Assembly: GCF_000377205.1 (NCBI RefSeq)
Contig: NZ_KB897905.1
Coordinates: forward strand, 62,001 to 126,000
Source of the DNA: Thioalkalivibrio sp. ALJ3
Lineage (GTDB): Bacteria; Pseudomonadota; Gammaproteobacteria; Ectothiorhodospirales; Ectothiorhodospiraceae
Direction of reading: 5' to 3'
DNA length: 64,000 bases
The notes below the pieces were generated by a model. That model was not told where the DNA came from and made no database searches. It worked only from the letters and a program-made list of their open reading frames with translations. How positions within the stretch are numbered: the stretch's first letter is position 1; the number at the start of each line of letters is the position of its first letter. Below, piece by piece: positions 1-64,000 of this stretch. A program made the translations under genes and the position numbers.

Positions 1-206
1 TCGAGCAGCGCCACACCCAGCATGGCCGTAGCGATTGCCAGCAGCCAGGAGCGCATGCGCCCGGTGTCACCCATGTTTACCCAGTCGGAGACCGCGCCCA
101 TGGTGCAGAAGTTGGTCTTGTTCGCGACCGCACCCAAGATGAAAGCGAGGACGAACGCCCCGCCCAGGTACATCATGGCCGCGGTTGAAAAGCTGGAGAA
201 TTCCAT
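1..206 (-). CDS. YeeE/YedE-family sulfur-compound transporter, N-terminal part
   Basis: Only the first 68 codons lie in the window; the gene runs off the left edge. The start is the ATG at 206, preceded on the minus strand by an AGAGGA ribosome-binding site. The visible protein has a first membrane helix (residues about 8-28, YLGGAFVLAFILGAVA), the segment NKTNFCTMGAVSDW, and a second helix starting near residue 55. The Asn-Phe-Cys-Thr-Met-Gly motif is characteristic of the YeeE/YedE (DUF395) membrane family, whose known members import thiosulfate or other sulfur compounds. Substrate cannot be told from this fragment. It lies downstream of queC on the same strand, 138 bp away, so it probably has its own promoter. 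Confidence 0.75.
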   Translation of the reverse strand, partial: MEFSSFSTAAMMYLGGAFVLAFILGAVANKTNFCTMGAVSDWVNMGDTGRMRSWLLAIATAMLGVALL

Positions 207-344
207 CAACGTATCCTCTCACTGATCGGTTTTCGGGCACGCCTGCACCCATGGGGTGCGCAGCATACATCGGACGCAAGACGAGATCGACCCCCTTTTC
301 ATTCCCGGCGCGGAGCCGTCTCCCGGGATCAGAGCCTCTCGCCG

Positions 345-1028
345 TCAGCGGCTCTGGTAGGGGGTGGGGTCGGGGACACCAGCCGCTGAGAAACCCTCCC
401 GCCGGATACGGCAGCTGTCGCAACACCCGCAGGCGCGGCCCTCGGTGTCCGCCTGGTAGCAACTCACGGTCTGGGCATAATCCACACCCAGCCCCGCACC
501 GGCACGGATGATCTCGGCCTTGCTCATGTGCATCAACGGTGCACGTACCTCCCAGCGTACGCCTTCGACTCCGGCTCGGGTAGCGACCTGAGCGAGATTC
601 CGGAAAGCATCGATGAAGGCTGGACGACAATCCGGGTAGCCGGAATAATCCACCGCATTGGCACCCACATAGAGCAAGCGCCCATCCAGGGTCTCGGCAA
701 GCCCCAGCGCCAATGACAGGAATACCGTATTGCGAGCAGGCACATAGGTCACGGGGATGCCCTCGCTCGCCTCGGTAGGTACGGCAATCCCGTCATCCGT
801 GAGCGCCGAGCCGCCGATCGCGGTCAGATCGACGCGGACCACGCGGTGGTCATGCACGCCCTGGGAGGCGGCCACTCGGCGGGCCGCGTCCAGCTCGGTG
901 CGATGCCGCTGTCCATAGTCGATGGACAGGGCATGGCAGTCGAGCCCGTCGGCCCGCGCCATTGCCAGGCAGGTCGCCGAATCCAACCCGCCCGAGAGCA
1001 GCACCACCGCCTTTTCCGGTTGCGACAT
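345..1028 (-). CDS. queC: 7-cyano-7-deazaguanine (preQ0) synthase QueC
   Basis: QueC converts 7-carboxy-7-deazaguanine to preQ0 with ATP and ammonia, in the cytoplasmic route to queuosine. The 227-residue protein matches the usual family length. It opens with the PP-loop ATP-binding motif [15 protein letters not shown] (about residues 10-24), and the C-terminal part carries the zinc-binding cysteines in a C-x(8)-CGCCDSC arrangement. The ATG at 1028 lies three bases after the queE stop, so the two genes are cotranscribed at the end of the Tol-Pal run. A small inverted repeat (AGAGCC...GGCTCT, 331-355) overlaps the stop codon and may end transcription, but it has no T tract. Confidence 0.95.
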
Positions 1029-1031
1029 CGA

Positions 1032-1730
1032 CTAGCGCCCCGGCTGATCGCCCCACAGGAGCTTGTGGAGCTGAAGCTGAAACCGTACCGGCAGTCGTTC
1101 GGCCACGATCCAGTCGGCGAGCTCGCGCGGCGCAAGCTCGCCGTATACCGGCGAGAACAGGACCTCGACCCCGGGCGCGAGGTCCAGGCGCCCGAGTTCG
1201 GCGCGCGCCCAGTCGAAATCAGCCCGGTTGGCGAGCACGAACTTCAATTGATCGCCAGCCGCCAGGTGGGGAATATTGGCCTCCAAATTGCGTCCCTGCT
1301 CGCCTGAATCCGGCGCCTTCCAGTCCATGACGACCGAGACGCGCGCATCGAGCCCGCCGATGTCGAGTGCACCACTGGTCTCGAGGGACACCCGATAGCC
1401 CGCGGCGCACAGCTGCGCCAGGAGTATCCGGCAACCCGGCTGAGCCAGCGGCTCCCCGCCCGTGACACAGACATGCCGCACACCCGCCCGGGCGACCCAC
1501 GCCAGAATCGAGTCCAGCGTATGCACCTCGCCCCCCTCGAAGGCGTAGCCGCTGTCGCACCAGCGGCAACGCAGCGGGCACCCGGTCAGCCTCACAAATG
1601 CGGTTGGCCAGCCCGCATCCGCCGCCTCGCCCTGAAGCGAGACAAACATCTCGGTGATACGGACCCGGGGCGGGCTGCCCGACGTCTCCGCGGTTGGTGC
1701 GCGCACAGCGCGCACAGGGATCTCGGTCAT
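1032..1730 (-). CDS. queE: 7-carboxy-7-deazaguanine synthase QueE (radical SAM)
   Basis: QueE is the radical-SAM enzyme that contracts the ring of 6-carboxytetrahydropterin to 7-carboxy-7-deazaguanine, the step before QueC. The 232-residue product has the cluster-binding motif CPLRCRWC (CxxxCxxC) near residue 52 followed by DSGYAFEGG, and the GGEPL loop near residue 92. The natural core begins at RITEMFVSLQGE, about 23 residues in, so the true start could be internal. The ATG used overlaps the cpoB stop by four bases (ATGA), which favours translational coupling. Confidence 0.95.
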   Translation of the reverse strand: MTEIPVRAVRAPTAETSGSPPRVRITEMFVSLQGEAADAGWPTAFVRLTGCPLRCRWCDSGYAFEGGEVHTLDSILAWVARAGVRHVCVTGGEPLAQPGCRILLAQLCAAGYRVSLETSGALDIGGLDARVSVVMDWKAPDSGEQGRNLEANIPHLAAGDQLKFVLANRADFDWARAELGRLDLAPGVEVLFSPVYGELAPRELADWIVAERLPVRFQLQLHKLLWGDQPGR

Positions 1731-2623
1731 TGCCCGTCGAGCCGACGCAAACGCTCGCGCGCCAGACGGTCGAGTGTCGTGCCGCCGAAATCGGCACGCA
1801 CCGCCTCGAGCGCCTCGCGGGCCTCATCTTCGTTGCCCAGCTCGTAATGCGAATAGCCGATCTTGAGCAGGGCATCCCCGGACTTGTCGCTCTCGGGATA
1901 CTGTTCCCGAAGGCGCTCGAAGTCCTCCAGGGCGGCCTCGAAGTCGCCACTGGCGTATCTGGCCTCGGCCAGCCAGTACCAGGCATTGGCCGAATAGTCA
2001 CTGTCGGGGTAATCCTCGATGAATCGCTCGAGGCTGCTCATCGCGGCGCTGTAGTCACCCGCCATCAACTGGTCAAAGGCCTCCTGATAGGCCGCCTGTT
2101 CGTCTGCTTCAGGCAGGTCGAATTCCATGACCTCTTCCGCCGGCGCAGCCGCATCCGCCGGGGCAGCCTCGCCGGTCTCGAATGTAGCCACGCGCTCGTC
2201 CAGGTTGCGGAACTGGTCGCGCTGACGGGCATTCAGGCGGTCCAGCTCGTGACGCAGGGTTTCCACCTCGCCTCGCAACTCGCGCATTTCCCGGTTCATG
2301 GTCTCCGCGCCGCGCAGCAGTTCCTGCATCGCGCTGGAATCAAGCGTCCGTTCGATCCGCTCCAGGCGCCGGGAAAGATCGCGGATCTGCGACTGTGTCG
2401 CGAAGACGTCGTCCTGGGCCACTGCCTCGCTGACCAGCGGGCTCCACGAGCCCATCGCCAGGACGAGCAAACCCGCACCGACAGCCACACCCACTCGCGG
2501 AAACAGAAATGCCCCCGAAGGGGCACGCGGCACGCCCGAGGCCGACCCTGCCACGGTTCGCGATTGAAAACGAAATGCCCCCGGAGGGGCATTTCGGTTA
2601 CTCCTACCTGCCAAACGCCGCAT
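1727..2623 (-). CDS. cpoB: Cell division coordinator CpoB / Tol-Pal protein YbgF
   Basis: Periplasmic protein that links peptidoglycan synthesis with Tol-Pal-driven outer-membrane constriction. After the exported N-terminus come a coiled coil (DLSRRLERIERTLDS and following, the trimerisation segment) and a C-terminal block of tetratricopeptide repeats (YQEAFDQLMAGDYSAA, ANAWYWLAEARYASGDF, ALLKIGYSHYELGNED). An ATG at 2638 directly follows the pal stop, but the ATG at 2623 has a good GGGAGG site four bases upstream and begins MRRLAGR, so it is preferred. Between MRRLAGR and the hydrophobic signal core (VGVAVGAGLLVLAMG) sits a stretch of about 36 residues encoded by two GC-rich hairpins, which looks like an in-frame insertion. 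Export cleavage is probably after SEAVA. Confidence 0.88.
   Translation of the reverse strand: MRRLAGRSNRNAPPGAFRFQSRTVAGSASGVPRAPSGAFLFPRVGVAVGAGLLVLAMGSWSPLVSEAVAQDDVFATQSQIRDLSRRLERIERTLDSSAMQELLRGAETMNREMRELRGEVETLRHELDRLNARQRDQFRNLDERVATFETGEAAPADAAAPAEEVMEFDLPEADEQAAYQEAFDQLMAGDYSAAMSSLERFIEDYPDSDYSANAWYWLAEARYASGDFEAALEDFERLREQYPESDKSGDALLKIGYSHYELGNEDEAREALEAVRADFGGTTLDRLARERLRRLDGQ
2505..2596. repeat. Two direct-repeat hairpins inside the start of cpoB
   Basis: Two 21-bp copies (2505-2525 and 2571-2591) differ at two bases and lie 66 bp, exactly 22 codons, apart. The copy at 2571-2596 is a perfect 11-bp stem (CGAAATGCCCC with GGGGCATTTCG, loop CGGA). The other has a 6-bp stem (TGCCCC/GGGGCA, 2510-2525). 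Read on the coding strand the first hairpin is followed by TTTTC, so it could also act as an attenuator between pal and cpoB. Confidence 0.8.
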
Positions 2624-2638
2624 GGCGCCTCCCGTCAT

Positions 2639-3208
2639 CTAGCGCCGGGATTCGTAGACCAGTTCGACCCGGCGATTCTTGGCCCAGGCCTCCTCGTTCT
2701 GTTCGAAGGCGACCGGCATCTCTTCACCATAACTGATGACCTCGATCTGGTCATCCGAGGCACCATTAAGAGTCAGGATGCGGCGCACCGACTGCGAGCG
2801 GCGCTCGCCCAGCCCCAGGTTGTACTCGCGGGTACCACGCTCGTCGGTATGGCCCTCCAGGCGGAGGCGGGCACCGGAGTTCTGCGCCAGATAGGCCGCA
2901 TGCGCCTCCAGCATGTCCATGTACTGCGACTGCACCTCGTCGCGGTCAAACTCGAAATAGACCAGGCGCTCGGCCAGCGGGCTGTCCGGATCGTCCAGTG
3001 CGTCGGCATCGAACTGCCGATCGCGACCCAGCGCACGGGCCTCGGCCTCACGAGCCTCGCGTTCGGCGCGCTCACGCTCGGCCTCCTCGGCCGCGGCCCG
3101 CTCGGCCTCGCGTTCTGCATCTTCGGCATCACGGGTCGGTGTCGCACATGCCGACAACGCCCCAATGACCATGGCCACAAAAACCCAGCGAAAGATCGTG
3201 CTCATCAC
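2639..3208 (-). CDS. pal: Peptidoglycan-associated lipoprotein Pal
   Basis: Outer-membrane lipoprotein that binds peptidoglycan and TolB. The signal peptide ends in the lipobox LSAC, with the lipidated Cys near residue 21. The C-terminal OmpA-like domain has the expected LEGHTDERGTREYNLGLGER segment and a terminal NRRVELVY. Unusually, the linker between anchor and OmpA domain (about residues 27-65) is a highly charged Glu/Arg/Ala helix (EREAERAAAEEAERERAERE) resembling the TolA stalk; most Pal proteins have a short polar linker here. At 189 residues it is somewhat longer than E. coli Pal. It lies between tolB and cpoB, and its stop abuts the first possible cpoB start. Confidence 0.95.
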   Translation of the reverse strand: MMSTIFRWVFVAMVIGALSACATPTRDAEDAEREAERAAAEEAERERAEREAREAEARALGRDRQFDADALDDPDSPLAERLVYFEFDRDEVQSQYMDMLEAHAAYLAQNSGARLRLEGHTDERGTREYNLGLGERRSQSVRRILTLNGASDDQIEVISYGEEMPVAFEQNEEAWAKNRRVELVYESRR

Positions 3209-3245
3209 GTCGTTATCCTCAAAATGCTGCAGTTGTCGATAAAGA

Positions 3246-4532
3246 TCAGTTCAAGGGTGACCAGGCCGGTTCACGCACCTCGCCCTCCCTGGCGGCGAGG
3301 CGCTGATGTACCTGTCCATCCTGGCTCACCGAGCCGAGAACGCCACGCCCACCGTCCGTCATGGCATAGATGATCATGCTGCCATTCGGGGCAAAGCTTG
3401 GCGATTCCGCGTCCCGTCCTTCCGTGAGGCGGGTCACACGACGGTCGTTCAAATCGAGACGGGCCAGTTGAAATCCGCCATCACCACCGTGCACGTAGAC
3501 CAGATAACGCCCATCCGGAGACACCGTCGCTGCGGCCGCATAGCCGCTCTCGAAAGTCAGACGCCGCGGGCTGCCCCCCTCTCGTGGCAGCGCATAGATC
3601 TGCGGTGCGCCCGCACGGTCGGAGGTGAAATAGAGGGTTTCGCCATCCGGCGACCAGACCGGTTCGGTCTCGATCGAGCTGGTCTGGGTCATCTGGCGCA
3701 TCTCGCCCGTCTCGAGCTCCATCAGGTAGATATTCGGCGCCCCGTCGCGTGACAGGCTCAGTGCGAGATAGCGACCATCGGGGGACCAGGCGGGCGCACT
3801 GTTGATGCCGGTAAAGCTGGCCACCCGCTCACGGTTGCCCGTCTCCACATTCTGGCGATAGACCTCGGAGCGGCGGTTCTCGAACGAGACGTACACGAGT
3901 TCGCGCCCGTCCGGCGACCAGTCCGGCGACATGATCGGCTTGGATGAACGAAACAGGGTGCGCGGGTTGGCGCCATCGGAATCGGCTACCTCGAGTGCAA
4001 AGCGACGATCATCGCCGTTCCGCTCCACGCTGACGAACGCGATGCGCGCACTGAATGCCCCCGGGTCACCCGTGATCTGTTCGTAGATGATGTCCGAGAT
4101 GCGATGCGCTCCGCGCCGGAGCATGTCGCCGGGCACCGGAATGCGCCAGCCGCCCAGACGTTCCTCGGACAGCACATCAAATACGTGAAATTCCACCAGC
4201 ACGTCATCGCCATCGCGACGCTGATTGCCGACCACCAGATACTCCACCCCGACGTCGGCCCAGGGCTCGGCGAGAAAGTCCGCCGGCCCGGACGGGGCCG
4301 AAGGCAGATCATCCCGTTCGACGTTGAACAGTCCGCTGCGGGCAAGGTTGGCCGCGACGATCTGGGAGATGTCCTCGTCGAGCTCGCCCTCCCCCTCGTA
4401 GGTAAACGGCGCGACGGCCACCGGTATCGCCCCGGTGACGCCCTCGGTGACCGTGACTTCCAGTACGGCCTGTGCCTGCGCTGCCCACAGCAGCAGCATG
4501 GCCGGCAGCATCCAGTGAATCAGTCGTCGCAT
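3246..4532 (-). CDS. tolB: Tol-Pal system beta-propeller protein TolB
   Basis: Periplasmic TolB binds Pal and TolA and couples the inner-membrane motor to the outer membrane. A Sec signal peptide (MRRLIHWMLPAMLLLWAAQAQA) is followed by the N-terminal domain (about 25-160, with IAVAPF-type strand VAVAPFTYEG) and a six-bladed propeller from about residue 200, visible as recurrent WSPDG/SPDGR motifs (MSPDWSPDG, APAWSPDG, EPVWSPDG, TVSPDGR, EPAWSPLN). Its 428 residues match the family. It is 32 bp downstream of tolA and 37 bp upstream of pal, in one operon. Confidence 0.96.
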   Translation of the reverse strand: MRRLIHWMLPAMLLLWAAQAQAVLEVTVTEGVTGAIPVAVAPFTYEGEGELDEDISQIVAANLARSGLFNVERDDLPSAPSGPADFLAEPWADVGVEYLVVGNQRRDGDDVLVEFHVFDVLSEERLGGWRIPVPGDMLRRGAHRISDIIYEQITGDPGAFSARIAFVSVERNGDDRRFALEVADSDGANPRTLFRSSKPIMSPDWSPDGRELVYVSFENRRSEVYRQNVETGNRERVASFTGINSAPAWSPDGRYLALSLSRDGAPNIYLMELETGEMRQMTQTSSIETEPVWSPDGETLYFTSDRAGAPQIYALPREGGSPRRLTFESGYAAAATVSPDGRYLVYVHGGDGGFQLARLDLNDRRVTRLTEGRDAESPSFAPNGSMIIYAMTDGGRGVLGSVSQDGQVHQRLAAREGEVREPAWSPLN

Positions 4533-4564
4533 GAGCTCCTCGTCAGGCGGGCGTGACCCGCGAA

Positions 4565-5578
4565 TCAGTCCGGTTCAAATCGGATCCGCACCCCGCCACG
4601 CACCGCGCTCGCATCCGGCGGGCGTGGCAACGAGCTCAGACGGTCCATGGTCTGTCGCACGGAGTCGCAGAACCGGCTGTCGCCGGAACAGCTTTCAATA
4701 TCGAAGTCGATGATACGCCCGGTCTCGTTCACACGCACGAGAACAATGGCACGGTCCGAGGAGTCGATATCCGACGGCTGACGCCAGCGCCGCTGGACTA
4801 CCGACTGCACCTGGGAACGCCACTCATCCACCTCGCGATCCATCTGCGCCTGACGCTCGGCGGCCTCGCGCCGTTCGCGCGCCTCCGCCAGGCGCTCCTG
4901 TTCGCGCTCCATCGCTTCGCGCCGGCGCTGCTCTTCCAGCTCACGCTCCTGCTCGGCCCGACGCTCGGCCTCTTCCTGGGCTCGCCGTTCGGCTTCTTCC
5001 CGTTCGCGGCGCTCCTGCTCCTCCTGGGCCTGGCGTTCGGCCTCCTCACGCTCGCGCCGTTCCGCTTCCTCGCGTTCGCGGCGTTCTTCCGCCTCGCGCC
5101 GGGCCTCTTCCGCCGCTTCGCGCTCGGCACGGATGCGCTCACGTTCGGCCTCGGCCTCTTCCTGCGCTCGACGGCGCTCTTCCTCGGCCTCGCGCCGTGC
5201 CTGTTCGGCTTCTTCGATCGCCTGCTGCCGCGCCCGTTCTTCCTCTTCGCGACGGCGCTGCTCCTCGGCCTGGCGACGTTCCTCCTCGCGCTGGGCCTCC
5301 TCCTCGGCCCGGCGCTGCTCTTCCTCTTCACGCAGCTGCTCGGCAACCTCTTCCTGGCGCGCGACCTCGCGCTGGTGCTCGACCTGGTCGAACGACTCGG
5401 CATCCACCGCCACAGCGTCAATGACCTCGATGTCCTCCTGTACCGAGATCTCGACCGCCGCGCGCGAGGAGGTGGGAGAGATCAGACTGATATTGAACAT
5501 CAACGCCGCAAACAGCGCCCCGTGTAACAGGAGCACGAGGAGGAAGCTGACAGGATGACGGCGGACAAGCTCGAACAC
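4565..5578 (-). CDS. tolA: Cell envelope integrity protein TolA
   Basis: TolA spans the periplasm and transmits energy from TolQR to TolB/Pal. Residues about 12-32 form the single membrane helix (SFLLVLLLHGALFAALMF) holding the SHLS-like position used by TolQR. Residues about 65-240 are an extended Glu/Arg/Ala-rich helical stalk with frequent EERREREEAERR units, and the C-terminal domain (about 250-337) carries WRQPSDI, the paired Cys (ESCSGDSRFCDSV) and the terminal VRIRFEPD. Length is shorter than E. coli TolA (421) owing to a shorter stalk. The repetitive, GC-biased stalk creates several long false reading frames on the other strand. Confidence 0.95.
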   Translation of the reverse strand: MFELVRRHPVSFLLVLLLHGALFAALMFNISLISPTSSRAAVEISVQEDIEVIDAVAVDAESFDQVEHQREVARQEEVAEQLREEEEQRRAEEEAQREEERRQAEEQRRREEEERARQQAIEEAEQARREAEEERRRAQEEAEAERERIRAEREAAEEARREAEERREREEAERREREEAERQAQEEQERREREEAERRAQEEAERRAEQERELEEQRRREAMEREQERLAEARERREAAERQAQMDREVDEWRSQVQSVVQRRWRQPSDIDSSDRAIVLVRVNETGRIIDFDIESCSGDSRFCDSVRQTMDRLSSLPRPPDASAVRGGVRIRFEPD

Positions 5579-5589
5579 GGCGGCAGGGA

Positions 5590-6042
5590 TCAGTCGCTGT
5601 TTTCGCGCGGCGGCTCGGTGATCAGGCCGACACGCCCACCGCCCGCTCGTTGCAGGGCGATCATGGCGTCGATTACACGCCCGTAGTCCACATTACGGTC
5701 GCCGCGCACAAAAGTCTGCGTCCCCGGATGTTCCGCCAGGAACTCGCGCACGATTTCGGTCATCTCCTGCGGGGCCAGCGGCTCGTTGACGATCGGCCCC
5801 TGGTTCAGACTCATCGCTCCACTGGAGTCCACGGTCACCACTAATGGCTCGGCCGCCTGTTCGTCCTGGTCGAGGGCCTCGGCATCCGCCTCCGGCAGGT
5901 CAACCTCCACGCCCTGCTGCAGCATCGGCGCGGTGATCATGAAGATAATCAGGAGCACCAACATCACGTCGATAAACGGCACGACGTTGATCTGGGACAT
6001 GGGCCGCCGCAGGCGGCTGCTGTTACGGCGCGACTCGGACAT
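5590..6042 (-). CDS. tolR: Tol-Pal proton-channel subunit TolR (ExbD family)
   Basis: Inner-membrane stator component that, with TolQ, uses the proton gradient to drive TolA. The membrane helix (about residues 20-40, NVVPFIDVMLVLLIIFMI) contains the essential Asp in PFIDVMLVLL. The C-terminal periplasmic ExbD/TolR domain (about 60-140) includes FVRGDRNVDYGRVI. The 150-residue length is normal. It sits 3 bp after tolQ and 11 bp before tolA, so the set is tightly cotranscribed. Confidence 0.95.
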   Translation of the reverse strand: MSESRRNSSRLRRPMSQINVVPFIDVMLVLLIIFMITAPMLQQGVEVDLPEADAEALDQDEQAAEPLVVTVDSSGAMSLNQGPIVNEPLAPQEMTEIVREFLAEHPGTQTFVRGDRNVDYGRVIDAMIALQRAGGGRVGLITEPPRENSD

Positions 6043-6045
6043 GGA

Positions 6046-6738
<693 letters not shown>

Positions 6739-6760
6739 TTGTCCGTCTCCCGTTACAGCG

Positions 6761-7213
6761 TTATTTGGCTCCGGCCGCGTGGGCGGCCGGCCCATGATCA
6801 TGATGTCGGCGCAGGGCCTCCAGCACCGGAGCGGGGATTGCGGCGGGTGCCTGACGGGCTACCTCGACACAGGCAATGCCCACTTCGCCACTCGCCAGCG
6901 CCTCGCCATCACGCTCTACGGTCTGATGGAACTCCAGGCTGGCCCGGCGCAGCGAATGCAGCCGGCAGGTGACCGTCAGGGCGTCATTGAAGCGCGCCGG
7001 CCGCCGCATATCCACACAGCAGCGGCGCACCGCAAACACAATCCCGCATTCCTCGCGCAATGCATCCTGCTCAAACCCCAGCGCACGCAACCATTCAGTG
7101 CGCGCGCGTTCCATGAATTTCAGGTAGTTCGCGTGGTAGACCACACCACCAGCGTCAGTGTCCTCGTAATACACCCGCACCGGCCACGCGAACGGGGCAG
7201 CAGAATCCGTCAT
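6761..7213 (-). CDS. ybgC: Tol-Pal-associated acyl-CoA thioesterase YbgC
   Basis: Hot-dog-fold thioesterase normally encoded at the head of the tol-pal operon; related proteins hydrolyse acyl-CoA or acyl-ACP and may help phospholipid turnover. The signature [19 protein letters not shown] (about residues 16-34) contains the catalytic Asp of the 4-hydroxybenzoyl-CoA thioesterase type, followed by [11 protein letters not shown]. Length of 150 is slightly over the family norm. Its start overlaps the ruvB stop (ATGA, 7210-7213), and tolQ follows 22 bp after its stop. Confidence 0.93.
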
Positions 7214-8259
7214 CGACGATCTCCGCCCTGGCTGTCGACCGGCGTGAGAAGATCGGGTTCCGCCGCAGCTGTCGTCGGACCGAACATCGCCAGCGTCCGC
7301 CGCGTAGCCTGACGCCCGCGAGGCGTACGCTGCAGATATCCCTGCTGAATCAGAAATGGCTCGACGACGTCCTCCAGTGTGCCGCGATCCTCGTTCAGCG
7401 CAGTAGCCAGGCTCTCCACCCCGACCGGCCCGCCGTCGAATTTCTCGACCAGTACCTCCAGCAGGCGGCGGTCCTGGGCATCCAGGCCCGAGGCATCGAT
7501 CGCCAGCAGATCCAGGGCCTGGCCCGCGACCTCGGCGGTAATCACGCCGGAGGCACGGACCTCGGCATAATCGCGCACGCGCCGCAGCAGACGATTCGCC
7601 AGACGCGGCGTACCCCGCCCGCGGCGCGCGATCTCCGCCGCCCCGTCGGGTTCGATCCCGACACCCAGCAATCCGGCGGCACGGGACACAATATGGGCGA
7701 GGTCGGTGACAGTGTAATGATCGAGTCGTTGCACGATGCCAAACCGGTCACGCAACGGGGCCGAAAGCAGGCCGGCACGCGTGGTCGCTCCCACGAGTGT
7801 GAACGGGGGCAAGTCCACCTTGATCGAGCGCGCGGCCGGCCCCTCGCCAATGACGATATCGAGCTGGCCGTCCTCCAGCGCCGGGTAGAGGATCTCCTCG
7901 ACCACGGTCGGCAGGCGATGAATCTCGTCGACAAACAGGACATCCTGGGGCTCCAGCGCCGTCAGGATCGCGGCCAGGTCACCGGCACGCTCCAGCACCG
8001 GGCCGGAAGTCTGGCGCAGCCCCACCCCCAGCTCGTTCGCCACGATATGGGCCAGGGTCGTCTTGCCAAGCCCCGGAGGGCCGGCCACCAGCGTATGGTC
8101 CAGGGCCTCGCCACGCCCGCGCGCCGCTTCGATAAACAACCCCAACTGTTCGACCACTCGGGGCTGTCCGGTGTAGTCGTCCAGCCGCTTGGGACGCAGG
8201 CTGACCTCCACCCGCGTGTCCTCCGACTGACTCTGCATATCGACCAGGCGCGATTCCAT
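7210..8259 (-). CDS. ruvB: Holliday junction branch-migration ATPase RuvB
   Basis: Hexameric AAA+ motor that, with RuvA, moves Holliday junctions. The protein has the N-terminal [12 protein letters not shown] segment, Walker [12 protein letters not shown] (about residue 63), Walker [10 protein letters not shown], sensor region [19 protein letters not shown] and a C-terminal winged helix ([11 protein letters not shown]). At 349 residues it is a little longer than E. coli RuvB, mainly at the ends; a start at Met8 (8238) is possible. ruvA and ruvC, usual neighbours, are not present here: acylphosphatase lies upstream instead. Confidence 0.96.
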
Positions 8260-8340
8260 GACCCCGCAGTATGCATCCGTCGCGATGGCGTTTATAGACC
8301 CCCGTACAACTTTAGAGGAAGCGTCCCGAAAGCTCCCGAT

Positions 8341-8631
8341 TCAACCGGTATCGAAGCCTGCGGGCAACGGCTCGGGCGGGCTCACAACCTGCGCATCCAG
8401 TTCCTCCACATGCGCCATGCGCGGTCCCTCCCAAAGCCATGCCTCCAACCGGTCCAGGGCATCCGGGGAACCGACCGCCAGCACCTCCACACGTCCGTCC
8501 GGCAGGTTGCGCGCATACCCCGCCAGCCCGAGCGCCTGTGCCTGCTCGCGGGTCGAGGCGCGGAAGAACACGCCCTGCACGCGCCCCCTGACATGCCAGC
8601 GGCGGGCATGGGTATCATGGGCATTTGCCAT
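8341..8631 (-). CDS. acyP: Acylphosphatase
   Basis: Small cytoplasmic enzyme that hydrolyses carboxyl-phosphate bonds such as in acetyl- or carbamoyl-phosphate. The signature VRGRVQGVFFRASTREQA carries the catalytic Arg in GVFFR; the later YARNLPDGRVEVLA segment contains the catalytic Asn. I use the ATG at 8631, preceded by GGAGG with a six-base spacer, giving 96 residues, close to the family's 90-100. It is divergent from arsC with only 22 bp between start codons, and probably cotranscribed with ruvB 81 bp downstream. Confidence 0.93.
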   Translation of the reverse strand: MANAHDTHARRWHVRGRVQGVFFRASTREQAQALGLAGYARNLPDGRVEVLAVGSPDALDRLEAWLWEGPRMAHVEELDAQVVSPPEPLPAGFDTG

Positions 8632-8653
8632 CGATGACCTCCGGAGTCGATTC
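8632..8653. promoter_or_regulatory. Palindromic Shine-Dalgarno shared by divergent acyP and arsC
   Basis: The palindrome CTCCGGAG (8639-8646) supplies GGAGG for acyP on the minus strand (6-base spacer) and GGAG for arsC on the plus strand (7-base spacer). Only 22 bp separate the start codons, so there is no room for promoters between them and each promoter must lie inside the opposite gene. Confidence 0.75.
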
Positions 8654-9010
8654 ATGTCCGATGCCCCTACGCTGTATCACAACCCGCGCTGCAGCAAGTC
8701 GCGCGCGACCCTCGCCCTGCTGAGGGAGCAGGGCGTGGAGCCCGAGATCGTGGAGTACCTGAAGACGCCGCCGGACGCCGCCACCCTGAAGGGCGTGATC
8801 GAGAAGCTGGGTCGCCGCCCCCGCGACCTGCTGCGCACGGGCGAAGCGGAGTACCGCGAACTGGGCCTGAAGGACGCCGAGATGGATGACGAGGCGCTGA
8901 TCCAGACCATGGTCCAGCACCCGAAGCTGATCGAGCGCCCGATTCTGGTCGTCGGGGGGCAGGCCCGCATCGGACGCCCGCCGGAACAGGTGCTGGAGAT
9001 CCTGTCGTGA
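8654..9010 (+). CDS. arsC: ArsC-family (YfgD-type) arsenate reductase-like protein
   Basis: Thioredoxin-fold protein of the glutaredoxin-coupled arsenate reductase family. The active-site motif YHNPRCSKSR (about residues 8-17) has the single catalytic Cys, and the RPILV segment near residue 95 matches the conserved Arg-Pro of the family. Its 118 residues suit the YfgD branch, where arsenate activity is not always established. It opens a tight three-gene plus-strand group: its TGA overlaps the wrbA GTG start (GTGA). The same arsC-wrbA neighbourhood is known in Pseudomonas, where it is not an arsenic operon, so a redox housekeeping role is plausible. Confidence 0.88.
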   Translation: MSDAPTLYHNPRCSKSRATLALLREQGVEPEIVEYLKTPPDAATLKGVIEKLGRRPRDLLRTGEAEYRELGLKDAEMDDEALIQTMVQHPKLIERPILVVGGQARIGRPPEQVLEILS

Positions 9011-9621
9011 GCACGACGGCGGAGATCCTGGTCCTGTACTACAGCCGCTACGGGGCGACCGCCGAGCTGGCCCGCCAGGTCGCGACCGGCGTCGAGAAGG
9101 CCGGCGCCACCGCGCGGGTGCGCACCGTAGCCCCGGTTGCCACGAACATCGGCGAGGACCGCCCTGCAGTACCCGAGGACGGGCCGCCCTACGCCGAGCT
9201 GCATGATCTCGAGGAATGCGCGGGGCTGGTCATGGGCTCGCCGACCCGCTTCGGCAACATGGCCGCGCCGCTGAAGTATTTCCTCGACGGCACCAGCGGG
9301 CTGTGGGCCAGCGGCGGGCTGGTGGACCGGCCCTTCGGCGTCTTCACCAGCACCGCCACCCAGCATGGCGGCCAGGAGACCACCCTGCTGAGCATGGCCC
9401 TGCCGCTGATCCATCAGGGCATGCTGTGGGTCGGCGTGCCCTACACCGTGCCAGAACTGAACAGCACCACCAGCGGCGGTACTCCCTATGGTGCCAGCCA
9501 TGTGGCCGGCACTCAGGGCGAGCAGGCGGTTACGCGCGACGAACAGCGCATCGCTGCATCCCTTGGAGAACGCGTCGCCCGAATTGCCCTGCGCCTCAAG
9601 GCTTCGGGCGCCCCGGCATGA
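9007..9621 (+). CDS. wrbA: NAD(P)H:quinone oxidoreductase WrbA
   Basis: Flavodoxin-like FMN enzyme that reduces quinones by two electrons, limiting semiquinone stress. The FMN phosphate loop (YYSRYGATAELARQVATG, about 12-29), the GSPTRFGNMAAPLKYFLD segment (about 78-95) and STATQHGGQETT are typical of WrbA. The 204-residue length is normal. Translation starts at a GTG overlapping the arsC stop, and its own TGA overlaps the ATG of the next gene, so all three are coupled. Confidence 0.93.
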   Translation: MSTTAEILVLYYSRYGATAELARQVATGVEKAGATARVRTVAPVATNIGEDRPAVPEDGPPYAELHDLEECAGLVMGSPTRFGNMAAPLKYFLDGTSGLWASGGLVDRPFGVFTSTATQHGGQETTLLSMALPLIHQGMLWVGVPYTVPELNSTTSGGTPYGASHVAGTQGEQAVTRDEQRIAASLGERVARIALRLKASGAPA

Positions 9622-9974
9622 TCGCGTTGTCCCGCGCCCTGGCCCTCGTCGGCTTTCTGGGATTGCTGCTGCTGATCCTGATCTGGACCACCTGGATCGC
9701 CCCGCCGGAAATCGTCCCGGTATGGCTGGCGCTGATCGTGCTCGTCATGCCGCTGCTGTTCCCGCTGCGCGGCATGCTGCACGGAAGGCGCTACACCCAC
9801 GCCTGGTCCAGCCTGCTGGCACTCGCCTACATCACGCTCGGCATCACCATCGGGGCAGCCGCCGAAGACCGGCTCTACGGCCTCCTGATGACCGGTGCCA
9901 GTCTGGCCTGGTTCGCGGGCAGCCTGCTGTTCGTGAAACTGGACGCCCGGCGGGCCCGCGCGGCAGCCGAGTAA
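9618..9974 (+). CDS. DUF2069 integral membrane protein
   Basis: A 118-residue membrane protein with four predicted helices: about 8-28 (ALVGFLGLLLLILIWTTWI), 35-52, 62-84 (SSLLALAYITLGITIGAAA) and 88-108. The pattern and position after wrbA match the DUF2069 family, whose function is unknown. The ATG overlaps the wrbA stop (ATGA). It ends 18 bp before the convergent hda stop. Confidence 0.8.
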   Translation: MIALSRALALVGFLGLLLLILIWTTWIAPPEIVPVWLALIVLVMPLLFPLRGMLHGRRYTHAWSSLLALAYITLGITIGAAAEDRLYGLLMTGASLAWFAGSLLFVKLDARRARAAAE

Positions 9975-9992
9975 GCTCAAGCAACCCCGGGT

Positions 9993-10724
9993 TCAGCCCA
10001 TGCGGGCCAGCTGTTCGCGCACGAACGGGATGGTCAGTCGCCGCTGCTGGGCCAGCGCGGCCAAATCCAGACGGTCCAGCAACTCCAGCAGCGTCGAAAG
10101 GTCGCGCGAGCAACGGCGCAGTAGGTAATCCGCCACCGGCTCCGGCAACTCCAACCCACGCAGGGCTGCACGCTGCGCCAGGATCTCCTTGCAGGCCGCA
10201 TCATCCGGCCGCTGCATGCGGAACACCGGGCCCCAGGCCAGGCGCGAAGCCAGATCCGGTAACCGCACTCGGAGGCCCTCGGGGGCCGCTGCAGCCGCCA
10301 GCAGCACACGGCAGTCGGCATCGCGCAGCCGGTTGATCAGCCCGAACAGGGCCTCGTCCCAGTCCCCGCGTCCCACCACGGCCTCGAGATCGTCCAGCGC
10401 CACCAGACGCGAGCGCTCCAGGCCATCAAGCACGGCCATCGGCGGCGCATCACACACCTCGCCAAGCGGCAGGTAGCTGACCGGCTCCCCGCGCTCGTGG
10501 CCTTGGTGACAGGCGGCCTGCAACAGGTGCGTCTTGCCGGAACCGGACGGCCCATGCAGCAGGATCTGCGGCTCCTGGATCCCGGTCCCGGCGCTCAGGG
10601 CCTGCACGGCATCCCGCGCCAGGGCATTGCCCGCGGCGCAAAAACCGGTAAAACGCGAGGCGTCTCGCAGGCGCAGGTCCAGCGGCATCTGACGCTCGAG
10701 CGGGCTGTTGCCTTCGGGCCTCAC
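9993..10724 (-). CDS. hda: DnaA regulatory inactivator Hda
   Basis: AAA+ protein that, bound to the DNA-loaded sliding clamp, stimulates ATP hydrolysis by DnaA and prevents over-initiation. It shows the DnaA-like Walker A HGPSGSGKTHLLQAA, Walker B LVALDDLEAV and a sensor-2/arginine region (LASRLAWGPVF). The N-terminus has QMPLDL, which fits the clamp-binding motif of Hda (QLxLPL type). Because the motif's Gln precedes the first ATG (10688), I choose the GTG at 10724, which also overlaps the perM stop (GTGA). This gives 243 residues, near the E. coli length. Confidence 0.92.
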   Translation of the reverse strand: MRPEGNSPLERQMPLDLRLRDASRFTGFCAAGNALARDAVQALSAGTGIQEPQILLHGPSGSGKTHLLQAACHQGHERGEPVSYLPLGEVCDAPPMAVLDGLERSRLVALDDLEAVVGRGDWDEALFGLINRLRDADCRVLLAAAAAPEGLRVRLPDLASRLAWGPVFRMQRPDDAACKEILAQRAALRGLELPEPVADYLLRRCSRDLSTLLELLDRLDLAALAQQRRLTIPFVREQLARMG

Positions 10725-11815
10725 GGGGTATCGGCCTCGGCTGCGTTCATGGCCCGATAGCGCGCCATAGCCTGACGCACCGCCACTGCGAGCACCGCCG
10801 CCACCGGCAACGCCAGCAGGACCCCGAAGAACCCGAACAGCTGACCGCCGGCGAGCACGGCAAAGATCACCGCCACCGGATGCAACCCGGTCCGGTCCCC
10901 CACGAGCCACGGGGTCAGCACCACCGACTCCAGGATCTGCGCCACCGCGAAGATCACCAGCACCACCAGCAACAGCGTCCAGCCATCGCCCTGGAACAGC
11001 ACCGCCGCCGTGGCCAGCACGATACCCACGATCACGCCCACATAGGGGATGAAGCTGACCAGCCCGGCAATCAAGCCAATGGCCAGCCCCATCTGCACGC
11101 CCGCCACGCTCAGGGTGATCGCATAGAACAGCCCCAGCGCCAGCATCACCAGCAACTGCCCGCGCAGGAATGCCCCCAGGGTATTGTCCGATTCCACCGC
11201 AAAACGCGTGACCGGGTCACGCCAAGTGCGCGGCAGCAGGTCATGCAGCCCCGCGACCAGCCGTGGCCAGTCCCGCAGCAGATAGAAGCTCACCACCGGG
11301 ATGAGCACCAGGTTGAGCACGCCGAGGACCAGGGCACCGGTCGAGCTGCCCAGCCAATGCAGCAACCCACCAGCCAGCCCGCCGGCCTCGCGCCAGTGCT
11401 CGGCCAGCAGTTCCTGCAGTGCCGCCGGCTCCAGGGCCGGCAGGCGATCGCCCGCGTGTTGCTCAATCCAGGGACGGACCTGCTCGTCGAACCACGCAAT
11501 CACCTCGGGCAGCAGCAGCATCAACCGTTCGAACTGGGCCATGGCCAGCGGGATCAGGACCAGCACCAGCCCCGCCAGCCCGAGCATGACAAGCACGAAG
11601 ATCACCAGCGTGGCCAGGGTGCGCGAACCGCCCGTGCGCACCGCCAGGCGCGTGACCAGCGGGTTGAACAGGTAGCCGATCAGAAGCGCGATCAGAAACG
11701 GTGTGAGAATCGGCGCCAGTAGATAGAGTGCAACCCCCAGGATCACCAGCCCGACCAGGGCCGCCAGCGTGGCGGTGGAGAACGGTGCCGGAGAGTTCAC
11801 TCGCGGCGCAGCCAA
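10721..11815 (-). CDS. AI-2E family transporter / PerM-like permease
   Basis: Polytopic inner-membrane protein of the AI-2E (formerly UPF0118/PerM) family, whose members export autoinducer-2 or act as ion antiporters; the substrate here is unknown. Of 364 residues, helices are visible at about 15-35, 38-55 (FLIALLIGYLFNPLV), 70-92, 160-182, 215-240, 243-275 (GLIAGLVSFIPYVGVIVGIV), 280-300 and 315-350. The LISFIPYVG-like motif is the family signature. It lies between DUF2066 (19-bp overlap at its start) and hda (4-bp overlap at its end), the order seen in Pseudomonas. Confidence 0.88.
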   Translation of the reverse strand: MAAPRVNSPAPFSTATLAALVGLVILGVALYLLAPILTPFLIALLIGYLFNPLVTRLAVRTGGSRTLATLVIFVLVMLGLAGLVLVLIPLAMAQFERLMLLLPEVIAWFDEQVRPWIEQHAGDRLPALEPAALQELLAEHWREAGGLAGGLLHWLGSSTGALVLGVLNLVLIPVVSFYLLRDWPRLVAGLHDLLPRTWRDPVTRFAVESDNTLGAFLRGQLLVMLALGLFYAITLSVAGVQMGLAIGLIAGLVSFIPYVGVIVGIVLATAAVLFQGDGWTLLLVVLVIFAVAQILESVVLTPWLVGDRTGLHPVAVIFAVLAGGQLFGFFGVLLALPVAAVLAVAVRQAMARYRAMNAAEADTP

Positions 11816-12828
11816 GCCTTCGCCTCGGAATCGCCGTGCGGGTCTTCCGCCACGCCGTAGCCGCTGGCGTGCAAGAGGTCTACCAGGTCATCCGGAGCCA
11901 GTCCCGTGCGCACCTCGAGCGTCACCGCGTTACCACCCAGTGAATCCAGCCTTGCACTCTCGATGGCCTCGATCTGCGCCAGCTCCCGCCGCAACGCCTC
12001 GAACGCGGGAAAGCCCTCGACCCCGACAAAGCCCAGTTTCACCCAGTCGGGCTCGGCGGCGACGCGCGCCAGCGGTGCCACGACCTGGTCAAGACCATCC
12101 TCAACCGCCGCGCGGGCCGCGGCGGCCGGGGATTCGCCACGGCCCTCACTGCGGTACTCGCGCCCACCATGCACGGTAATAGCACGCGCCTCGGCAGCAC
12201 CCCCGACCGAGCGTACATGCAGCGCCACGATACCCGTCGGCCCGTAGCGCCTGGCCGCTTCCTGCAGCGGCTCGGTCACGCCACCAATCACATCCCCCGC
12301 CTGCGCGGCCCGGCGATCCTCCAGATCCCCCAACGGGAGCACAAAGGGCATCCCGCGGTCACGTCCCAGCACGTCGACCGCGGCCAGCACGTCGGCCGAG
12401 TCCTGGGTGGAGCCCAGCAGGTGGCGGCGCCCGCCCTCCTCGTACACCGCCCAGACGAGCAGCTGCGGGCGCGCGCCCAGCACCACGGGGACGTCGGCGG
12501 CATTCAGCGCGCTGCGCAGGCGGCCCCGATCAAACTCCAGGCGATATTCGCCGTTGTCCACTTCCTGGCGTCGACGCAGGGCCTCAATGCGCCCATCCTC
12601 ATCGAGTTCCAGCAACAGGACCTGTGCCAGTTCGCGCAACTCAGTCGAGCGCTGCCCGGCCACGCGCACCAGCGCCCGTTCCAGACCCTGCGCCAGCGCG
12701 GTCGTCTCGTCCTCTGCGTGGACGTTCACCACGACGGCATCATCCGCCAGCAACGGGGAGGCCCCCAACAGCAGACACAGGAGAAGGCACGCAGCCAGGG
12801 CGCGGGACGGGCGAAAGAGGCGCAGCAT
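11797..12828 (-). CDS. Exported DUF2066 domain protein
   Basis: A 343-residue protein with a Sec signal peptide (RALAACLLLCLLLGASPLLA, cleavage probably before DDAVV). The mature part begins VVNVHAEDETTALAQGLERA and VRVAGQRSTEL, matching DUF2066, a periplasmic family of unknown function found upstream of purM. Repeated alpha/beta units (residues about 30-130 and 190-260) are suggested. The ATG at 12828 begins MLRLFRPSRA; longer upstream readings run into the repeat element and are rejected. Its 3' end overlaps the perM start by 19 bp. The repeat element at 12877 sits 48 bp upstream, so the promoter may lie in or beyond it. Confidence 0.82.
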   Translation of the reverse strand: MLRLFRPSRALAACLLLCLLLGASPLLADDAVVVNVHAEDETTALAQGLERALVRVAGQRSTELRELAQVLLLELDEDGRIEALRRRQEVDNGEYRLEFDRGRLRSALNAADVPVVLGARPQLLVWAVYEEGGRRHLLGSTQDSADVLAAVDVLGRDRGMPFVLPLGDLEDRRAAQAGDVIGGVTEPLQEAARRYGPTGIVALHVRSVGGAAEARAITVHGGREYRSEGRGESPAAAARAAVEDGLDQVVAPLARVAAEPDWVKLGFVGVEGFPAFEALRRELAQIEAIESARLDSLGGNAVTLEVRTGLAPDDLVDLLHASGYGVAEDPHGDSEAKAWLRRE

Positions 12829-12876
12829 AGGGTTGAATGGTGTTTTCGACAGGCGCCCAAAATACCACAGCGCCCC

Positions 12877-13147
12877 AGGGAAACACTGATGAATGTACAC
12901 GCTCGCGTTGGTACCCCAGGTTTTCCGAGACAAGGCGCGTCGTGCAGCGGGTAGTGGTTCTACCCGCAAGCGGCGCAACGCAGGACCGGGGAACCTGGGG
13001 TGCCAACCCCGAAGGGGCTCGGCCGCTTTTGCGCGCGCACGGCGTTGCGGCTCCCTTGTGCAGAATGACTGCACGGCGGTCACCGCGCCTTGTTCGCACG
13101 CAATAGCGACTCGAGCGCGAGCGTGCACATTCATCAGTGTTTCCCTA
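12877..13147 (-). mobile_element. Palindromic MITE-like element, copy A
   Basis: About 271 bp lying between DUF2066 and purM, flanked by inverted ends: AGGGAAACACTGATGAATGT on the left, and the complementary CATTCATCAGTGTTTCCCTA on the right. Internally it holds several short hairpins, including GCGGGTAG-TGGTT-CTACCCGC (12947-12967). It is a near copy of 28094-28366 in the opposite orientation, about 90% identical by eye. It encodes no transposase; readings such as CTREPQRRARAKAAEPLRG seen on one strand occur in both copies and are probably not real proteins. The transposase family cannot be assigned from the ends alone. Confidence 0.85.
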
Positions 13148-13166
13148 ACCTCCACCGCCCGATTTT

Positions 13167-13195
13167 TTGCACGCCCCCCGGCGCCTCGCTACCAT
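13167..13195 (+). promoter_or_regulatory. Probable sigma-70 promoter of purM
   Basis: TTGCAC (13167-13172) and TACCAT (13190-13195) are separated by 17 bp, 58 bp upstream of the purM ATG and immediately to the right of the repeat element. Spacing is ideal; each box has two mismatches or fewer to consensus at the key bases. Confidence 0.55.
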
Positions 13196-13253
13196 GCCGG
13201 ATTCCGCGAGCGCCGCCGGATACCGGATGCGGCCATCAACACCCAGGGTACCC

Positions 13254-14312
13254 ATGTCCGAAACCCGTTCAGGCCTGACCTACCGCGAGGCCGGTGTCGA
13301 CATCGAGGCCGGCGCCGAGCTGGTCGAACGCATCAAACCCCACGCCGCACGCACGCAGCGCCCCGGCGTCATGGCCGGACTGGGCGGCTTCGGCGCCCTG
13401 TTCGAGCTGCCAATGGACCGCTACAGGCAGCCCGTGCTGGTGTCCGGTACCGACGGCGTTGGCACCAAGCTGCGTCTGGCCCAGGAGACGGGGCGCCATG
13501 ACAGCATCGGCGTCGATCTGGTCGCGATGTGCGTGAACGACATCGTGGTGCAGGGGGCCGAGCCGCTGTTCTTCCTCGACTACTACGCCACCGGGCACCT
13601 GGACGTCGACATCGCCGCGGATGTCGTCACCGGTATCGCCACCGGCTGCGAACAGGCCGGCTGCGCCCTGATCGGGGGCGAAACGGCCGAGATGCCGGGC
13701 ATGTACCAGGGCGAGGACTACGACGTTGCGGGCTTCGCGGTCGGCATCGCCGAAAAGGAGGCCCTGATCGACGGCACCCGGGTCAGCGCGGGCGACGTCG
13801 TGCTCGGGCTGGCCTCCAGCGGCCCGCACTCCAATGGCTACTCCCTGATCCGGCGCGTGCTGGAACACTCCGGCGCGGCCCTGGATGCCTCGCTGCCGGG
13901 GGCCGACGGCACCACGCTGGGCGATGCCCTGATGGCCCCGACCACGATCTACGTGCGCCCGCTGCTGGATCTGATGCAACAGTTGCCGGTACACGCGGCC
14001 GCCCACATCACCGGCGGCGGCCTGACCGAGAACCTCCCGCGGGTGTTGCCGGACCCGCTGTGCGCGCGTATCGACGCCCATGCCTGGCCGTGGCCGCCGG
14101 TATTCAAATGGCTGCAGCAGGCCGGCGACATCGCGCCTGAAGAAATGCTGCGCACATTCAACTGCGGGATCGGCATGACCGTGATCATCCCCGAAGACCG
14201 TGTCGAAGCCGCCAGCTCGACACTGGCGCGGGCAGGGATCCCGAGCTGGCCGATCGGCGTGATCGAGGACTGCGACGCCACGGCTCCCGGGGTGGTCTAC
14301 GCCGCGCGATGA
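13254..14312 (+). CDS. purM: Phosphoribosylformylglycinamidine cyclo-ligase (AIR synthetase)
   Basis: Fifth step of purine synthesis: ATP-dependent ring closure of FGAM to AIR. The 352-residue protein shows [13 protein letters not shown] (about residue 64), the ATP-site [11 protein letters not shown] (about 142), and [13 protein letters not shown] (about 188). The ATG at 13254 begins [17 protein letters not shown], the normal PurM N-terminus, with an AGGG site upstream. Its stop overlaps the purN start (ATGA), so the two purine genes are translationally coupled. Confidence 0.96.
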
Positions 14313-15046
14313 GCAGCACCGCCGGACCCGCAAACCCGGATTCCCTGCCGCGCCTGGTCGTGCTGATCTCCGGACGCGGCAGCAATCTGGGCGCCCTGAT
14401 CGAGGCCTGCAACAATGGCCGCGTCCCGGCCCGGATCGTGGGCATCGTCAGCAACCGCCCCAACGCAGGGGGACTGGCCTATGCCGAACAGCACGCGATC
14501 CCGGCACGCGTCCTGAACCACCGCGACTACCCGTCGCGTGAGGCCTTTGACGAAGACCTGGCCGAGGTGATCGAGTCCTTTCACCCCGATCTCGTGATCC
14601 TGGCCGGCTTCATGCGCATCCTCACACCCGGATTCGTCGATCGCTTCACGGGACGGCTGTTGAACATTCACCCCTCCCTGTTGCCGAAGTACCGTGGGCT
14701 GGACACACATGTCCGCGCGCTGGCCGACGGGGAGCACGAACACGGCGCCAGCGTGCATTTTGTCACCCGCGAACTGGACGGCGGCCCGGTGATCATGCAG
14801 GCCCGCGTGCCGGTCCTGCCCGAGGACACGCCCGAGAGTCTCGCCACCCGTGTCCAGCGTGCCGAACACCGGCTGTATCCCGAGGTCGTGCGGCGCCTGT
14901 GTTCAGGGGAAATTCAGTGGCGCGACCGCATCGTGACCGGGGACAACACCCCGCTGACGGTCCCGCTGCAGCTCGCAACCAATGAGGTCGTACCCGATGT
15001 TGAAGCTCCCGATGAACGGAGCCCTGCGCCGCGCGACGCGGACTAG
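14309..15046 (+). CDS. purN: Phosphoribosylglycinamide formyltransferase
   Basis: Transfers the formyl group of 10-formyl-tetrahydrofolate to GAR in purine synthesis. Motifs include [15 protein letters not shown] (about 20-34), [14 protein letters not shown] and [13 protein letters not shown] (about 112-124) with the catalytic Asn-His, and an Asp in ELDGGPVI. At 245 residues it is about 30 longer than E. coli PurN, because the C-terminus is extended ([20 protein letters not shown]). That tail overlaps the beginning of the downstream DUF3108 gene by about 50 bp. Confidence 0.95.
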
Positions 15047-15797
15047 CCTGCTGGCGGCCCTGCTCCTGCTGGGACAGATCCTGCTGTTGCCCGCGACAGC
15101 GGACGAACCCCGGGAGGGCCCCCGCCTGCCGCCGTTCACGGCCAGCTACGAGGCCCAGGCCATGGGCAACACCCTGAACGCCCGGATCACGCTGAATCAC
15201 GAAGATGTGCAGACCCGCATGGCCATGGATGCCCATGTATCCGGCTTCCTGCGGATTCTCGGGCGCTTCGAGTTGAGCCGCGAGGCCTTGATGAACGCCA
15301 ACGATGTCGGACTGCAGCTGGTGACGTCGCGCAGTCGCGAGATCACACCCCGGCGCGAGCGCAAGGTCGAAACACGCTTCGACTGGGAAGAAGACCGCGC
15401 GATCGGGCACGTGGACAACGAGCGTTTCGAACTCGAAGTCCCACCTCACACCCTGGATTTTCTCGGCTCGCTCTACTTTATGATGCAGCGCCTGGAAGCG
15501 GGCGACCTGGCTGGCGAGGGCGATGGCGAAACGGTGCAGACCCTGGAACGTGATCGCCTGCGCCAGTACCGCTTCGAGTACGCCGACACCGAGACCATCG
15601 AGTCCCCGATGGGGCGCATCGAAACGGTGCGCATCGTACGCAAAAGCGAGGATAGCGACATCGAACTCTCCGCCTGGTTTGCCCCCGACCTCAGCCACAT
15701 CCCGGTGCGTTTTGACTACGAAGCCGACGGCCGCGTGTTCGAGTTGAAGCTCACCCGACTGGAATGGCACGACCCGATCATTGACCTGAACGACTAG
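14997..15797 (+). CDS. Exported DUF3108 domain protein
   Basis: A 266-residue envelope protein with a signal peptide ([21 protein letters not shown]). The mature portion begins PPFTASYEAQAMGNTLNARI, the pattern of DUF3108, predicted as a periplasmic beta-rich domain of unknown function. I choose the ATG at 14997 ([12 protein letters not shown]), nine bases after GAGG; an ATG at 15012 is also possible. The gene starts inside purN and is therefore likely coupled to purine genes, as in Pseudomonas. The C-terminal half has repeated beta strands such as RFEYADTETIESPMGRIET. Confidence 0.8.
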   Translation: MLKLPMNGALRRATRTSLLAALLLLGQILLLPATADEPREGPRLPPFTASYEAQAMGNTLNARITLNHEDVQTRMAMDAHVSGFLRILGRFELSREALMNANDVGLQLVTSRSREITPRRERKVETRFDWEEDRAIGHVDNERFELEVPPHTLDFLGSLYFMMQRLEAGDLAGEGDGETVQTLERDRLRQYRFEYADTETIESPMGRIETVRIVRKSEDSDIELSAWFAPDLSHIPVRFDYEADGRVFELKLTRLEWHDPIIDLND

Positions 15798-15848
15798 CCG
15801 GAATGTTTCGCCAATTGGGTCCGCCCTCGCTTGCCGCTTGAACGTACA

Positions 15849-15876
15849 AGGAAATTTCCTCGACAGTCCGTATAAT
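15849..15876 (+). promoter_or_regulatory. Promoter box with adjacent palindrome before the flavoprotein gene
   Basis: A perfect -10 box TATAAT (15871-15876) lies 92 bp upstream of the next start codon. A 12-bp perfect palindrome AGGAAATTTCCT (15849-15860) covers the expected -35 position, so a regulator could bind there. No good -35 sequence is seen, which fits an activator-dependent or weak promoter. Confidence 0.4.
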
Positions 15877-15968
15877 CGCGATCCGGCGCCGCCGCGGAAA
15901 GCCCCTTTGCATGCCCAGTCGCCGGCGCGATCATCGAACGAATTCACGAAACATTCGGGCTAGACATC

Positions 15969-17375
15969 ATGAGCGAAACCTTTGACCTGGCCATCATCGG
16001 AAGTGGCCCAGGGGGCTATCGTGCCGCCGTTCTGGGCGCCCTGCGCGGGCTCAGCGTCGTCATTATCGAAAAAGGCGACTGGGGCGGCTGCTGCCTCAAC
16101 CGTGGCTGCGTACCGAAAAAGGACTGGTATCACACCGCGCGCCTGGTCAGCGCCCAGCGTCATTTCGAGGGCCGCGGCATCAGCGGCAGCCTCAAGGCCG
16201 ACATGGGCCGTGCCTGGGACCACCAGAAGGATGTCGTCACCACGGTGCGTGATTCCTACCTCGGCTACATGAAGCACCTGAAGATCCGCTACCTGCACGG
16301 TGCCGCCCGCTTCCGCGACGCCGAGACCCTGGAGGTAACCACGGAGGAAGACACCGAAACCGTCCAGGCTCGGCACACCATCATCGCCACGGGCGCCACC
16401 GCGACCGTGCCGGCACCGTTCGAGGCCGAACCCGGTCGCGTGCTGACCACCGACATGCTGTTCGATGACAAGCCGCCCGCAGGCGAACGCGTCGCGATCA
16501 TCGGCTCCGGCGTGGTGGCCACCGAGTTCGCCTGGATCTTCCATCACCTCGGCAAGAAGGTGACCTGGCTGTCGCGTTCGAAGCCACTGTCCGCCCAGAA
16601 ATTCAGCCCACAGGCACTGGGTACGCTGAAGGAACGACTGGCGGCGGACGGCATCGAACCGATCCGGGTCAAGGGCTACGAAAGCGTCGAGACCTCCGAG
16701 CAAGGCGTCGTCATCACGGATACCGACGGCAACGCCCATGAGGTCGACTGGGTCCTGCTCGGCACCGGGCGCACCCCGCATACCGAGGACCTGAACCTCG
16801 ATGAGGCCGGGATCAAGACCGACAGCCACGGGTTCGTGAAGCGCCGCCCCACCCTGCAGACCGACGTCGACCACATCTATGCGATCGGCGATGTCGCAAG
16901 CGAATGGCAAACGGCCAACCACGCCCTCGCGGACGCCACCATCGCAGTGGAGAACATCCAGAACGGCAACACCCGCGAGCAGGACGAGCGCTTCGTGCCG
17001 ATCGCGATCTACTCCGCAGTAGAGATGGCGCGCCTGGGGATGGACGAGGATGATGCCGAGGACGAGGAACTGGAACCGGCGGTTGGCTTCGCCGCCTTCG
17101 AGACTTCCCCTCGCGCACTGGGCCAGGATGAGCCGGAGGGTTTCGTACGCCTGATCGGCGACATGGACACCGGCGCCCTGCTGGGCGGCGAGGTCATCGG
17201 AAGCGACGCCGGCGAACTGATCCATATCCTGTCGCTGGCCCCCGACCGCGATACCGCGCTGGCCTGGCTCGCCCGCGGCCAGTGGAACCACCCGGCCCGC
17301 GCCGAGGAATTCCTCAACGCTACGGAAACGCTTGCGTCGAAGTGGAACCTGAAGTCCGAGATCTTCGGACTTTAG
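15969..17375 (+). CDS. Dihydrolipoamide dehydrogenase-like FAD/NAD oxidoreductase
   Basis: Class I disulfide oxidoreductase of 468 residues. The FAD-binding GSGPGGYRAAV lies at the N-terminus, the redox pair occurs in GGCCLNRGCVPKK (Cys-x4-Cys retained, with an extra Cys directly before), the NAD-binding GSGVVATEFAWIF is near residue 178, the second FAD motif is HIYAIGDVAS, and the C-terminal dimer site has NHPARAEEF, keeping the His and Glu of the catalytic base dyad. So electron transfer from a dithiol to NAD is expected. It is not near genes for a 2-oxoacid dehydrogenase or glycine cleavage complex, and the core motif differs from the usual GGTCLNxGCIPSK, so the partner may not be ordinary lipoyl E2. 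It has its own promoter. Confidence 0.85.
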   Translation: MSETFDLAIIGSGPGGYRAAVLGALRGLSVVIIEKGDWGGCCLNRGCVPKKDWYHTARLVSAQRHFEGRGISGSLKADMGRAWDHQKDVVTTVRDSYLGYMKHLKIRYLHGAARFRDAETLEVTTEEDTETVQARHTIIATGATATVPAPFEAEPGRVLTTDMLFDDKPPAGERVAIIGSGVVATEFAWIFHHLGKKVTWLSRSKPLSAQKFSPQALGTLKERLAADGIEPIRVKGYESVETSEQGVVITDTDGNAHEVDWVLLGTGRTPHTEDLNLDEAGIKTDSHGFVKRRPTLQTDVDHIYAIGDVASEWQTANHALADATIAVENIQNGNTREQDERFVPIAIYSAVEMARLGMDEDDAEDEELEPAVGFAAFETSPRALGQDEPEGFVRLIGDMDTGALLGGEVIGSDAGELIHILSLAPDRDTALAWLARGQWNHPARAEEFLNATETLASKWNLKSEIFGL

Positions 17376-17395
17376 CCGGGGGGTTGCCCGGCGGG

Positions 17396-19810
17396 TCATG
17401 ACGAGCCGGCATGCTCCCCCTGGCGCGCGACCTCGTCTTCGAATGCGGCGACGGGCATCGGGCGATGAAACAGGAAGCCCTGGAAACCGTGGCAGCCATG
17501 GCGCAGCAAGAACGCGCGCTGCCCTTCGGTCTCAACACCCTCGGCGACCAGCGCCAGGCCCATATGGTGAGCAATGGCCGTGACCGTGGCGACGATATTG
17601 GCATCGTCGATATTCGTCTCCAGATCCCGCACGAACGAGCGGTCGATCTTCAGTATGTCCAGCGGCAGGCGCTTTAGATACCCGAGTGACGAATACCCGG
17701 TGCCAAAATCGTCCAGCGCCAGGCGTATACCCAGCGCGCGCAGGGCCTCCAAGTTGGACATGAGCGTCTCGGTCGCATCGACCATCACGCTTTCGGTCAC
17801 CTCGATCTGCAGCACCGAGGGATCCACCCCATACTCGCTCAACAGCCCGCGCACCTCGTCCAGCAAGCGCCCCTGACGCAGATGGTGAGGCGACAGATTC
17901 ACCGATATGGGAAGCCCCGCCAACCGCGGATTCGCCTGCCAGCGGCTCAGGGTCGCGCAGGCCTGATGCAAGGCGAGGCGGCCGATCTCCACGATCTGGC
18001 CGCTATGTTCGGCAACGGGAATGAACTCGGCCGGTGACACCCAGCTGCCATCGGCGCAAGGCCAGCGCATCAGCGCCTCCGCCCCGGTGATTTGTCCCTG
18101 GTCGTCCACCTGCGGCTGCAAGTGAATCAGCAGTTGCCCCTCGTCGAGTGCCTGGCGCAGACCGCGCTCCAGTTCCGCCTCCCGCTGCAGCAGCCGCTGC
18201 ATCTCGGGGTCGTAGAAACGCACCCCATTCCGGACCTGGCGCTTGGCCTGGTACATCGCAAAGTCGGCCTGCTTGAGCAGTTCCTCGGGCGTATCGTGGA
18301 CTTGGGGAAACACCGTGATCCCGAAGCTGCCGGACATCGCGTGTTCGATGCCGTCGATGGTGACCGGCTGGCTCAGTGCCTCCAGCAACTCGCCCGCCAG
18401 CGCACGCGCATCCACGGCGGCCTGATCCCGGTCGGCGGACAACGCCTCGAGCAGTATCACGAATTCGTCACCTCCCAGGCGCGCCACGATGTCCTGCGCG
18501 CGGAGGCGCCCCGTCAGACGCTGCGCCATGACCTGCAGCAATTGATCCCCCGCCGAATGTCCACAGGTATCGTTCAGGGTCTTGAAGTTGTCGAGATCCA
18601 GTAGCAGCAAGGCTGCGTGCTCGCGGGTGCGGCGCGCCGCGTGGATCGCATGGTCAAGATGTTCCAGAAGCAGACGGCGGTTGGGCAGGTCCGTCAGCGC
18701 ATCACGAAAGGCGAGACGTGCGTTCTCCTCTTCCATCTCCAGCATGCGCTCCAGACGCTTGGCCATGGTGCCCGTGGCCTCCTGCAGGCTGGCGATCTCG
18801 AAAACCCGACAGTCGGCCAGTCGTTCTTGCGGAAAGCGGCCGTGGCCAATCTCTTCCAGCGTATCCACCGCCTGCCGAAGGGGCCGCAAGGTACGCCCCA
18901 ACCAGGCGTACAACCCAACGGCGATCAGCACAAAAACCGACAGCGCAAAGGCATAGGTCACCGTGTTGATCAACTCCTGGGTCCTGACGGACTCGGTAAT
19001 ATCCCGAACCAGCACGACATTGGCCTGCGGGTAATCCTCGTTGTAGGGGGTCAGCGGCAGGTGGACCACCTGATAGGCATGGTCGTCACCCCGTACGCGA
19101 CTCGCCATGGGTTCGGAATGCCAGATCCTGCCCAGGGGCAATGCCACGCTCGTTGGGGCAGTGCGTCCCAGGGCACCTTCCCGGTCCAGCAGGGCTGCCT
19201 GTCCCTGGCTTGCCTGCGCCAACGAACGCAATGCGCCACCGGCCAGGTCGCGCATCAACAGCACCACCCCCAGCGGCTGGCCCGCTCGGTAGACCGGCAC
19301 CGCGAGCCCGGCATAGAGGGCCTCACCCGGCACGTGGTGCAAACCCTGGTGAAATCGGCCGTCGTCCAGGGCCGAATCCGCCAGCGGGAAGACCGGCTCT
19401 TTGCGCGGATCGGAGTCAAAGCGCACCTGACCGCCGCGATCCAGCACGACAACCCGGTCGGCAACGCCTCCCGCCCGCAGGCGGTTATCCAGTGGAGCGG
19501 CATACGGACCGACGGGCTCGTCGCCCGCCAGGGCATCGAGCAGGTCCTGGTTGCGCGTCACCGAGGTGGTTTCGGAGCGCAGGCGCTGGTGCTCGTTCTC
19601 GAGTGTCTGATTCCAGACAGCCCTTTGCCCTTCGATCCCAAGGCGATCGAAGCGCTGCTCGGCCTGCCCCATGGCGAGTTGCGTTCCTACCGCAATGGCC
19701 ACGGCCAGTACCAGCAGGCTCCCGAACATCACCAGCGTCAAGATCGTGCGCAACGACAGGCGACGGACCGTCCCCAACCGGGGCGTCTCGCTACTCGAAC
19801 GGATAGCCAT
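17396..19810 (-). CDS. Membrane sensor diguanylate cyclase/phosphodiesterase (GGDEF-EAL)
   Basis: An 804-residue inner-membrane protein that should make or degrade cyclic di-GMP. Helix 1 (about 17-42) and helix 2 (about 290-312) bracket a periplasmic sensory domain that looks like a double-Cache fold (YAGLAVPVYRAGQPLGVVLL). A HAMP-like segment follows. The GGDEF domain has an intact LGGDEFVILLE with RAQD five residues before it, the feedback I-site. The EAL domain has GAEALMRW and DDFGTGYSSLGYLKRLPLDI, so it may be catalytic. The ATG at 19810 (MAIRSSSE) is chosen; it overlaps the rhodanese stop by 20 bp, so the two are probably cotranscribed and the rhodanese product may relate to the signal sensed. 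Confidence 0.88.
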   Translation of the reverse strand: MAIRSSSETPRLGTVRRLSLRTILTLVMFGSLLVLAVAIAVGTQLAMGQAEQRFDRLGIEGQRAVWNQTLENEHQRLRSETTSVTRNQDLLDALAGDEPVGPYAAPLDNRLRAGGVADRVVVLDRGGQVRFDSDPRKEPVFPLADSALDDGRFHQGLHHVPGEALYAGLAVPVYRAGQPLGVVLLMRDLAGGALRSLAQASQGQAALLDREGALGRTAPTSVALPLGRIWHSEPMASRVRGDDHAYQVVHLPLTPYNEDYPQANVVLVRDITESVRTQELINTVTYAFALSVFVLIAVGLYAWLGRTLRPLRQAVDTLEEIGHGRFPQERLADCRVFEIASLQEATGTMAKRLERMLEMEEENARLAFRDALTDLPNRRLLLEHLDHAIHAARRTREHAALLLLDLDNFKTLNDTCGHSAGDQLLQVMAQRLTGRLRAQDIVARLGGDEFVILLEALSADRDQAAVDARALAGELLEALSQPVTIDGIEHAMSGSFGITVFPQVHDTPEELLKQADFAMYQAKRQVRNGVRFYDPEMQRLLQREAELERGLRQALDEGQLLIHLQPQVDDQGQITGAEALMRWPCADGSWVSPAEFIPVAEHSGQIVEIGRLALHQACATLSRWQANPRLAGLPISVNLSPHHLRQGRLLDEVRGLLSEYGVDPSVLQIEVTESVMVDATETLMSNLEALRALGIRLALDDFGTGYSSLGYLKRLPLDILKIDRSFVRDLETNIDDANIVATVTAIAHHMGLALVAEGVETEGQRAFLLRHGCHGFQGFLFHRPMPVAAFEDEVARQGEHAGSS

Positions 19811-20246
19811 AACGGGTCCATTCGGGGTAGCCACCCGGGAAGTAGTGAACGCGGGTAAAGCCCCACTCCTGGGCCCGCCGGACGGCCGCCTCGGTGCGCC
19901 AGCAATCACGCTCGTTGCAGTAGACCACCACCGGCCGATCGGTGCCCCCCACTACTTCGAGCAGGCGCTCACGCGTGAAACGATCCCGATGATCGTCGGG
20001 ATCGCGCATGATGGTGAGGTTGATTGCGCCCGGGATGCGTCCGGCCTCGTAGTCGGCAGGCAGGCGCGTATCAATAAAGGGCACGCCCTCGCGAAAGCGG
20101 AGCCAGGCCCCGTCCGCACCGATCATTTCGGTACCCGGGATGGAGTCCGGTGCACGATAGGGCGCGTCTGCCGCCGAGGCACCCATCAGGGTCGCCCAGA
20201 GCAACGCGATCATACCGACTCTGCACACACCAATCCCTGCCATCAC
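19791..20246 (-). CDS. Exported single-domain rhodanese
   Basis: A 151-residue sulfurtransferase-like protein with an N-terminal signal peptide (about 1-26, cleavage near GASA-AD). The rhodanese fold is recognisable from FIDTRLPADYEAGRIPGAIN and the active-site loop VYCNERDCWR, which contains the catalytic Cys and a second Cys five residues on. It would carry persulfide sulfur in the periplasm. It overlaps the downstream GGDEF-EAL gene. In a sulfur oxidiser periplasmic rhodaneses are expected, though the sulfur donor and acceptor cannot be told. Confidence 0.85.
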   Translation of the reverse strand: MMAGIGVCRVGMIALLWATLMGASAADAPYRAPDSIPGTEMIGADGAWLRFREGVPFIDTRLPADYEAGRIPGAINLTIMRDPDDHRDRFTRERLLEVVGGTDRPVVVYCNERDCWRTEAAVRRAQEWGFTRVHYFPGGYPEWTRYGYPFE

Positions 20247-20333
20247 ACTCCCTGGCTACCGTGCCTTTTCGATATTCCGCTGTAGATGGAAGATATCAGT
20301 CCGCCACAGGTTATGTCGCGGAAGCGAGCATGC

Positions 20334-21848
20334 TCAGCGCAGGAACAGCGAGTAGGCCGGGTTGGCCGTCTCCTCGTGCCAGGGGTAGCCGACTTCCTTG
20401 AGGAATTCGCGAAAGCGCGCGCGATCCTCGGCCGGGATCTGCATCCCCACCAGTACGCGCCCATAGGCGGCCCCGTGGTTGCGGTAGTGGAACAGGCTGA
20501 TGTTCCAGGTCTGGCCCATGTGGGTCAGGAAGTTCAGCAGCGCCCCGGGGCGCTCGGGAAACTCGAAGCGGTACAGGCGTTCGTTGCGGACCTCGCCGCC
20601 ATGACCACCGACCATGTGCCGCAGGTGCAGCTTGGCCACCTCGTTCTCGGTCATGTCCATGACCTCGTAGCCCTGCGCCTCCAGCGTCTCGCGGATCGCC
20701 TGGCGTTCGCTGTCGCCACCTTCCAGCTTGATCCCGGCAAACACATGGGCACGCTCGTCGTCCGCGTAGCGATAGTTGAACTCCGTAATGCCCCGCTTGC
20801 CGATGGCCTGGCAGAATTGGCGGAAGCTCCCCGGACGCTCGGGGATGGTCACCGCGAACAGGGCCTCGCGGTGCTCGCCGATCTCCGCACGCTCGGCGAC
20901 GTGGCGCAGGCGGTCGAAATTGATGTTGGCGCCGCTCAGCACGGCGGCGAAGTCGCCCCCGGTGATTCCCTCGCGCGCGATGTACTGCTTCATCCCGGCC
21001 ACGGCCAGAGCGCCTGCCGGTTCCGCCAGCACACGGGTGTCGTCGAACACGTCCTTGATCGCGGCGCAGATCGAGTCGGTATCCACCAGCAGGACCTCGT
21101 CGACCAGCTCGCGCACCAGGCGAAAGGTCTCCTTGCCCACCTGACGCACGGCGGCGCCGTCGGCAAAGATCCCGACCTGCTTCAGCGTGACGCGACGATT
21201 CTGCTGCAGCGCCTTGTACATGGACGGGGCGTCGTCCGGCTCGACCCCGATCACCTTGATCTCCGGACGCAGGCGCTTGATGTAGGCGGCCATACCCGCC
21301 GCCAGGCCGCCGCCGCCGATGCAGACGAACACCGCATCCAGCGGTGCGGAATGCTGGCGCAGCAGCTCCATCGCCACGGTGCCCTGCCCGGCGATCACGT
21401 CCGGATCGTCGAACGGGTGGATAAAGGTATAGCCGTGCTTCTCCTGCAGGGCCCGCGCATGCGCGGCCGCCTCGTCAAAGGAGTCGCCGTGCAGCACCGC
21501 CTTGCCACCATAGCGGCGCACGGCCGCGATCTTGATCGACGGCGTGGTCACCGGCATCACGATCACCGCCTTGATCCCCAGGTGGCTTGCCCCCAGCGCC
21601 ACCCCCTGGGCATGGTTCCCCGCGGAGGCGGCGATCACGCCTTTCTTGCGCTGCTCGGGCGTGAGCTGCGCGATCTTGTTATAGGCTCCGCGCAGCTTGA
21701 ACGAGAACACCGGCTGCAGGTCCTCGCGCTTGAGCCAGATACTGGACCCCAGACGCTGCGAAAGCGTCGGCATCGGCTCCAGCGGCGTCTCGCGCGCGAC
21801 ATCGTAGACGCGCGCCGTGAGGATCTTCTCAAGGTAGGGGACTGTCAT
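20334..21848 (-). CDS. ilvA: Threonine ammonia-lyase, biosynthetic
   Basis: PLP enzyme that deaminates threonine to 2-oxobutanoate, the first step of isoleucine synthesis. The catalytic domain has the PLP lysine in [12 protein letters not shown] (about residue 55), [13 protein letters not shown], and the Gly-rich phosphate loop [12 protein letters not shown]. The C-terminal third has two ACT-like regulatory domains ([23 protein letters not shown] and [18 protein letters not shown]), so isoleucine feedback is expected. The 504-residue length fits the biosynthetic form. The ATG at 21848 is divergent from rpiA across a 96-bp region. Confidence 0.96.
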
Positions 21849-21879
21849 GGCCGGAACGATAGCACGGCGCGAATCATGC

Positions 21880-21909
21880 TTGTCTCGATTACGCGCCAGT
21901 CGGTATCCT
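21880..21909 (+). promoter_or_regulatory. Possible rpiA promoter
   Basis: TTGTCT (21880-21885) and TATCCT (21904-21909), 18 bp apart, lie 35 bp upstream of the rpiA ATG in the short ilvA-rpiA divergent region. Boxes are moderate matches only. Confidence 0.35.
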
Positions 21910-21944
21910 CGGTGGGTTATGGACATCACAGACGAGACAGCGTA

Positions 21945-22604
21945 ATGACTCAGGACGAAATGAAGAAAGCGGTCGCCGAGGCCGCGCTCGCGCGCATCGA
22001 AAGTGGCTGGATCGTGGGGGTCGGCACCGGCTCCACCGCGAACTACTTTATTGATGCCCTGGCCGGGATCAAGAGCAAGATCGACGGCGCGGTGGCCTCC
22101 AGCGAGGCCAGTGCGGAGCGCCTGCGCGGCCACGGGATCGAGGTCCTGGATCTGAACTCGGCCGGCCCGCTGCCCATCTACGTCGATGGCGCCGACGAGG
22201 CGACGCGCCACCTGCACCTGACCAAGGGTGGAGGCGGCGCGCTGACCCGCGAAAAGATCGTCGCCGCGGCCTCGAAGACCTTCATCTGTGTGGTCGACGA
22301 GACCAAGATCGTGGACTACCTGGGGGCCTTCCCGTTGCCGGTCGAGGTGATTCCGATGGCCCGCAGCCACGTGGCCCGTGCGCTTTCGAAGCTGGGCGGC
22401 AATCCGGAGTTGCGCGAGGGCTTCAAGACCGACAACGGCAACGTCATTCTGGACGTACACAACCTGCGCATCATGAATCCGGTGGAGCTGGAGTCCGAAC
22501 TGGACCACATCGCCGGCGTGGTCACCAACGGTCTGTTCGCCCGCCGCCCGGCGGACGTGATGCTGGTCGGCTCTCCCTCTGGCGTCGAGGAAATGACCGC
22601 CTAG
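21945..22604 (+). CDS. rpiA: Ribose-5-phosphate isomerase A
   Basis: Interconverts ribose-5-phosphate and ribulose-5-phosphate in the pentose-phosphate and Calvin cycles, the latter likely important if this is an autotroph. The 219-residue product equals the E. coli length. Motifs are [16 protein letters not shown] (about 24-39), YVDGADEA, the phosphate/active-site loop [12 protein letters not shown] (about 93-104), and a C-terminal [15 protein letters not shown]. The ATG at 21945 begins MTQDEMKK. A one-base overlap (TAGTG) joins it to the DUF2905 gene. Confidence 0.96.
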
Positions 22605-22813
22605 TGAGCGAGACCGGCAAGTGGCTGATCGTCATCGGCGGGCTGATCGTGCTGATCGGCCTGCTGTGGCCCTGGCTGGGAAAGATTCCCTGGGGCCGGC
22701 TGCCGGGCGATATCGTGATCGAACGCGAGAACGCCCGGTTCTATTTCCCGATCACCACAATGATTATCGTGAGTGTGGTGATCTCGATCGTTCTCGCGAT
22801 CTTTCGCCGCTGA
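22604..22813 (+). CDS. DUF2905 small membrane protein
   Basis: A 69-residue protein with two membrane helices (about 7-27, WLIVIGGLIVLIGLLWPWL, and 47-66, FPITTMIIVSVVISIVLAIF) separated by GKIPWGRLPGDIVIERENARFYF. The GrLPGDi segment is the signature of the DUF2905 family, of unknown function. Start is a GTG overlapping the last base of the rpiA stop, so it is coupled to rpiA. A strong hairpin follows its stop. Confidence 0.85.
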   Translation: MSETGKWLIVIGGLIVLIGLLWPWLGKIPWGRLPGDIVIERENARFYFPITTMIIVSVVISIVLAIFRR

Positions 22814-22820
22814 CTAAACG

Positions 22821-22850
22821 AGAAAGGCCGGGGAATACCCCGGCCTTTCT
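22821..22850. terminator. Bidirectional hairpin terminator
   Basis: Perfect 13-bp stem AGAAAGGCCGGGG / CCCCGGCCTTTCT with an AATA loop. It separates the convergent DUF2905 and tandem-rhodanese genes; the A/T ends of the stem provide short T tracts on both strands. Confidence 0.85.
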
Positions 22851-22879
22851 CTTGACGGTGGCCCCGCACAGGACCTGCG

Positions 22880-23719
22880 CTAGCGCGCCATGACCTCATC
22901 GTAAAAGCGCTGCAGGCCGCCTTCGAGGAAGTAGTAGTCATCCACTCCGAGTTCTTCCAGGTGATACTGCAACCAGCGGACCTGCTGGCCATACTGATCG
23001 AAGATCAACAGGGTTTGATCGTTGCGGCGGGCCTCATTCACGATGCGATCCAGGGCACTGATATCCGACAGCGGCGCGCCGACCTCGCGGCCACCGAACA
23101 GCGAGATCTCGTCCCGTTCGCCGCGACTGCGGATGTCCACCACGACGGCTTCGCCATCGCCCTGGCGGGCCCGCCGGGAGAATGCATCGGCCTCCAGCAG
23201 GCGCGCCTCGAATGCCTCCTCGCTGATCAATTCGCCCTCGACCTCGTTGGCCGGTTCTCCGCGGAAACGGGCCAGTCCCGGGTAGCGCTCGACCCAGTCC
23301 TGCATCCCGGCGTCATAGGCCTGAGCCGCGGCCACACCGAGTTCGTTGGCGCGCGCGGCGGCGCGATAACCGGCGTAGCTCTGACGCCCATTACAGTAGA
23401 ACACCAGCGGGCTGCCGTGTTCCTCTTCTAGCGCCCGGATCTGCCGATCGAAATCTTCGCTGTCGAGGTCGACATGATGGGCGCCTTCGATATGCAGGAT
23501 GTCGTACTCCAGCCTCGGTCGCACATCGATAACCGTGGAGCCTGACAACTGGCCACGCAGGTCAAACAGATCCACCGCCTCGACACCAAAGCGCTCGTAG
23601 AGCGGACGACCGGGGAATTCCACAAAAGGTTGCTGGGCCGAGGCCACGATGGGCGCACCGGCCAGACTCAGGCACAGGGCCACCAGGGCCACCCGGGGGC
23701 GAGCGAATCGAATGGTCAT
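22880..23719 (-). CDS. Exported tandem-rhodanese protein with inactive second domain
   Basis: A 279-residue periplasmic protein with signal peptide (LVALCLSLAGAPIVASAQQ). Domain 1 (about 45-150) has VIDVRPRLEYDILHIEGAHH and the active-site loop FYCNGRQSYAG with a catalytic Cys. Domain 2 (about 175-275) has VVDIRSRGERDEI but the equivalent loop reads IFDQYGQQVRW, with Asp in place of Cys, so it cannot form a persulfide and is probably structural or binding. Tandem rhodaneses of this kind transfer sulfur in thiosulfate or polysulfide metabolism. It is a single-gene unit bounded by the hairpin at 22821. Confidence 0.85.
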   Translation of the reverse strand: MTIRFARPRVALVALCLSLAGAPIVASAQQPFVEFPGRPLYERFGVEAVDLFDLRGQLSGSTVIDVRPRLEYDILHIEGAHHVDLDSEDFDRQIRALEEEHGSPLVFYCNGRQSYAGYRAAARANELGVAAAQAYDAGMQDWVERYPGLARFRGEPANEVEGELISEEAFEARLLEADAFSRRARQGDGEAVVVDIRSRGERDEISLFGGREVGAPLSDISALDRIVNEARRNDQTLLIFDQYGQQVRWLQYHLEELGVDDYYFLEGGLQRFYDEVMAR

Positions 23720-23835
23720 GCGAACTCCCTTGGTTGACGATGGGCGTCCGCGAACTACGACCCACGAATCGCCCCATTAGCCCTCCGGGTCCCGGCCCGG
23801 AACGCACATCCCGCGATGCACGTCCTGGCAGGGTA

Positions 23836-23863
23836 CCCGGTTGCCCGATTGTAGCCAACCGGG
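23836..23863 (-). terminator. Possible terminator of the 1280-residue oxidoreductase
   Basis: CCCGGTTG / CAACCGGG stem of 8 bp, 47 bp beyond the stop codon. There is no T tract, so this is tentative. Confidence 0.35.
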
Positions 23864-23909
23864 GACGTCTTTCCAGGCAATGGGCCAGAGAGGTCCGAGC
23901 CGTCCCGCG

Positions 23910-26900
23910 TTACAGAAGGACCTTCTCGATGCCGCCCTCGCGTGCGCGGTCGATGAAGTTCTTCTGCCAGCCCTCGCCCATCAGGCGATTGGCCATCTCG
24001 ACCACGATGTAGTCGGTATCCAGGCCGGTGTCCTCGCGGTAGCGGGACAGGCCCTGCTGGCAGGCCGGGCAGGAGGTCAGCAGCTTCACGTTGCCGTTTT
24101 CGGCCTTCTCCTCGCCGGTGAGCTGGCGGATACCCTTGTGCAGCTCCTCCTGCTTGCGGAAGCGGACCTGGGTGGCGATATCCGGGCGGCTGACCGCGAA
24201 CGTGCCGGCCTCGCCGCAGCAGCGATTGGACTGCAGCACTTCCTGTCCCAGCAGCTTGCCGGCCACGTCGGTCGGCTTGTGCGACTTCATCGGCGAGTGG
24301 CAGGGGTCGTGGTACATGTACTGCACCCCCTTGAGCCCTTCCAGCTTCACGCCCTTCTCCATCAGGTACTCGTGGATATCGAGCAGGCGGCAGCCCGGGA
24401 AGATGCGCTCGAACTCGTATTTGAGCAGCTGATCCATGCAGGTCCCGCAGGAGACCACTACGGTCTTGATGTCCAGGTAGTTCAGCGTGGTAGCCACGCG
24501 GTGGAACAGCACCCGGTTCTCGGTGGTGATCTGCGAGCCCTTTTCGAAGTCGCCGTTGGAGTTCTGCGGATAGCCACAGCACAGGTAGCCCGGCGGCAGC
24601 ACCGTCTGCGCGCCGACGTCGTAGAGCATGGCCAGCGTCGCCAGACCGACCTGACTGAACAGGCGCTCGGAACCACAGCCGGGGAAATAGAACACCGCGT
24701 CCGAGTCGAGATCCGTCTTCACCGGGTCGCGCAGGATCGGCACATAACGCGAATCCTCCAGCCCCAGCATCTGGCGCGTGGTCTGGCTCGGCAGACCGGC
24801 CGGCATCGGCTTTTTCACGAAGTGCACGACCTGTTCGTGCATCGGGGCCTTGCCGGTCGTGGAACGCGGGCGCTTGCCCTCTCCGGTCAGGTTGAGCTTC
24901 TTGAACGCGTAGTGGCCGAGGCGCTGGGCGGCATAGCCCATCTGGATCGCCCCCTTGCGGATGCCCTTGATCTTGGACGGGTCCTTGGTGTTCAAGAAGG
25001 CCATGGACATCATCGTCGCCGGCGTGGCCTTGCGCTTGCCCTTCTTCTTCAGGATCGAGCGCATGTGCATGGTCACGTCGCCGAAGTCGATGTCGACCGG
25101 GCATGGATTCAGGCACTTGTGGCAGATCGTGCAGTGGTCGGCCACATCGTTCATCTCGTCGAAGTGGTGCAGCGACAGCCCGCGCCGGGTCTGCTCCTCG
25201 TAGAGGAAGGCCTCGACGATCAGCCCGGTGGCCAGGATCTTGTTGCGCGGCGAATAGAGCAGATTGGCGCGCGGGACATGCGTGTTGCACTCCGGCTTGC
25301 ACTTGCCGCAGCGCAGGCAGTCCTTGATCTCGTCGTTGAGATCGCCCAGCTCGCTCTGCTCCAGGATCAGCGCCTCCTGCTTCACCAGACGCAGAGAGGG
25401 TGTGTAGGCGTTGGACAGCCCGGAGCCCTCGAGCAGCTTCCCGGCGTTGAACACACCATTGGGGTCGACCTCCTGTTTGTACTTCGCGAACGATTCGATG
25501 CGCTCGGGCTCGAGGTACTGCATCTTGGTCAGTCCGATCCCGTGCTCGCCGGAGATGACACCGTTCAGCTCGCGCGCCAGGCGCATCACGTCATCCACCA
25601 GACGCTCGGCCTGGTGCATCATCTGGTAGTCGTTGGAGTTGACCGGGATGTTGGTGTGCACGTTGCCATCCCCGGCATGCATGTGCAGGGCGATGAACAG
25701 CCGGCTGGTCAGCACGCGGTCGTGGATCGCGGCCAGGCGCTTGCGCACCGACTCCATCTGGTGACCGTCGAAGATCTCGAACAGCGGACGCTCCACCTCC
25801 GCGCGATAGGAAATGCGCAGGCTTCGCCGCAGCAACAGGTTGATCAGCTTGTCGTGGTCCCGGCGATCGGCACGGGCGGTCTCGTCCAGCAGCTCGTCGC
25901 ACTCGGAAGCCAGTGTGAAGAAGTTGTCCGCGATCGCCTTCCAGCGCTTCTGCACCGCCGCAAGTTTTTCCACGGCACGTTCACGCTTGGCCTCGAACCA
26001 CTGCTGGCCTTCGCCACCCGTATCCTCCAGCAACTCGCGCAGCTCGGGGTGATCGCCCCGCATGCACTCCAGCACCTCGTCCACCATCGCCAGCTTGTTC
26101 TTCAACGACTCGCGCACGTTCAGGGTTTCGACCCCCTCGGTGTACTCGGCGAGCCGCTCCAGCGGGATCACCACGTCCTCGTTGATCTTGAACGCGTTGG
26201 TGTGATGCGCGATCGCAGCGGTGCGTGCGCGATCCGCCCAGAAGCGCTTGCGCGCCTCCGGGCTCACGGCGACAAAGCCCTCGCCATTGCGGGCGTTGGC
26301 CGCACGCACCATCTTGGCGGCAAGCTGGCCGAGGGCGTCCTCGTTGTCGGATACGATATCGGCAATCAGCACCATCTTGGGCTGCTCGCCGCGCGCGCCC
26401 TTCGGGGTGTACTTGACCGCGCGCACGTAGCGCTCGTCCAGGTGCTCGAGACCGGCCAGCAGGACCTCGCCCTCGGCGTCCACCGCATCCTTGATCTCGA
26501 CGATCGCCGGCACCGCCTGGTGCAGGTCGGTTCCGTAGAACTCCAGACAAACGGTACGAATATTGTCCGGCATCCGGTGCAGGATGAACTCGGCCGACGT
26601 GATCAGACCGTCGCAGCCCTCTTTCTGGATGCCGGGCACGCCCATCAGGGCCTTGTCGGTCACATCCTTGCCCAGGCCGACCTTGCGGAAACGGGCACCG
26701 GGCATTTCAAGCACCTCCGGCTCGCCGGCCGGCGTACGGCCATCGGGCCCGTAGCGGGTGATGCGGAAGCGGACAATCTCGGCATCGTGAATCTTGCCCA
26801 GGTTGTGATCCAGGCGCTCGACGTACATCCAGTTCGCCTCGGGCGTGACCATGGTCCAGGCCGCGAGGTTGTCCAGCGCGGTCCCCCAGAGCACGGCCTT

Positions 26901-27752
26901 CTTGCCACCGGCGTTCATCGCGACGTTACCACCGATGGTCGAGGCGTCCTGCGAGGTCGGATCCACCGCGAACACTAGGCCGTTCTCGGCCGCCAGCTCG
27001 GAGACACGCTTGGTGACCACACCGGCCTCTACCCGCACGACCGGGACGTCCTTGTCTACCCCGGGCAGCGGGCGGCGTTCGACCGCGCCGATGCCTTCGA
27101 GCTTTTCGGTATTGATCACGGCGGAACGCTTGGACAACGGCACGGCACTGCCGGTATAGCCAGTACCACCGCCGCGCGGGATGACGGTCAGGCCGAGTTC
27201 GATACAGGCCGCGACCAGCGGCCCCATCTCTTCTTCGGAGTCCGGAGTCAGCACCACGAACGGCAGTTCCACGCGCCAGTCGGTGGCGTCGGTGACATGC
27301 GAGACGCGCGCCAGGCCGCCAAACTGGATGTTGTCCTTGTGGGTCAGGCCTTTCATGCGCTTGCGCACGCGCTCGCGCAGCTCCAGCGTCTGCTGGAACT
27401 CGTCGGAAAACGCGGTCACCGCCGCCTGGGCCCGGCGGGCGAGCGTCAGCGCCTTCTCGTTACCATCGGCGCGCTTGCGGATCTGGTCCAGGCGGTGCTG
27501 CATCGCATCGATCAGCGACTTGCGGCGTTTCTTGTCGTCCAGCAGGTCGTCCTGGATGTACGGGTTGCGGGCCACGACCCACATGTCGCCGAGCACCTCG
27601 AACAGCATACGCGCGGACACTCCGGTCTGACGTTCGCCGCGCAGTTCGTTAAGGAGATCCCAGGTGTCGGAGCCCAGAAAGCGGATGACAATTTCGCGGT
27701 CGGAGAATGAGGTGTAGTTATAGGGTATTTCTCGAACGCGTTCGGCGGTCAT
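23910..27752 (-). CDS. FAD-linked oxidase fused to Fe-S/CCG subunit (DUF3683 N-terminus)
   Basis: A 1280-residue soluble fusion resembling GlcD plus GlpC/LutA. Residues 1-170 match the DUF3683 type ([19 protein letters not shown]). An FAD-binding PCMH domain follows ([17 protein letters not shown], about 212-228), then an FAD-oxidase C-terminal domain with [19 protein letters not shown] (about 700) and [13 protein letters not shown]. Next come two cluster-binding motifs, [12 protein letters not shown] and [14 protein letters not shown], for two [4Fe-4S]. The C-terminal part has paired CCG domains ([36 protein letters not shown]). It should oxidise a 2-hydroxy acid such as lactate or glycolate and pass electrons through Fe-S to a quinone or heterodisulfide-like acceptor. 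Substrate is unknown and no transporter or regulator lies beside it. Confidence 0.88.
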
Positions 27753-27900
27753 TGAGGCTTGGCCCCCCGATCAGAATGAGCGCAAAGAGTAACGGCTCCG
27801 TGCGGGGCGCGCACGAAGTCGCACTCTTCGTCCATGCTTTTTGGCACCAAAGTATCTACCGATGCACCCGCAGTTCGGTGCCAGCGCTCTAGATCCCGCT

Positions 27901-28050
27901 TTACAGGTAGGCCAGCAGCCCCACCGCACCGATCACGATCAGGTAGATCGCCACGATGTAGTTCAACAGCCGGGGCCAGATCAGAATCAGGATACCGGCC
28001 GCAAGCGACAGAATGGCCGTCAACAGGCCGGGATCGATATGCAAGGTCAT
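27901..28050 (-). CDS. DUF3096 small membrane protein
   Basis: A 49-residue protein, almost all membrane: LLTAILSLAAGILILIWPRL and NYIVAIYLIVIGAVGLLAYL form two helices joined at a Pro-Arg turn. This is the DUF3096 pattern, function unknown. The ATG at 28050 has an excellent AAAGGAG site seven bases upstream. The repeat element copy B begins 44 bp upstream of the start, so it may separate the gene from an older promoter. Confidence 0.8.
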   Translation of the reverse strand: MTLHIDPGLLTAILSLAAGILILIWPRLLNYIVAIYLIVIGAVGLLAYL

Positions 28051-28093
28051 GCGGATGCTCCTTTGCCGGGCTGGACGGCCCGGCATCGACCGA

Positions 28094-28366
28094 TAGGGAA
28101 ACACTGATCAATGTACACGCTCGCGCTCGAGTCGCTTTTGCGTGGGAACAAGGCGCGGCGACTGCCGTGCAGTCATTCTGCACAAGGGAGCCGCAACGCC
28201 GTGCGCGCGCAAAAGCGGCCGAGCCCCTTCGGGGTTGGCACCCCAGGTTCCCCGATGCTGCGTTGCGCCGCTTGACCGTAGAATGACTACGGCGCTGCGC
28301 GACGCGCCTTGTTTCGGAAAACCTGGGGTGCCAACGCGAGCGTGTACATTGATCAGTGTTTCCCTA
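28094..28366 (+). mobile_element. Palindromic MITE-like element, copy B
   Basis: 273 bp with perfect 32-bp terminal inverted repeats (28094-28125 and 28335-28366; outer bases TAGGGAAACACTGATCAATG). Internal hairpins include CCGTAG-AATGA-CTACGG (28276-28292) and a conserved GCAGTCATTCTGC. Compared with copy A (12877-13147, inverted) the hairpin near 28280 keeps pairing through exchanged G-C and C-G pairs, which shows the folded form is maintained. No transposase is encoded. Both ends carry TA, which could be a TA target duplication, but copy A does not confirm that. Confidence 0.88.
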
Positions 28367-28377
28367 GGTGAGCGAGA

Positions 28378-29295
28378 TCAGAAGAGCTTTTCTTCCATCT
28401 CCAGGTAGACGGCGTTGGCGTTGCTGCGATTGGTCTCCTCGAACGCCGGAAGATCTTCGTAGTCGGACCAGTCCATCGCTCCATAGGCCTCGTCGAAGGA
28501 ATCCATGTTTTCGACTGCCTCGGCCATATGCTCACGCAGATACGCAATATAGTCACGGGTGAACTTCACCGCGCGTGCTGCCTCGTCGGTGGCGTCGCCA
28601 TGCCCCGGGACCAGGAACTTCAAGTCCATCTCCATCAGTTCTTCCAGACGATTGACCCAGTTTTCCGAGTCCAGCGCGTCGTCACCCATGAACGGGATGC
28701 GGCCGTCGAACACGATATCGCCAGCAAAGACCACGCCGGTCTCCTCGACCACCATGATGATGTCGTCCGGTGAATGCGCCGGCCCCGCATGCACGCAGCG
28801 AAACGTCTTGCCCCCGAGCTCGATCACGTACTCGTCATCGAAGAACTCGTCCGGCGGGATGATCTGGGTGTCCTCGTCGACCCAGGGGGTCAGCACGCCT
28901 CGGCGCTGCTCGAGCCGGGCGGCGGCCCCGGGGCTGTCGAGATAGTCCTTCGCGCGCGACTGCCCGATGATTTTTGCGTCCGTGTGATCGGCGAAGGCCT
29001 GCAGGCCATAGATATGGTCTGCATGATAATGGCCGGCGATCACGTACTTGATCGGCTGCTCCGTGACCTCCTTGATCCGCCGGATCATCTCGAACCCGAG
29101 CGGCGGCGTCCCCAAGGCGTCGTAAACCACCACACCCTCGTCCGTCACCACAAAACCTGCGTTCGAGGTATGCCCCTCGTTGTCCGGGTCCGGGATTCCG
29201 GATATCCCGATCATATACCAGGTATCCGCGCCCTCGACCTCGTGGGCAGTGGTATCGACGCTGACCGGCTCGTAGGGGTTGTCAGGTACCGACAT
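28378..29295 (-). CDS. Metallo-beta-lactamase-fold hydrolase
   Basis: A 305-residue enzyme of the metallo-beta-lactamase superfamily. Metal-binding motif AGHYHADHIYGL (H-x-H-x-D-H, about residues 91-102), a His in HAGPAHSPDDI, Asp in FAGDIVFDG and a terminal His in FLVPGHGDAT complete a binuclear zinc site. No signal peptide is evident from the ATG at 29295, which has a GAGGAG site six bases upstream. The sequence resembles the SoxH-like or quinoprotein-relay hydrolases, but substrate cannot be named. It ends 11 bp before the repeat element copy B. An upstream Met (29334) is possible but lacks a good binding site. Confidence 0.82.
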   Translation of the reverse strand: MSVPDNPYEPVSVDTTAHEVEGADTWYMIGISGIPDPDNEGHTSNAGFVVTDEGVVVYDALGTPPLGFEMIRRIKEVTEQPIKYVIAGHYHADHIYGLQAFADHTDAKIIGQSRAKDYLDSPGAAARLEQRRGVLTPWVDEDTQIIPPDEFFDDEYVIELGGKTFRCVHAGPAHSPDDIIMVVEETGVVFAGDIVFDGRIPFMGDDALDSENWVNRLEELMEMDLKFLVPGHGDATDEAARAVKFTRDYIAYLREHMAEAVENMDSFDEAYGAMDWSDYEDLPAFEETNRSNANAVYLEMEEKLF

Positions 29296-29496
29296 GGATT
29301 TCTCCTCTCCTGTTTTCTTGACCTTGTTGGCGAACATCGACTCGAAGTTCGCACGATTCCTGAAGGATTCGACGCAGAGGGCCCGGAAGAATTCCCGTAC
29401 GTTGCGGGTGGGGCCTCGATCAAGGGAGTGTAGCGAGTTTGGGACGCGGGCAGGGAAAGCAACGGCATTGATGGCCGCACCGCCTTGCGGGGGACA

Positions 29497-29653
29497 GCTG
29501 GGGACCCGGATGATTCGGCGGCTGCGCCGCCTCACCCCTTCGGGGCTGCACGCGCAGCGCGTGCAGTGCTCCGCTGCGCTCCGCCGAACCTTCCGGGTTC
29601 AAACCCTGGGCTCACTCAAATATCCATAGAAAAGGGCCCCGCGAGGGGGCCCT
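29497..29653. repeat. Structured tRNA-associated repeat, unit 1
   Basis: About 157 bp, nearly identical to 29717-29876. An outer stem pairs GATTCGGCGG (29512-29521) with CCGCCGAACC (29581-29590). Inside it are hairpins GGCGGCTGCGCCGCC, CCCCTTCGGGG and CTGCACGCG-CAG-CGCGTGCAG. To the right is a tRNA T-arm-like CGGGTTCAAACCCTGG and a GGGCCCC hairpin. Its left edge (CTGGGGACCCGGAT) is a decayed copy of the tRNA-Gln 3' end. Confidence 0.8.
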
Positions 29654-29716
29654 CCCTGACGTAACGACCAGTCCAAAGCAAATGGCGGTGAGCCCCTTCG
29701 AGGGGCACACCGCCAT

Positions 29717-29876
29717 GGCTGGGGGACCAGGATGATTCGGCGGCTGCGCCGCCTCACCCCTTCGGGGCTGCACGCGCAGCGCGCGTGCAGTGCTCCGCTG
29801 CGCTCCGCCGAACCTTCCAGGTTCGAACCCTGGGCTCGCTCAAATATCCATAGAGAAGGGCCCCGCGAGGGGGCCC
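29717..29876. repeat. Structured tRNA-associated repeat, unit 2
   Basis: Second copy of the repeat, about 8 differences by eye. It starts with GGCTGGGGGACCAGGAT, matching the 3' end of the adjacent tRNA-Gln exactly as read on this strand, then the multi-hairpin block and CCAGGTTCGAACCCTGG. The inner hairpin differs by a two-base insertion that keeps the stem paired. 29654-29716 between the units holds another hairpin (GGCGGTG...CACCGCC). Confidence 0.8.
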
Positions 29877-29887
29877 TTCTCTATGGA
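29847..29887 (-). terminator. Long hairpin directly after tRNA-Gln
   Basis: TCCATAGAGAAGGGCCCC paired with GGGGCCCTTCTCTATGGA around a short GCGAG loop, immediately downstream of the tRNA CCA end. It could define the 3' end of the tRNA transcript, although only TATTT follows rather than a full T tract. It overlaps the right part of repeat unit 2. Confidence 0.55.
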
Positions 29888-29961
29888 TGGCTGGGGGACC
29901 AGGATTCGAACCTGGGTTGACGGAGTCAGAGTCCGTAGTCCTACCGCTAGACGATCCCCCA
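29888..29961 (-). tRNA. tRNA-Gln (CTG anticodon)
   Basis: 74-nt tRNA with encoded CCA. Acceptor stem TGGGGGA/TCCCCCA, D arm with GTCTAGCGGTAGGAC, anticodon stem ACGGA/TCCGT enclosing the loop CTCTGAC (anticodon CTG), and T arm CCAGG-TTCGAAT-CCTGG. It lies 39 bp after rpsI on the same strand and may be cotranscribed with rplM-rpsI. Confidence 0.95.
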
Positions 29962-30000
29962 GTAAACCGGGTGCCGTACGCGCCGGCACTCGAGCGCGGT

Positions 30001-30393
30001 TTAGCGCTTCGAGTACTGGGTCGCGCGGCGGGCCTTGCGCAGACCGACCTTCTTGCGCTCGACCTCACGGGCATCACGGGTCAGGTGACCACCGCGACGC
30101 AGCGGCGAACGCATCTCTTCGTTGTACTGCACCAACGCGCGGGCAATGCCCAGACGAATGGCGCCGGCCTGGCCGTTGCCGCCCCCGCCTTCCACGGTCG
30201 CGATCACGTCGAAGTTCTCGGTGGACTCGGTGGCCTCCAGCGGCTGACGCACGACCATGCGCGAGGTCTGGCGGCCGAAGAACTCGTCCAGCGGCTTGTC
30301 GTTGACCGTGATGTTGCCCGTACCCGGGCGCAGGAACACGCGGGCCGAGGAGGTCTTGCGACGGCCGGTGCCGTAGTATTGATTGGTAGCCAT
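30001..30393 (-). CDS. rpsI: 30S ribosomal protein S9
   Basis: Small-subunit protein whose C-terminal tail reaches the P-site tRNA. The 130-residue product contains [16 protein letters not shown] at the N-terminus, the [19 protein letters not shown] segment (about 73-91), [18 protein letters not shown], and the canonical C-terminal QYSKR. It follows rplM by 29 bp, the conserved L13-S9 operon. Confidence 0.97.
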
Positions 30394-30422
30394 ACGGATC
30401 GATTTCCCTTGCTGTTGAGCCG

Positions 30423-30851
30423 TCAGATGTCGAGCGGCTGCGGCTGCTGCGCGGTGTGGCGATGCTCGGTACCGGAGTACACCTTGAGCTTCTTGAACAT
30501 GGCGCGGCCCAGCGGGTTGCGCGGCAGCATGCCCTTCACGGCGAGCTCGAGCACCTTCTCCGGATGACGGTCAATCATCTGGTTGAAATTGGCTTCCTTG
30601 ATACCACCCGGATAGCCGGTATGGCGGAAGTACTTTTTGTCGCTGGCCTTGTTGCCGGACACACGAATCTTTTCCGCGTTGATCACGACGATGTAATCGC
30701 CAGTGTCCACGTGCGGCGTGTAGACGGGCTTGTGCTTCCCGCGCAGGCGACGCGCGATTTCCGTGGCGAGGCGGCCGAGGGTCTTGTCCGCGGCGTCGAC
30801 CAGGAACCAGTCGCGTTCGACTTCGGCCGGCTTGGCGCTGATGGTGCTCAT
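30423..30851 (-). CDS. rplM: 50S ribosomal protein L13
   Basis: Early-assembling large-subunit protein. The 142-residue product matches E. coli L13, with [39 protein letters not shown], and the [18 protein letters not shown] segment near residue 112. It is the first gene of the rplM-rpsI operon. The C-terminus ends in AQQPQPLDI. Translation of this operon is known in E. coli to be repressed by L13; no such leader element was recognised here. Confidence 0.97.
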
Positions 30852-30892
30852 GTCTTGATGCTCCGATGTCGGGGCGATTCAGAAAGCGCGCA

Positions 30893-30921
30893 AGAATAGC
30901 GCTTCCAGGCGCCCGGTTCAA
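30893..30921 (-). promoter_or_regulatory. Probable sigma-70 promoter of rplM-rpsI
   Basis: On the minus strand TTGAAC (30921-30916) and TATTCT (30898-30893) are separated by exactly 17 bp, 42 bp upstream of the rplM ATG. Both boxes are close to consensus. Confidence 0.65.
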
Positions 30922-31028
30922 GAGACACGGGGGGATTATTAGCCTCGTCCATCGATACTCCGCCAGTAGAGTGCCCCTTCGGGATGTTTCGCGTTTCCCG
31001 GCCGGGAGACATCCGCCGGGAGAAACCA

Positions 31029-31055
31029 ATAAAAAGGCCGGCACGAAGGCCGGCC
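31029..31055 (-). terminator. Rho-independent terminator of the DUF4168 gene
   Basis: GGCCGGC-CTTCGT-GCCGGCC stem followed on the minus strand by TTTTTATT. It lies 47 bp after the stop of the gene at 31102. Confidence 0.85.
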
Positions 31056-31101
31056 CTTTCGGGACCCGGGCGCGAGGCCCGGGGTCCGGAACGGGGATGG
31101 A

Positions 31102-31629
31102 TTACATCTCCGCTTCGGCGCGCTCCTGGACTTCCTGCATCAGTTCAGGATCATTCTGCAGGGCCATGGCCACTTCGTTGTATTCCTCGACGGTCATACC
31201 GGCGTCTTCAACAGCGCTGACCATTTCGTCCTGGGCTTCCTGCTGCATGGACTGGGCCTCGGTTTCATCCTCGGCTTCCTGCAGGCGGTTGGCGAAGTCT
31301 TCACGCACTTCCTGGACCGCCACAAAGGCGCCCACGAAGGTGTCGATGTCTTCTTCGCTCAGATCCACTTCGGGGGCCTGCTGAGCGGGCGGGGCACCAG
31401 CAGCGCCACCTTCCGGCGGAGCACCACCTTCAGGCGGCTGGCCACCCTGGGCACCACCCTGCGGCGGCTGACCGCCCTGCGGAGGCGCACCTTCGGCACC
31501 ACCCTGCGGCGGAGCCCCTTCGGCACCACCCTGGGCACCACCCATGTCACCGGTCTGCGCGGTTGCTACGCCACCGATCGCGAACATGGAAGTCAACGCG
31601 AATGCGAGTGCGGTCTTGCGAAAGCTCAT
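31102..31629 (-). CDS. Exported DUF4168 protein with Gly-Pro-Gln repeat linker
   Basis: A 175-residue periplasmic protein. The signal peptide (SFRKTALAFALTSMFAIGGV, cleavage near ATAQ) is followed by a low-complexity linker of about 55 residues built from GGAEGAPPQ, GGQPPQ and GGAPPE units. The C-terminal domain (about 87-175) begins VDLSEEDIDTFVGAFVAVQ and ends MTVEEYNEVAMALQNDPELM, the DUF4168 pattern: a small helical domain of unknown function, helix-rich and acidic. Its signal peptide is nearly the same as that of the adjacent upstream gene (31729), so the two share ancestry at least in that part. A terminator lies between them, leaving open whether it has its own promoter. Confidence 0.82.
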   Translation of the reverse strand: MSFRKTALAFALTSMFAIGGVATAQTGDMGGAQGGAEGAPPQGGAEGAPPQGGQPPQGGAQGGQPPEGGAPPEGGAAGAPPAQQAPEVDLSEEDIDTFVGAFVAVQEVREDFANRLQEAEDETEAQSMQQEAQDEMVSAVEDAGMTVEEYNEVAMALQNDPELMQEVQERAEAEM

Positions 31630-31653
31630 CGTGTCTACCTCTTCCTCTGGGTT

Positions 31654-31682
31654 AAAAAAATCCTGAGGCTCCTGCCTCAGGA
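31654..31682 (-). terminator. Strong terminator after the acidic repeat gene
   Basis: TCCTGAGGC-AGGA-GCCTCAGGA stem followed on the minus strand by TTTTTTT. It lies 46 bp after the stop at 31729. A second hairpin (GCCGGGCAG/CTGCCCGGC, 31689-31713) sits between stop and terminator. Confidence 0.85.
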
Positions 31683-31728
31683 ATAGGTGCCGGGCAGACG
31701 AACACTGCCCGGCTTGCCCGTTAGCCCC

Positions 31729-32262
31729 TTACCAGTCGGGGCTGTCGTCATCGTCGTCTTCATCGTCGCCAGCCGGGGCTTCAGCGCCACCAGCCTGGGC
31801 CATTTGCGGAGGCATGCCGCCATCGCGGTCTTCGTCCTCATCGTCATCCGCGGGGCCCGCAGCATCACCGGCCTGGACCATCTGCGGAGGCATACCGCCG
31901 TTGCCCTCGTCGTCATCTTCTTCGGCCGGGGGCGCACCAGCATCACCCGCCTGGACCATCTGCGGCATGCCGCCGTCACGATCGTCATCATCTTCTTCGG
32001 CCGGAGGCGCACCAGCATCACCAGCCTGGGCCATCTGCGGAGGCATGCCACCGTTATCCTCGTCGTCATCATCGTCGGCCGGCGGCGTGGCAGGTTCACC
32101 CGCCTGGACCATCATCTGGGGCGGCATACCACCCTGTTCTTCCTGCTCGTCCTCATCCGGTGTCTCGGCACCTTCGCCCATGGCTTGCGCGGCGCTCAGA
32201 CCACCGAGGGCGAACAGGGAACTCATGGCGATTGCTAGAGCAGATTTGCGGAAAGTCGACAT
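31729..32262 (-). CDS. Exported acidic Met/Asp tandem-repeat protein
   Basis: A 177-residue exported protein of unknown family. The signal peptide (MSTFRKSALAIAMSSLFALG, cleavage near AAQA) is followed by five repeats of about 25-27 residues, each starting GGMPPQM(V/A)QAG, then a Pro/Ala stretch, then an Asp/Glu run (for example PPAEEDDDDRD). The mature protein is extremely acidic and rich in Met, features that could bind Ca, Cu or other cations, or simply suit a saline periplasm; neither is shown. The start at 32262 has an AAGGAG site. About 85 bp upstream is a sigma-54-type promoter, and the next upstream gene is an NtrC-family activator. Confidence 0.82.
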   Translation of the reverse strand: MSTFRKSALAIAMSSLFALGGLSAAQAMGEGAETPDEDEQEEQGGMPPQMMVQAGEPATPPADDDDDEDNGGMPPQMAQAGDAGAPPAEEDDDDRDGGMPQMVQAGDAGAPPAEEDDDEGNGGMPPQMVQAGDAAGPADDDEDEDRDGGMPPQMAQAGGAEAPAGDDEDDDDDSPDW

Positions 32263-32345
32263 CGTGCTTCTCTCCTTCATTTGAAGTTTCAGCACAGTCA
32301 ACGGAATGGGCTCGATTGGCTTTCGGTTGACTGCAACGGAGAAGT

Positions 32346-32361
32346 AGCAGGTGCCGTGCCA
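32346..32361 (-). promoter_or_regulatory. Sigma-54 (-24/-12) promoter of the acidic repeat gene
   Basis: Minus strand TGGCACG (32361-32355), four bases, then CTGCT (32350-32346). The -24 half is perfect, the -12 half has one mismatch to TTGCT, and the GG-to-GC distance is correct. It directs transcription to the gene at 32262 with a leader of about 75 bases. Confidence 0.75.
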
Positions 32362-32412
32362 AAAACAGAATAAAACCGATAAAAAACTGTTTTTCAGATA
32401 GTTAAGCAATAC

Positions 32413-32433
32413 GGTCCGGCTAACGGGCGGACC
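32413..32433. promoter_or_regulatory. Candidate activator-binding palindrome
   Basis: GGTCCG-N9-CGGACC, a perfect hexamer palindrome of 21 bp, about 52 bp upstream of the -24 element. A position like this suits an upstream activating site for the neighbouring NtrC-family regulator. A second inverted repeat AAAAACAG...CTGTTTTT (32361-32394) overlaps the promoter edge. Confidence 0.4.
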
Positions 32434-32609
32434 TGGATCACGGGGATATGAGGGTCAAAATGACACATGGGTCGGGGAGACCCGGGTCAGTACGGCCCAT
32501 CAGGGGCCGGGAGGGGGACAGGGTCACGAAAAAACCGGCAGGAACGGGGAAGCACCGAGAAAAGACTCCCGGGCTTTCCCAGCCCAGGCTGCACTGCAGG
32601 CCATGTCAC

Positions 32610-34037
32610 TCAGGAATCCGTCTCGCTCTCGCCGAGCTTGCGATAGAGCGTCTTGCGCCCGATCCCCAGGATGCGCGCGGCGCGCTGCTTATTGCCCTCG
32701 ACGTGTTCCAGAACCCGGTGCAGGTAGGCCTGCTCCACCTCCGCCAGGCTGGGCCAGTGGCTGTCATCGTCGGTACCAGGAGCCGGCAGATCGGCACCGG
32801 AAACCGCCCCGGACGGTTCGCCCGAGCCGCTCGCGGGCTCTGACTGGCGCACCCGCTCGGGCAGATCCCGAAACTCGATCACCTCGCCAGACGCAAGGGT
32901 GGCCGCGCGCTCCATCAAGCTGGCCAGCTCCCGCACGTTCCCGGGAAAGCCGTAGCGCAGCAGGGCACGCATTGCCTCCGGGCTGAGTTCTCGAACGGGG
33001 AGCCCTCGCGCCAGCGCCTGCTCGCGCAGGAACTGCTGCGCCAGGCGCTCAATGTCGGCACCGCGGTCGCGCAGGGGCGGAATCTCGATTCGGAACGTCT
33101 CGAGGCGGTAATAGAGATCCTCGCGGAATTGCTCCTGACGGATCCGCTCCTGCAAGTCCTGATGCGTGGCGGCCACAATACGTACGTCCGTTTCGATCTC
33201 CTCGTTGGAGCCAACCGGTCGCACGCGCCCGTCCTGTAACAGCCGCAACAGCTTGCTCTGCATGGCCACTGGCATCTCGGCGATTTCGTCGAGGAACAGC
33301 GTGCCACCGTCAGCCTCGGTAAAAAGGCCGCGGCGCGCGCCCTTGGCGCCACTGAAGGCCCCGGCGACATGGCCCAGGAGTTCCGACTCCAGCAGGGTCT
33401 CCGGGATCCCCGCACAGTTCAACGCAATGAAGGGGCCGTTGGCGCGGTCGCTTTCCGCATGCAGGGCACGGGCAACCAGTTCCTTCCCGGTCCCCGACTC
33501 GCCAGTGATGAGCACACTGCCGTCAGCAGCGGCAATGCGCCGGATCAGATCGTGCAGCTTGAGCATTGCCGGGCTCTTGCCCTGCATGCCATGAAAGCTC
33601 TCGTCACCAGCAAGGACTTCGCGATACTGACGGACCTCTGCCCGCAGGCGGCGGGCCTCGGCGACACGCTCGGCCGCCAGGCGCAGGTGTTCCAGATCAA
33701 CCGGCTTGGTCAGGAAATCGTCCGCACCCGCCTTGAGCGCCGTCACGGCCTGATCGATGGTGCCGAAACCGGTGAGCATGATGAAGCCGGGCACCGGCAC
33801 TGTGTCACGCGCTACCTCCAGCACATGGAAACCGTCGGCGCCGGGCAGACGCAGATCGCTGACCACCAGCGAAACCGTTTGCTGACGCAGGACCTGTTCG
33901 GCCTCCTCGGCCGACTCCACTGCGGTGACCGCATAGCCGACTTCCGCCAGTTCCTCGACCAGTAGCTCGCGATGCCCGCGATCGTCTTCGACAACCAGAA
34001 CGCGGTCGCTGAACCCACCTTCCCGGGACGTGCTCAT
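32610..34037 (-). CDS. Sigma-54-dependent NtrC-family response regulator
   Basis: A 475-residue activator with three domains. The receiver (about 10-125) has VLVVEDD acidic pocket residues, the phosphorylatable Asp in LVVSDLRLPG and the Lys in FLTKPVD. The AAA+ domain (about 145-375) has Walker A GESGTGKELVARA and Walker B GGTLFLDEIAEM. The sigma-54-contacting loop reads GAFSGA instead of the usual GAFTGA. The C-terminal Fis-type helix-turn-helix includes NKQRAARILGIGRKTLYRKL. It overlaps its kinase gene by four bases (ATGA). A sigma-54 promoter lies downstream of its own stop, driving the next gene, the likely target. Confidence 0.93.
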   Translation of the reverse strand: MSTSREGGFSDRVLVVEDDRGHRELLVEELAEVGYAVTAVESAEEAEQVLRQQTVSLVVSDLRLPGADGFHVLEVARDTVPVPGFIMLTGFGTIDQAVTALKAGADDFLTKPVDLEHLRLAAERVAEARRLRAEVRQYREVLAGDESFHGMQGKSPAMLKLHDLIRRIAAADGSVLITGESGTGKELVARALHAESDRANGPFIALNCAGIPETLLESELLGHVAGAFSGAKGARRGLFTEADGGTLFLDEIAEMPVAMQSKLLRLLQDGRVRPVGSNEEIETDVRIVAATHQDLQERIRQEQFREDLYYRLETFRIEIPPLRDRGADIERLAQQFLREQALARGLPVRELSPEAMRALLRYGFPGNVRELASLMERAATLASGEVIEFRDLPERVRQSEPASGSGEPSGAVSGADLPAPGTDDDSHWPSLAEVEQAYLHRVLEHVEGNKQRAARILGIGRKTLYRKLGESETDS

Positions 34038-35569
34038 GCCGTTCCTCCATGCGATACCCGAGCGCTGGGAGTCACCTCCGGCCCTGCCGGTTCCGGCTTG
34101 CCGTCACGACAGGCGCCGGAGCCGAGCGGCAGCGTCACCACGAAGCGCGTGAGATCCGGATCATGGCGATCCAGCGTCACCTGCCCGCCATGATCCTCCA
34201 GCGCCACCTGCGCAACCGCCAGGCCCAGGCCGGTTCCCTCGCCTGTCGGCTTGGTCGTAAAGAAGGGCTCGAACAGGCGCTCGGCCCGCTCGTCGGAGAT
34301 CCCGCGCCCCGCACGCGGTCCGTCGTCGGCGATTACGCATTCGAGGGTGTCGCCCCGACAACGCCAACTCACCTGCACGCAACCATCGGCCGCCTGAGCC
34401 GCGTTGTCGATCAAGTTCTCCAGGGCCTGACCCAGACGCAGACGGTCAGCCGCCACGGTCAGCGGCTCGCCCGCGAGATCGAAACGAACCCGTTCGCACC
34501 CCTTGCCGCGCTGCTGCACGCGCGCCACGATCTCGCGCACCAGCCCCTGCAACTCCAGCGGACGCTGTTGCAGCGGGTTGCGGCGAGCGAAGTCTAGAAG
34601 CTGGCGCACGATGGTTTCCACGCGCTCCAGTTCCACCTGCAATTCCTGCATCTCCTTGCGCGCAGGGTCGCCGTCGGGCAGCCGTCTTGCGGCACGCTGG
34701 GCGCGACCGGCGATGATGCCCAGGGGCGTACCCAGCTCGTGCGCGACCCCGGCCGCCAACTGACCAATGGCCGCCAGCTTTTCCGAATGTCGCAGCTTTT
34801 CCTCGAGCCGCGCCTGTTCCTCGCGCTGGGCCTGGAGCGCCGCCTCGGAAGCCTCGCGACGCTCCAGCATGCCGTTCATCGTGATCGCCAGACGGCGCAG
34901 TTCCCAGGGGCCCTTTTCCGGGACCCGCAGCCCGCGTTGTCCTTCGCCAATATCACGCATGGCACCAATCAGGCGTCCCACATGGCGTCCGATCGCACGG
35001 TGATGGCCAATCAGCACCACCAGCAGAAACAGGACGCTCACCGCGAGCATCACCATGACCCCCTGCCAGCGCAGCTGCGACACATACGCCCGGAAGGGCG
35101 ACACGTCGCGCGTTACCTGTAGCAGACCGACTATCCGTCCCGCGGAATCCGACAACGGCAGGAAAAACGAAAAGACTTCGCGCCCCTGGTGCTCGTCGAA
35201 CGCGCCGAGGCTGCCGGTTTCGCTGATTGCCTGAGCCTCGCCCGGGTGACGGATCGTGGGGCTGGGCGGGCCACTGGTGGCCACCATATCGCCCTGGGCA
35301 TCGTAGACATACACACCAAACACCTGGTCAATCTGGAACAGCGAATCCAGCGACTGCTGCACCGTGGTCACGTCCTGGTCGATCATCGCCGTTGCCACGG
35401 GCAGGCGAATGGAGCGCGCCACCAGCTCGATATCGGCCTGCATGCGGTTTTCCATCTGTGTCTGGAATTCCTGCAGCCCGAGCGTCACCGTGCCCCCAAC
35501 CACCAGCAGCAGGGGCAGCAGGACAAACAGCAACACCGCATTGCGCAGACTGTTCAGACGTGTAGGCAT
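34034..35569 (-). CDS. Membrane sensor histidine kinase, partner of the NtrC-type regulator
   Basis: A 511-residue kinase. Helix 1 (about 10-30, VLLFVLLPLLLVVGGTVTL) and helix 2 (about 175-195, VMVMLAVSVLFLLVVLIGH) enclose a periplasmic sensing domain of about 140 residues. HAMP and a coiled coil lead to the phosphoacceptor helix AAGVAHELGTPLGIIAGRA, with the His in HELGTPL, and then the ATP-binding domain with NLIDNAAQA, DDGPRAG and GTGLGLAVAQ. The organisation recalls ZraS-type envelope/metal sensors, but the sensing domain is not recognisable. It is the first gene of the kinase-regulator pair; a strong terminator upstream separates it from the small locus at 35637. Confidence 0.92.
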   Translation of the reverse strand: MPTRLNSLRNAVLLFVLLPLLLVVGGTVTLGLQEFQTQMENRMQADIELVARSIRLPVATAMIDQDVTTVQQSLDSLFQIDQVFGVYVYDAQGDMVATSGPPSPTIRHPGEAQAISETGSLGAFDEHQGREVFSFFLPLSDSAGRIVGLLQVTRDVSPFRAYVSQLRWQGVMVMLAVSVLFLLVVLIGHHRAIGRHVGRLIGAMRDIGEGQRGLRVPEKGPWELRRLAITMNGMLERREASEAALQAQREEQARLEEKLRHSEKLAAIGQLAAGVAHELGTPLGIIAGRAQRAARRLPDGDPARKEMQELQVELERVETIVRQLLDFARRNPLQQRPLELQGLVREIVARVQQRGKGCERVRFDLAGEPLTVAADRLRLGQALENLIDNAAQAADGCVQVSWRCRGDTLECVIADDGPRAGRGISDERAERLFEPFFTTKPTGEGTGLGLAVAQVALEDHGGQVTLDRHDPDLTRFVVTLPLGSGACRDGKPEPAGPEVTPSARVSHGGTA

Positions 35570-35603
35570 CGAGCGTTCGGGGGCCAGGGCATCGCTGCCA
35601 TGT

Positions 35604-35617
35604 TAGGGAAACACTGA
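35604..35617. repeat. Solitary end of the palindromic element family
   Basis: TAGGGAAACACTGA, identical to the first 14 bases of the 272-bp elements, without a matching second end nearby. It lies 35 bp upstream of the kinase start codon. Confidence 0.45.
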
Positions 35618-35636
35618 CGGAATGCGAATTCCGGAC

Positions 35637-35733
35637 AAAAAAAAGCGCGGGTTGAGCCCGCGCCAAGAAAACCACCAAAGGAGGATGGAGGAGTCCGCTG
35701 ATGCTGACAGGGGGTGCAGCAATCAGCGTATGC
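35637..35733 (-). ncRNA. Candidate small RNA with anti-Shine-Dalgarno motifs
   Basis: On the minus strand a TTGACA box (35764-35759) is followed about 95 bases later by a strong rho-independent terminator: stem GCGCGGGC/GCCCGCGC-like (35645-35663) plus eight T (35644-35637). The interval contains ACTCCTCC and ATCCTCCTTTGG, which mimic the 16S rRNA 3' tail and could pair with ribosome-binding sites. A clear -10 box is missing, so the 5' end is a guess. There is no open frame on this strand with a start signal. The alternative reading is the plus-strand mini-ORF listed next. Confidence 0.4.
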
Positions 35734-35823
35734 AAATCTTCTAATATAACGATCTTCTTGTCAAGCAGCCTCGTACGCAGGGGGTCGTACTCTTGGGCTA
35801 CTCCGCTCGATCGCTTTTTCTAA
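35701..35823 (+). CDS. Possible 40-residue ORF with strong ribosome-binding site
   Basis: ATG at 35701 is preceded by GGAGGAG with a seven-base spacer, itself just after AAAGGAGG. The predicted peptide begins MLTGGAAISVCKSSNITIFL and ends at TAA 35823. It has no recognisable family, is less GC-rich than its neighbours and may be a by-product of the same purine-rich tract that gives anti-Shine-Dalgarno sequence on the other strand. Low confidence. Confidence 0.2.
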   Translation: MLTGGAAISVCKSSNITIFLSSSLVRRGSYSWATPLDRFF

Positions 35824-35871
35824 AGACTTGCACACCCTTAAAGACGCAGGCGCGCGCGTTCTATTCCCGGA

Positions 35872-35916
35872 TTCTCGTCACGATTTAAAAAAGGCACAAT
35901 CCGCGTTCTCGTCACG
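35872..35916 (+). promoter_or_regulatory. Direct repeats upstream of the gloC-like gene
   Basis: TTCTCGTCACG occurs at 35872-35882 and again at 35906-35916, 34 bp apart start to start, separated by an A-rich tract (TTTAAAAAAGG). The second copy lies 14 bp before the start codon at 35931. It may be an operator; no good sigma-70 boxes were found. Confidence 0.35.
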
Positions 35917-35930
35917 GATCGTTACGCCCT

Positions 35931-36611
35931 ATGCTCCAGCACTTGAGTCACCCGGTAACCGCACTGGCGCAGAACGCGACCTTGATCTGGTGCGACCGGA
36001 CGCGAACCGGCGCCTGGGTGGACCCCGGAGCCGAAGCCGGCACGCTGATCGAGATTGCGAGCCAACAGGAGGTTCAGCTGGATTGCATCCTGCTGACCCA
36101 TGGGCACCTCGACCATGTCGGGGCCGCCTCCGAATTGGCGGACCGCTGCCAGATCCCGATCCTGGGGCCGCAGGCCGAGGACGCCTTCTGGCTGGATCAG
36201 TTGCCGATGCAATGCCAGATGTTCGGGTTTCCCGAAATGCCCCCACTGGCTCCGGATCGCTGGTTGCACGATGGCGAGGAACTGTCTCTGGGCGAGGTCA
36301 CGCTGGAGGTACTGCACTGTCCTGGACACACACCGGGGCACATCGTGTTCTTTGACCGCGAAAGCCGCCTCGCGCTGGTGGGTGACGTGCTGTTCCACGG
36401 CGCTATCGGCCGCAGCGACTTCCCGCGCGGCAACGGGCCGCAACTGATCGAGTCCATCACCCGTCGCCTCTGGCCGCTGGGCGACGATGTGCGCTTTGTG
36501 CCCGGACACGGCCCGGGGTCGACCTTCGGGGAAGAGCGCCGCAGCAACCCCATCGTCGGAGATGCGGCACTCGCCGCTGGCGGTCAGCCCGGGCGCGGAC
36601 GCTATTATTGA
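35931..36611 (+). CDS. GloC/YcbL-type glyoxalase II family hydrolase
   Basis: A 226-residue metallo-beta-lactamase-fold enzyme. LTHGHLDHVGA (about 56-66) is the T-H-x-H-x-D-H zinc motif; CPGHTPGHI (about 131) supplies another His, LVGDVLFHGAIGRSDF (about 151) the bridging Asp, and FVPGHGPGSTFGEE the final His. The short form without a long C-terminal helical domain matches YcbL/GloC, which hydrolyses S-lactoylglutathione. The ribosome-binding site before the ATG is weak. It ends at a palindrome and then a hairpin terminator shared with htpX. Confidence 0.85.
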   Translation: MLQHLSHPVTALAQNATLIWCDRTRTGAWVDPGAEAGTLIEIASQQEVQLDCILLTHGHLDHVGAASELADRCQIPILGPQAEDAFWLDQLPMQCQMFGFPEMPPLAPDRWLHDGEELSLGEVTLEVLHCPGHTPGHIVFFDRESRLALVGDVLFHGAIGRSDFPRGNGPQLIESITRRLWPLGDDVRFVPGHGPGSTFGEERRSNPIVGDAALAAGGQPGRGRYY

Positions 36612-36636
36612 TGCGTTTCGCTTCGCTCAACGCATC
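36610..36636. repeat. Short palindromic repeat GATGCGTT...AACGCATC
   Basis: 8-bp perfect arms (36610-36617, 36629-36636) around a TCGCTTCGCTC loop, starting in the stop codon of the preceding gene. Sequences of this form recur between genes in many proteobacteria. Confidence 0.5.
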
Positions 36637-36663
36637 CTACGAGCGGACCCGCCCCCAAACGAA

Positions 36664-36688
36664 GAAGGCCGCCCTGTGGGCGGCCTTC
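36664..36688. terminator. Bidirectional terminator between gloC-like gene and htpX
   Basis: Perfect 11-bp stem GAAGGCCGCCC-TGT-GGGCGGCCTTC between convergent genes. Confidence 0.8.
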
Positions 36689-36717
36689 CCGATTCCTGCC
36701 TGACGACCCGATACGGA

Positions 36718-37605
36718 TCAGCTGTTTGCCCGCAGTGCCGCGATGCGCTGCTCGATCGGTGGGTGACTCATGAACAGCTTCTTCAGCCCCTGAGCCATAC
36801 CCCCGCGGATGCCGAAGGCCGCCATCTGGTCGGGCATGTCCACCGGGCGTCCCGATGCGCGCGCCAGCGACTCCAGCGCACCGATCATCTTTTCGCGGCC
36901 GGCCAGCTTCGCACCCGCCTCGTCGGCGCGGAACTCGCGCTGGCGCGAGAACCACATGACGATGATCGAGGCCAGAATCGCCAGGATGATCTCGGCGACG
37001 ATGGTGGTGATCCAGAACGCCGGGCCATGACCTGCCTCGTTCTTGAACACCACGCGGTCGACAAAATGACCGGCCACACGGGCCAGGAAGATCACGAAGG
37101 TGTTCACGACCCCCTGGATCAGCGCCAGCGTGACCATATCGCCATTGGCGACGTGCCCGACCTCGTGGCCCAGGACCGCCTCGACCTCGCCCTGGCTCAT
37201 GTTCTGCATCAGCCCGGTGCTCACCGCGACCAGTGCATTGTTCTTGCTCATGCCGGTGGCAAAGGCATTCGGGTCCGGCGAGTCATAGATGCCCACCTCC
37301 GGCATGCCGATCCCGGACTCGCGGGCCTGACGCTGCACGGTCTCCACCAGCCACTGTTCGGTGGCGTTGCGCGGCTTGTCGATCACGTGGACCTTCATCG
37401 TCTTCTTGGCCATCCACTTGGAGATGGCCAGCGAGATGAAGGAGCCGCCAAAACCGAATACCGCGGCAAAGATCAGCAGCGCATTGAGGTCGAGGTGGAC
37501 TCCCTCTTCGTCGAGAATGCGCTCCACGCCCAGCAGGCGCAGGGTAATGCTGAGCACGATGATGATGGCGAAGTTCGTCGCCAGAAACAGCGCAATACGT
37601 TTCAT
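36718..37605 (-). CDS. htpX: Membrane-bound zinc protease HtpX
   Basis: Integral-membrane metalloprotease for quality control of damaged membrane proteins. Two N-terminal helices (about 4-24 and 32-55, [20 protein letters not shown]), the zinc motif [13 protein letters not shown] (about 138-150), two further helices (about 155-180 and 195-217) and the third-ligand region [14 protein letters not shown] give a typical 295-residue HtpX. The start ATG at 37605 has AGGAAGG upstream. In E. coli it is a CpxR/sigma-32 target; no such site was recognised here. Confidence 0.95.
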
Positions 37606-37716
37606 GAAGCCTTCCTGTACTCCATCAATAAACTCTTCGGGATGTGCTTATAGTCGGGGCACGGCCGCAAAATTCAAGCCCGACCCCCTCCACAGACCAC
37701 CGTTGGCGCTCGCGGT

Positions 37717-39978
37717 TCAGGCCGGCCGCACCTCGATCCAGTCGGCGTTCTGGTAGCCGCGCGGCAGCTGGCGACCGCGCCGCGCGCGCTCGCCAACATA
37801 CTCCGCCCACTCCGCCGGGGCCAGCGCCTTGAAGCGCTTGCCGGCATGCACGACCAGGGTGTCCTGCGGAGAAAGTACGGCCACGCCAAGCACCCGCTCG
37901 GAACCGTCCTTGAGTGCCGCGGAAGGGATGCCAATCAGCTTGTTGCCCTTGCCGCGCGCCAGTTCCGGCAGATCGGTGGCCGGGAACAGCAGCAGATAAC
38001 CGCGCGAAGTGACGACGGCGATGTGATCCTCGTGCGGGTTGCGCACCGGCGCCGGCTGCAGCACGGCGGCCCCGTCGGGCACGGTCAGCACGTTCTTGCC
38101 GGCCTTCTGCCGCCCCAGCAGATCACCCAGCTTCGCGACGAAACCGTAGCCGTAATCCGAGCCCAGCAGCCAGCGATCTTCCTCCGCCCCCGTGGCCATA
38201 CCGACGAAACGCGCGCCCTCCGGCGGGTTCACGCGGCCGGAAAGCGGCTCGCCCTGCCCGCGCGCGGACGGCAAGGTATGGGCGGGGATGGTGTAGGTGC
38301 GGCCGGTGGAGTCGATGAACGCGACCGGCTGGTTGCTGCGCCCGGTGACCGCGGCCTGGAAGGCATCCCCGGCCTTGTAGTTCAGACCGCGGGCATCCAC
38401 ATCGTGGCCCTTGGCCGCGCGCGCCCAGCCCTTTTCCGACAGCACGATGGTCAGCGGCTCGGTGGGCACCAGGGCGGATTCGTCCAGTGCCTGCGCGGCG
38501 GCGCGCTGGACCAGCGGCGAGCGGCGTTCGTCACCATAGTCCGCGGCGTCCTTCTCGATCTCGCGGCGGACCTGGGTGCGCAGGCGGCGTTCGGAACCCA
38601 GGGTCTTCTCCAGCTGGTCACGTTCTTCGCTGAGTTCGTCCTGCTCGCCGCGGATCTTCATCTCCTCGAGCTTGGCCAGATGACGCAGCTTCAGCTCCAG
38701 GATCGCCTCGGCCTGGATGTCGGACAGGCCAAAACGGCTCATCAGTTCGGGCTTGGGCTGGTCGTACTCGCGGATGATCGCGATCACCTCGTCGATATTG
38801 AGATAGGCGATCAGCAGGCCTTCCAGCACGTGCAGCCGCGCCTGCACCTTCTCCAGACGCCACTGCAGGCGCCGGCGCACAGTCTCGATGCGGAAGGTCA
38901 GCCATTCACTCAATAACCCGGCCAGGTCGCGCACCTGCGGGCGCCCGTCAAGGCCAATCACGTTCATGTTCACGCGGTAGGTTTTTTCCAGATCCGTGGT
39001 CGCGAACAGGTGCGCCATCAGCGCATCGACATCCACGCGGTTCGAGCGCGGGGTAATCACCAGGCGGGTCGGGTGCTCGTGGTCGGACTCGTCGCGCAGG
39101 TCCTCGACCATCGGCAGCTTCTTCGCGCGGATCTGGCTGGCGATCTGCTCCAGCAGCTTGGCCCCGGAGACCTGATGCGGCAGCGCGGTGACCACGATAT
39201 CGTCGCCTTCGCGTTCATAGCGCGCCCGCGCGCGGATCGAGCCCTGTCCGGTCTCGTAGACCTTTCGCAGCTCGGGGGGCGAAGTGATGATCTCGGCCTC
39301 GGTGGGAAAGTCCGGCGCCGGCAGGTGCTCGCACAGCTCCGCGACGGTCGCCTTCGGATGCTCCAGCAGGTGCACGCAGGCCGCGGCCACCTCGCGCAGG
39401 TTGTGCGGCGGGATGTCGGTGGCCATGCCCACGGCGATCCCGGAGCCACCGTTCAGCAGCACGTTCGGCAGCCGGGCCGGCAGCACCTTCGGCTCGTCCA
39501 GCGCGCCGTCGAAATTGGGCACCCAGTCCACCGTGCCCTGCCCCAGCTCCGAGAGCAGCAGCTGCGCGTAGCGCGACAGACGCGACTCGGTATAGCGCAT
39601 CGCGGCGAAGGACTTGGGATCGTCCGGGGATCCCCAGTTGCCTTGCCCGTCGACGAACGGGTAGCGATAGGAGAAGGGCTGCGCCATCAGCACCATCGCC
39701 TCGTAGCACGCCGAGTCGCCATGCGGATGGAACTTGCCGAGGACGTCACCGACGGTGCGCGCGGACTTCTTGTACTTGGCCGTGGCCGAGAGCCCCAGCT
39801 CGCTCATCGCGTAGATGATGCGGCGCTGCACAGGCTTGAGCCCGTCGCCGATGTGCGGCAGCGCACGGTCCAGGATCACGTACATGGAGTAGTCCAGGTA
39901 CGCCTTCTCGGTGAAGTCCTTCAGCGGCAGCTGCTCGCCACTGTTGGCGAACAGGCTGGGGGTCTCGATATCGGTCAT
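37717..39978 (-). CDS. parC: DNA topoisomerase IV subunit A
   Basis: Type IIA topoisomerase subunit that decatenates daughter chromosomes. The 753-residue protein has the breakage-reunion domain with [34 protein letters not shown] (quinolone-determining Ser and Glu are the susceptible forms) and the catalytic Tyr in [11 protein letters not shown] coiled coil ([20 protein letters not shown]) and C-terminal propeller blades ([30 protein letters not shown]) follow. The start has a GAGGAAG site at 39982-39988, immediately beside the left end of the decayed repeat element at 39989, so the promoter must lie within or beyond that element. parE is not in the window. Confidence 0.96.
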
Positions 39979-39988
39979 CGGCTTCCTC

Positions 39989-40170
39989 TAAAGAAGCACT
40001 GAATAAAGCCATCCTGGCTTTCTCAGCGCGCACGGCACTGCATCGTCTTGCATACCTTTGCGCTGGCAAAGGGGGTTGCAGCTTGCTTCGGGATCAACCA
40101 TCTACGGTGGTCGATTCCGGCGGCACGTCCCTGTGCCGCAGGGAAACGCCGATCAATCAGCGTTTCCCTA
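39989..40170. repeat. Decayed relative of the palindromic element, upstream of parC
   Basis: The left edge TAAAGAAGCACTGAAT and the right edge, read inward, TAGGGAAACGCTGATT agree with the 272-bp element ends, mostly by transitions. Inside is AAAGCCA-TCC-TGGCTTT (40004-40020). At 40140-40169 the right end is itself a palindrome (AGGGAAACGC...AGCGTTTCCCT), as if two ends had been joined. Fills most of the parC-cls intergenic space. Confidence 0.5.
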
Positions 40171-40266
40171 AGGGCGAATGGATCACCATGGCGGCCTTTT
40201 ACCGCTCGCCCGGCCCGCGTACTGTAGCGATCACATCGCCACCATTCCATTCCCGGGGAGAATGCC

Positions 40267-41691
40267 GTGCTGGGTACCGGCTGGACTGCCAGTATCACTG
40301 CCATCGCTGTTTTCGCACTGGCCGTTGTCAGTGTCATGCACGCGCTGCTCCAGCGCCGCGAGACCGGCACCGTCATCGCGTGGGTGGGCCTGATCGTTCT
40401 GCTGCCGCTTGGCGGCTCGATCCTGTACTGGATGTTCGGGGTAAACCGTATCCGCCGCCGGGCCCACGCCCTGCGCGAGGGACACCTGCTGGTCGATCCC
40501 GCCGCCCGCGAGGCCAACGGCCCGGGCATCCCATCGCGCTGGGCGCGGCTGCTGAGCTCTGGCGACCGTCTTGCACCCTTTCGTACCAGCGCGGACAACT
40601 CGGTGCGACCATTAACCGATGGCGATCAGGCATACGCGGCCATGCTCGGGGCGATCGACCGCGCATCCCGGAGCATTACCCTGGCGACCTACATCTTTGA
40701 TTACGACGTAATCGGACAGCGCTTTGTGCGCCACCTGAAGGCCGCCCGCGACCGTGGTGTCGAGGTGCGTGTCCTGATCGATGGCATCGGTGCACGCTAC
40801 AGCCGCCGCAACACCCTGCGGTTCCTCAAGCGGGCCGGCATCCCGGCCGCCGCCTTCATGCCCGTCCACCATCTGCCGCGCACGCTCGCCGCGTTCAATC
40901 TGCGCAATCACCGCAAAATGCTGCTGGTAGATGGCGAGCACGGCTTCACCGGGGGAATGAATATCCGTCGCGGGCACAGTGCAAGCGATCCGGGCCCCCA
41001 CCCGATACAGGATCTGCACTTCGAGGTCCGCGGCCCCATCTGCCTGCAGCTCCAGCGGGTGTTCGCAGAAGACTGGCAATTCAGTACCCAGGAGGCGCTC
41101 GAAGGTACTCCCTGGTTCCCGGAGGAGACCCGCCCGGCCGGTGCGCTCCTGTGCCGCGCACTGCCGGACGGCCCCGATGAGGACTTCGAGGTGATCAAGT
41201 TTACCCTGCTGGCTGCGATCGCCGAGGCACGCGAGCGCATCACCGTGGTGACGCCCTACTTCCTGCCTGACCTGGAACTGCTGGGCGCCCTCAAGGCTGC
41301 GGCTTTGCGCGGCATCGAGGTCGATCTGCTGCTGCCGGAACGCAACAACCTGCGCCTGGTCGAGTGGGCGACCCGCCCCTTGCACGGCGAGTTGCTGGCG
41401 CGTGGCTGCCGCATCTGGCTGACACCCCCTCCGTTCAACCACTCCAAGATGATGCTGGTGGATGGTGAATGGCTCCTTGTGGGGTCGGCCAACTGGGACC
41501 CCCGCAGCCTGCGGCTCAACTTCGAGTGCAATCTCGAATGTCTGGACCGTGATCTGGGCCAGCAACTCGGCGCATGGGCAGAAGACCTGCGTACGCGCTC
41601 CCACCCGCTCACCCTTGAAGATGTCCACGCCCGGCCCCTCCCTGCCCGTCTGCGCGACGGCGCGGCCCGTCTGCTGACCCCGTACCTGTAA
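40267..41691 (+). CDS. cls: Cardiolipin synthase
   Basis: Phospholipase D-superfamily enzyme making cardiolipin from phosphatidylglycerol. Two N-terminal membrane helices (about 5-22 and 34-55, VIAWVGLIVLLPLGGSILYW) precede two catalytic HKD motifs: NHRKMLLVDGEHGFTGGMN (about 216) and NHSKMMLVDGEWLLVGSAN (about 395), both intact. The GTG at 40267 is chosen because of GGGGAG six bases upstream and the LGTGWTASITAIAVFA start of helix 1. The 474-residue length fits ClsA. Divergent from parC. Confidence 0.93.
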   Translation: MLGTGWTASITAIAVFALAVVSVMHALLQRRETGTVIAWVGLIVLLPLGGSILYWMFGVNRIRRRAHALREGHLLVDPAAREANGPGIPSRWARLLSSGDRLAPFRTSADNSVRPLTDGDQAYAAMLGAIDRASRSITLATYIFDYDVIGQRFVRHLKAARDRGVEVRVLIDGIGARYSRRNTLRFLKRAGIPAAAFMPVHHLPRTLAAFNLRNHRKMLLVDGEHGFTGGMNIRRGHSASDPGPHPIQDLHFEVRGPICLQLQRVFAEDWQFSTQEALEGTPWFPEETRPAGALLCRALPDGPDEDFEVIKFTLLAAIAEARERITVVTPYFLPDLELLGALKAAALRGIEVDLLLPERNNLRLVEWATRPLHGELLARGCRIWLTPPPFNHSKMMLVDGEWLLVGSANWDPRSLRLNFECNLECLDRDLGQQLGAWAEDLRTRSHPLTLEDVHARPLPARLRDGAARLLTPYL

Positions 41692-41776
41692 ATCGCCCAC
41701 CGCGCGCAAGCCGTGCGCGGTTGTGCTTAACTCAGCAGTACGGAAAGGGATTTCCGCCGCTCCAGGGGGGTTGGTC

Positions 41777-44668
41777 ATGGGTGGTCCAATGATCGCAGCG
41801 TTGTATCTGCTCGCCGGGCTGTGCCTGTACGCCACGGCCAGCCACCTGTTGTATGCCGCCCATAGCCTGCGCCGTACGGAGCATCTGCTGTTCGCCGCCA
41901 TGTGCCTGCTGATGACGGGTGCCGCGATCAGCATTGCACTGTCCTACCAGGCGCCGTCCCTCGAGGCCTATACCGGCCCCATCAAGACCTACTACGCCCT
42001 GGTCGCACCCCTGTATGTGCTGTTCGCGGCATTCATCGCACGCTATACCCAAACCCCCGCGCGGGGCCTGCTCGCGATACTGGCACTACTGATGGTCGCC
42101 ATGTGGATTGCCAATGCGCGGCAACCGCACGGGCTGCAGTTGGGCCAAGTCGCCGAACTGCACATGGTGACCCTCCCCTGGGGCGAGACGCTATCGCTCG
42201 CGGTGGGGCCCTCGAGCCCGTGGTACCTGCTGGGCCTGGCCGGCTTGATCCTCGTGTTTGGCTTCGCCCTGTGGGCGCTGATCCGCCTTTGGTACCGCGA
42301 CAGGGGTCCCGCCCCCCTGATTCTGCTGGCCGCTATCGTCCCGTTCCTGCTGGCCACGCTTCAGGGCACCCTGGTGCGCCTCGGCGTGATCGATTCCATC
42401 CCCCTGACGACGTTCGGCTTTCTGGGCATGATCCTGGTGATGAGCCTGGCGCTGCACCGGGAAACCCAGGAACGCATCCGTGAATCCGAACACCGTTTTC
42501 GTGACCTGGTGCAACAGGCGCCGATGGCGGTTGAGGTGCTGACACCCGAGGGCCGCGTGCGCCAGGTGAACGCCGCCTGGGAAGCGATGCACGGCCGTTC
42601 GAGCGAAGAAATCAGGGGTTCGAATGTCCTGCACCACCCTGACCCCATCGACGGCCAGGTGACCGAAGCGATCCGCGCGGCGGCCCACGGCGACCGGCGG
42701 TCCATTGGGCCCTTCGCTTGCCGCATGGGCACCGGTCACGTTGCCGCACCAACCGGGATCCGCTGGCTGAAGGGTCGCGTTTACCCGCTGAAGAATCACC
42801 GCGACGAAGTCCAGGACATCATCGTGATGCAGGAGGACATCACACTCGCGCGGCGCGGCGAGGATGCTTTGCGCGTCATCGCCCAGGGTTTCCGCACTGG
42901 CGACCGGGAGAGCTTCTTCCAGACCCTCGTACTCCGACTGCGCGAGGTGTTTCGCGCGGACTATGCACTGGCCGGCGTCAACGTCCCGGGTCTGCCCGGC
43001 CACGTCGAGACAGCCGCGCTTTGCCGGGATGGCGAGTTAGTGGACAACATCCACTATGCGCTGGCCGACACGCCCTGTGACGAAGTGCTCTCGAAGGGCG
43101 TGTGCGTCTATGCGGACCGCGTTCAGGAACTGTTCCCGCACGACGATCTTCTTGTCGAGATGGAAGCACGCAGCTATCTCGGCGCCCCGATGCTCGACAG
43201 CCAAGGGCGCGAACTCGGACATATCGCGATCCTGAATCGCTACCCCCTGGACGAGACCGAACAGGCCGCAGGCATTCTCGAAATCTTTGCCGACCGGGCT
43301 GCGGCCGAACTCGAACGACTTGAGGGCGAGGAACATATTCGCCGACTCGCCTACCACGATCCGCTGACTGGGCTGGCCAACCGCACCCAACTACACGACA
43401 CCCTGACCCGGGACATCGAGCGGGCCCAGCACGGAAACCAGCAGGGAGGTCTGATCCTGATCGACCTGGACCACTTCAAGACCATCAACGATGCGCTGGG
43501 GCACGCAGTCGGCGACACCGTACTGGCCGCGGTGGCTGACCGCCTGCGACAGCACACGCCCGAACACGCATTGGTGGTACGCCTGGGCGGAGACGAATTC
43601 GCCACCTTGATCCACCCCCGGCGCGCGTCACGCCAGGCGATCGAGGCGACGGTAAACGACACCGCTCACCGATTGCTGGACGCCTTGCAGCGGCCCATTG
43701 TGGTGGGGGAACGCACCTTCAGCGTTGGCGCCAGCCTGGGATGCGTACTGTTCCCGGATGCAGGCCAGACCTCCTCGGATGCGCTGCGCCACGCCGATAT
43801 TGCGCTGTACCAGGCGAAACGGGCTGGTCGCGGCGGGGTACAGTTCTACCGTCATGTGCTGCAGGACGAGGCGCGTGCCCGCCTGCACATTGAGGAAGGG
43901 CTGCGCCAGGCGCTGGTGAACCACGAGATGCACCTGCACTACCAGCCCCAGTTCGATGCCCAGGACAATCTGGTCGGGGCCGAGGCGCTGCTACGCTGGA
44001 CACACACAGAGCTGGGCCCGGTCGGCCCGGTGCTGTTCATCCCCATCGCCGAGGAAACCGGACTGATCCATTCCATCGGCACCTGGGTGATTGAGCGTGT
44101 ACTCGAGAACCTGCAGAACTGGCGCGAACGCGGCCTGCCGCTCCCCCCACGCGTGGCGATCAATATCTCGCCATGGCAACTCGCCCGTCCCGACTTCGTC
44201 AACCAGCTCACTCAGCGTGTGCAGGCATCCGGAATCAAACCCGGCCAGATCACGCTGGAGGTCACCGAATCGGGCCTGCTACGCGATCTGTCCGATGCGG
44301 TCGGCAAGTTGCGAGCCCTACGCGAATTCGGTGTCCAGATCGCACTGGACGACTTTGGCACGGGGTACTCCTCGCTGGCCTACTTGCGAGATCTGCCGCT
44401 GGACGAGATCAAGATCGACAAGTCGTTCGTGGACGAACTCGTGGACAAAGGTGATCAAATGCTGATCGAGAACATCCTCGACATCGGCCACAACATGGGC
44501 CTGCGCGTGATTGCCGAAGGCGTGGCACAGCAGGCCCAGCGCCAGCGCCTGCTGGCACTGGGCTGCGCCCGCTTCCAGGGATTTCTCTACGGCCAGCCCA
44601 TCGCGGAAGACGATTTCCCCGGGTGGCTGGAGCAGCGTGCTACACAGGTAACGCAACAGCAGAATTGA
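41777..44668 (+). CDS. 7-TM/PAS/GAF/GGDEF/EAL cyclic-di-GMP protein
   Basis: A 963-residue membrane protein. Seven helices fill residues 1-230. Then a PAS domain (HRFRDLVQQAPMAVEVLTPE, about 240-370), a GAF domain (about 375-530; DRESFFQTLVLRLREVFRAD), a GGDEF domain (LVVRLGGDEFATL, about 590) and an EAL domain (GAEALLRW, about 735; DDFGTGYSSLAYLRDLPLDE). The active-site motifs are both intact, but the feedback RxxD is absent (PEHA at that place). I choose the ATG at 41777, six bases after GGGGGG, over one at 41723. It ends directly against the convergent gene at 44669 with no gap. Confidence 0.87.
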   Translation: MGGPMIAALYLLAGLCLYATASHLLYAAHSLRRTEHLLFAAMCLLMTGAAISIALSYQAPSLEAYTGPIKTYYALVAPLYVLFAAFIARYTQTPARGLLAILALLMVAMWIANARQPHGLQLGQVAELHMVTLPWGETLSLAVGPSSPWYLLGLAGLILVFGFALWALIRLWYRDRGPAPLILLAAIVPFLLATLQGTLVRLGVIDSIPLTTFGFLGMILVMSLALHRETQERIRESEHRFRDLVQQAPMAVEVLTPEGRVRQVNAAWEAMHGRSSEEIRGSNVLHHPDPIDGQVTEAIRAAAHGDRRSIGPFACRMGTGHVAAPTGIRWLKGRVYPLKNHRDEVQDIIVMQEDITLARRGEDALRVIAQGFRTGDRESFFQTLVLRLREVFRADYALAGVNVPGLPGHVETAALCRDGELVDNIHYALADTPCDEVLSKGVCVYADRVQELFPHDDLLVEMEARSYLGAPMLDSQGRELGHIAILNRYPLDETEQAAGILEIFADRAAAELERLEGEEHIRRLAYHDPLTGLANRTQLHDTLTRDIERAQHGNQQGGLILIDLDHFKTINDALGHAVGDTVLAAVADRLRQHTPEHALVVRLGGDEFATLIHPRRASRQAIEATVNDTAHRLLDALQRPIVVGERTFSVGASLGCVLFPDAGQTSSDALRHADIALYQAKRAGRGGVQFYRHVLQDEARARLHIEEGLRQALVNHEMHLHYQPQFDAQDNLVGAEALLRWTHTELGPVGPVLFIPIAEETGLIHSIGTWVIERVLENLQNWRERGLPLPPRVAINISPWQLARPDFVNQLTQRVQASGIKPGQITLEVTESGLLRDLSDAVGKLRALREFGVQIALDDFGTGYSSLAYLRDLPLDEIKIDKSFVDELVDKGDQMLIENILDIGHNMGLRVIAEGVAQQAQRQRLLALGCARFQGFLYGQPIAEDDFPGWLEQRATQVTQQQN

Positions 44669-46396
44669 TCACGGCGTCTCCAGACCAAGGCCGCAACCCA
44701 GCGGCCCGCGCCGCCGATGCCGCGCATTCGGGCGACTGGCGCGGCTGGCATCGACCTGCTCGTACAGCACGATCCCCCCGCCCCCGGCCTCCTTGGCCGC
44801 ATACATCGCGCGATCCGCCTGCAGCAGCAGGCCCTCCGGATCCGCGCTGTCATGGGGAAAAAGGGCCGCCCCCATGCTCAGCCCAACCTGCACAGCCTCG
44901 CGATTGACCTCGATGGGCTCGGCGAAGCGTTCGATCAACTTCAGGCCGACCCCGAGCAGGGCGTCCGGATCGTCCATGTTCTCCAGCAACAGGACAAACT
45001 CGTCCCCCCCCATTCGGGCCACCACATCGCTTTCGCGCACCCCCTCGCGCAGACGCCCGGCCACAGTCACCAGCACGACATCACCCGCGTCGTGGCCCAG
45101 GCGGTCATTGATTGGCTTGAACCCGTCCAGGTCGCAGACCACCAGAGCCAGCCCCGTCCCGTTGCGCTGGGCGCGGAGCAGGGCCTGGCGCAGGTGCTCC
45201 TGGAACAGGCTGCGGTTGGCGAGGCCCGTCAGGGAATCGTGATGGGCCTGATGCCACAAACGCTCCTCCGAGGCCTTCTCGCGTGTCACATCGCGCACCA
45301 TGCCCAGGACCTGCAGGGGCCGGCCGGTGTCGTCTCGGGCGATCTCGCCTTCCACACGGACATGACACACCCCGCCATCCGGCCGCACGACCCGGTGATC
45401 GACGCGATAAACCGCTTCGCGGGCAAGGGCCTGGTTGATGGTTCGCCGCACACGCGTCCGGTCATCCGGGTGCACTGCATGGATATAGGACTCGAAGCCC
45501 GCCTCGTCCGACCCGGGGTCCAGCCCGAATAGCTCGAACACATGAGCGGACCAGTTCAGTTGGCCATTGCGTATGTCCCAGTCCCAGAACCCCGCACCCG
45601 CACTGCGCTGTGCCTCCTCCAGGCGCGCCGTGGTCTCCTCCAGCTCCGCCGTTCGGCGCGCCACCGCGGCCTCCAGCCCCCCCTGGGTCTCGCGCAGGCG
45701 CGCCTCCACCCGCATGCGCTCGTGCAATTCGTCCTGCAGGGCCTGGTGGTTGCGCCGCAGGCGGTAGCGTACGCGCGCCCCAAGAAGGATGATCAGCACC
45801 ACCGCCAGCGCGGTCGCCCATAGCATCCATTCCTGGCTTCGCTCATGACGCTGCGCCATGGCTTCTATGGCATCCGCATTGTCGCGGTGGAAGGCCTCCA
45901 GTATGCGCTCCATCTGACCCAGGACTTCTTCCTGCACCGGCATCAAGTCGGCATACAGCATGCCCAGGGCCTCGTTACGGTCCCCGACCAGGGCGAGATC
46001 GACAATATCTTCCAGAAGCGGAGCGCCGATGGAAGTCAGCTCGCGCAACTCCTGCATGCGCTGGCGCTCTGCGGTCCCGGTGGCCTGGGCCTCCGCCGCG
46101 GCCAGCGTCTCCACGAACTCGGGTGCGAGATCGCGAAACTCCCGGTAATAGCGCTCCTGCAGCGCGGTGTCCTCCGCGCTCACCACCAGCGATGCACGCA
46201 ACACGCGCTCGCGCACCAGGCTGCGCATGCGGTGGACATGATCAACCCTCTGGATATGTTCTTCGGTGAGGGTCTGGATATCCTGCTGCAGGTGTTGCAC
46301 GCGCAGCCAGCTGAACACGGCGATCGCCGCGACCAGCAGCAGCACCAGCGCAAAAACACTGGTGATTCCCGGGGCACGCAACCGCTCGGCGGACAT
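44669..46396 (-). CDS. Membrane sensor diguanylate cyclase (4HB-PAS-GGDEF)
   Basis: A 575-residue cyclase. Two helices (about 12-32, SVFALVLLLVAAIAVFSWL, and 190-208) bracket a four-helix-bundle periplasmic domain (QTLTEEHIQRVDHVHRMRSL), as in chemoreceptors. A coiled coil, a PAS domain (about 268-385; SAGAGFWDWDIRNGQLNWSA) and a GGDEF domain (ARMGGDEFVLLLEN, about 470-480) follow. RESD five residues before GGDEF is the inhibitory I-site. No EAL domain, so synthesis of cyclic di-GMP is likely. A possible 32-codon leader ORF lies just upstream. Its stop and that of the convergent gene form TGATCA. Confidence 0.87.
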   Translation of the reverse strand: MSAERLRAPGITSVFALVLLLVAAIAVFSWLRVQHLQQDIQTLTEEHIQRVDHVHRMRSLVRERVLRASLVVSAEDTALQERYYREFRDLAPEFVETLAAAEAQATGTAERQRMQELRELTSIGAPLLEDIVDLALVGDRNEALGMLYADLMPVQEEVLGQMERILEAFHRDNADAIEAMAQRHERSQEWMLWATALAVVLIILLGARVRYRLRRNHQALQDELHERMRVEARLRETQGGLEAAVARRTAELEETTARLEEAQRSAGAGFWDWDIRNGQLNWSAHVFELFGLDPGSDEAGFESYIHAVHPDDRTRVRRTINQALAREAVYRVDHRVVRPDGGVCHVRVEGEIARDDTGRPLQVLGMVRDVTREKASEERLWHQAHHDSLTGLANRSLFQEHLRQALLRAQRNGTGLALVVCDLDGFKPINDRLGHDAGDVVLVTVAGRLREGVRESDVVARMGGDEFVLLLENMDDPDALLGVGLKLIERFAEPIEVNREAVQVGLSMGAALFPHDSADPEGLLLQADRAMYAAKEAGGGGIVLYEQVDASRASRPNARHRRRGPLGCGLGLETP

Positions 46397-46398
46397 GG

Positions 46399-46497
46399 TC
46401 AGCCCGCCGAGCTTCTGGCCATTACGTCAAACGCCAACGCCCCTGCCGGGTTATCACCGGCCGCAAGGCGGGGCTGAGTCAAGTCCTTGACGCGCAT
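46399..46497 (-). CDS. Possible 32-residue leader peptide before the cyclase
   Basis: Begins MRVKDLTQPRLAAGDNPAGA, with AGGGAG ribosome-binding site at good spacing, and stops two bases before the cyclase ATG. Coding composition (third-position GC) resembles the neighbours. No family is recognisable. It could be a coupling or regulatory leader for the cyclase, or a small protein of its own. Confidence 0.4.
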   Translation of the reverse strand: MRVKDLTQPRLAAGDNPAGALAFDVMARSSAG

Positions 46498-46508
46498 ATT
46501 GTCTCCCT

Positions 46509-46536
46509 GTGTGATCGTGGGTAAACACGACCACAC
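46509..46536. promoter_or_regulatory. 28-bp palindrome between divergent genes
   Basis: GTGTGATCGTG-GGTAAA-CACGACCACAC, one mismatch in 11 base pairs. It lies between the cyclase leader and the DUF3293 gene and could be an operator or a hairpin in the leader mRNA. Confidence 0.45.
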
Positions 46537-46552
46537 GCGAGAGTGCCCCGGG

Positions 46553-47032
46553 ATGGCGCCAAACTCAAGAGGTAGCCTAGTACCGCCCAACCCGCCCGGG
46601 TCCCGCGCGGCACTGGCCCGGGCCTACGCCTCCACGCATTATCAGATCACCCTACCCGGACAGACGCTCGTCCTGCACATCGGCCAGCGCGACCCCCACC
46701 TTGAGGCCTTCCTGCAAACACAGGGGGGCGACCGGGCCATTCTGCTGACCGCATGGAATCCGCGCAGCCACCCCCTGCCGGAGCGGGAGAACCGCAAACT
46801 CCACGCCCGGCTCGCACGCGAGCTGCAGCATGGCGGCTGGTCCTGCTGGCCCACTGTCCACCAGGACCCGGCCGGTCACTGGCCCGACGAGCCCGGCTAC
46901 TGCGTACTGGGCATGGACACCTCCGAGCTGGACGCCTGGCTGGTCGGCTTCGACCAGAACGCGGCTGTGGTAATCGAACCGCCCAGCGTGCCACATCTGG
47001 TCTGGCATCCGGCCCTGCGGACAACGGATTAA
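46553..47032 (+). CDS. DUF3293 domain protein
   Basis: A 159-residue cytoplasmic protein. The segments ILLTAWNPRSHPLPERENRK (about 62-81) and GYCVLGMDTSELDAWLVGFD match DUF3293, a small domain of unknown function found in many proteobacteria; the N-x-RS-x(5)-EN-x(2) motif is its hallmark. The start at 46553 has a poor ribosome-binding site; a start at 46487 would run into the opposite leader region. It stands alone between divergent and convergent genes. Confidence 0.72.
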   Translation: MAPNSRGSLVPPNPPGSRAALARAYASTHYQITLPGQTLVLHIGQRDPHLEAFLQTQGGDRAILLTAWNPRSHPLPERENRKLHARLARELQHGGWSCWPTVHQDPAGHWPDEPGYCVLGMDTSELDAWLVGFDQNAAVVIEPPSVPHLVWHPALRTTD

Positions 47033-47077
47033 GAGGGCGCAACGCTGCGCCTCCGCACCGGCTGCCCGGCGCAGCCC

Positions 47078-47548
47078 CTATTGCGGCATCAGCGGACCAC
47101 CGGAGGCCACGATGATGGTGACCAGCCCGATCAGGGTGTTGATACCCACCAGCCGGCGGATCTGTCCCAGACGGCGCAGGCCCTCCGCGGTGTCATTCGC
47201 CGCGATTGCCTGGCGCATACGGCGGTACGGGGCAAATACCACATGGGCGAAGATCGCCATCATGATGAGACCCAGCGCAAGCATTGTGTGCACGCTGGGA
47301 TGCACGCTGTCCATACCGCCAAACACCAGGAAGATCATGTGGAAGCCGGTGATCAGCAGCGCCACGACCGCCGCCCACACCCAGGGGAAGAAGCGCTGGA
47401 ACACCTCTTCCCACAGGCGCAGCCGCGCCATGTCGTCGAGCTGCCGTGCCGCCGTCGGCCGCAGGAACATCCAGGCGAAGAACATCCCGCCAACCCAGAT
47501 CACGACCGCCAGCACGTGCACCACGGTGGCCAGTGCATACCCTTCCAT
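47078..47548 (-). CDS. CopD-family integral membrane protein
   Basis: A 156-residue protein with four helices: about 5-26 (LATVVHVLAVVIWVGGMFFA), 48-72 (FFPWVWAAVVALLITGFHMI), 82-102 and 128-150. His in VVHVLAVVIWVGG and the overall layout match the CopD/DUF2269-like group, members of which are linked to copper import or bind haem; function here is not established. The ATG at 47548 has AAGGAG six bases upstream. It is divergent from the metal-efflux permease gene at 47696, 147 bp away, which hints at a metal theme. Confidence 0.78.
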   Translation of the reverse strand: MEGYALATVVHVLAVVIWVGGMFFAWMFLRPTAARQLDDMARLRLWEEVFQRFFPWVWAAVVALLITGFHMIFLVFGGMDSVHPSVHTMLALGLIMMAIFAHVVFAPYRRMRQAIAANDTAEGLRRLGQIRRLVGINTLIGLVTIIVASGGPLMPQ

Positions 47549-47695
47549 ATTCCGCTCCTTGTCCGTTTCGGATGATTCCGTGGCGCAGTGTAGCCGGGCA
47601 CAGCGGACTCTGCCGACCCCTGTCTCGCCAGCCACCATCCGCCGCTGCCTTCGCGGGTTCTTGCAGCGGCGACGTCCCGAGACGACGATCGACCA

Positions 47696-48772
47696 ATGAT
47701 CGCCGAGATCCTGAGCGCTACGCTGGAGCTTGCCCTGACGGCCGCGCCGTGGCTGCTGCTGGGCCTGGCCGCGGCCGGCCTGGTCAAGGCCTTCCTGCCA
47801 GAGGCGGCGCTGCAGCGCTGGCTGGGCGGCACCGGTCTGGCACCAACCGCCCGCGCCGCCATTGCCGGGGCACCCCTGCCGCTTTGCTCCTGCGGGGCGA
47901 TCCCGACCGCCCTGGCACTACACCGGGGCGGCGCGGGACGGGGCCCGACCACGGCGTTCCTGATCGGCACCCCGGGCGTAGGCGTGGACTCGGTCGCGAT
48001 CAGCTATGCCCTTCTCGGCCCCCTGATGACCGTGGCCCGCGTCGCCGGCGCCCTGGTGACGGCCATTACCACGGGCCTGCTGGTCGGCCGCACGCGCGCT
48101 CCCGAGGCGCATGCGGACGATACGCGGACGCCACAAGACTGCTGCACCGCTTCTTCCTGCGACGAAGTGAGCGCACCAGCAACCGCGGCCCCGGGCCCAT
48201 GGACCCGCCTGCTGAAAGGCCAGCGCTACGCGTTCGGCGACGTTCTGGACGATATCCGTCTCTGGCTGGTGATCGGACTGTTCGTTGCCGGGGCCCTGCT
48301 GGCCTTGGTTCCACCGGCCGCACTGGCGGAATACGGCAGCGGGCTACCGGTGATGCTGCTGCTCGCCGTGATCGGCATCCCGATGTACCTGTGTGCGACC
48401 GCGGCCACCCCCATCGCGGTCGCCCTGCTGGCAGCCGGGGTTTCTCCTGGCGCCGTGCTGGTATTCCTGCTGGCCGCCCCGATCACCAGCCTCGCCACGC
48501 TGGGGGTGTTCCGGCGGGAACTGGGCAACGCGGCACTGAGTCTTTACTTACTGGGCATTGGCGCCAGCACTATCGCGCTGGGTCTGATACTGGATGCCGG
48601 GCTGGGCATAACCGGGTTGAGCCCCGGGATCACCCCGGGACAGGCCACCGAATGGATCCCGCCGGCTGTCGAGTGGGCCGCACTGGTCGTGCTGGTGGGG
48701 CTCGCCCTGCATCCACTTCGCTGGCCGTTGACAAGGAGCCGTGATGTCCAACCGTTCGATCGGACTCGATGA
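47696..48772 (+). CDS. SO_0444-type Cu/Zn efflux permease (DUF318)
   Basis: A 358-residue membrane permease of the UPF0718 family. Helices occur at about 8-30, 55-75, 80-115, 178-200 and onwards. The family signature APLPLCSCGAIP (about 60-71) lies in the first half and is mirrored by the PMYLCATAATPIAVALLAAG segment in the second. A soluble loop between the halves contains PQDCCTASSCDE, a Cys cluster that probably binds metal, as in SO_0444-type transporters thought to export copper or zinc. The ATG at 47696 has a weak ribosome-binding site. The 3' end overlaps the next gene by 29 bp. Confidence 0.85.
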   Translation: MIAEILSATLELALTAAPWLLLGLAAAGLVKAFLPEAALQRWLGGTGLAPTARAAIAGAPLPLCSCGAIPTALALHRGGAGRGPTTAFLIGTPGVGVDSVAISYALLGPLMTVARVAGALVTAITTGLLVGRTRAPEAHADDTRTPQDCCTASSCDEVSAPATAAPGPWTRLLKGQRYAFGDVLDDIRLWLVIGLFVAGALLALVPPAALAEYGSGLPVMLLLAVIGIPMYLCATAATPIAVALLAAGVSPGAVLVFLLAAPITSLATLGVFRRELGNAALSLYLLGIGASTIALGLILDAGLGITGLSPGITPGQATEWIPPAVEWAALVVLVGLALHPLRWPLTRSRDVQPFDRTR

Positions 48773-49406
48773 CCGCCTTCAGGCCTATGTGCTGGACCGC
48801 TCGCTGCGCGAGTCCAGCCTGCTCGCGGAGTTGCGCGCGGAAACCGCGGGGATGCCTGAGCACAACATGCAGATCGCCCCCGAACAGGGGCAGTTCATGG
48901 CCCTGCTGGCGCGGCTGGTCGGGGCCCGGCGCTATCTGGAAGTCGGCACTTTTACCGGCTACAGCGCATTGGCCGTAGGGCAGGTCCTTCCCGAAGGCGG
49001 CGAGGTCGTCTGCCTGGATCACAGCGAGGCCTGGACCGCGATCGCCAGACGCTACTGGGACCGGGCCGACTTGGACGCGCGCATGGACCTGCGCCTGGGC
49101 GATGCGCGCGCAAGCCTGCAGCAACTGGAGGCCGAAGGGCAGAGCGGCCGCTTCGATCTTGCATTCATCGACGCGGACAAGACCGGTTATCCGGAGTACT
49201 TCGAGGCCTGCCTGCGACTGGTCCGCCCGGACGGACTGATCATGGTGGACAATACGCTCTGGCATGGCCAGGTGGCCGACCGTGACTGCGATGACGAAGA
49301 CACCCGGGCCATCCGCGACTTCAACCAGGCGCTGCATCGGGACGAGCGCATCGACCTCTCGCTGATACCGATTGGCGACGGCCTGACCCTGGCCCGTCGC
49401 CGCTGA
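48744..49406 (+). CDS. SAM-dependent O-methyltransferase (catechol/caffeoyl-CoA type)
   Basis: A 220-residue class I methyltransferase. The SAM-binding loop is YLEVGTFTGYSALAVGQ (about 59-75), followed by the acidic VVCLDHSEAW; catalytic metal ligands appear in AFIDADKTGYPEYFE (about 136-150) and MVDNTLWHGQV. The ATG at 48744 follows AAGGAG; a GTG three bases earlier is also readable. It overlaps the permease gene, so it is cotranscribed with it. Substrate unknown. Confidence 0.88.
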   Translation: MSNRSIGLDDRLQAYVLDRSLRESSLLAELRAETAGMPEHNMQIAPEQGQFMALLARLVGARRYLEVGTFTGYSALAVGQVLPEGGEVVCLDHSEAWTAIARRYWDRADLDARMDLRLGDARASLQQLEAEGQSGRFDLAFIDADKTGYPEYFEACLRLVRPDGLIMVDNTLWHGQVADRDCDDEDTRAIRDFNQALHRDERIDLSLIPIGDGLTLARRR

Positions 49407-49431
49407 CACTCGGCTACACCGGGGCCAGGAG

Positions 49432-49848
49432 TCAGCGGCAAAGTCCGTCGCCGGACAACCCCCTGCGGCAGATCACGCGGCGTTCCACCCCCGTCACCGC
49501 CCAGCCGTCCTCGCGTTCACGGAGTGTCAGCCGGTATTCATGGTCACGTACGGCATCGTCCCGCAAGTTCTTGACGAAGACCTCGGCCCGCTCCCGCCGC
49601 TGGTGGTGAATCTCCAGGCTGGAGTAGTCCGTACCCAGACCCTCGCGCCAGCCGCTGGCACCCACCCAGTCCATCACCGCCGCTCCCGGCGTCGCCGCCG
49701 GCTCGAGCTCCGGGATCTCGAGCGTCTTGCGCTCGGTCGGCTGCGGCTGGAACACGTCCGTTGCGCGCTTTTGCTCCGACGGGAACGGCGCACAGCCCAC
49801 CATTAGCCCGCCCAGCAAAAGCACCCCGATCAGTCGTCTATCTCTCAT
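49432..49848 (-). CDS. Hypothetical lipoprotein
   Basis: A 138-residue protein beginning MRDRRLIGVLLLGGLMVGC, a lipoprotein signal with lipobox LMVGC and no Asp at +2 (Ala), so outer-membrane sorting is likely. The mature part has a Pro/Glu-rich spacer (LEIPELEPAATPGAAV) and a small domain with LEIHHQRRERAEVFVKNLRDD and VERRVICRRG. No family recognised. Single gene, divergent from the helical protein at 49964. Confidence 0.65.
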   Translation of the reverse strand: MRDRRLIGVLLLGGLMVGCAPFPSEQKRATDVFQPQPTERKTLEIPELEPAATPGAAVMDWVGASGWREGLGTDYSSLEIHHQRRERAEVFVKNLRDDAVRDHEYRLTLREREDGWAVTGVERRVICRRGLSGDGLCR

Positions 49849-49963
49849 GGCTGGTCACCCATCGCGTGTCGTGCGTCGCAAATCCATCATCCACTGCAAC
49901 AAATTCCACTGCACAAACGTCTTATCATCACAGAATCACAAGCCCAATCCCACGGGAGATACG

Positions 49964-50533
49964 ATGATGGACCATATCCGCACGACAGGAATCGCCCTGG
50001 TGGCCGCGGCCGCGCTGGCACTCAGTGCCCCGCTCGTGCTGGCCGAGGAGCAGGCCGCCGAGGACGAAACCGCAACCGAAATGGAAGAACTGCGCGAAGA
50101 ATGGGCGCAGACCCGCGAAGAACTCCAGGCCGATGCCGAACGCGACGACGAAGCGACCCGCTCGCGCACCCGCGAAACCCTGGACGCGATGGACCAGCAG
50201 CTCACCACCCTGCGCGAGCGCACACGCGAGGGCTGGGATGACCTGAGCGATGCCACCCGCGAGCGCCGCGAACAGGCCTACGACGGTCTGGTACGCGAAC
50301 GTGACAATCTGGCGGAATGGTCCGCCGAGACCCGCGAACGTTCCTCCGGCGCCTGGCAGGGTGTGCGCGAAGGGGCCCGCGATGCCTGGGGCGGCGTGCG
50401 CGACGGTTCACGCAAGGCTTGGGGATCGGTTCGCGATGCCTTCCGCGGCGATCAGCCGCCAGCCGAACGGGATGATCCGGATGCACAGGAAAATCCGGCC
50501 GATCCCGACGACCCGGCCATGGCCAACGATTAA
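49964..50533 (+). CDS. Exported helical protein with 11-residue repeats
   Basis: A 189-residue periplasmic protein with signal peptide (TTGIALVAAAALALSAPLVLAEE). The mature protein is one long charged helix (EELREEWAQTREELQADAER), ending in three consecutive 11-residue units, AWQGVREGARD, AWGGVRDGSRK and AWGSVRDAFRG, then an acidic disordered tail (DDPDAQENPADPDD). Eleven-residue amphipathic repeats are typical of LEA-like and apolipoprotein-like helices that lie on membranes. Function unknown. Start has GGGAG five bases before ATG 49964; ATG 49967 is equally possible. Confidence 0.72.
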   Translation: MMDHIRTTGIALVAAAALALSAPLVLAEEQAAEDETATEMEELREEWAQTREELQADAERDDEATRSRTRETLDAMDQQLTTLRERTREGWDDLSDATRERREQAYDGLVRERDNLAEWSAETRERSSGAWQGVREGARDAWGGVRDGSRKAWGSVRDAFRGDQPPAERDDPDAQENPADPDDPAMAND

Positions 50534-50577
50534 GCACGGAAACGGACCCGAACGATGTTCATTGAGATGGGGGCTGA

Positions 50578-51144
50578 ATGAGCCAAAACCGACACGGACG
50601 CCGGCCCGTCATGCTGATTCCGACCCTGGCCACCCTGCTCGCCAGCACGGCTCTGGTCGGTTGCGACGGCCTGCCCGGCCTGGACTCCACCCCGGAACAC
50701 CACCAGCGGGACTGGGACGACGAAACGCTGCAATATGGCGAGCGGCTGTACATGCAGCATTGCGCGGTATGCCACGGCGAGAATCGCGAGGGTGCGGAGA
50801 ACTGGCGCCAGCGCGACGAGGACGGCTACATGCCACCCCCGCCTCTGGATGGCAGCGCCCACACCTGGCACCACCCCTACTGGCAGCTGAGGGACATGAT
50901 TCGTTACGGCGCCGAAGCGCGCGGCGGCGCCATGCCCAGTTTCGAGGACACGCTGTCCTACGACGACGTGGAGGCAATCATCGCGTACCTGCAGGCACAG
51001 TGGCCCGACGAAATTTTCGATGCATGGATCCGCTACGATCAGAATCACCCGACCCAGGAAGCCTGGGAAGAAGAGATGGGTGAACCCTGGGTCACACACA
51101 CATCAGATCCGCGTCAGCCTTCTTCCGGACACGATCATCACTGA
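50578..51144 (+). CDS. Membrane-anchored c-type cytochrome
   Basis: A 188-residue monohaem cytochrome. The N-terminal segment ends in LVGC, a lipobox that would anchor the protein by lipid. The haem site is CAVCH (about residue 62), and a distal Met is offered by GAMPSFEDTLSYDDVEAI. The C-terminus is extended with Trp/Asp-rich sequence and a His tail (SSGHDHH), unusual for class I cytochromes. Periplasmic electron carrier is the likely role. It follows the helical protein by 44 bp and may be cotranscribed. Confidence 0.85.
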   Translation: MSQNRHGRRPVMLIPTLATLLASTALVGCDGLPGLDSTPEHHQRDWDDETLQYGERLYMQHCAVCHGENREGAENWRQRDEDGYMPPPPLDGSAHTWHHPYWQLRDMIRYGAEARGGAMPSFEDTLSYDDVEAIIAYLQAQWPDEIFDAWIRYDQNHPTQEAWEEEMGEPWVTHTSDPRQPSSGHDHH

Positions 51145-51356
51145 CTAGGGAGACGCTCCAGGCGGTACTCGCGTCACTGCAGCTGCCGGCCGCGCACCTC
51201 CCCGGCGCGGGAATAGCGGCCCGGTCCACGACGTCTGCCGAGAAGCAAAGGGCGAAAAGGGGTTATGATCCGCCGCGTTCACGCCCAGGGAATGGAGACG
51301 CCGGGGAAGCCCATGCATGAAGCAGCCAGTGGCCGCCGCGAACACGGAAGCCGCCC

Positions 51357-53414
51357 ATGAACCGCCGCCGTAGCGACGTCCTTCCGGACGAAGAGCGCAC
51401 ACGCCTCGAGGGCCTGGTCCAAGAGGAACGCGAAGCACGGCGCCGCGCGGAATCGCTGGCGGAGACCCGCCTGCAGGACCTCTATGCCAAGCAGCAGCAA
51501 ATCGAGCTGCTCAATACCATCGCGTCCGCGGCCAACCAGTCCGACTCCATTGCCGAAGTCCTGCGCACGGCGCTGTCCGCCATCGGGCAATTCCTCGACT
51601 GGCCCGTGGGCCATGCCTACCTCGCGCGCAAGACCGCGAATGGCGAGATGGAACTGACGCCCACCGGCATCTGGCACCTGCACATGCCCGACCCGGTCGA
51701 GGCCTTCCGCGAATGTACGGAGGACACGATCTTTCGGCCCGGAGAGGGCCTGCCCGGCCGGGTGCTTGAACAGCGTGTCCCGGTCTGGGTCGAACACCTC
51801 GAGCACGACCCGAACTTCCCCCGGCGCGTGGCGGCGGCCCTGAGCGGTCTGCGCTCGGGCTTCGCCTTCCCGGTCATGGTCGGACACGAAATCGCCTGTG
51901 TGCTGGAGTTCTTCACCACCGAAACCGCGTCCAGGCAGCCAGACGTGCTGGCCCTACTGGCTCAGGCCGGTATTCAACTGGGCCGAGTGGTCGAACGCAA
52001 CCGCCACGCCGAACGGCTGATCCATCATGCCTCCCATGACCCGCTGACAGGCCTGCCCAACCGCCGGTTGTTTCACGACCGCCTGGAACACGCGATCGCC
52101 CGTTACACACGCGAACCGGAGTCGCTGTTCGCGGTGCTTTTTGTCGATCTCGACCGTTTCAAGCTCGTCAACGACAGTCTCGGTCATACGGCTGGCGACG
52201 AGTTGCTGACTCAAGTTGGCCAACGCCTCCTGACGGCCCTCCGGCAGAACGATACGGTATCGCGTCCCGGCAGTAACAGCAGCACGCGACCGGATGACAC
52301 CCTCGCCCGGCTTGGCGGCGACGAGTTCACGATTCTGCTGGAAGGGCTGCACGAACCCGTGGACGCGCTACGCGTCGCCGAGCGTCTGCAGGCGGTGCTG
52401 CACAAACCCTTCTCGATCGCCGGCCAGACGGTTTATGTGACCGTCAGCATCGGCATCGCCACACGCCCCTATGGCCAGGTCTGCCCCATAGCCGGAACGG
52501 ACGGCGACGGCCCGACCCGCGCGGAGGATCTGATGCGCGAGGCGGATATGGCGATGTACCGTGCCAAATCGCTCGGCAAGGCCCGCTGCGAGTTCTGCGA
52601 CCCCGGCATGCAATCCCAGGCGCTGGAGAGCCTGCACCTGGAGACCGACCTGCGCGAGTCGGTGGAGCGCAACGCCTTTGTCGTGCACTACCAGCCGATC
52701 ATGTCGCTGGCGGACAATCGCATTACCGGATTCGAGGCCCTGGTGCGCTGGGAGCGAGACGGTGAACTCCTGTCCCCGGACCGGTTTATCTCGATCGCGG
52801 AGGATGCCGGACTGATCCACCTGATCGACATGCAGGTGTTGTACGCGGCCTGCCACCAGCTGCAGCTCTGGAATGCACAACGCAGCGGCCCGCCGCTGAC
52901 GATCAGCACCAACCTCTCCGCGCGGCAACTCACCCGCCCGGAACTGGTGGACGAGGTCGCGATGATCCTGCAGGGCACGGATACGCCACCGGAGCAACTG
53001 CGCCTGGAAATCACCGAAACCGCGACACTGGGCAATCTGGACGAACTCATCGCGACCCTCAAGGGCCTCAAAGCCCTTGGAGTCAGCCTCGCCATGGACG
53101 ATTTCGGCACCGGGTATTCGTCGCTCAGCTATCTCCACCGTCTGCCGCTCGACATCCTCAAGATCGATCGTGCCTTCGTGGCCGGACTGGATCGCGACGA
53201 ATACAGCCAGCGCCTGGTGCAGACCGTGATCAATATGGCGCGCAATCTTGGCCTGGAAGCGGTGGCGGAGGGCGTCGAAAGCAATACGCACGCCGCCACG
53301 CTGCGGGCCCTTGGGTGCGCCCGCGCCCAGGGGTACTACTACTCCCGCCCTGTACCGGCCGAACAGGCCAGCGAACTACTGGTCGTCGACCGCCTTCCGC
53401 CGAGCAATCCCTGA
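51357..53414 (+). CDS. Soluble GAF-GGDEF-EAL cyclic-di-GMP protein
   Basis: A 685-residue cytoplasmic protein with no membrane helix. N-terminal coiled coil (EERTRLEGLVQEEREARRRA), a GAF domain (about 50-205), a GGDEF domain (LARLGGDEFTILLEG, about 320) and an EAL domain (GFEALVRWERDGE, about 460; DDFGTGYSSLSYLHRLPLDI). A short Ser/Arg/Pro insertion (RPGSNSSTRP) lies directly before the GGDEF active site, which still has RPDD at the I-site position. Both activities are possible. It stands between the cytochrome and the convergent P-type ATPase. Confidence 0.86.
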   Translation: MNRRRSDVLPDEERTRLEGLVQEEREARRRAESLAETRLQDLYAKQQQIELLNTIASAANQSDSIAEVLRTALSAIGQFLDWPVGHAYLARKTANGEMELTPTGIWHLHMPDPVEAFRECTEDTIFRPGEGLPGRVLEQRVPVWVEHLEHDPNFPRRVAAALSGLRSGFAFPVMVGHEIACVLEFFTTETASRQPDVLALLAQAGIQLGRVVERNRHAERLIHHASHDPLTGLPNRRLFHDRLEHAIARYTREPESLFAVLFVDLDRFKLVNDSLGHTAGDELLTQVGQRLLTALRQNDTVSRPGSNSSTRPDDTLARLGGDEFTILLEGLHEPVDALRVAERLQAVLHKPFSIAGQTVYVTVSIGIATRPYGQVCPIAGTDGDGPTRAEDLMREADMAMYRAKSLGKARCEFCDPGMQSQALESLHLETDLRESVERNAFVVHYQPIMSLADNRITGFEALVRWERDGELLSPDRFISIAEDAGLIHLIDMQVLYAACHQLQLWNAQRSGPPLTISTNLSARQLTRPELVDEVAMILQGTDTPPEQLRLEITETATLGNLDELIATLKGLKALGVSLAMDDFGTGYSSLSYLHRLPLDILKIDRAFVAGLDRDEYSQRLVQTVINMARNLGLEAVAEGVESNTHAATLRALGCARAQGYYYSRPVPAEQASELLVVDRLPPSNP

Positions 53415-53436
53415 CAGCAGTACCCGGGGGAAGCAA

Positions 53437-56187
53437 CTAAACCGCGGCCGGGGCAATGCCTCGGCGGCGGGCCAGCACCTGGCGCACGACCAGCTTCTCC
53501 AGTTCCACGACCACGAAGACCGCCAGACCAAACGCCAGAATACGCAGCCAGTCACCAGGACCAATCGCGGTCGTGCCGAACAGGGTGTGCATCACCGGGG
53601 CGTAGGTAAACGACACCTGAAGCAGGACGAGAATGCCGATCGCAATCCACATGGTGTGCGAGCGGAACAGCTCCAGGCGCGGCAGTACCGGCTGGTGGAT
53701 CAGGCGCAGGTTCAACAGGTAAAAGGCCTGGCCGGCGACCAGCGTGTTGATCGCGATGGTACGCGCCAGTTCCTCGCTCACTCCGGCCACCGTCTCCATG
53801 TAAACGAAATGCCCGAAGGTCCCGAGCCAAAGAAGGACCGCAACGAACGGGATGCGCCACAACAGGAACCCGGACAACAGCGGCTGATCCGGGTCACGCG
53901 GCGGACGCTGCATGACCCCGGGCTCGGCGCGCTCGAAGGCCAGGGCCATGGCCAGGGTCACCGAGGTCACCATGTTCACCCACAGCACCTGCACCGGTGT
54001 CAGCGGCAGGGCCAGCCCCATCAGGATCGCCATCATGATGGTCAGTGACTGCCCCGCATTGGTCGGCAGCATGTGCAGGATGGCCTTGCGGATGTTGTCG
54101 TAGACGGTGCGTCCCTCCTCGACCGCATGGGCAATCGAGGCGAAGTTGTCGTCCGCCAGCACCATCTCCGAGGCTTCCTTGGCCGCTTCGGTCCCCTTGC
54201 CGCCCATCGCGACGCCGACATCCGCGCGCTTCAGCGCCGGGGCATCATTCACCCCGTCCCCGGTCATGGCGACAATCCGGCCGCTGCTCTGCAGGGCCTG
54301 GACCAGGCGCAGCTTGTGCTCGGGCGAGGTGCGTGCGAACACGTCGGTGGACTCCGCCATCTGCGCCAGGCGGTCGGCGTCCACGTCATCCAGCTCGTGC
54401 CCGGCGTGCGCCTCGGCATCGCGCCCAAGCCCCAGCTGCTCACCGATAGCCCGCGCAGTCGCCAGATGATCGCCGGTGATCATCTTCACGCGGATGCCCG
54501 CCTCCCGGCACTCGGCCACGGCCTGGATCGCCTCGTCCCGTGGCGGATCGATGATCCCCACCAGGGCCAGCAGGACAAACCCGCCCTCGTCTATATGTTC
54601 GTAATCCAACTCGCGCTGATCGCGCGCCACTTCACGGGTTGCGATGGCCAGCAGCCGCTGCCCCCGTGCGGCGATGGTCTCCATCGCCTGATGCCAGTCA
54701 TCGCGAGCGAGGCTGTCCACGCCCTCGGCCGTCCGTACCTGGTCGCACAACTCCAGCAGCCGCTCGGGGGCACCCTTCAGATAGATGTACGCATGCCCCT
54801 CGTGGTCGTGATGGAGGGTGGCCATGTAGCGGTGGTCGGACTCGAACGGGATCACATCGGTACGCGGCAACCGCTCCGACTCCAGATGCGGGTCGAGCCC
54901 CGCCTTGCGCGCGGCCACCACCAGCGCCCCCTCGGTCGGGTCACCCTCCATCACCCAGTCGCCGTCGCGCTCGAACACCTGGGCGTCGTTGCACAAAAGG
55001 CCCGCGCGCAGCACCTCCAGCAGGGTCGGCTGCTCGTCGGCCTCCACCGCCTGATCGTCTATCGAAAAATGGCCCTGCGGGGCGTACCCGACCCCGGAGA
55101 TCCCGTACTCTTCAATCCCCGTGCGCACCGTCTGCACGGTCATCTCGTTGCGCGTCAGCGTGCCGGTCTTGTCGGAGCAGATGGTCGAGACCGAACCCAG
55201 CGTCTCCACCGCCGGCAGGCGGCGGATGATGGCATTGCGCCGCGCCATCTTCTGCACGCCGATCGCCAGCGCAATGGTCATGATCGCCGGCAAACCCTCG
55301 GGAATGGAGGAGACCGCCAGACTGGCCGCCGCCAGGAACATCTCGTCCAGCGGATAACTGCGCACCCAGTAACCGAAAGCAAACGTCACAGCGGAGATAA
55401 CCACCACAACGCCCGCCAGCCAGCGGCCGAACTGCTCCATCTGGCGGACCAGTGGTGTCTGCAGGCTTTCGACCTCGCCCAGCATCGACGAGATGCGACC
55501 GATCTCGGTGTGCTCGCCGGTGGCCACGACCACCCCGTGCCCGCGCCCGAAGGCAACCAGCGTGCCGGAAAAGGCCATGCTGGTGCGGTCGCCCAGATCC
55601 GCCTCGCGGTCCACGGCCTCGGGGGATTTCTCCACCGCCACCGACTCCCCGGTCAGCACCGCCTCCTCGACCCGCAGATTCTTGACCTCGATCAGGCGCA
55701 GGTCCGCCGGAACACGGTCACCCGCCTGCAGATACACGATATCGCCCGGGACCAGCTCCTCGGCCGGAATCTCGCGCCGGTGCCCATCGCGCAGGGCCAG
55801 CGCGTGCGGCGAGAGCATCTTGCGGATGGCATCCAGCGCCTTCTCCGCCTTGCCCTCCTGGACAAAGCCGATCAGCGTGTTGATCAGCACCACGGCCAGG
55901 ATCACGCCGGTGTCGACCCAGTGGCCCAGCACGGCCGTACCGGCCGCCGCGGCGAGCAGGATGTAGATCAGGATGTTGTGGAAGTGGCGAAAGAAGCGCC
56001 GGATCAGGCCCGCCTGCTCCGGCGGACGGAGCTGGTTCCTGCCGTACTCGTCCAGACGCTCCCGCGCCGCGTCCGCAGACAGACCCTCGCGGCGACTGTC
56101 ACGCTCGTGCAGAGCGGCATCGGGATCCAGGGCGTGCCAGGGGGTCGGCTCGGCCTTTGAAGCCTGCGCGTTTTGTGATTCGTCCAT
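53437..56187 (-). CDS. P-type cation-transporting ATPase (P2-type)
   Basis: A 916-residue ion pump. An N-terminal cation-ATPase domain (about 15-75) precedes helices 1-2; actuator motif LTGESVAVEK; helix 4 has SSIPEGLPAIMTIALA, the PEGL ion-site of Ca-type P2 pumps; phosphorylation motif CSDKTGTLTRNEM; hinge MTGDGVNDAPALKRADVGVA; and six C-terminal helices. Calcium export is most likely; sodium or other ions cannot be excluded in a halophile. It is a single gene between convergent and codirectional neighbours. Confidence 0.92.
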   Translation of the reverse strand: MDESQNAQASKAEPTPWHALDPDAALHERDSRREGLSADAARERLDEYGRNQLRPPEQAGLIRRFFRHFHNILIYILLAAAAGTAVLGHWVDTGVILAVVLINTLIGFVQEGKAEKALDAIRKMLSPHALALRDGHRREIPAEELVPGDIVYLQAGDRVPADLRLIEVKNLRVEEAVLTGESVAVEKSPEAVDREADLGDRTSMAFSGTLVAFGRGHGVVVATGEHTEIGRISSMLGEVESLQTPLVRQMEQFGRWLAGVVVVISAVTFAFGYWVRSYPLDEMFLAAASLAVSSIPEGLPAIMTIALAIGVQKMARRNAIIRRLPAVETLGSVSTICSDKTGTLTRNEMTVQTVRTGIEEYGISGVGYAPQGHFSIDDQAVEADEQPTLLEVLRAGLLCNDAQVFERDGDWVMEGDPTEGALVVAARKAGLDPHLESERLPRTDVIPFESDHRYMATLHHDHEGHAYIYLKGAPERLLELCDQVRTAEGVDSLARDDWHQAMETIAARGQRLLAIATREVARDQRELDYEHIDEGGFVLLALVGIIDPPRDEAIQAVAECREAGIRVKMITGDHLATARAIGEQLGLGRDAEAHAGHELDDVDADRLAQMAESTDVFARTSPEHKLRLVQALQSSGRIVAMTGDGVNDAPALKRADVGVAMGGKGTEAAKEASEMVLADDNFASIAHAVEEGRTVYDNIRKAILHMLPTNAGQSLTIMMAILMGLALPLTPVQVLWVNMVTSVTLAMALAFERAEPGVMQRPPRDPDQPLLSGFLLWRIPFVAVLLWLGTFGHFVYMETVAGVSEELARTIAINTLVAGQAFYLLNLRLIHQPVLPRLELFRSHTMWIAIGILVLLQVSFTYAPVMHTLFGTTAIGPGDWLRILAFGLAVFVVVELEKLVVRQVLARRRGIAPAAV

Positions 56188-56230
56188 GCCGTATCGGTGA
56201 CGAGATATGATCCCCCATCCTCGGCGAAGA

Positions 56231-56259
56231 CCCCGCGACCGGCAAGCCTGGCCGCGGGG
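56231..56259 (-). terminator. Hairpin after the outer-membrane protein gene
   Basis: CCCCGCG / CGCGGGG stem of 7 bp with further pairing inside the loop, lying between the gene at 56284 and the ATPase start. Only a weak T tract (TCTTC) follows. Confidence 0.5.
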
Positions 56260-56283
56260 TTTGTCCCAAGCCTGCCAAGTGGC

Positions 56284-56829
56284 CTAGAAATTCATGCCCA
56301 CCTTGGCCATCACGCGAAAGTTGTCCACGTCTTCGCGGCCATTGCGAAAGCGATCACTTTCGGTGAACTGGTGGCGTGCCTCCAGCCCGAGAAACATGCG
56401 GTTATCCATGTTGTACTTCAGGCTGCCCCCCAGCTGTGCCGCCCAGACGCCGTTGGTTTCGTCACCCAGCTTGGCGCGCACATAACCCAGCCCGGGGCCA
56501 AAACCGATCTGCAGGTTCGGCGTCGCATCGAACATCCAGTGGCTGTTGAGTTCGGCGCTGGTCATGCGTAGCGGATCCTCGCTGTAGCGACTGACGCTGA
56601 GATTATGCCGAAGCACCCCGACCGGCGGCTGCAACAACCGGCAGTTGTGACCGAACTCGATGCCATAGCCCCAGTCCGAGCTGGTGCCCGACGGGTCGGG
56701 CGAAACCGAACCGGCCATCACGGCCAGGCTTGGCTGGGCACCCCGCTCCTGCGCTTGCGCGATGCCGGTAGTCGCCAGCGCAACGGCACCCGCCGCCAGC
56801 ACCACCCAGAACGAACGACTCTTCAACAT
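56284..56829 (-). CDS. PagL-like (acyloxyacyl hydrolase) outer-membrane beta-barrel
   Basis: A 181-residue exported protein with signal peptide (SFWVVLAAGAVALATTGIAQA). Alternating strands (GYGIEFGHNC, LQIGFGPGLGYV, NMDNRMFLGLEARHQFTES) and a C-terminal VGMNF suggest an 8-stranded barrel ending in aromatic Phe. The EARHQFTESD segment resembles the His-x-Ser active site of PagL-type lipid A deacylases, with Glu nearby, but the match is by eye and the Ser is not in the exact expected place. The ATG at 56829 has GGAGG six bases upstream. Confidence 0.65.
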   Translation of the reverse strand: MLKSRSFWVVLAAGAVALATTGIAQAQERGAQPSLAVMAGSVSPDPSGTSSDWGYGIEFGHNCRLLQPPVGVLRHNLSVSRYSEDPLRMTSAELNSHWMFDATPNLQIGFGPGLGYVRAKLGDETNGVWAAQLGGSLKYNMDNRMFLGLEARHQFTESDRFRNGREDVDNFRVMAKVGMNF

Positions 56830-57142
56830 AGCCCACCTCCGCGTCTTTCCATCCAGGACTTGCCACCGGGCCGATTCCCGAACCGCCACCGGCCGACGGC
56901 ATGACTCGAATCCTAGATCATCGATCGGCACCCGGGAACCTGAACGGAACGCTCAGCGACGGAATACGAGCGCAATGGAATTTTCCGTGACGCAGATGCA
57001 TCTTCCGGGGCGGGGCCGACCCACGGCGAAAGTTTCCGGGAACACCCGCCCAGTCCCGTACTCAAATGGACTGATTCGCCGGTACCCCGCGTACCCCGGA
57101 TCGGCTTCAGAATAAATTCAAATGCTTTACGGAGGTCACTCC
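56830..57142. other. Noncoding region between the barrel protein and HiPIP
   Basis: 313 bp without a supported gene. Contains several GC-rich short inverted repeats but no promoter that I could assign with confidence; the last 25 bp (GAATAAATTCAAATGC, then GGAGG) are A/T-rich and probably belong to the HiPIP leader. Confidence 0.5.
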
Positions 57143-57466
57143 ATGTCCGATCAACCGAACGCGAACCGTCGAGCCTTTCTCCGCCGCGCTTCCGTGGCCG
57201 TGGCGGCCATCCCGCTCGCGAGTCTGACAACCTTCGGCGTCGCCTATGCCAAGCCGAAGGCCGAGGACGGTCACGCCCATGATTACGTGAACGACGCAGC
57301 CGACGCGGCCGACCACGACGCCTATGAAGACGGTGCGACCTGTGAAAACTGCGCCTTCTGGGCGGGCGAAGAGGAAAACGGCTGGGGTGGCTGCCACCAT
57401 CAGGCGTTCCAGGAAGTGCTGGTCAACGCCGAGGGCTGGTGCGATGCCCATGTCCGTGGCGGCTGA
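57143..57466 (+). CDS. High-potential iron-sulfur protein (HiPIP), Tat-exported
   Basis: A 107-residue periplasmic electron carrier. The N-terminus has a twin-arginine signal [14 protein letters not shown] followed by a hydrophobic stretch, so the folded cluster protein is exported by Tat. The mature domain has the four cluster Cys in the HiPIP pattern: CENCAFW, WGGCHHQ, and EGWCDAH. The ATG at 57143 follows GGAGG by seven bases. HiPIP is characteristic of Ectothiorhodospiraceae and Chromatiaceae, where it feeds terminal oxidases or reaction centres. A terminator follows. Confidence 0.93.
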
Positions 57467-57490
57467 TCACCACACCGCCTGACGGCACTA

Positions 57491-57518
57491 GTGAACACCG
57501 CCTCCGGGCGGTGTTCAC
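57491..57518 (+). terminator. Terminator of the HiPIP gene
   Basis: Perfect 12-bp stem GTGAACACCGCC-TCCG-GGCGGTGTTCAC, followed by GTTTGG. Confidence 0.75.
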
Positions 57519-57731
57519 GTTTGGGGACCACTCGATCGACGGCCGCGACTTGCGGACTGGGTCACAAACAGGTCAGGCTTGGACCTGAATCGCTCAACTT
57601 TCCTTGCCAACTGGACGTTATCGGACGACGACCCGCCCGTGAAAGGACTACCACGTGCTCCACTCCAGTCGCATACCAGCTTGTCCTGCACGCAAGGCCC
57701 CACCCCCCCAATCCGAGTTTCCATCTAGCTA

Positions 57732-60700
57732 GTGGGCCTGGATACCGCCCCACTGACACTGCTGTACGCGCTCAACGGGCTCGCGTTCTTCATTCTTGGC
57801 ATCGTGGCGCTGATGCTGCCGCGCCGCGAGCGCTTCGTACCCTTCGCCACCCATGTGGGTTGGCTGGTTCCGTTTGGGCTGTTACACGGGACCTACGGCT
57901 TTCTCAACGCCATCGGGCTGCACCATGACCTGGGAGCGTTCGGCGACCGCGGGTTCCTGGCGGCCTGGCTGGCGGCCTCCTATCTGCCTCTGCTGGAGTT
58001 CGGCCGCCGGGTGCTGCTCGATATTCGTCCCCCCCTGGGCCTGCCAGCCTGGTTGGTGTATGGCGCCCTCGGAGCCGGCCTGGGCGCGATGCTGGTGGCC
58101 GCCACTGAACCGGCATTGGCACTCGCCAACGGGGCGCGCTATCTGATCGGCTTTCCGGGCGCCTTGCTTACGGGGATCGCATTCTGGCTGCACATGCGGC
58201 ATCCCGGTTCCGGCGCGGAGGCGAGCCGACTGGTTCCGGCACTGGGAATCGCGTCGGTCGCGTTTCTGGCCTATGCCGCGTTCCTGCCCTTCCCGGCGCA
58301 GGTCGATGTCGCCCTTCCCCAGTGGCTGCCGTCCCAGGGGGACTTTCTGGCCGCGACCGGGGTGCCTGTCCAGGCGCTTCGCACGTTAGTCGCGGTGCTC
58401 TTTACGCTGGCATTAATCAGCCTCGCCCGCAGTATCGGGGCGCAGCATAACGATGACCTGCTCAGAGTGCTGGAAACACTCAATGGCTTTGTCTATCGCT
58501 GCCGTAACAACCCGCAGTGGGACGTGCTTTTCATCGACGGCGAGGTACGCGAGCTGACCGGCCATGATGCCCAAGACTTCTACCGCGGCGACGCCACCTT
58601 AGCCGCATGGATCCATCCGGATGACTCCGAGCTCGTATGGAATTGCGTCCAAACAGGACTCAAGCGAGACGGCACGTATCAGGCCCAGTACCGCGCCGTC
58701 AGCCGAGACGGTCACGTGCGCTGGGTTTTTGAGCGGGGCGCTGGCATCTACGACGCACAAGGGCGCCTGGCCTATCTGCAGGGCCATGTGTTCGATGCCC
58801 ATGAACTGGTCACCACGTCCCGCGAACTCGAACGACGCAGTGAGGAACTGGAGGCCTTTCGCAGCACGCTGGACCTGACGCTGGACGGCGTCTTCCTGTT
58901 CGATGTGGACAGCCTGCAGTTCATCTATGTCAACCAGGGGGCGATGGACCAGACAGGCCGCACCCGCGAGGAACTGCTGCAGCTGCATCCCTACGACATC
59001 AAACCCGAGTATCCGGAGACCCGCTTTCGCAGCCTGCTGGAACCCCTGCGCCGAGGCGAACGTGACCAGTTGCTGTTCGAGACCACTCACCAGCACGCCG
59101 CCGGCCATCAGGTACCCGTGCATATCTCCCTGCAGCTGGTCGCCCCCCGTGGTGAACGCCCGCGTTATGTCGCCATCGTGCACGACATCAGTCAGCGCAA
59201 GCGCAACGAAGCCGCGCTGCTGGAGGCACTGGAGGACCTCGAGGCCTCGCGCGACGAACAGGCGCGCCTTCTGGACCTCACGCGCCGCGAACAGGGGCGC
59301 ATGGCCTCGCTGCTCTCGGCCATGAGCATTGGCATCCTGTTCGAGGACCGCCAGGGGCAGATCGAGTACGTGAACCCCGCGTTTCGCCGGATGTGGGCGA
59401 TCTCCGACGAGATCGAATTGATCGGGCAGCCCTCACGCGCGGTGCTCGAACATTCCACCCACCGCTTTGCCCGACCCGATCACGCCTCGCGCCACGTGCT
59501 GCACGTACTCGACACCCACGAGATCAGCGAACGCTTCGAAGTGGATCTCTACGATGGCCGCATTCTGACCCAGTTGTCCTACCCGGTACACGACACCGAC
59601 GAGCGCTCCATCGGGCGGCTCTGGCTGTACGAGGATGTCACGCACGAACGCCAGACGGCCCAACAGCTGGTCTATCTGGCCGAACACGACCCGCTGACCG
59701 GCCTGTACAACCGGCACCGCTTCCAGCGCCGGCTGGACCAGGCGATCCAGACCGCGCGCCGCCGTGATACCCATTTCGCACTGATCTATTTCGATCTGGA
59801 CGAGTTCAAGACCATCAACGACACCTTCGGCCACCGCGCCGGCGACACGGTCCTGGTGCGTGCGGCCGGCGAGATTGCGAGCCTGGTACGTGGCGAGGAG
59901 ATCTTTGCCCGTCTCGGTGGCGACGAATTTGCCATCCTGATCGACCACGCATCGGAACAGGAGCCCGAAGGCCTGGCCGAGCGGGTAGCGCGCGCGATTT
60001 CCGCGATCCCGTTTCGTTTCCGCGGCCAGAACTATCGCCTGACCGCGAGTATCGGGATCGCGCGCTATCCTGAACACGGCGACAATGTCGAGGACCTGGT
60101 GGCACACGCCGATGCCGCGATGTACCAGGCGAAGGACGCCGGCAAGAACACCTGGGCGGTCTTCGATCCCAGCCGCAACACCGCCGAACGCATGCTCGAG
60201 CGCATGAGCTGGAGTCAACGCATTGGCAAGGCGCTGGAGAATGGACAGTTCGAGTTGCATTTCCAGGGGATCTACCACGTGGAAAACGGGGCGCTGAACC
60301 ACATGGAGGCCCTGGTTCGCATGCGCGACCCGCTGGCCCCCGACGAAGTGGTGATGCCGGGGCAATTTATCCCGGTAGCCGAAAAAACGGGGCAAATCCT
60401 CGATATCGACCGCTGGGTCATCGTCGAGGCCATCGCGCGCCTGGCCAGGCACTCCGAGCTACCGGGGATCGCGATCAACATCTCCGGTCGCAGCTTCGAC
60501 GAGCCCGGGCTGCCACAGTACATCGAGAGCGAACTGGGCAAGCAGCAGGTCGACCCCAAGCGGCTGATCATCGAACTCACCGAAACGGCGGCCGTCTCCG
60601 AGATGCAGGACGCCCAGCGCTTCATTGAGGCGCTGCAGCAAACCGGTTGCCTCGTCTGCCTGGATGACTTTGGCTCCGGCTTCTCCACCTTTGCCTACCT

Positions 60701-60950
60701 CAAGTACCTGGGTGTCCAGGTGCTCAAGATCGATGGCATGTTCGTGCGCGACTTGGCCAACAACCGCGACAATCAGGCGTTCATCCGTGCGATGGTCGAT
60801 GTCGCCCGCGGCCTGGAGAAATGGACTGTGGCCGAGTGTGTGGAAGACGCCGCCACCCTTGCGATGCTGGCCGACCTGGGGGTCGATATGGTCCAGGGCT
60901 ACTACCTGCACCGCCCCTCACAGGACTTTGCACCGGACCACGCCCCTTAA
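57732..60950 (+). CDS. 7-TM/multi-PAS/GGDEF/EAL cyclic-di-GMP protein
   Basis: A 1072-residue membrane protein. About seven helices occupy residues 1-235. Three PAS-type domains follow (about 250-360, 375-495 and 510-640; for example QFIYVNQGAMDQTGRTREEL and IEYVNPAFRRMWAISDEIEL). GGDEF domain: FARLGGDEFAILID, with RGEE rather than RxxD at the inhibitory site. EAL domain: NHMEALVRMRDP and DDFGSGFSTFAYLKYLGVQV, where the loop after DDFG differs from the usual GTGYSSL. The start is a GTG at 57732 without a clear ribosome-binding site, so it is uncertain. Its stop is three bases before the downstream gene, indicating cotranscription. Confidence 0.86.
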   Translation: MGLDTAPLTLLYALNGLAFFILGIVALMLPRRERFVPFATHVGWLVPFGLLHGTYGFLNAIGLHHDLGAFGDRGFLAAWLAASYLPLLEFGRRVLLDIRPPLGLPAWLVYGALGAGLGAMLVAATEPALALANGARYLIGFPGALLTGIAFWLHMRHPGSGAEASRLVPALGIASVAFLAYAAFLPFPAQVDVALPQWLPSQGDFLAATGVPVQALRTLVAVLFTLALISLARSIGAQHNDDLLRVLETLNGFVYRCRNNPQWDVLFIDGEVRELTGHDAQDFYRGDATLAAWIHPDDSELVWNCVQTGLKRDGTYQAQYRAVSRDGHVRWVFERGAGIYDAQGRLAYLQGHVFDAHELVTTSRELERRSEELEAFRSTLDLTLDGVFLFDVDSLQFIYVNQGAMDQTGRTREELLQLHPYDIKPEYPETRFRSLLEPLRRGERDQLLFETTHQHAAGHQVPVHISLQLVAPRGERPRYVAIVHDISQRKRNEAALLEALEDLEASRDEQARLLDLTRREQGRMASLLSAMSIGILFEDRQGQIEYVNPAFRRMWAISDEIELIGQPSRAVLEHSTHRFARPDHASRHVLHVLDTHEISERFEVDLYDGRILTQLSYPVHDTDERSIGRLWLYEDVTHERQTAQQLVYLAEHDPLTGLYNRHRFQRRLDQAIQTARRRDTHFALIYFDLDEFKTINDTFGHRAGDTVLVRAAGEIASLVRGEEIFARLGGDEFAILIDHASEQEPEGLAERVARAISAIPFRFRGQNYRLTASIGIARYPEHGDNVEDLVAHADAAMYQAKDAGKNTWAVFDPSRNTAERMLERMSWSQRIGKALENGQFELHFQGIYHVENGALNHMEALVRMRDPLAPDEVVMPGQFIPVAEKTGQILDIDRWVIVEAIARLARHSELPGIAINISGRSFDEPGLPQYIESELGKQQVDPKRLIIELTETAAVSEMQDAQRFIEALQQTGCLVCLDDFGSGFSTFAYLKYLGVQVLKIDGMFVRDLANNRDNQAFIRAMVDVARGLEKWTVAECVEDAATLAMLADLGVDMVQGYYLHRPSQDFAPDHAP

Positions 60951-60953
60951 GGT

Positions 60954-62024
60954 GTGAGGTCCACCCCCCGCATCCTGCTGCTTTCGGCCTACCGCGCGGA
61001 CAGCCATGCCGCCTGGGCCGACTGGCTGACCCACCAGTTCCCCGCGTTCGACTGGGACCGCAGAGAGTTGCCCGGACGCCATTTTCGGTGGCGCATTCGG
61101 GGCAGCCCGCTCTCCTGGCTCGAGGGCCTGGGGGACGTCCGCCCGGACGCCATCATTGCGACTTCAATGGTCGACCTTGCAACGCTGCGCGGGCTGCACC
61201 CGGCGCTCGCACACACCCCTGCGCTGTACTACTTCCACGAGAACCAGTTCGCCTACCCCGCCAGCCCCCGCCAGAACCGCTCGGTGGATCCGCAGATGGT
61301 GCAGCTCTACGGTGCGCTGGCCGCCGATCAGGTCGCGTTCAACTCGCGCTACAACCGCGACTCCTTCCTGGCGGGTGTCGATGCCCTGCTCGCACGCATG
61401 CCGGACCAAGTACCAACGGGTCTGAGCGCGACGCTCGCCGCCCGCAGCGAGATCCTCCCTGTCCCTGTCAGCGCCATCCCGCGCCGCAAGGACGCCCAAC
61501 GCGATGCCAACCTGATCCTGTGGAATCACCGCTGGGAATACGACAAGGCCCCGGGAGACTTCGCCGAGGCCCTGCGACAACTGGCCGACCAGGGGTTCGA
61601 CTTCCGGCTCGCCCTGCTCGGTCCCCGGCCTTCCAGGACCCCGGACGCCCTCGCGCGGCTGCGCCAGGATCTGGCGGGACACATCGAAGTGGATCGACGT
61701 TGCACACGCGCGGAGTACGAACACTGGCTGTGCAGGGCGGGGATCGTGGTCAGTACCGCGCGCCACGAGTTTCAGGGGCTTTCGCTGCTGGAGGCCACGA
61801 GTGCGGGGGCGTTGCCACTAGTACCCGATGCCCTGGTCTACCCCGAGCAATACCCCGCAGCCTGTCGTTATCCCGCCGGCGACCCCGGGGCCCTGGCCGC
61901 GCGCCTGGGCGAGTGGCTGAACGGCCCGCGCCCGCGCGTCCCCGCTGTCGACCCGTGGTACACACAGCACGTGGGTCCGCAGTGGCAGGAACAGGTGGAA
62001 AGGCTCGTGAAGATCCGGCGTTAG
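60954..62024 (+). CDS. tRNA-queuosine mannosyltransferase-like glycosyltransferase (QTMAN/GTDC1 family, former DUF3524)
   Basis: A 356-residue GT-B glycosyltransferase that closely resembles human GTDC1, which mannosylates queuosine-34 of tRNA-Asp. The shared landmarks are ALYYFHENQFAYP (about 90-102), AFNSRYNRDSFLAG (about 127-140), ILWNHRWEYDKAP (about 184-196), IVVSTARHEFQGLSLLEA (about 264-281), and LVYPEQYPA. No signal peptide. The start is a GTG at 60954, three bases after the preceding stop. The neighbour 0.66 kb downstream, on the other strand, is aspS, whose product charges the same tRNA. Mannosylation of Q in this bacterium is inferred, not shown; another sugar or another acceptor is possible. 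Confidence 0.85.
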   Translation: MRSTPRILLLSAYRADSHAAWADWLTHQFPAFDWDRRELPGRHFRWRIRGSPLSWLEGLGDVRPDAIIATSMVDLATLRGLHPALAHTPALYYFHENQFAYPASPRQNRSVDPQMVQLYGALAADQVAFNSRYNRDSFLAGVDALLARMPDQVPTGLSATLAARSEILPVPVSAIPRRKDAQRDANLILWNHRWEYDKAPGDFAEALRQLADQGFDFRLALLGPRPSRTPDALARLRQDLAGHIEVDRRCTRAEYEHWLCRAGIVVSTARHEFQGLSLLEATSAGALPLVPDALVYPEQYPAACRYPAGDPGALAARLGEWLNGPRPRVPAVDPWYTQHVGPQWQEQVERLVKIRR

Positions 62025-62042
62025 GCGGGTCAAGCGGTGCAC

Positions 62043-62672
62043 TCAGGGCAGGAAGTCGCCACGGTCGAGAAAATGCAGGGTCTCACGGGCAACGGTCGCA
62101 TCGAACAGCATCCCCGTATGCGAAACCGGCAGCGTCAGGTGCCGCGAGACATCCGGGCCGCGCGTCTCGTCCACCGCAACGAAGCCGTCATGCGGGGGCG
62201 GCATATGCGCGAACAGCGGCGCCGGCCCGATCGCGCGGCTACCGGCGATCATCCCGATCTCGCGCCCGCGCAGGATCGGGCTGCCGCCCAGCAGACCGCG
62301 ATCCAGTGCCGCTCCCAGCCACCAGCGGCCGAGCCGGTTACGCGCCAGGCGCGCGGCGACGCGGCTGCCCGCCAGCGGCGAGCCCAGCATCACGATGCGG
62401 CCAGGCCGCTGGACCGGGGCCACGGTAAACAGATGGCGCACGATGATGCCGCCAAGGCTGTGGGCCACCAGGTGCACCAGGTCTCCAGGGACTTCCTCGA
62501 CGAAGGCGGCGAGAGAACGGGCCGCCTGTTCCGGGGTCTGTCGGCGCGAGGCGTAATGAAAACGGTGAACCTCCAGCCCGCCCGCACGCAGCCGGCGTTC
62601 GAGCAACGCCAGTTCCAGACCCGGCATATGCCAGCCATGGACGGTGACAACGCTGGCGCGCATGCCGGCCAC
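62043..62672 (-). CDS. Alpha/beta-hydrolase of lipase type
   Basis: A 209-residue serine hydrolase. VVTVHGWHMPGLELALL near the N-terminus gives the oxyanion strand, and HLVAHSLGGIIVRHL (about 67-81) is the nucleophile elbow with Ser (A-H-S-L-G rather than the common G-H-S-L-G). A candidate acid is in VAVDETRG and the His is in SHTGMLFD (about 186-193). It resembles small esterase/lipase proteins often found beside aspS or similar housekeeping genes. No signal peptide, so a cytoplasmic role. It lies 13 bp after the aspS stop on the same strand, so both are likely cotranscribed. Confidence 0.78.
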   Translation of the reverse strand: MAGMRASVVTVHGWHMPGLELALLERRLRAGGLEVHRFHYASRRQTPEQAARSLAAFVEEVPGDLVHLVAHSLGGIIVRHLFTVAPVQRPGRIVMLGSPLAGSRVAARLARNRLGRWWLGAALDRGLLGGSPILRGREIGMIAGSRAIGPAPLFAHMPPPHDGFVAVDETRGPDVSRHLTLPVSHTGMLFDATVARETLHFLDRGDFLP

Positions 62673-62685
62673 GGCGGAGAGACGC

Positions 62686-64000
<1,315 letters not shown>

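Follow-up and report, generated by a model that had tools for sequence, protein, structure and literature searches.

tRNA-linked repeats (TLRs) were first described in Escherichia coli in 1978 and have remained without an established function; PMC8144298 counts 22 of them at ten loci in E. coli K-12, and describes TLRs for this species and one subgroup for the Enterobacteriales. According to the same paper, the 3' end of a TLR carries 18-19 bp identical to the upstream tRNA or rRNA; the members RrA, RrB and RrF lie between two terminators, are produced by read-through and bind Hfq and CsrA; the 173-nt RrB ends 3 nt beyond the copied tail, which the authors suggest is recognised by RNase E; and an older claim that TLRs have a role in recovery from starvation was retracted. 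The Rfam entry RtT covers the members at tyrT. Other studies report RtT-type RNAs with RT-PCR support in Pasteurellaceae, where they are placed upstream of tRNA genes (PMC4986893), give the Salmonella rtT RNA as a 175-bp VNTR (PMC2658671), link rtT-like clusters with BIMEs in one study (PMC2965389), and count E. coli rttR among the sRNAs holding a REP (PMC12306157).

Two tandem units behind tRNA-Gln(CTG)

The locus described here lies in a 64,000-nt stretch of the genome of Thioalkalivibrio sp. ALJ3, here called the window. tRNA-Gln(CTG) is encoded by the minus strand, so that the repeats are downstream of the gene and read leftwards, in the order tRNA, terminator-like hairpin, unit 1, extra hairpin, second terminator-like hairpin and unit 2 (Table 1), with unit 1 starting 55 nt past the tRNA. 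A preliminary description of this DNA had reported two repeats downstream of tRNA-Gln, and these were recovered as blocks of 62 nt (98% identity) and 97 nt (96% identity) at a spacing of 222-224 nt. The copies of the tRNA 3' end that it noted were likewise found: the near unit carries the 18-nt suffix of the tRNA (ATCCTGGTCCCCCAGCCA), within a 19-nt block at 29715-29733 that is exactly identical to 29887-29905, and the far unit has a decayed copy (ATCCGGGTCCCCAGCTG) at the tail position. The T-arm-like sequence it mentioned was located in the left arm of unit 1, where 11 nt (TTCGAACCTGG) equal the tRNA T-arm in inverted orientation, and the two-base insertion in an inner hairpin does preserve pairing (GCACGCGCGCTGCGCGTGC compared with GCACGCGCTGCGCGTGC). 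On its points, the description holds.

Table 1. Features of the tRNA-Gln(CTG) locus in window coordinates.
Feature	Position	Strand	Support or remarks
tRNA-Gln(CTG), gene whose 3' end is copied	29888-29961	minus	ARAGORN; Rfam tRNA 61.4 bits
First of two terminator-like hairpins, directly 3' of tRNA-Gln	29846-29888	minus	perfect 19-nt inverted repeat
Unit 1, model-matched part (closing stem and five hairpins)	29727-29833	minus	R2 89 bits, E 4.2e-18
Unit 1, Rfam RtT match	29716-29849	minus	34.6 bits, E 4.8e-5; below gathering score of 45
Unit 1 left arm, T-arm-like CCAGGTTCGAACCCTGG / CCAGGGTTCGAACCTGG	29817-29833	minus	
Unit 1 tail, exact 18-nt copy of tRNA 3' end including CCA	29716-29733	minus	
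Extra hairpin in spacer between units 1 and 2	29682-29716	minus	inverted repeat I6
Second terminator-like hairpin, ahead of unit 2	29633-29653	minus	copy of the hairpin part of the first; repeats D1, I1
Unit 2, model-matched part	29505-29609	minus	R2 76 bits
Unit 2, Rfam RtT match	29496-29624	minus	26.1 bits, E 0.0065; below gathering score
Decayed tail of unit 2	29496-29511	minus	

Both terminator-like hairpins are predicted to terminate transcription. Stretches resembling the extra spacer hairpin are present, by eye, in some sister arrays. The upstream frames on the same strand appear by eye to be ribosomal proteins S9 and L13, and the next downstream gene a metallo-hydrolase (frames only). 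A 62-aa frame on the plus strand (29732-29920), which runs antisense through unit 1 and part of the tRNA, is probably spurious. No plasmid copy of the array was seen among the 42 records returned for a 481-nt query (tRNA and units), none of which covered 80% of it; the best 20 of the 42 covered 16-18%, about its tRNA end.

The two window units are almost certainly TLRs of the family of E. coli RtT. They lie directly downstream of a tRNA gene, they occur in tandem (two in the window, with 1 to 9 per gene elsewhere), the 18-19-bp tail equal to the upstream gene is exact in unit 1 and decayed in unit 2, and their core is homologous to that of E. coli members by covariance models in both directions. 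R1, a model that drew on 14 of 35 Gln(CTG) units from the bacterial family of the window and on none from E. coli, found all four E. coli tyrT units (43.6-45.7 bits), and R2, a wider model, matched E. coli rrnB weakly; since both models include the window units, the R2 scores of these units are no independent test. In the other direction, Rfam RtT (RF00391) matched both window units, neither of which reached its gathering score of 45 bits; 5 of its 8 matches in this genome exceed that score, and among 14 control genomes it had a match in E. coli only. The feature is real and a member of the known TLR kind, an identity that we regard as firm, while any function is something we infer.

The closest relatives, the E. 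coli K-12 TLRs at tyrTV (rttR/RtT), share with the window units the position directly behind the gene, the identical tail of 18-19 nt, tandem copies and a common hairpin core. Apart from falling under the Rfam cut-off, the window units differ from RtT in that each is preceded by a terminator-like hairpin, and in that the 10 units of this genome are hosted by Gln, Ser and Arg genes, none by tRNA-Tyr. The window layout (terminator-like hairpin, unit, terminator-like hairpin) is that of the E. coli 5S rRNA TLRs RrA, RrB and RrF, which have a core between two terminators and a gene-copied tail (PMC8144298; rrnB sequence). Unlike the window units, however, the 5S members lack, by eye, a left arm derived from a T-arm, and the R2 match to rrnB is weak (22.1 bits, E 0.0058); at rrnB the core sits, by eye, inside a second copy of the 5S end.

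Distribution and copying of the host gene

Searched with R2, this genome contains 10 units (E <= 0.1) at six tRNA loci (Gln twice, Ser three times, and Arg); nine of them follow a tRNA gene, and the tenth, one of the two at Gln(TTG), is merged into a degenerate tRNA-Gln copy that precedes the intact gene. The further finds of R1 at other tRNA genes were two units at Ser(GCT), one at Ser(CGA), two at Ser(GGA), two at Gln(TTG) and one at Arg(ACG). The preliminary description had proposed a search for copies beside other tRNA genes, and such copies are present; its fallback, a local duplication only, was ruled out because model and pattern searches gave units behind other RNA genes. REPs are interspersed, and although REP/BIME elements are also hairpin-rich intergenic repeats, all 10 model matches in this genome are at tRNA loci, with no interspersion of that kind.

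A DNA search of 47 genomes of the family gave a match at E <= 0.001 in 36, a number that includes weak matches in five genomes (G028, G041, G042, G043 and G045) to something other than this array. At 27 of the 30 loci L004-L033, tRNA-Gln(CTG) lies beside the match or its array (ARAGORN), L032 holding a partial copy of this tRNA, and the Gln(CTG) arrays of the family have one to four units. Beyond the family, at least 59 of 369 genomes in a class sample had an R1 match at E <= 0.001 and at least 43 of 398 in a phylum sample had an R2 match at E <= 1e-5 (21 of them from one family in another class), both being lower bounds since only 10 or 9 candidates were scored per genome. A short sequence pattern spanning the loop of hairpin H4 and the following linkers (CCCGAAGGGYGARG...YGARTMATCC) returned at least 117 stretches over genomes, and 108 of those listed hold a model match counted here; among the matches listed, pattern and model together reached Escherichia, Citrobacter, Photorhabdus, Yersinia, Serratia, Pantoea, Alteromonas, Marinobacter, Amphritea and Lysobacterales. 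Many Gammaproteobacteria, and another class too, thus have units, whose host genes encode Ser, Gln, Tyr, Arg, Lys, Asp and further tRNAs as well as tmRNA.

Altogether there were 374 matches to R1 or R2, of which 370 were counted (in one set, 150 of 154 were aligned). Some loci sample the same place twice (e.g. L195 and L026) and units within one array are often identical, and the main counts were repeated without identical entries. A tRNA or tmRNA was present upstream, on the same strand and within 2.5 kb, for 313 of the 370 units, a figure that includes units behind tRNA-like fused copies (L100); the hosts were Tyr (104), Gln (78), Ser (56), Lys (53), Arg (13), Asp (3), Glu (3), Asn (1), Thr (1) and tmRNA (1). 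The other 57 had no detected upstream tRNA or tmRNA. Thirty-three of these cannot be judged for host because they are within 420 nt of the locus end; among the remaining 24, eight have a direct tail copy of at least 14 nt upstream (four in L272, two in L103, one in L111 and the second unit of L222); fused, orphan and unexplained units make up the rest. In L222, L251 and L202, units have tails that resemble a tRNA end with no tRNA detected upstream, and they are possible orphans after gene loss. The longest array seen has ten tandem model matches about 176 nt apart (L263, 1162-2825). A group II intron domain (RF02012, 115.5 bits) was found less than 1 kb from a tRNA-Tyr TLR array (L073, 2232-2379).

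Each unit tends to end in a copy of its own gene. Over the 313 units, the longest exact match to the own 3' end averaged 16.4 nt, compared with 5.8 nt to the tails of other genes, and it was 18 or 19 nt in 228. Among 50 distinct tails, the own tail was neither beaten nor equalled in 269 of the 313 units (249 of 292 without identical entries). The Gln(TTG) tails of different genomes illustrate this, as CCTGGCACCCC, CCTGGCGGCCC, CCTGCCGGCCC and CCTAGCGCCCC each equal the tail of the tRNA beside them. Two units, in genomes of different classes, lie behind tmRNA genes (L149 and L288). The tmRNA of L288 has GGGTTCAATTCCCGCC in place of the usual GGTTCGAATCC, a peculiarity that the unit shares in three places: the inverted arm has GGCGGGGATTGAACCC, which differs from the inverted gene by one mismatch, a direct piece has GCGGGTTCA, and the tail has ATTCCCG; the unit of L149 has nine nt of tail as in the tmRNA (AAACCCGCC). 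Because acceptor parts are lost in both, these tails are partial copies.

On the left side of many units there is, in addition, an inverted copy of part of the host gene. In 260 of 278 distinct units, the left arm matched the own gene better than it matched, on average, genes of other types (9.3 compared with 6.5 nt). This average is a weak measure, since T-loops are alike and the left region matches the part of the gene before the tail almost as well in sense orientation (mean 8.3 nt), GGTTCGA being present there too. Better evidence for the inverted arm is given by the long matches. The two Arg(ACG) units from the genus of the window have 17-18 nt, and several Ser(GGA) units have 20-21 nt, variable-arm letters included; units behind Lys, Glu and Asp have little or no inverted arm. 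A mimic of a tRNA minihelix (T-stem and acceptor-stem helix with a free CCA) was considered as a general rule and rejected, as it does not fit Gln(CTG) or Ser; some Gln(TTG) units, in which up to 13 nt of the left arm are complementary to the tail, do fit it.

Extra copies called tRNA-Gln by ARAGORN stand ahead of an intact Gln(TTG) gene in two loci, one in L095 (2766-2839) and three in L100 (1141-1644). The copy in L095 has its T-loop fused, after GGTTCGA, with the hairpin core, as would result from a deletion joining the tRNA to its TLR.

Covarying hairpins and GNA triloops

As a single strand, the window unit folds below its shuffles both as RNA and as DNA on either strand. The RNA fold of 29715-29890 had a z of -7.4, with 0 of 200 shuffles as good, a value to which the terminator-like hairpin contributes part, and the fold of the unit alone had a z of -3.6, matched by 1 of 200 shuffles. 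For the window unit, the best single-sequence fold has a long stem (GGUUCGGCGG/CCGCCGAAUC), from which the covarying consensus differs by having a closing stem and five hairpins. The preliminary description had suggested looking for covariation among copies. A first count on 14 close sequences found 1 pair with changes on both sides and was uninformative. On 127 aligned units (119 distinct), in an alignment that was fitted to the consensus structure and favours the pairing figures, 94.4% of cells were paired, 23 of 28 pairs had changed on both sides (13.3 in shuffles) and cells with a double change numbered 347 (95.9 in shuffles). When the partner was slid by one to three columns, pairing dropped to 28-49%. 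By eye, the letters of the H2 stem vary widely between loci and its pairing is kept. As a sign of RNA over DNA, the wobble pairs were mixed: with one unit taken per locus, G-T (152) exceeded A-C (84), an order that is reversed in H2.

The loops of the hairpins are also distinctive. In 320 distinct units, 998 of 1403 simple hairpins had triloops, and 620 of these 998 were GNA, with all four bases occurring at the middle position, compared with 30 of 378 after one letter shuffle per unit. The complement of GNA, TNC, accounted for 6 triloops, and the best hairpins of the spacers before units had GNA in 3 of 94. Going by the titles of Yoshizawa 1997 and Hirao 1994, GNA loops reportedly form extraordinarily stable DNA mini-hairpins. 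The DNA and RNA energy tables that were run hold no bonus for a GNA triloop.

Array history and explanations of the units

A proximal unit was present at 200 genes; 133 of these have it alone and 67 have an array of two to nine. A tail of at least 18 nt was retained by 103 of the 133 single units, and within the arrays by 60 of 67 first, 30 of 37 middle and 34 of 67 last units (without identical entries, 56 of 62 first and 30 of 62 last), a pattern consistent with recombination between tail and gene or with selection acting on the first unit. For 204 of 254 units, the nearest core at another locus was behind a tRNA of the same amino-acid type, and 125 of these 204 had a core at least 90% identical there (121 of 250 without identical entries); for the other 50 the nearest core, at a different type, was less similar. 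No core at least 90% identical was found at a different type among the 254 units, so recent jumping between tRNA types is not seen, and the comparison suggests that cores are inherited along with their tRNA type. Arrays that mix two divergent unit types were seen in L011, L014, L015 and L016, and in all four the odd one adjoins the tRNA. In L103, L111, L272 and L032, a Ser(CGA), Arg(ACG) or Gln(CTG) gene is cut near the anticodon, as it would be after insertion of an integrated element, and its 3' part keeps the TLR array; among these loci, the neighbouring genes were read in L272.

The explanation that we consider likely is that of a TLR trailer RNA whose tail is kept in step with the gene by recombination. 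Family identity, location, copying of the own gene, conserved structure and variable copy number are its observed part. A TLR occupies the 3' trailer of a stable-RNA gene; the 3' end of that gene is partly copied a second time, the hairpin-rich core is set within this copy, and the unit thus ends in the gene's own last 18-19 nt. RNA polymerase would occasionally read through the first terminator and the trailer would fold; the copied tail would be cleaved by tRNA-finishing enzymes, and a short-lived RNA of about 110-175 nt would be freed before the second terminator, as reported for the TLRs of E. coli rRNA operons. With a strong-looking terminator hairpin separating the unit from the tRNA, transcription of the unit may be rare. 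The direct repeats of 18-19 bp would allow slippage or gene conversion, by which the tail would follow the gene and the array expand or shrink, and it is probably such a recombination step that keeps the tails in step. That the units have a selected function as trailer RNA is about as likely as not. The preliminary description had proposed that recombination or insertion had occurred repeatedly at the end of the tRNA, or that the repeats are a structured tRNA-derived transcript. Recombination is supported by the changing array sizes and the decayed last tails, and a transcript has support as well, one being reported for E. coli members; insertion by a known integrase was tried and received no support from core identities, tblastn or the position of the tRNA breaks, and the units proved to belong to a known family, not to a local event.

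A possible though doubtful alternative is a neutral repeat that has no function and is kept by mutation alone, slippage maintaining the tail and template switching maintaining the stems and the inverted arm. Template switching across hairpins is known as quasi-palindrome correction, and the hairpins could stay perfect by a mutational process of this sort instead of by selection. Tail and inverted arm do both track the gene, last tails decay, and half units and orphan units exist, all of which suits a neutral repeat. However, the letters conserved in the pattern of the H4 loop and its linkers lie outside the reach of stem correction, and the agreement of nearest cores in amino-acid type also argues against it. 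More speculatively, TLRs might be one ancient family with a portable hairpin core able to settle behind any stable RNA gene (tRNA, tmRNA or 5S rRNA), its flanks being rewritten as a direct copy of the last 18-19 nt and an inverted T-arm copy; the core would be both a DNA-level device and an RNA, and its sense-strand GNA-triloop hairpins would promote the template switching that rewrites the flanks.

It is unlikely that the units act at the DNA level, as extruded or single-strand hairpins of the tRNA-sense strand that serve, for example, as a roadblock to replication or transcription. The excess of GNA over TNC triloops, the rarity of GNA in spacer hairpins and the reported stability of such DNA mini-hairpins point in this direction, but according to PMC8144298 the members in E. 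coli rRNA operons are transcribed, and proteins bind them as RNA. As the energy tables give GNA no bonus in DNA or in RNA, the DNA reading rests on literature.

We judge it quite improbable that the units are non-autonomous mobile DNA elements, inserted at the 3' ends of stable-RNA genes by a recombinase acting in trans on folded single strands. The recurrence of one core behind many genes, among them tmRNA and, with a weak match, E. coli 5S rRNA, the hairpins with GNA triloops and the arrays with two divergent unit types could be read in this way. Against it, cores at least 90% identical were shared within an amino-acid type and never across types, and integrase-like frames were present at 1 of 219 loci with units (tblastn with two by-eye integrase queries from that locus, in mostly 1.5-kb flanks), with no other copy among them, though a helper could act in trans; moreover, the four disrupted tRNAs are cut near the anticodon, not at the TLR tail. 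The weakest proposal, that the units are decoy attachment sites drawing integrases off the tRNA, is highly improbable: the tails do repeat the part of the tRNA gene that many integrases use, and one viral-labelled contig (L272) has four units with an integrase gene, by eye, just behind, yet those same tRNAs are broken around the anticodon and one E. coli unit lies behind 5S rRNA, which is not known as an integrase target.

What the present analysis contributes is a comparative set of about 370 matched units behind many genes, with a covarying consensus, a copying rule measured against 50 tails and new hosts such as tmRNA; the role of TLRs and the way in which they follow their genes are therefore directly testable in several tractable bacteria. 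Within the literature searched, the breadth of the family, the tmRNA hosts, the gene-following inverted arm, the GNA loops and the descent of cores with tRNA type seem to be new; the wider distribution, the tmRNA cases, the inverted arm and the GNA loops were not found in the open-access literature, a scope outside which most subscription journals lie.

Two further observations concern the surroundings of the arrays. Four viral-labelled contigs (L269-L272) contain TLR units, in three of them at the end of the stretch, and are probably host DNA beside integrated phages. In L029 and L031, tRNA-Gln is followed downstream by half a TLR unit and then, by eye, by a HEPN/nucleotidyltransferase-like frame pair.
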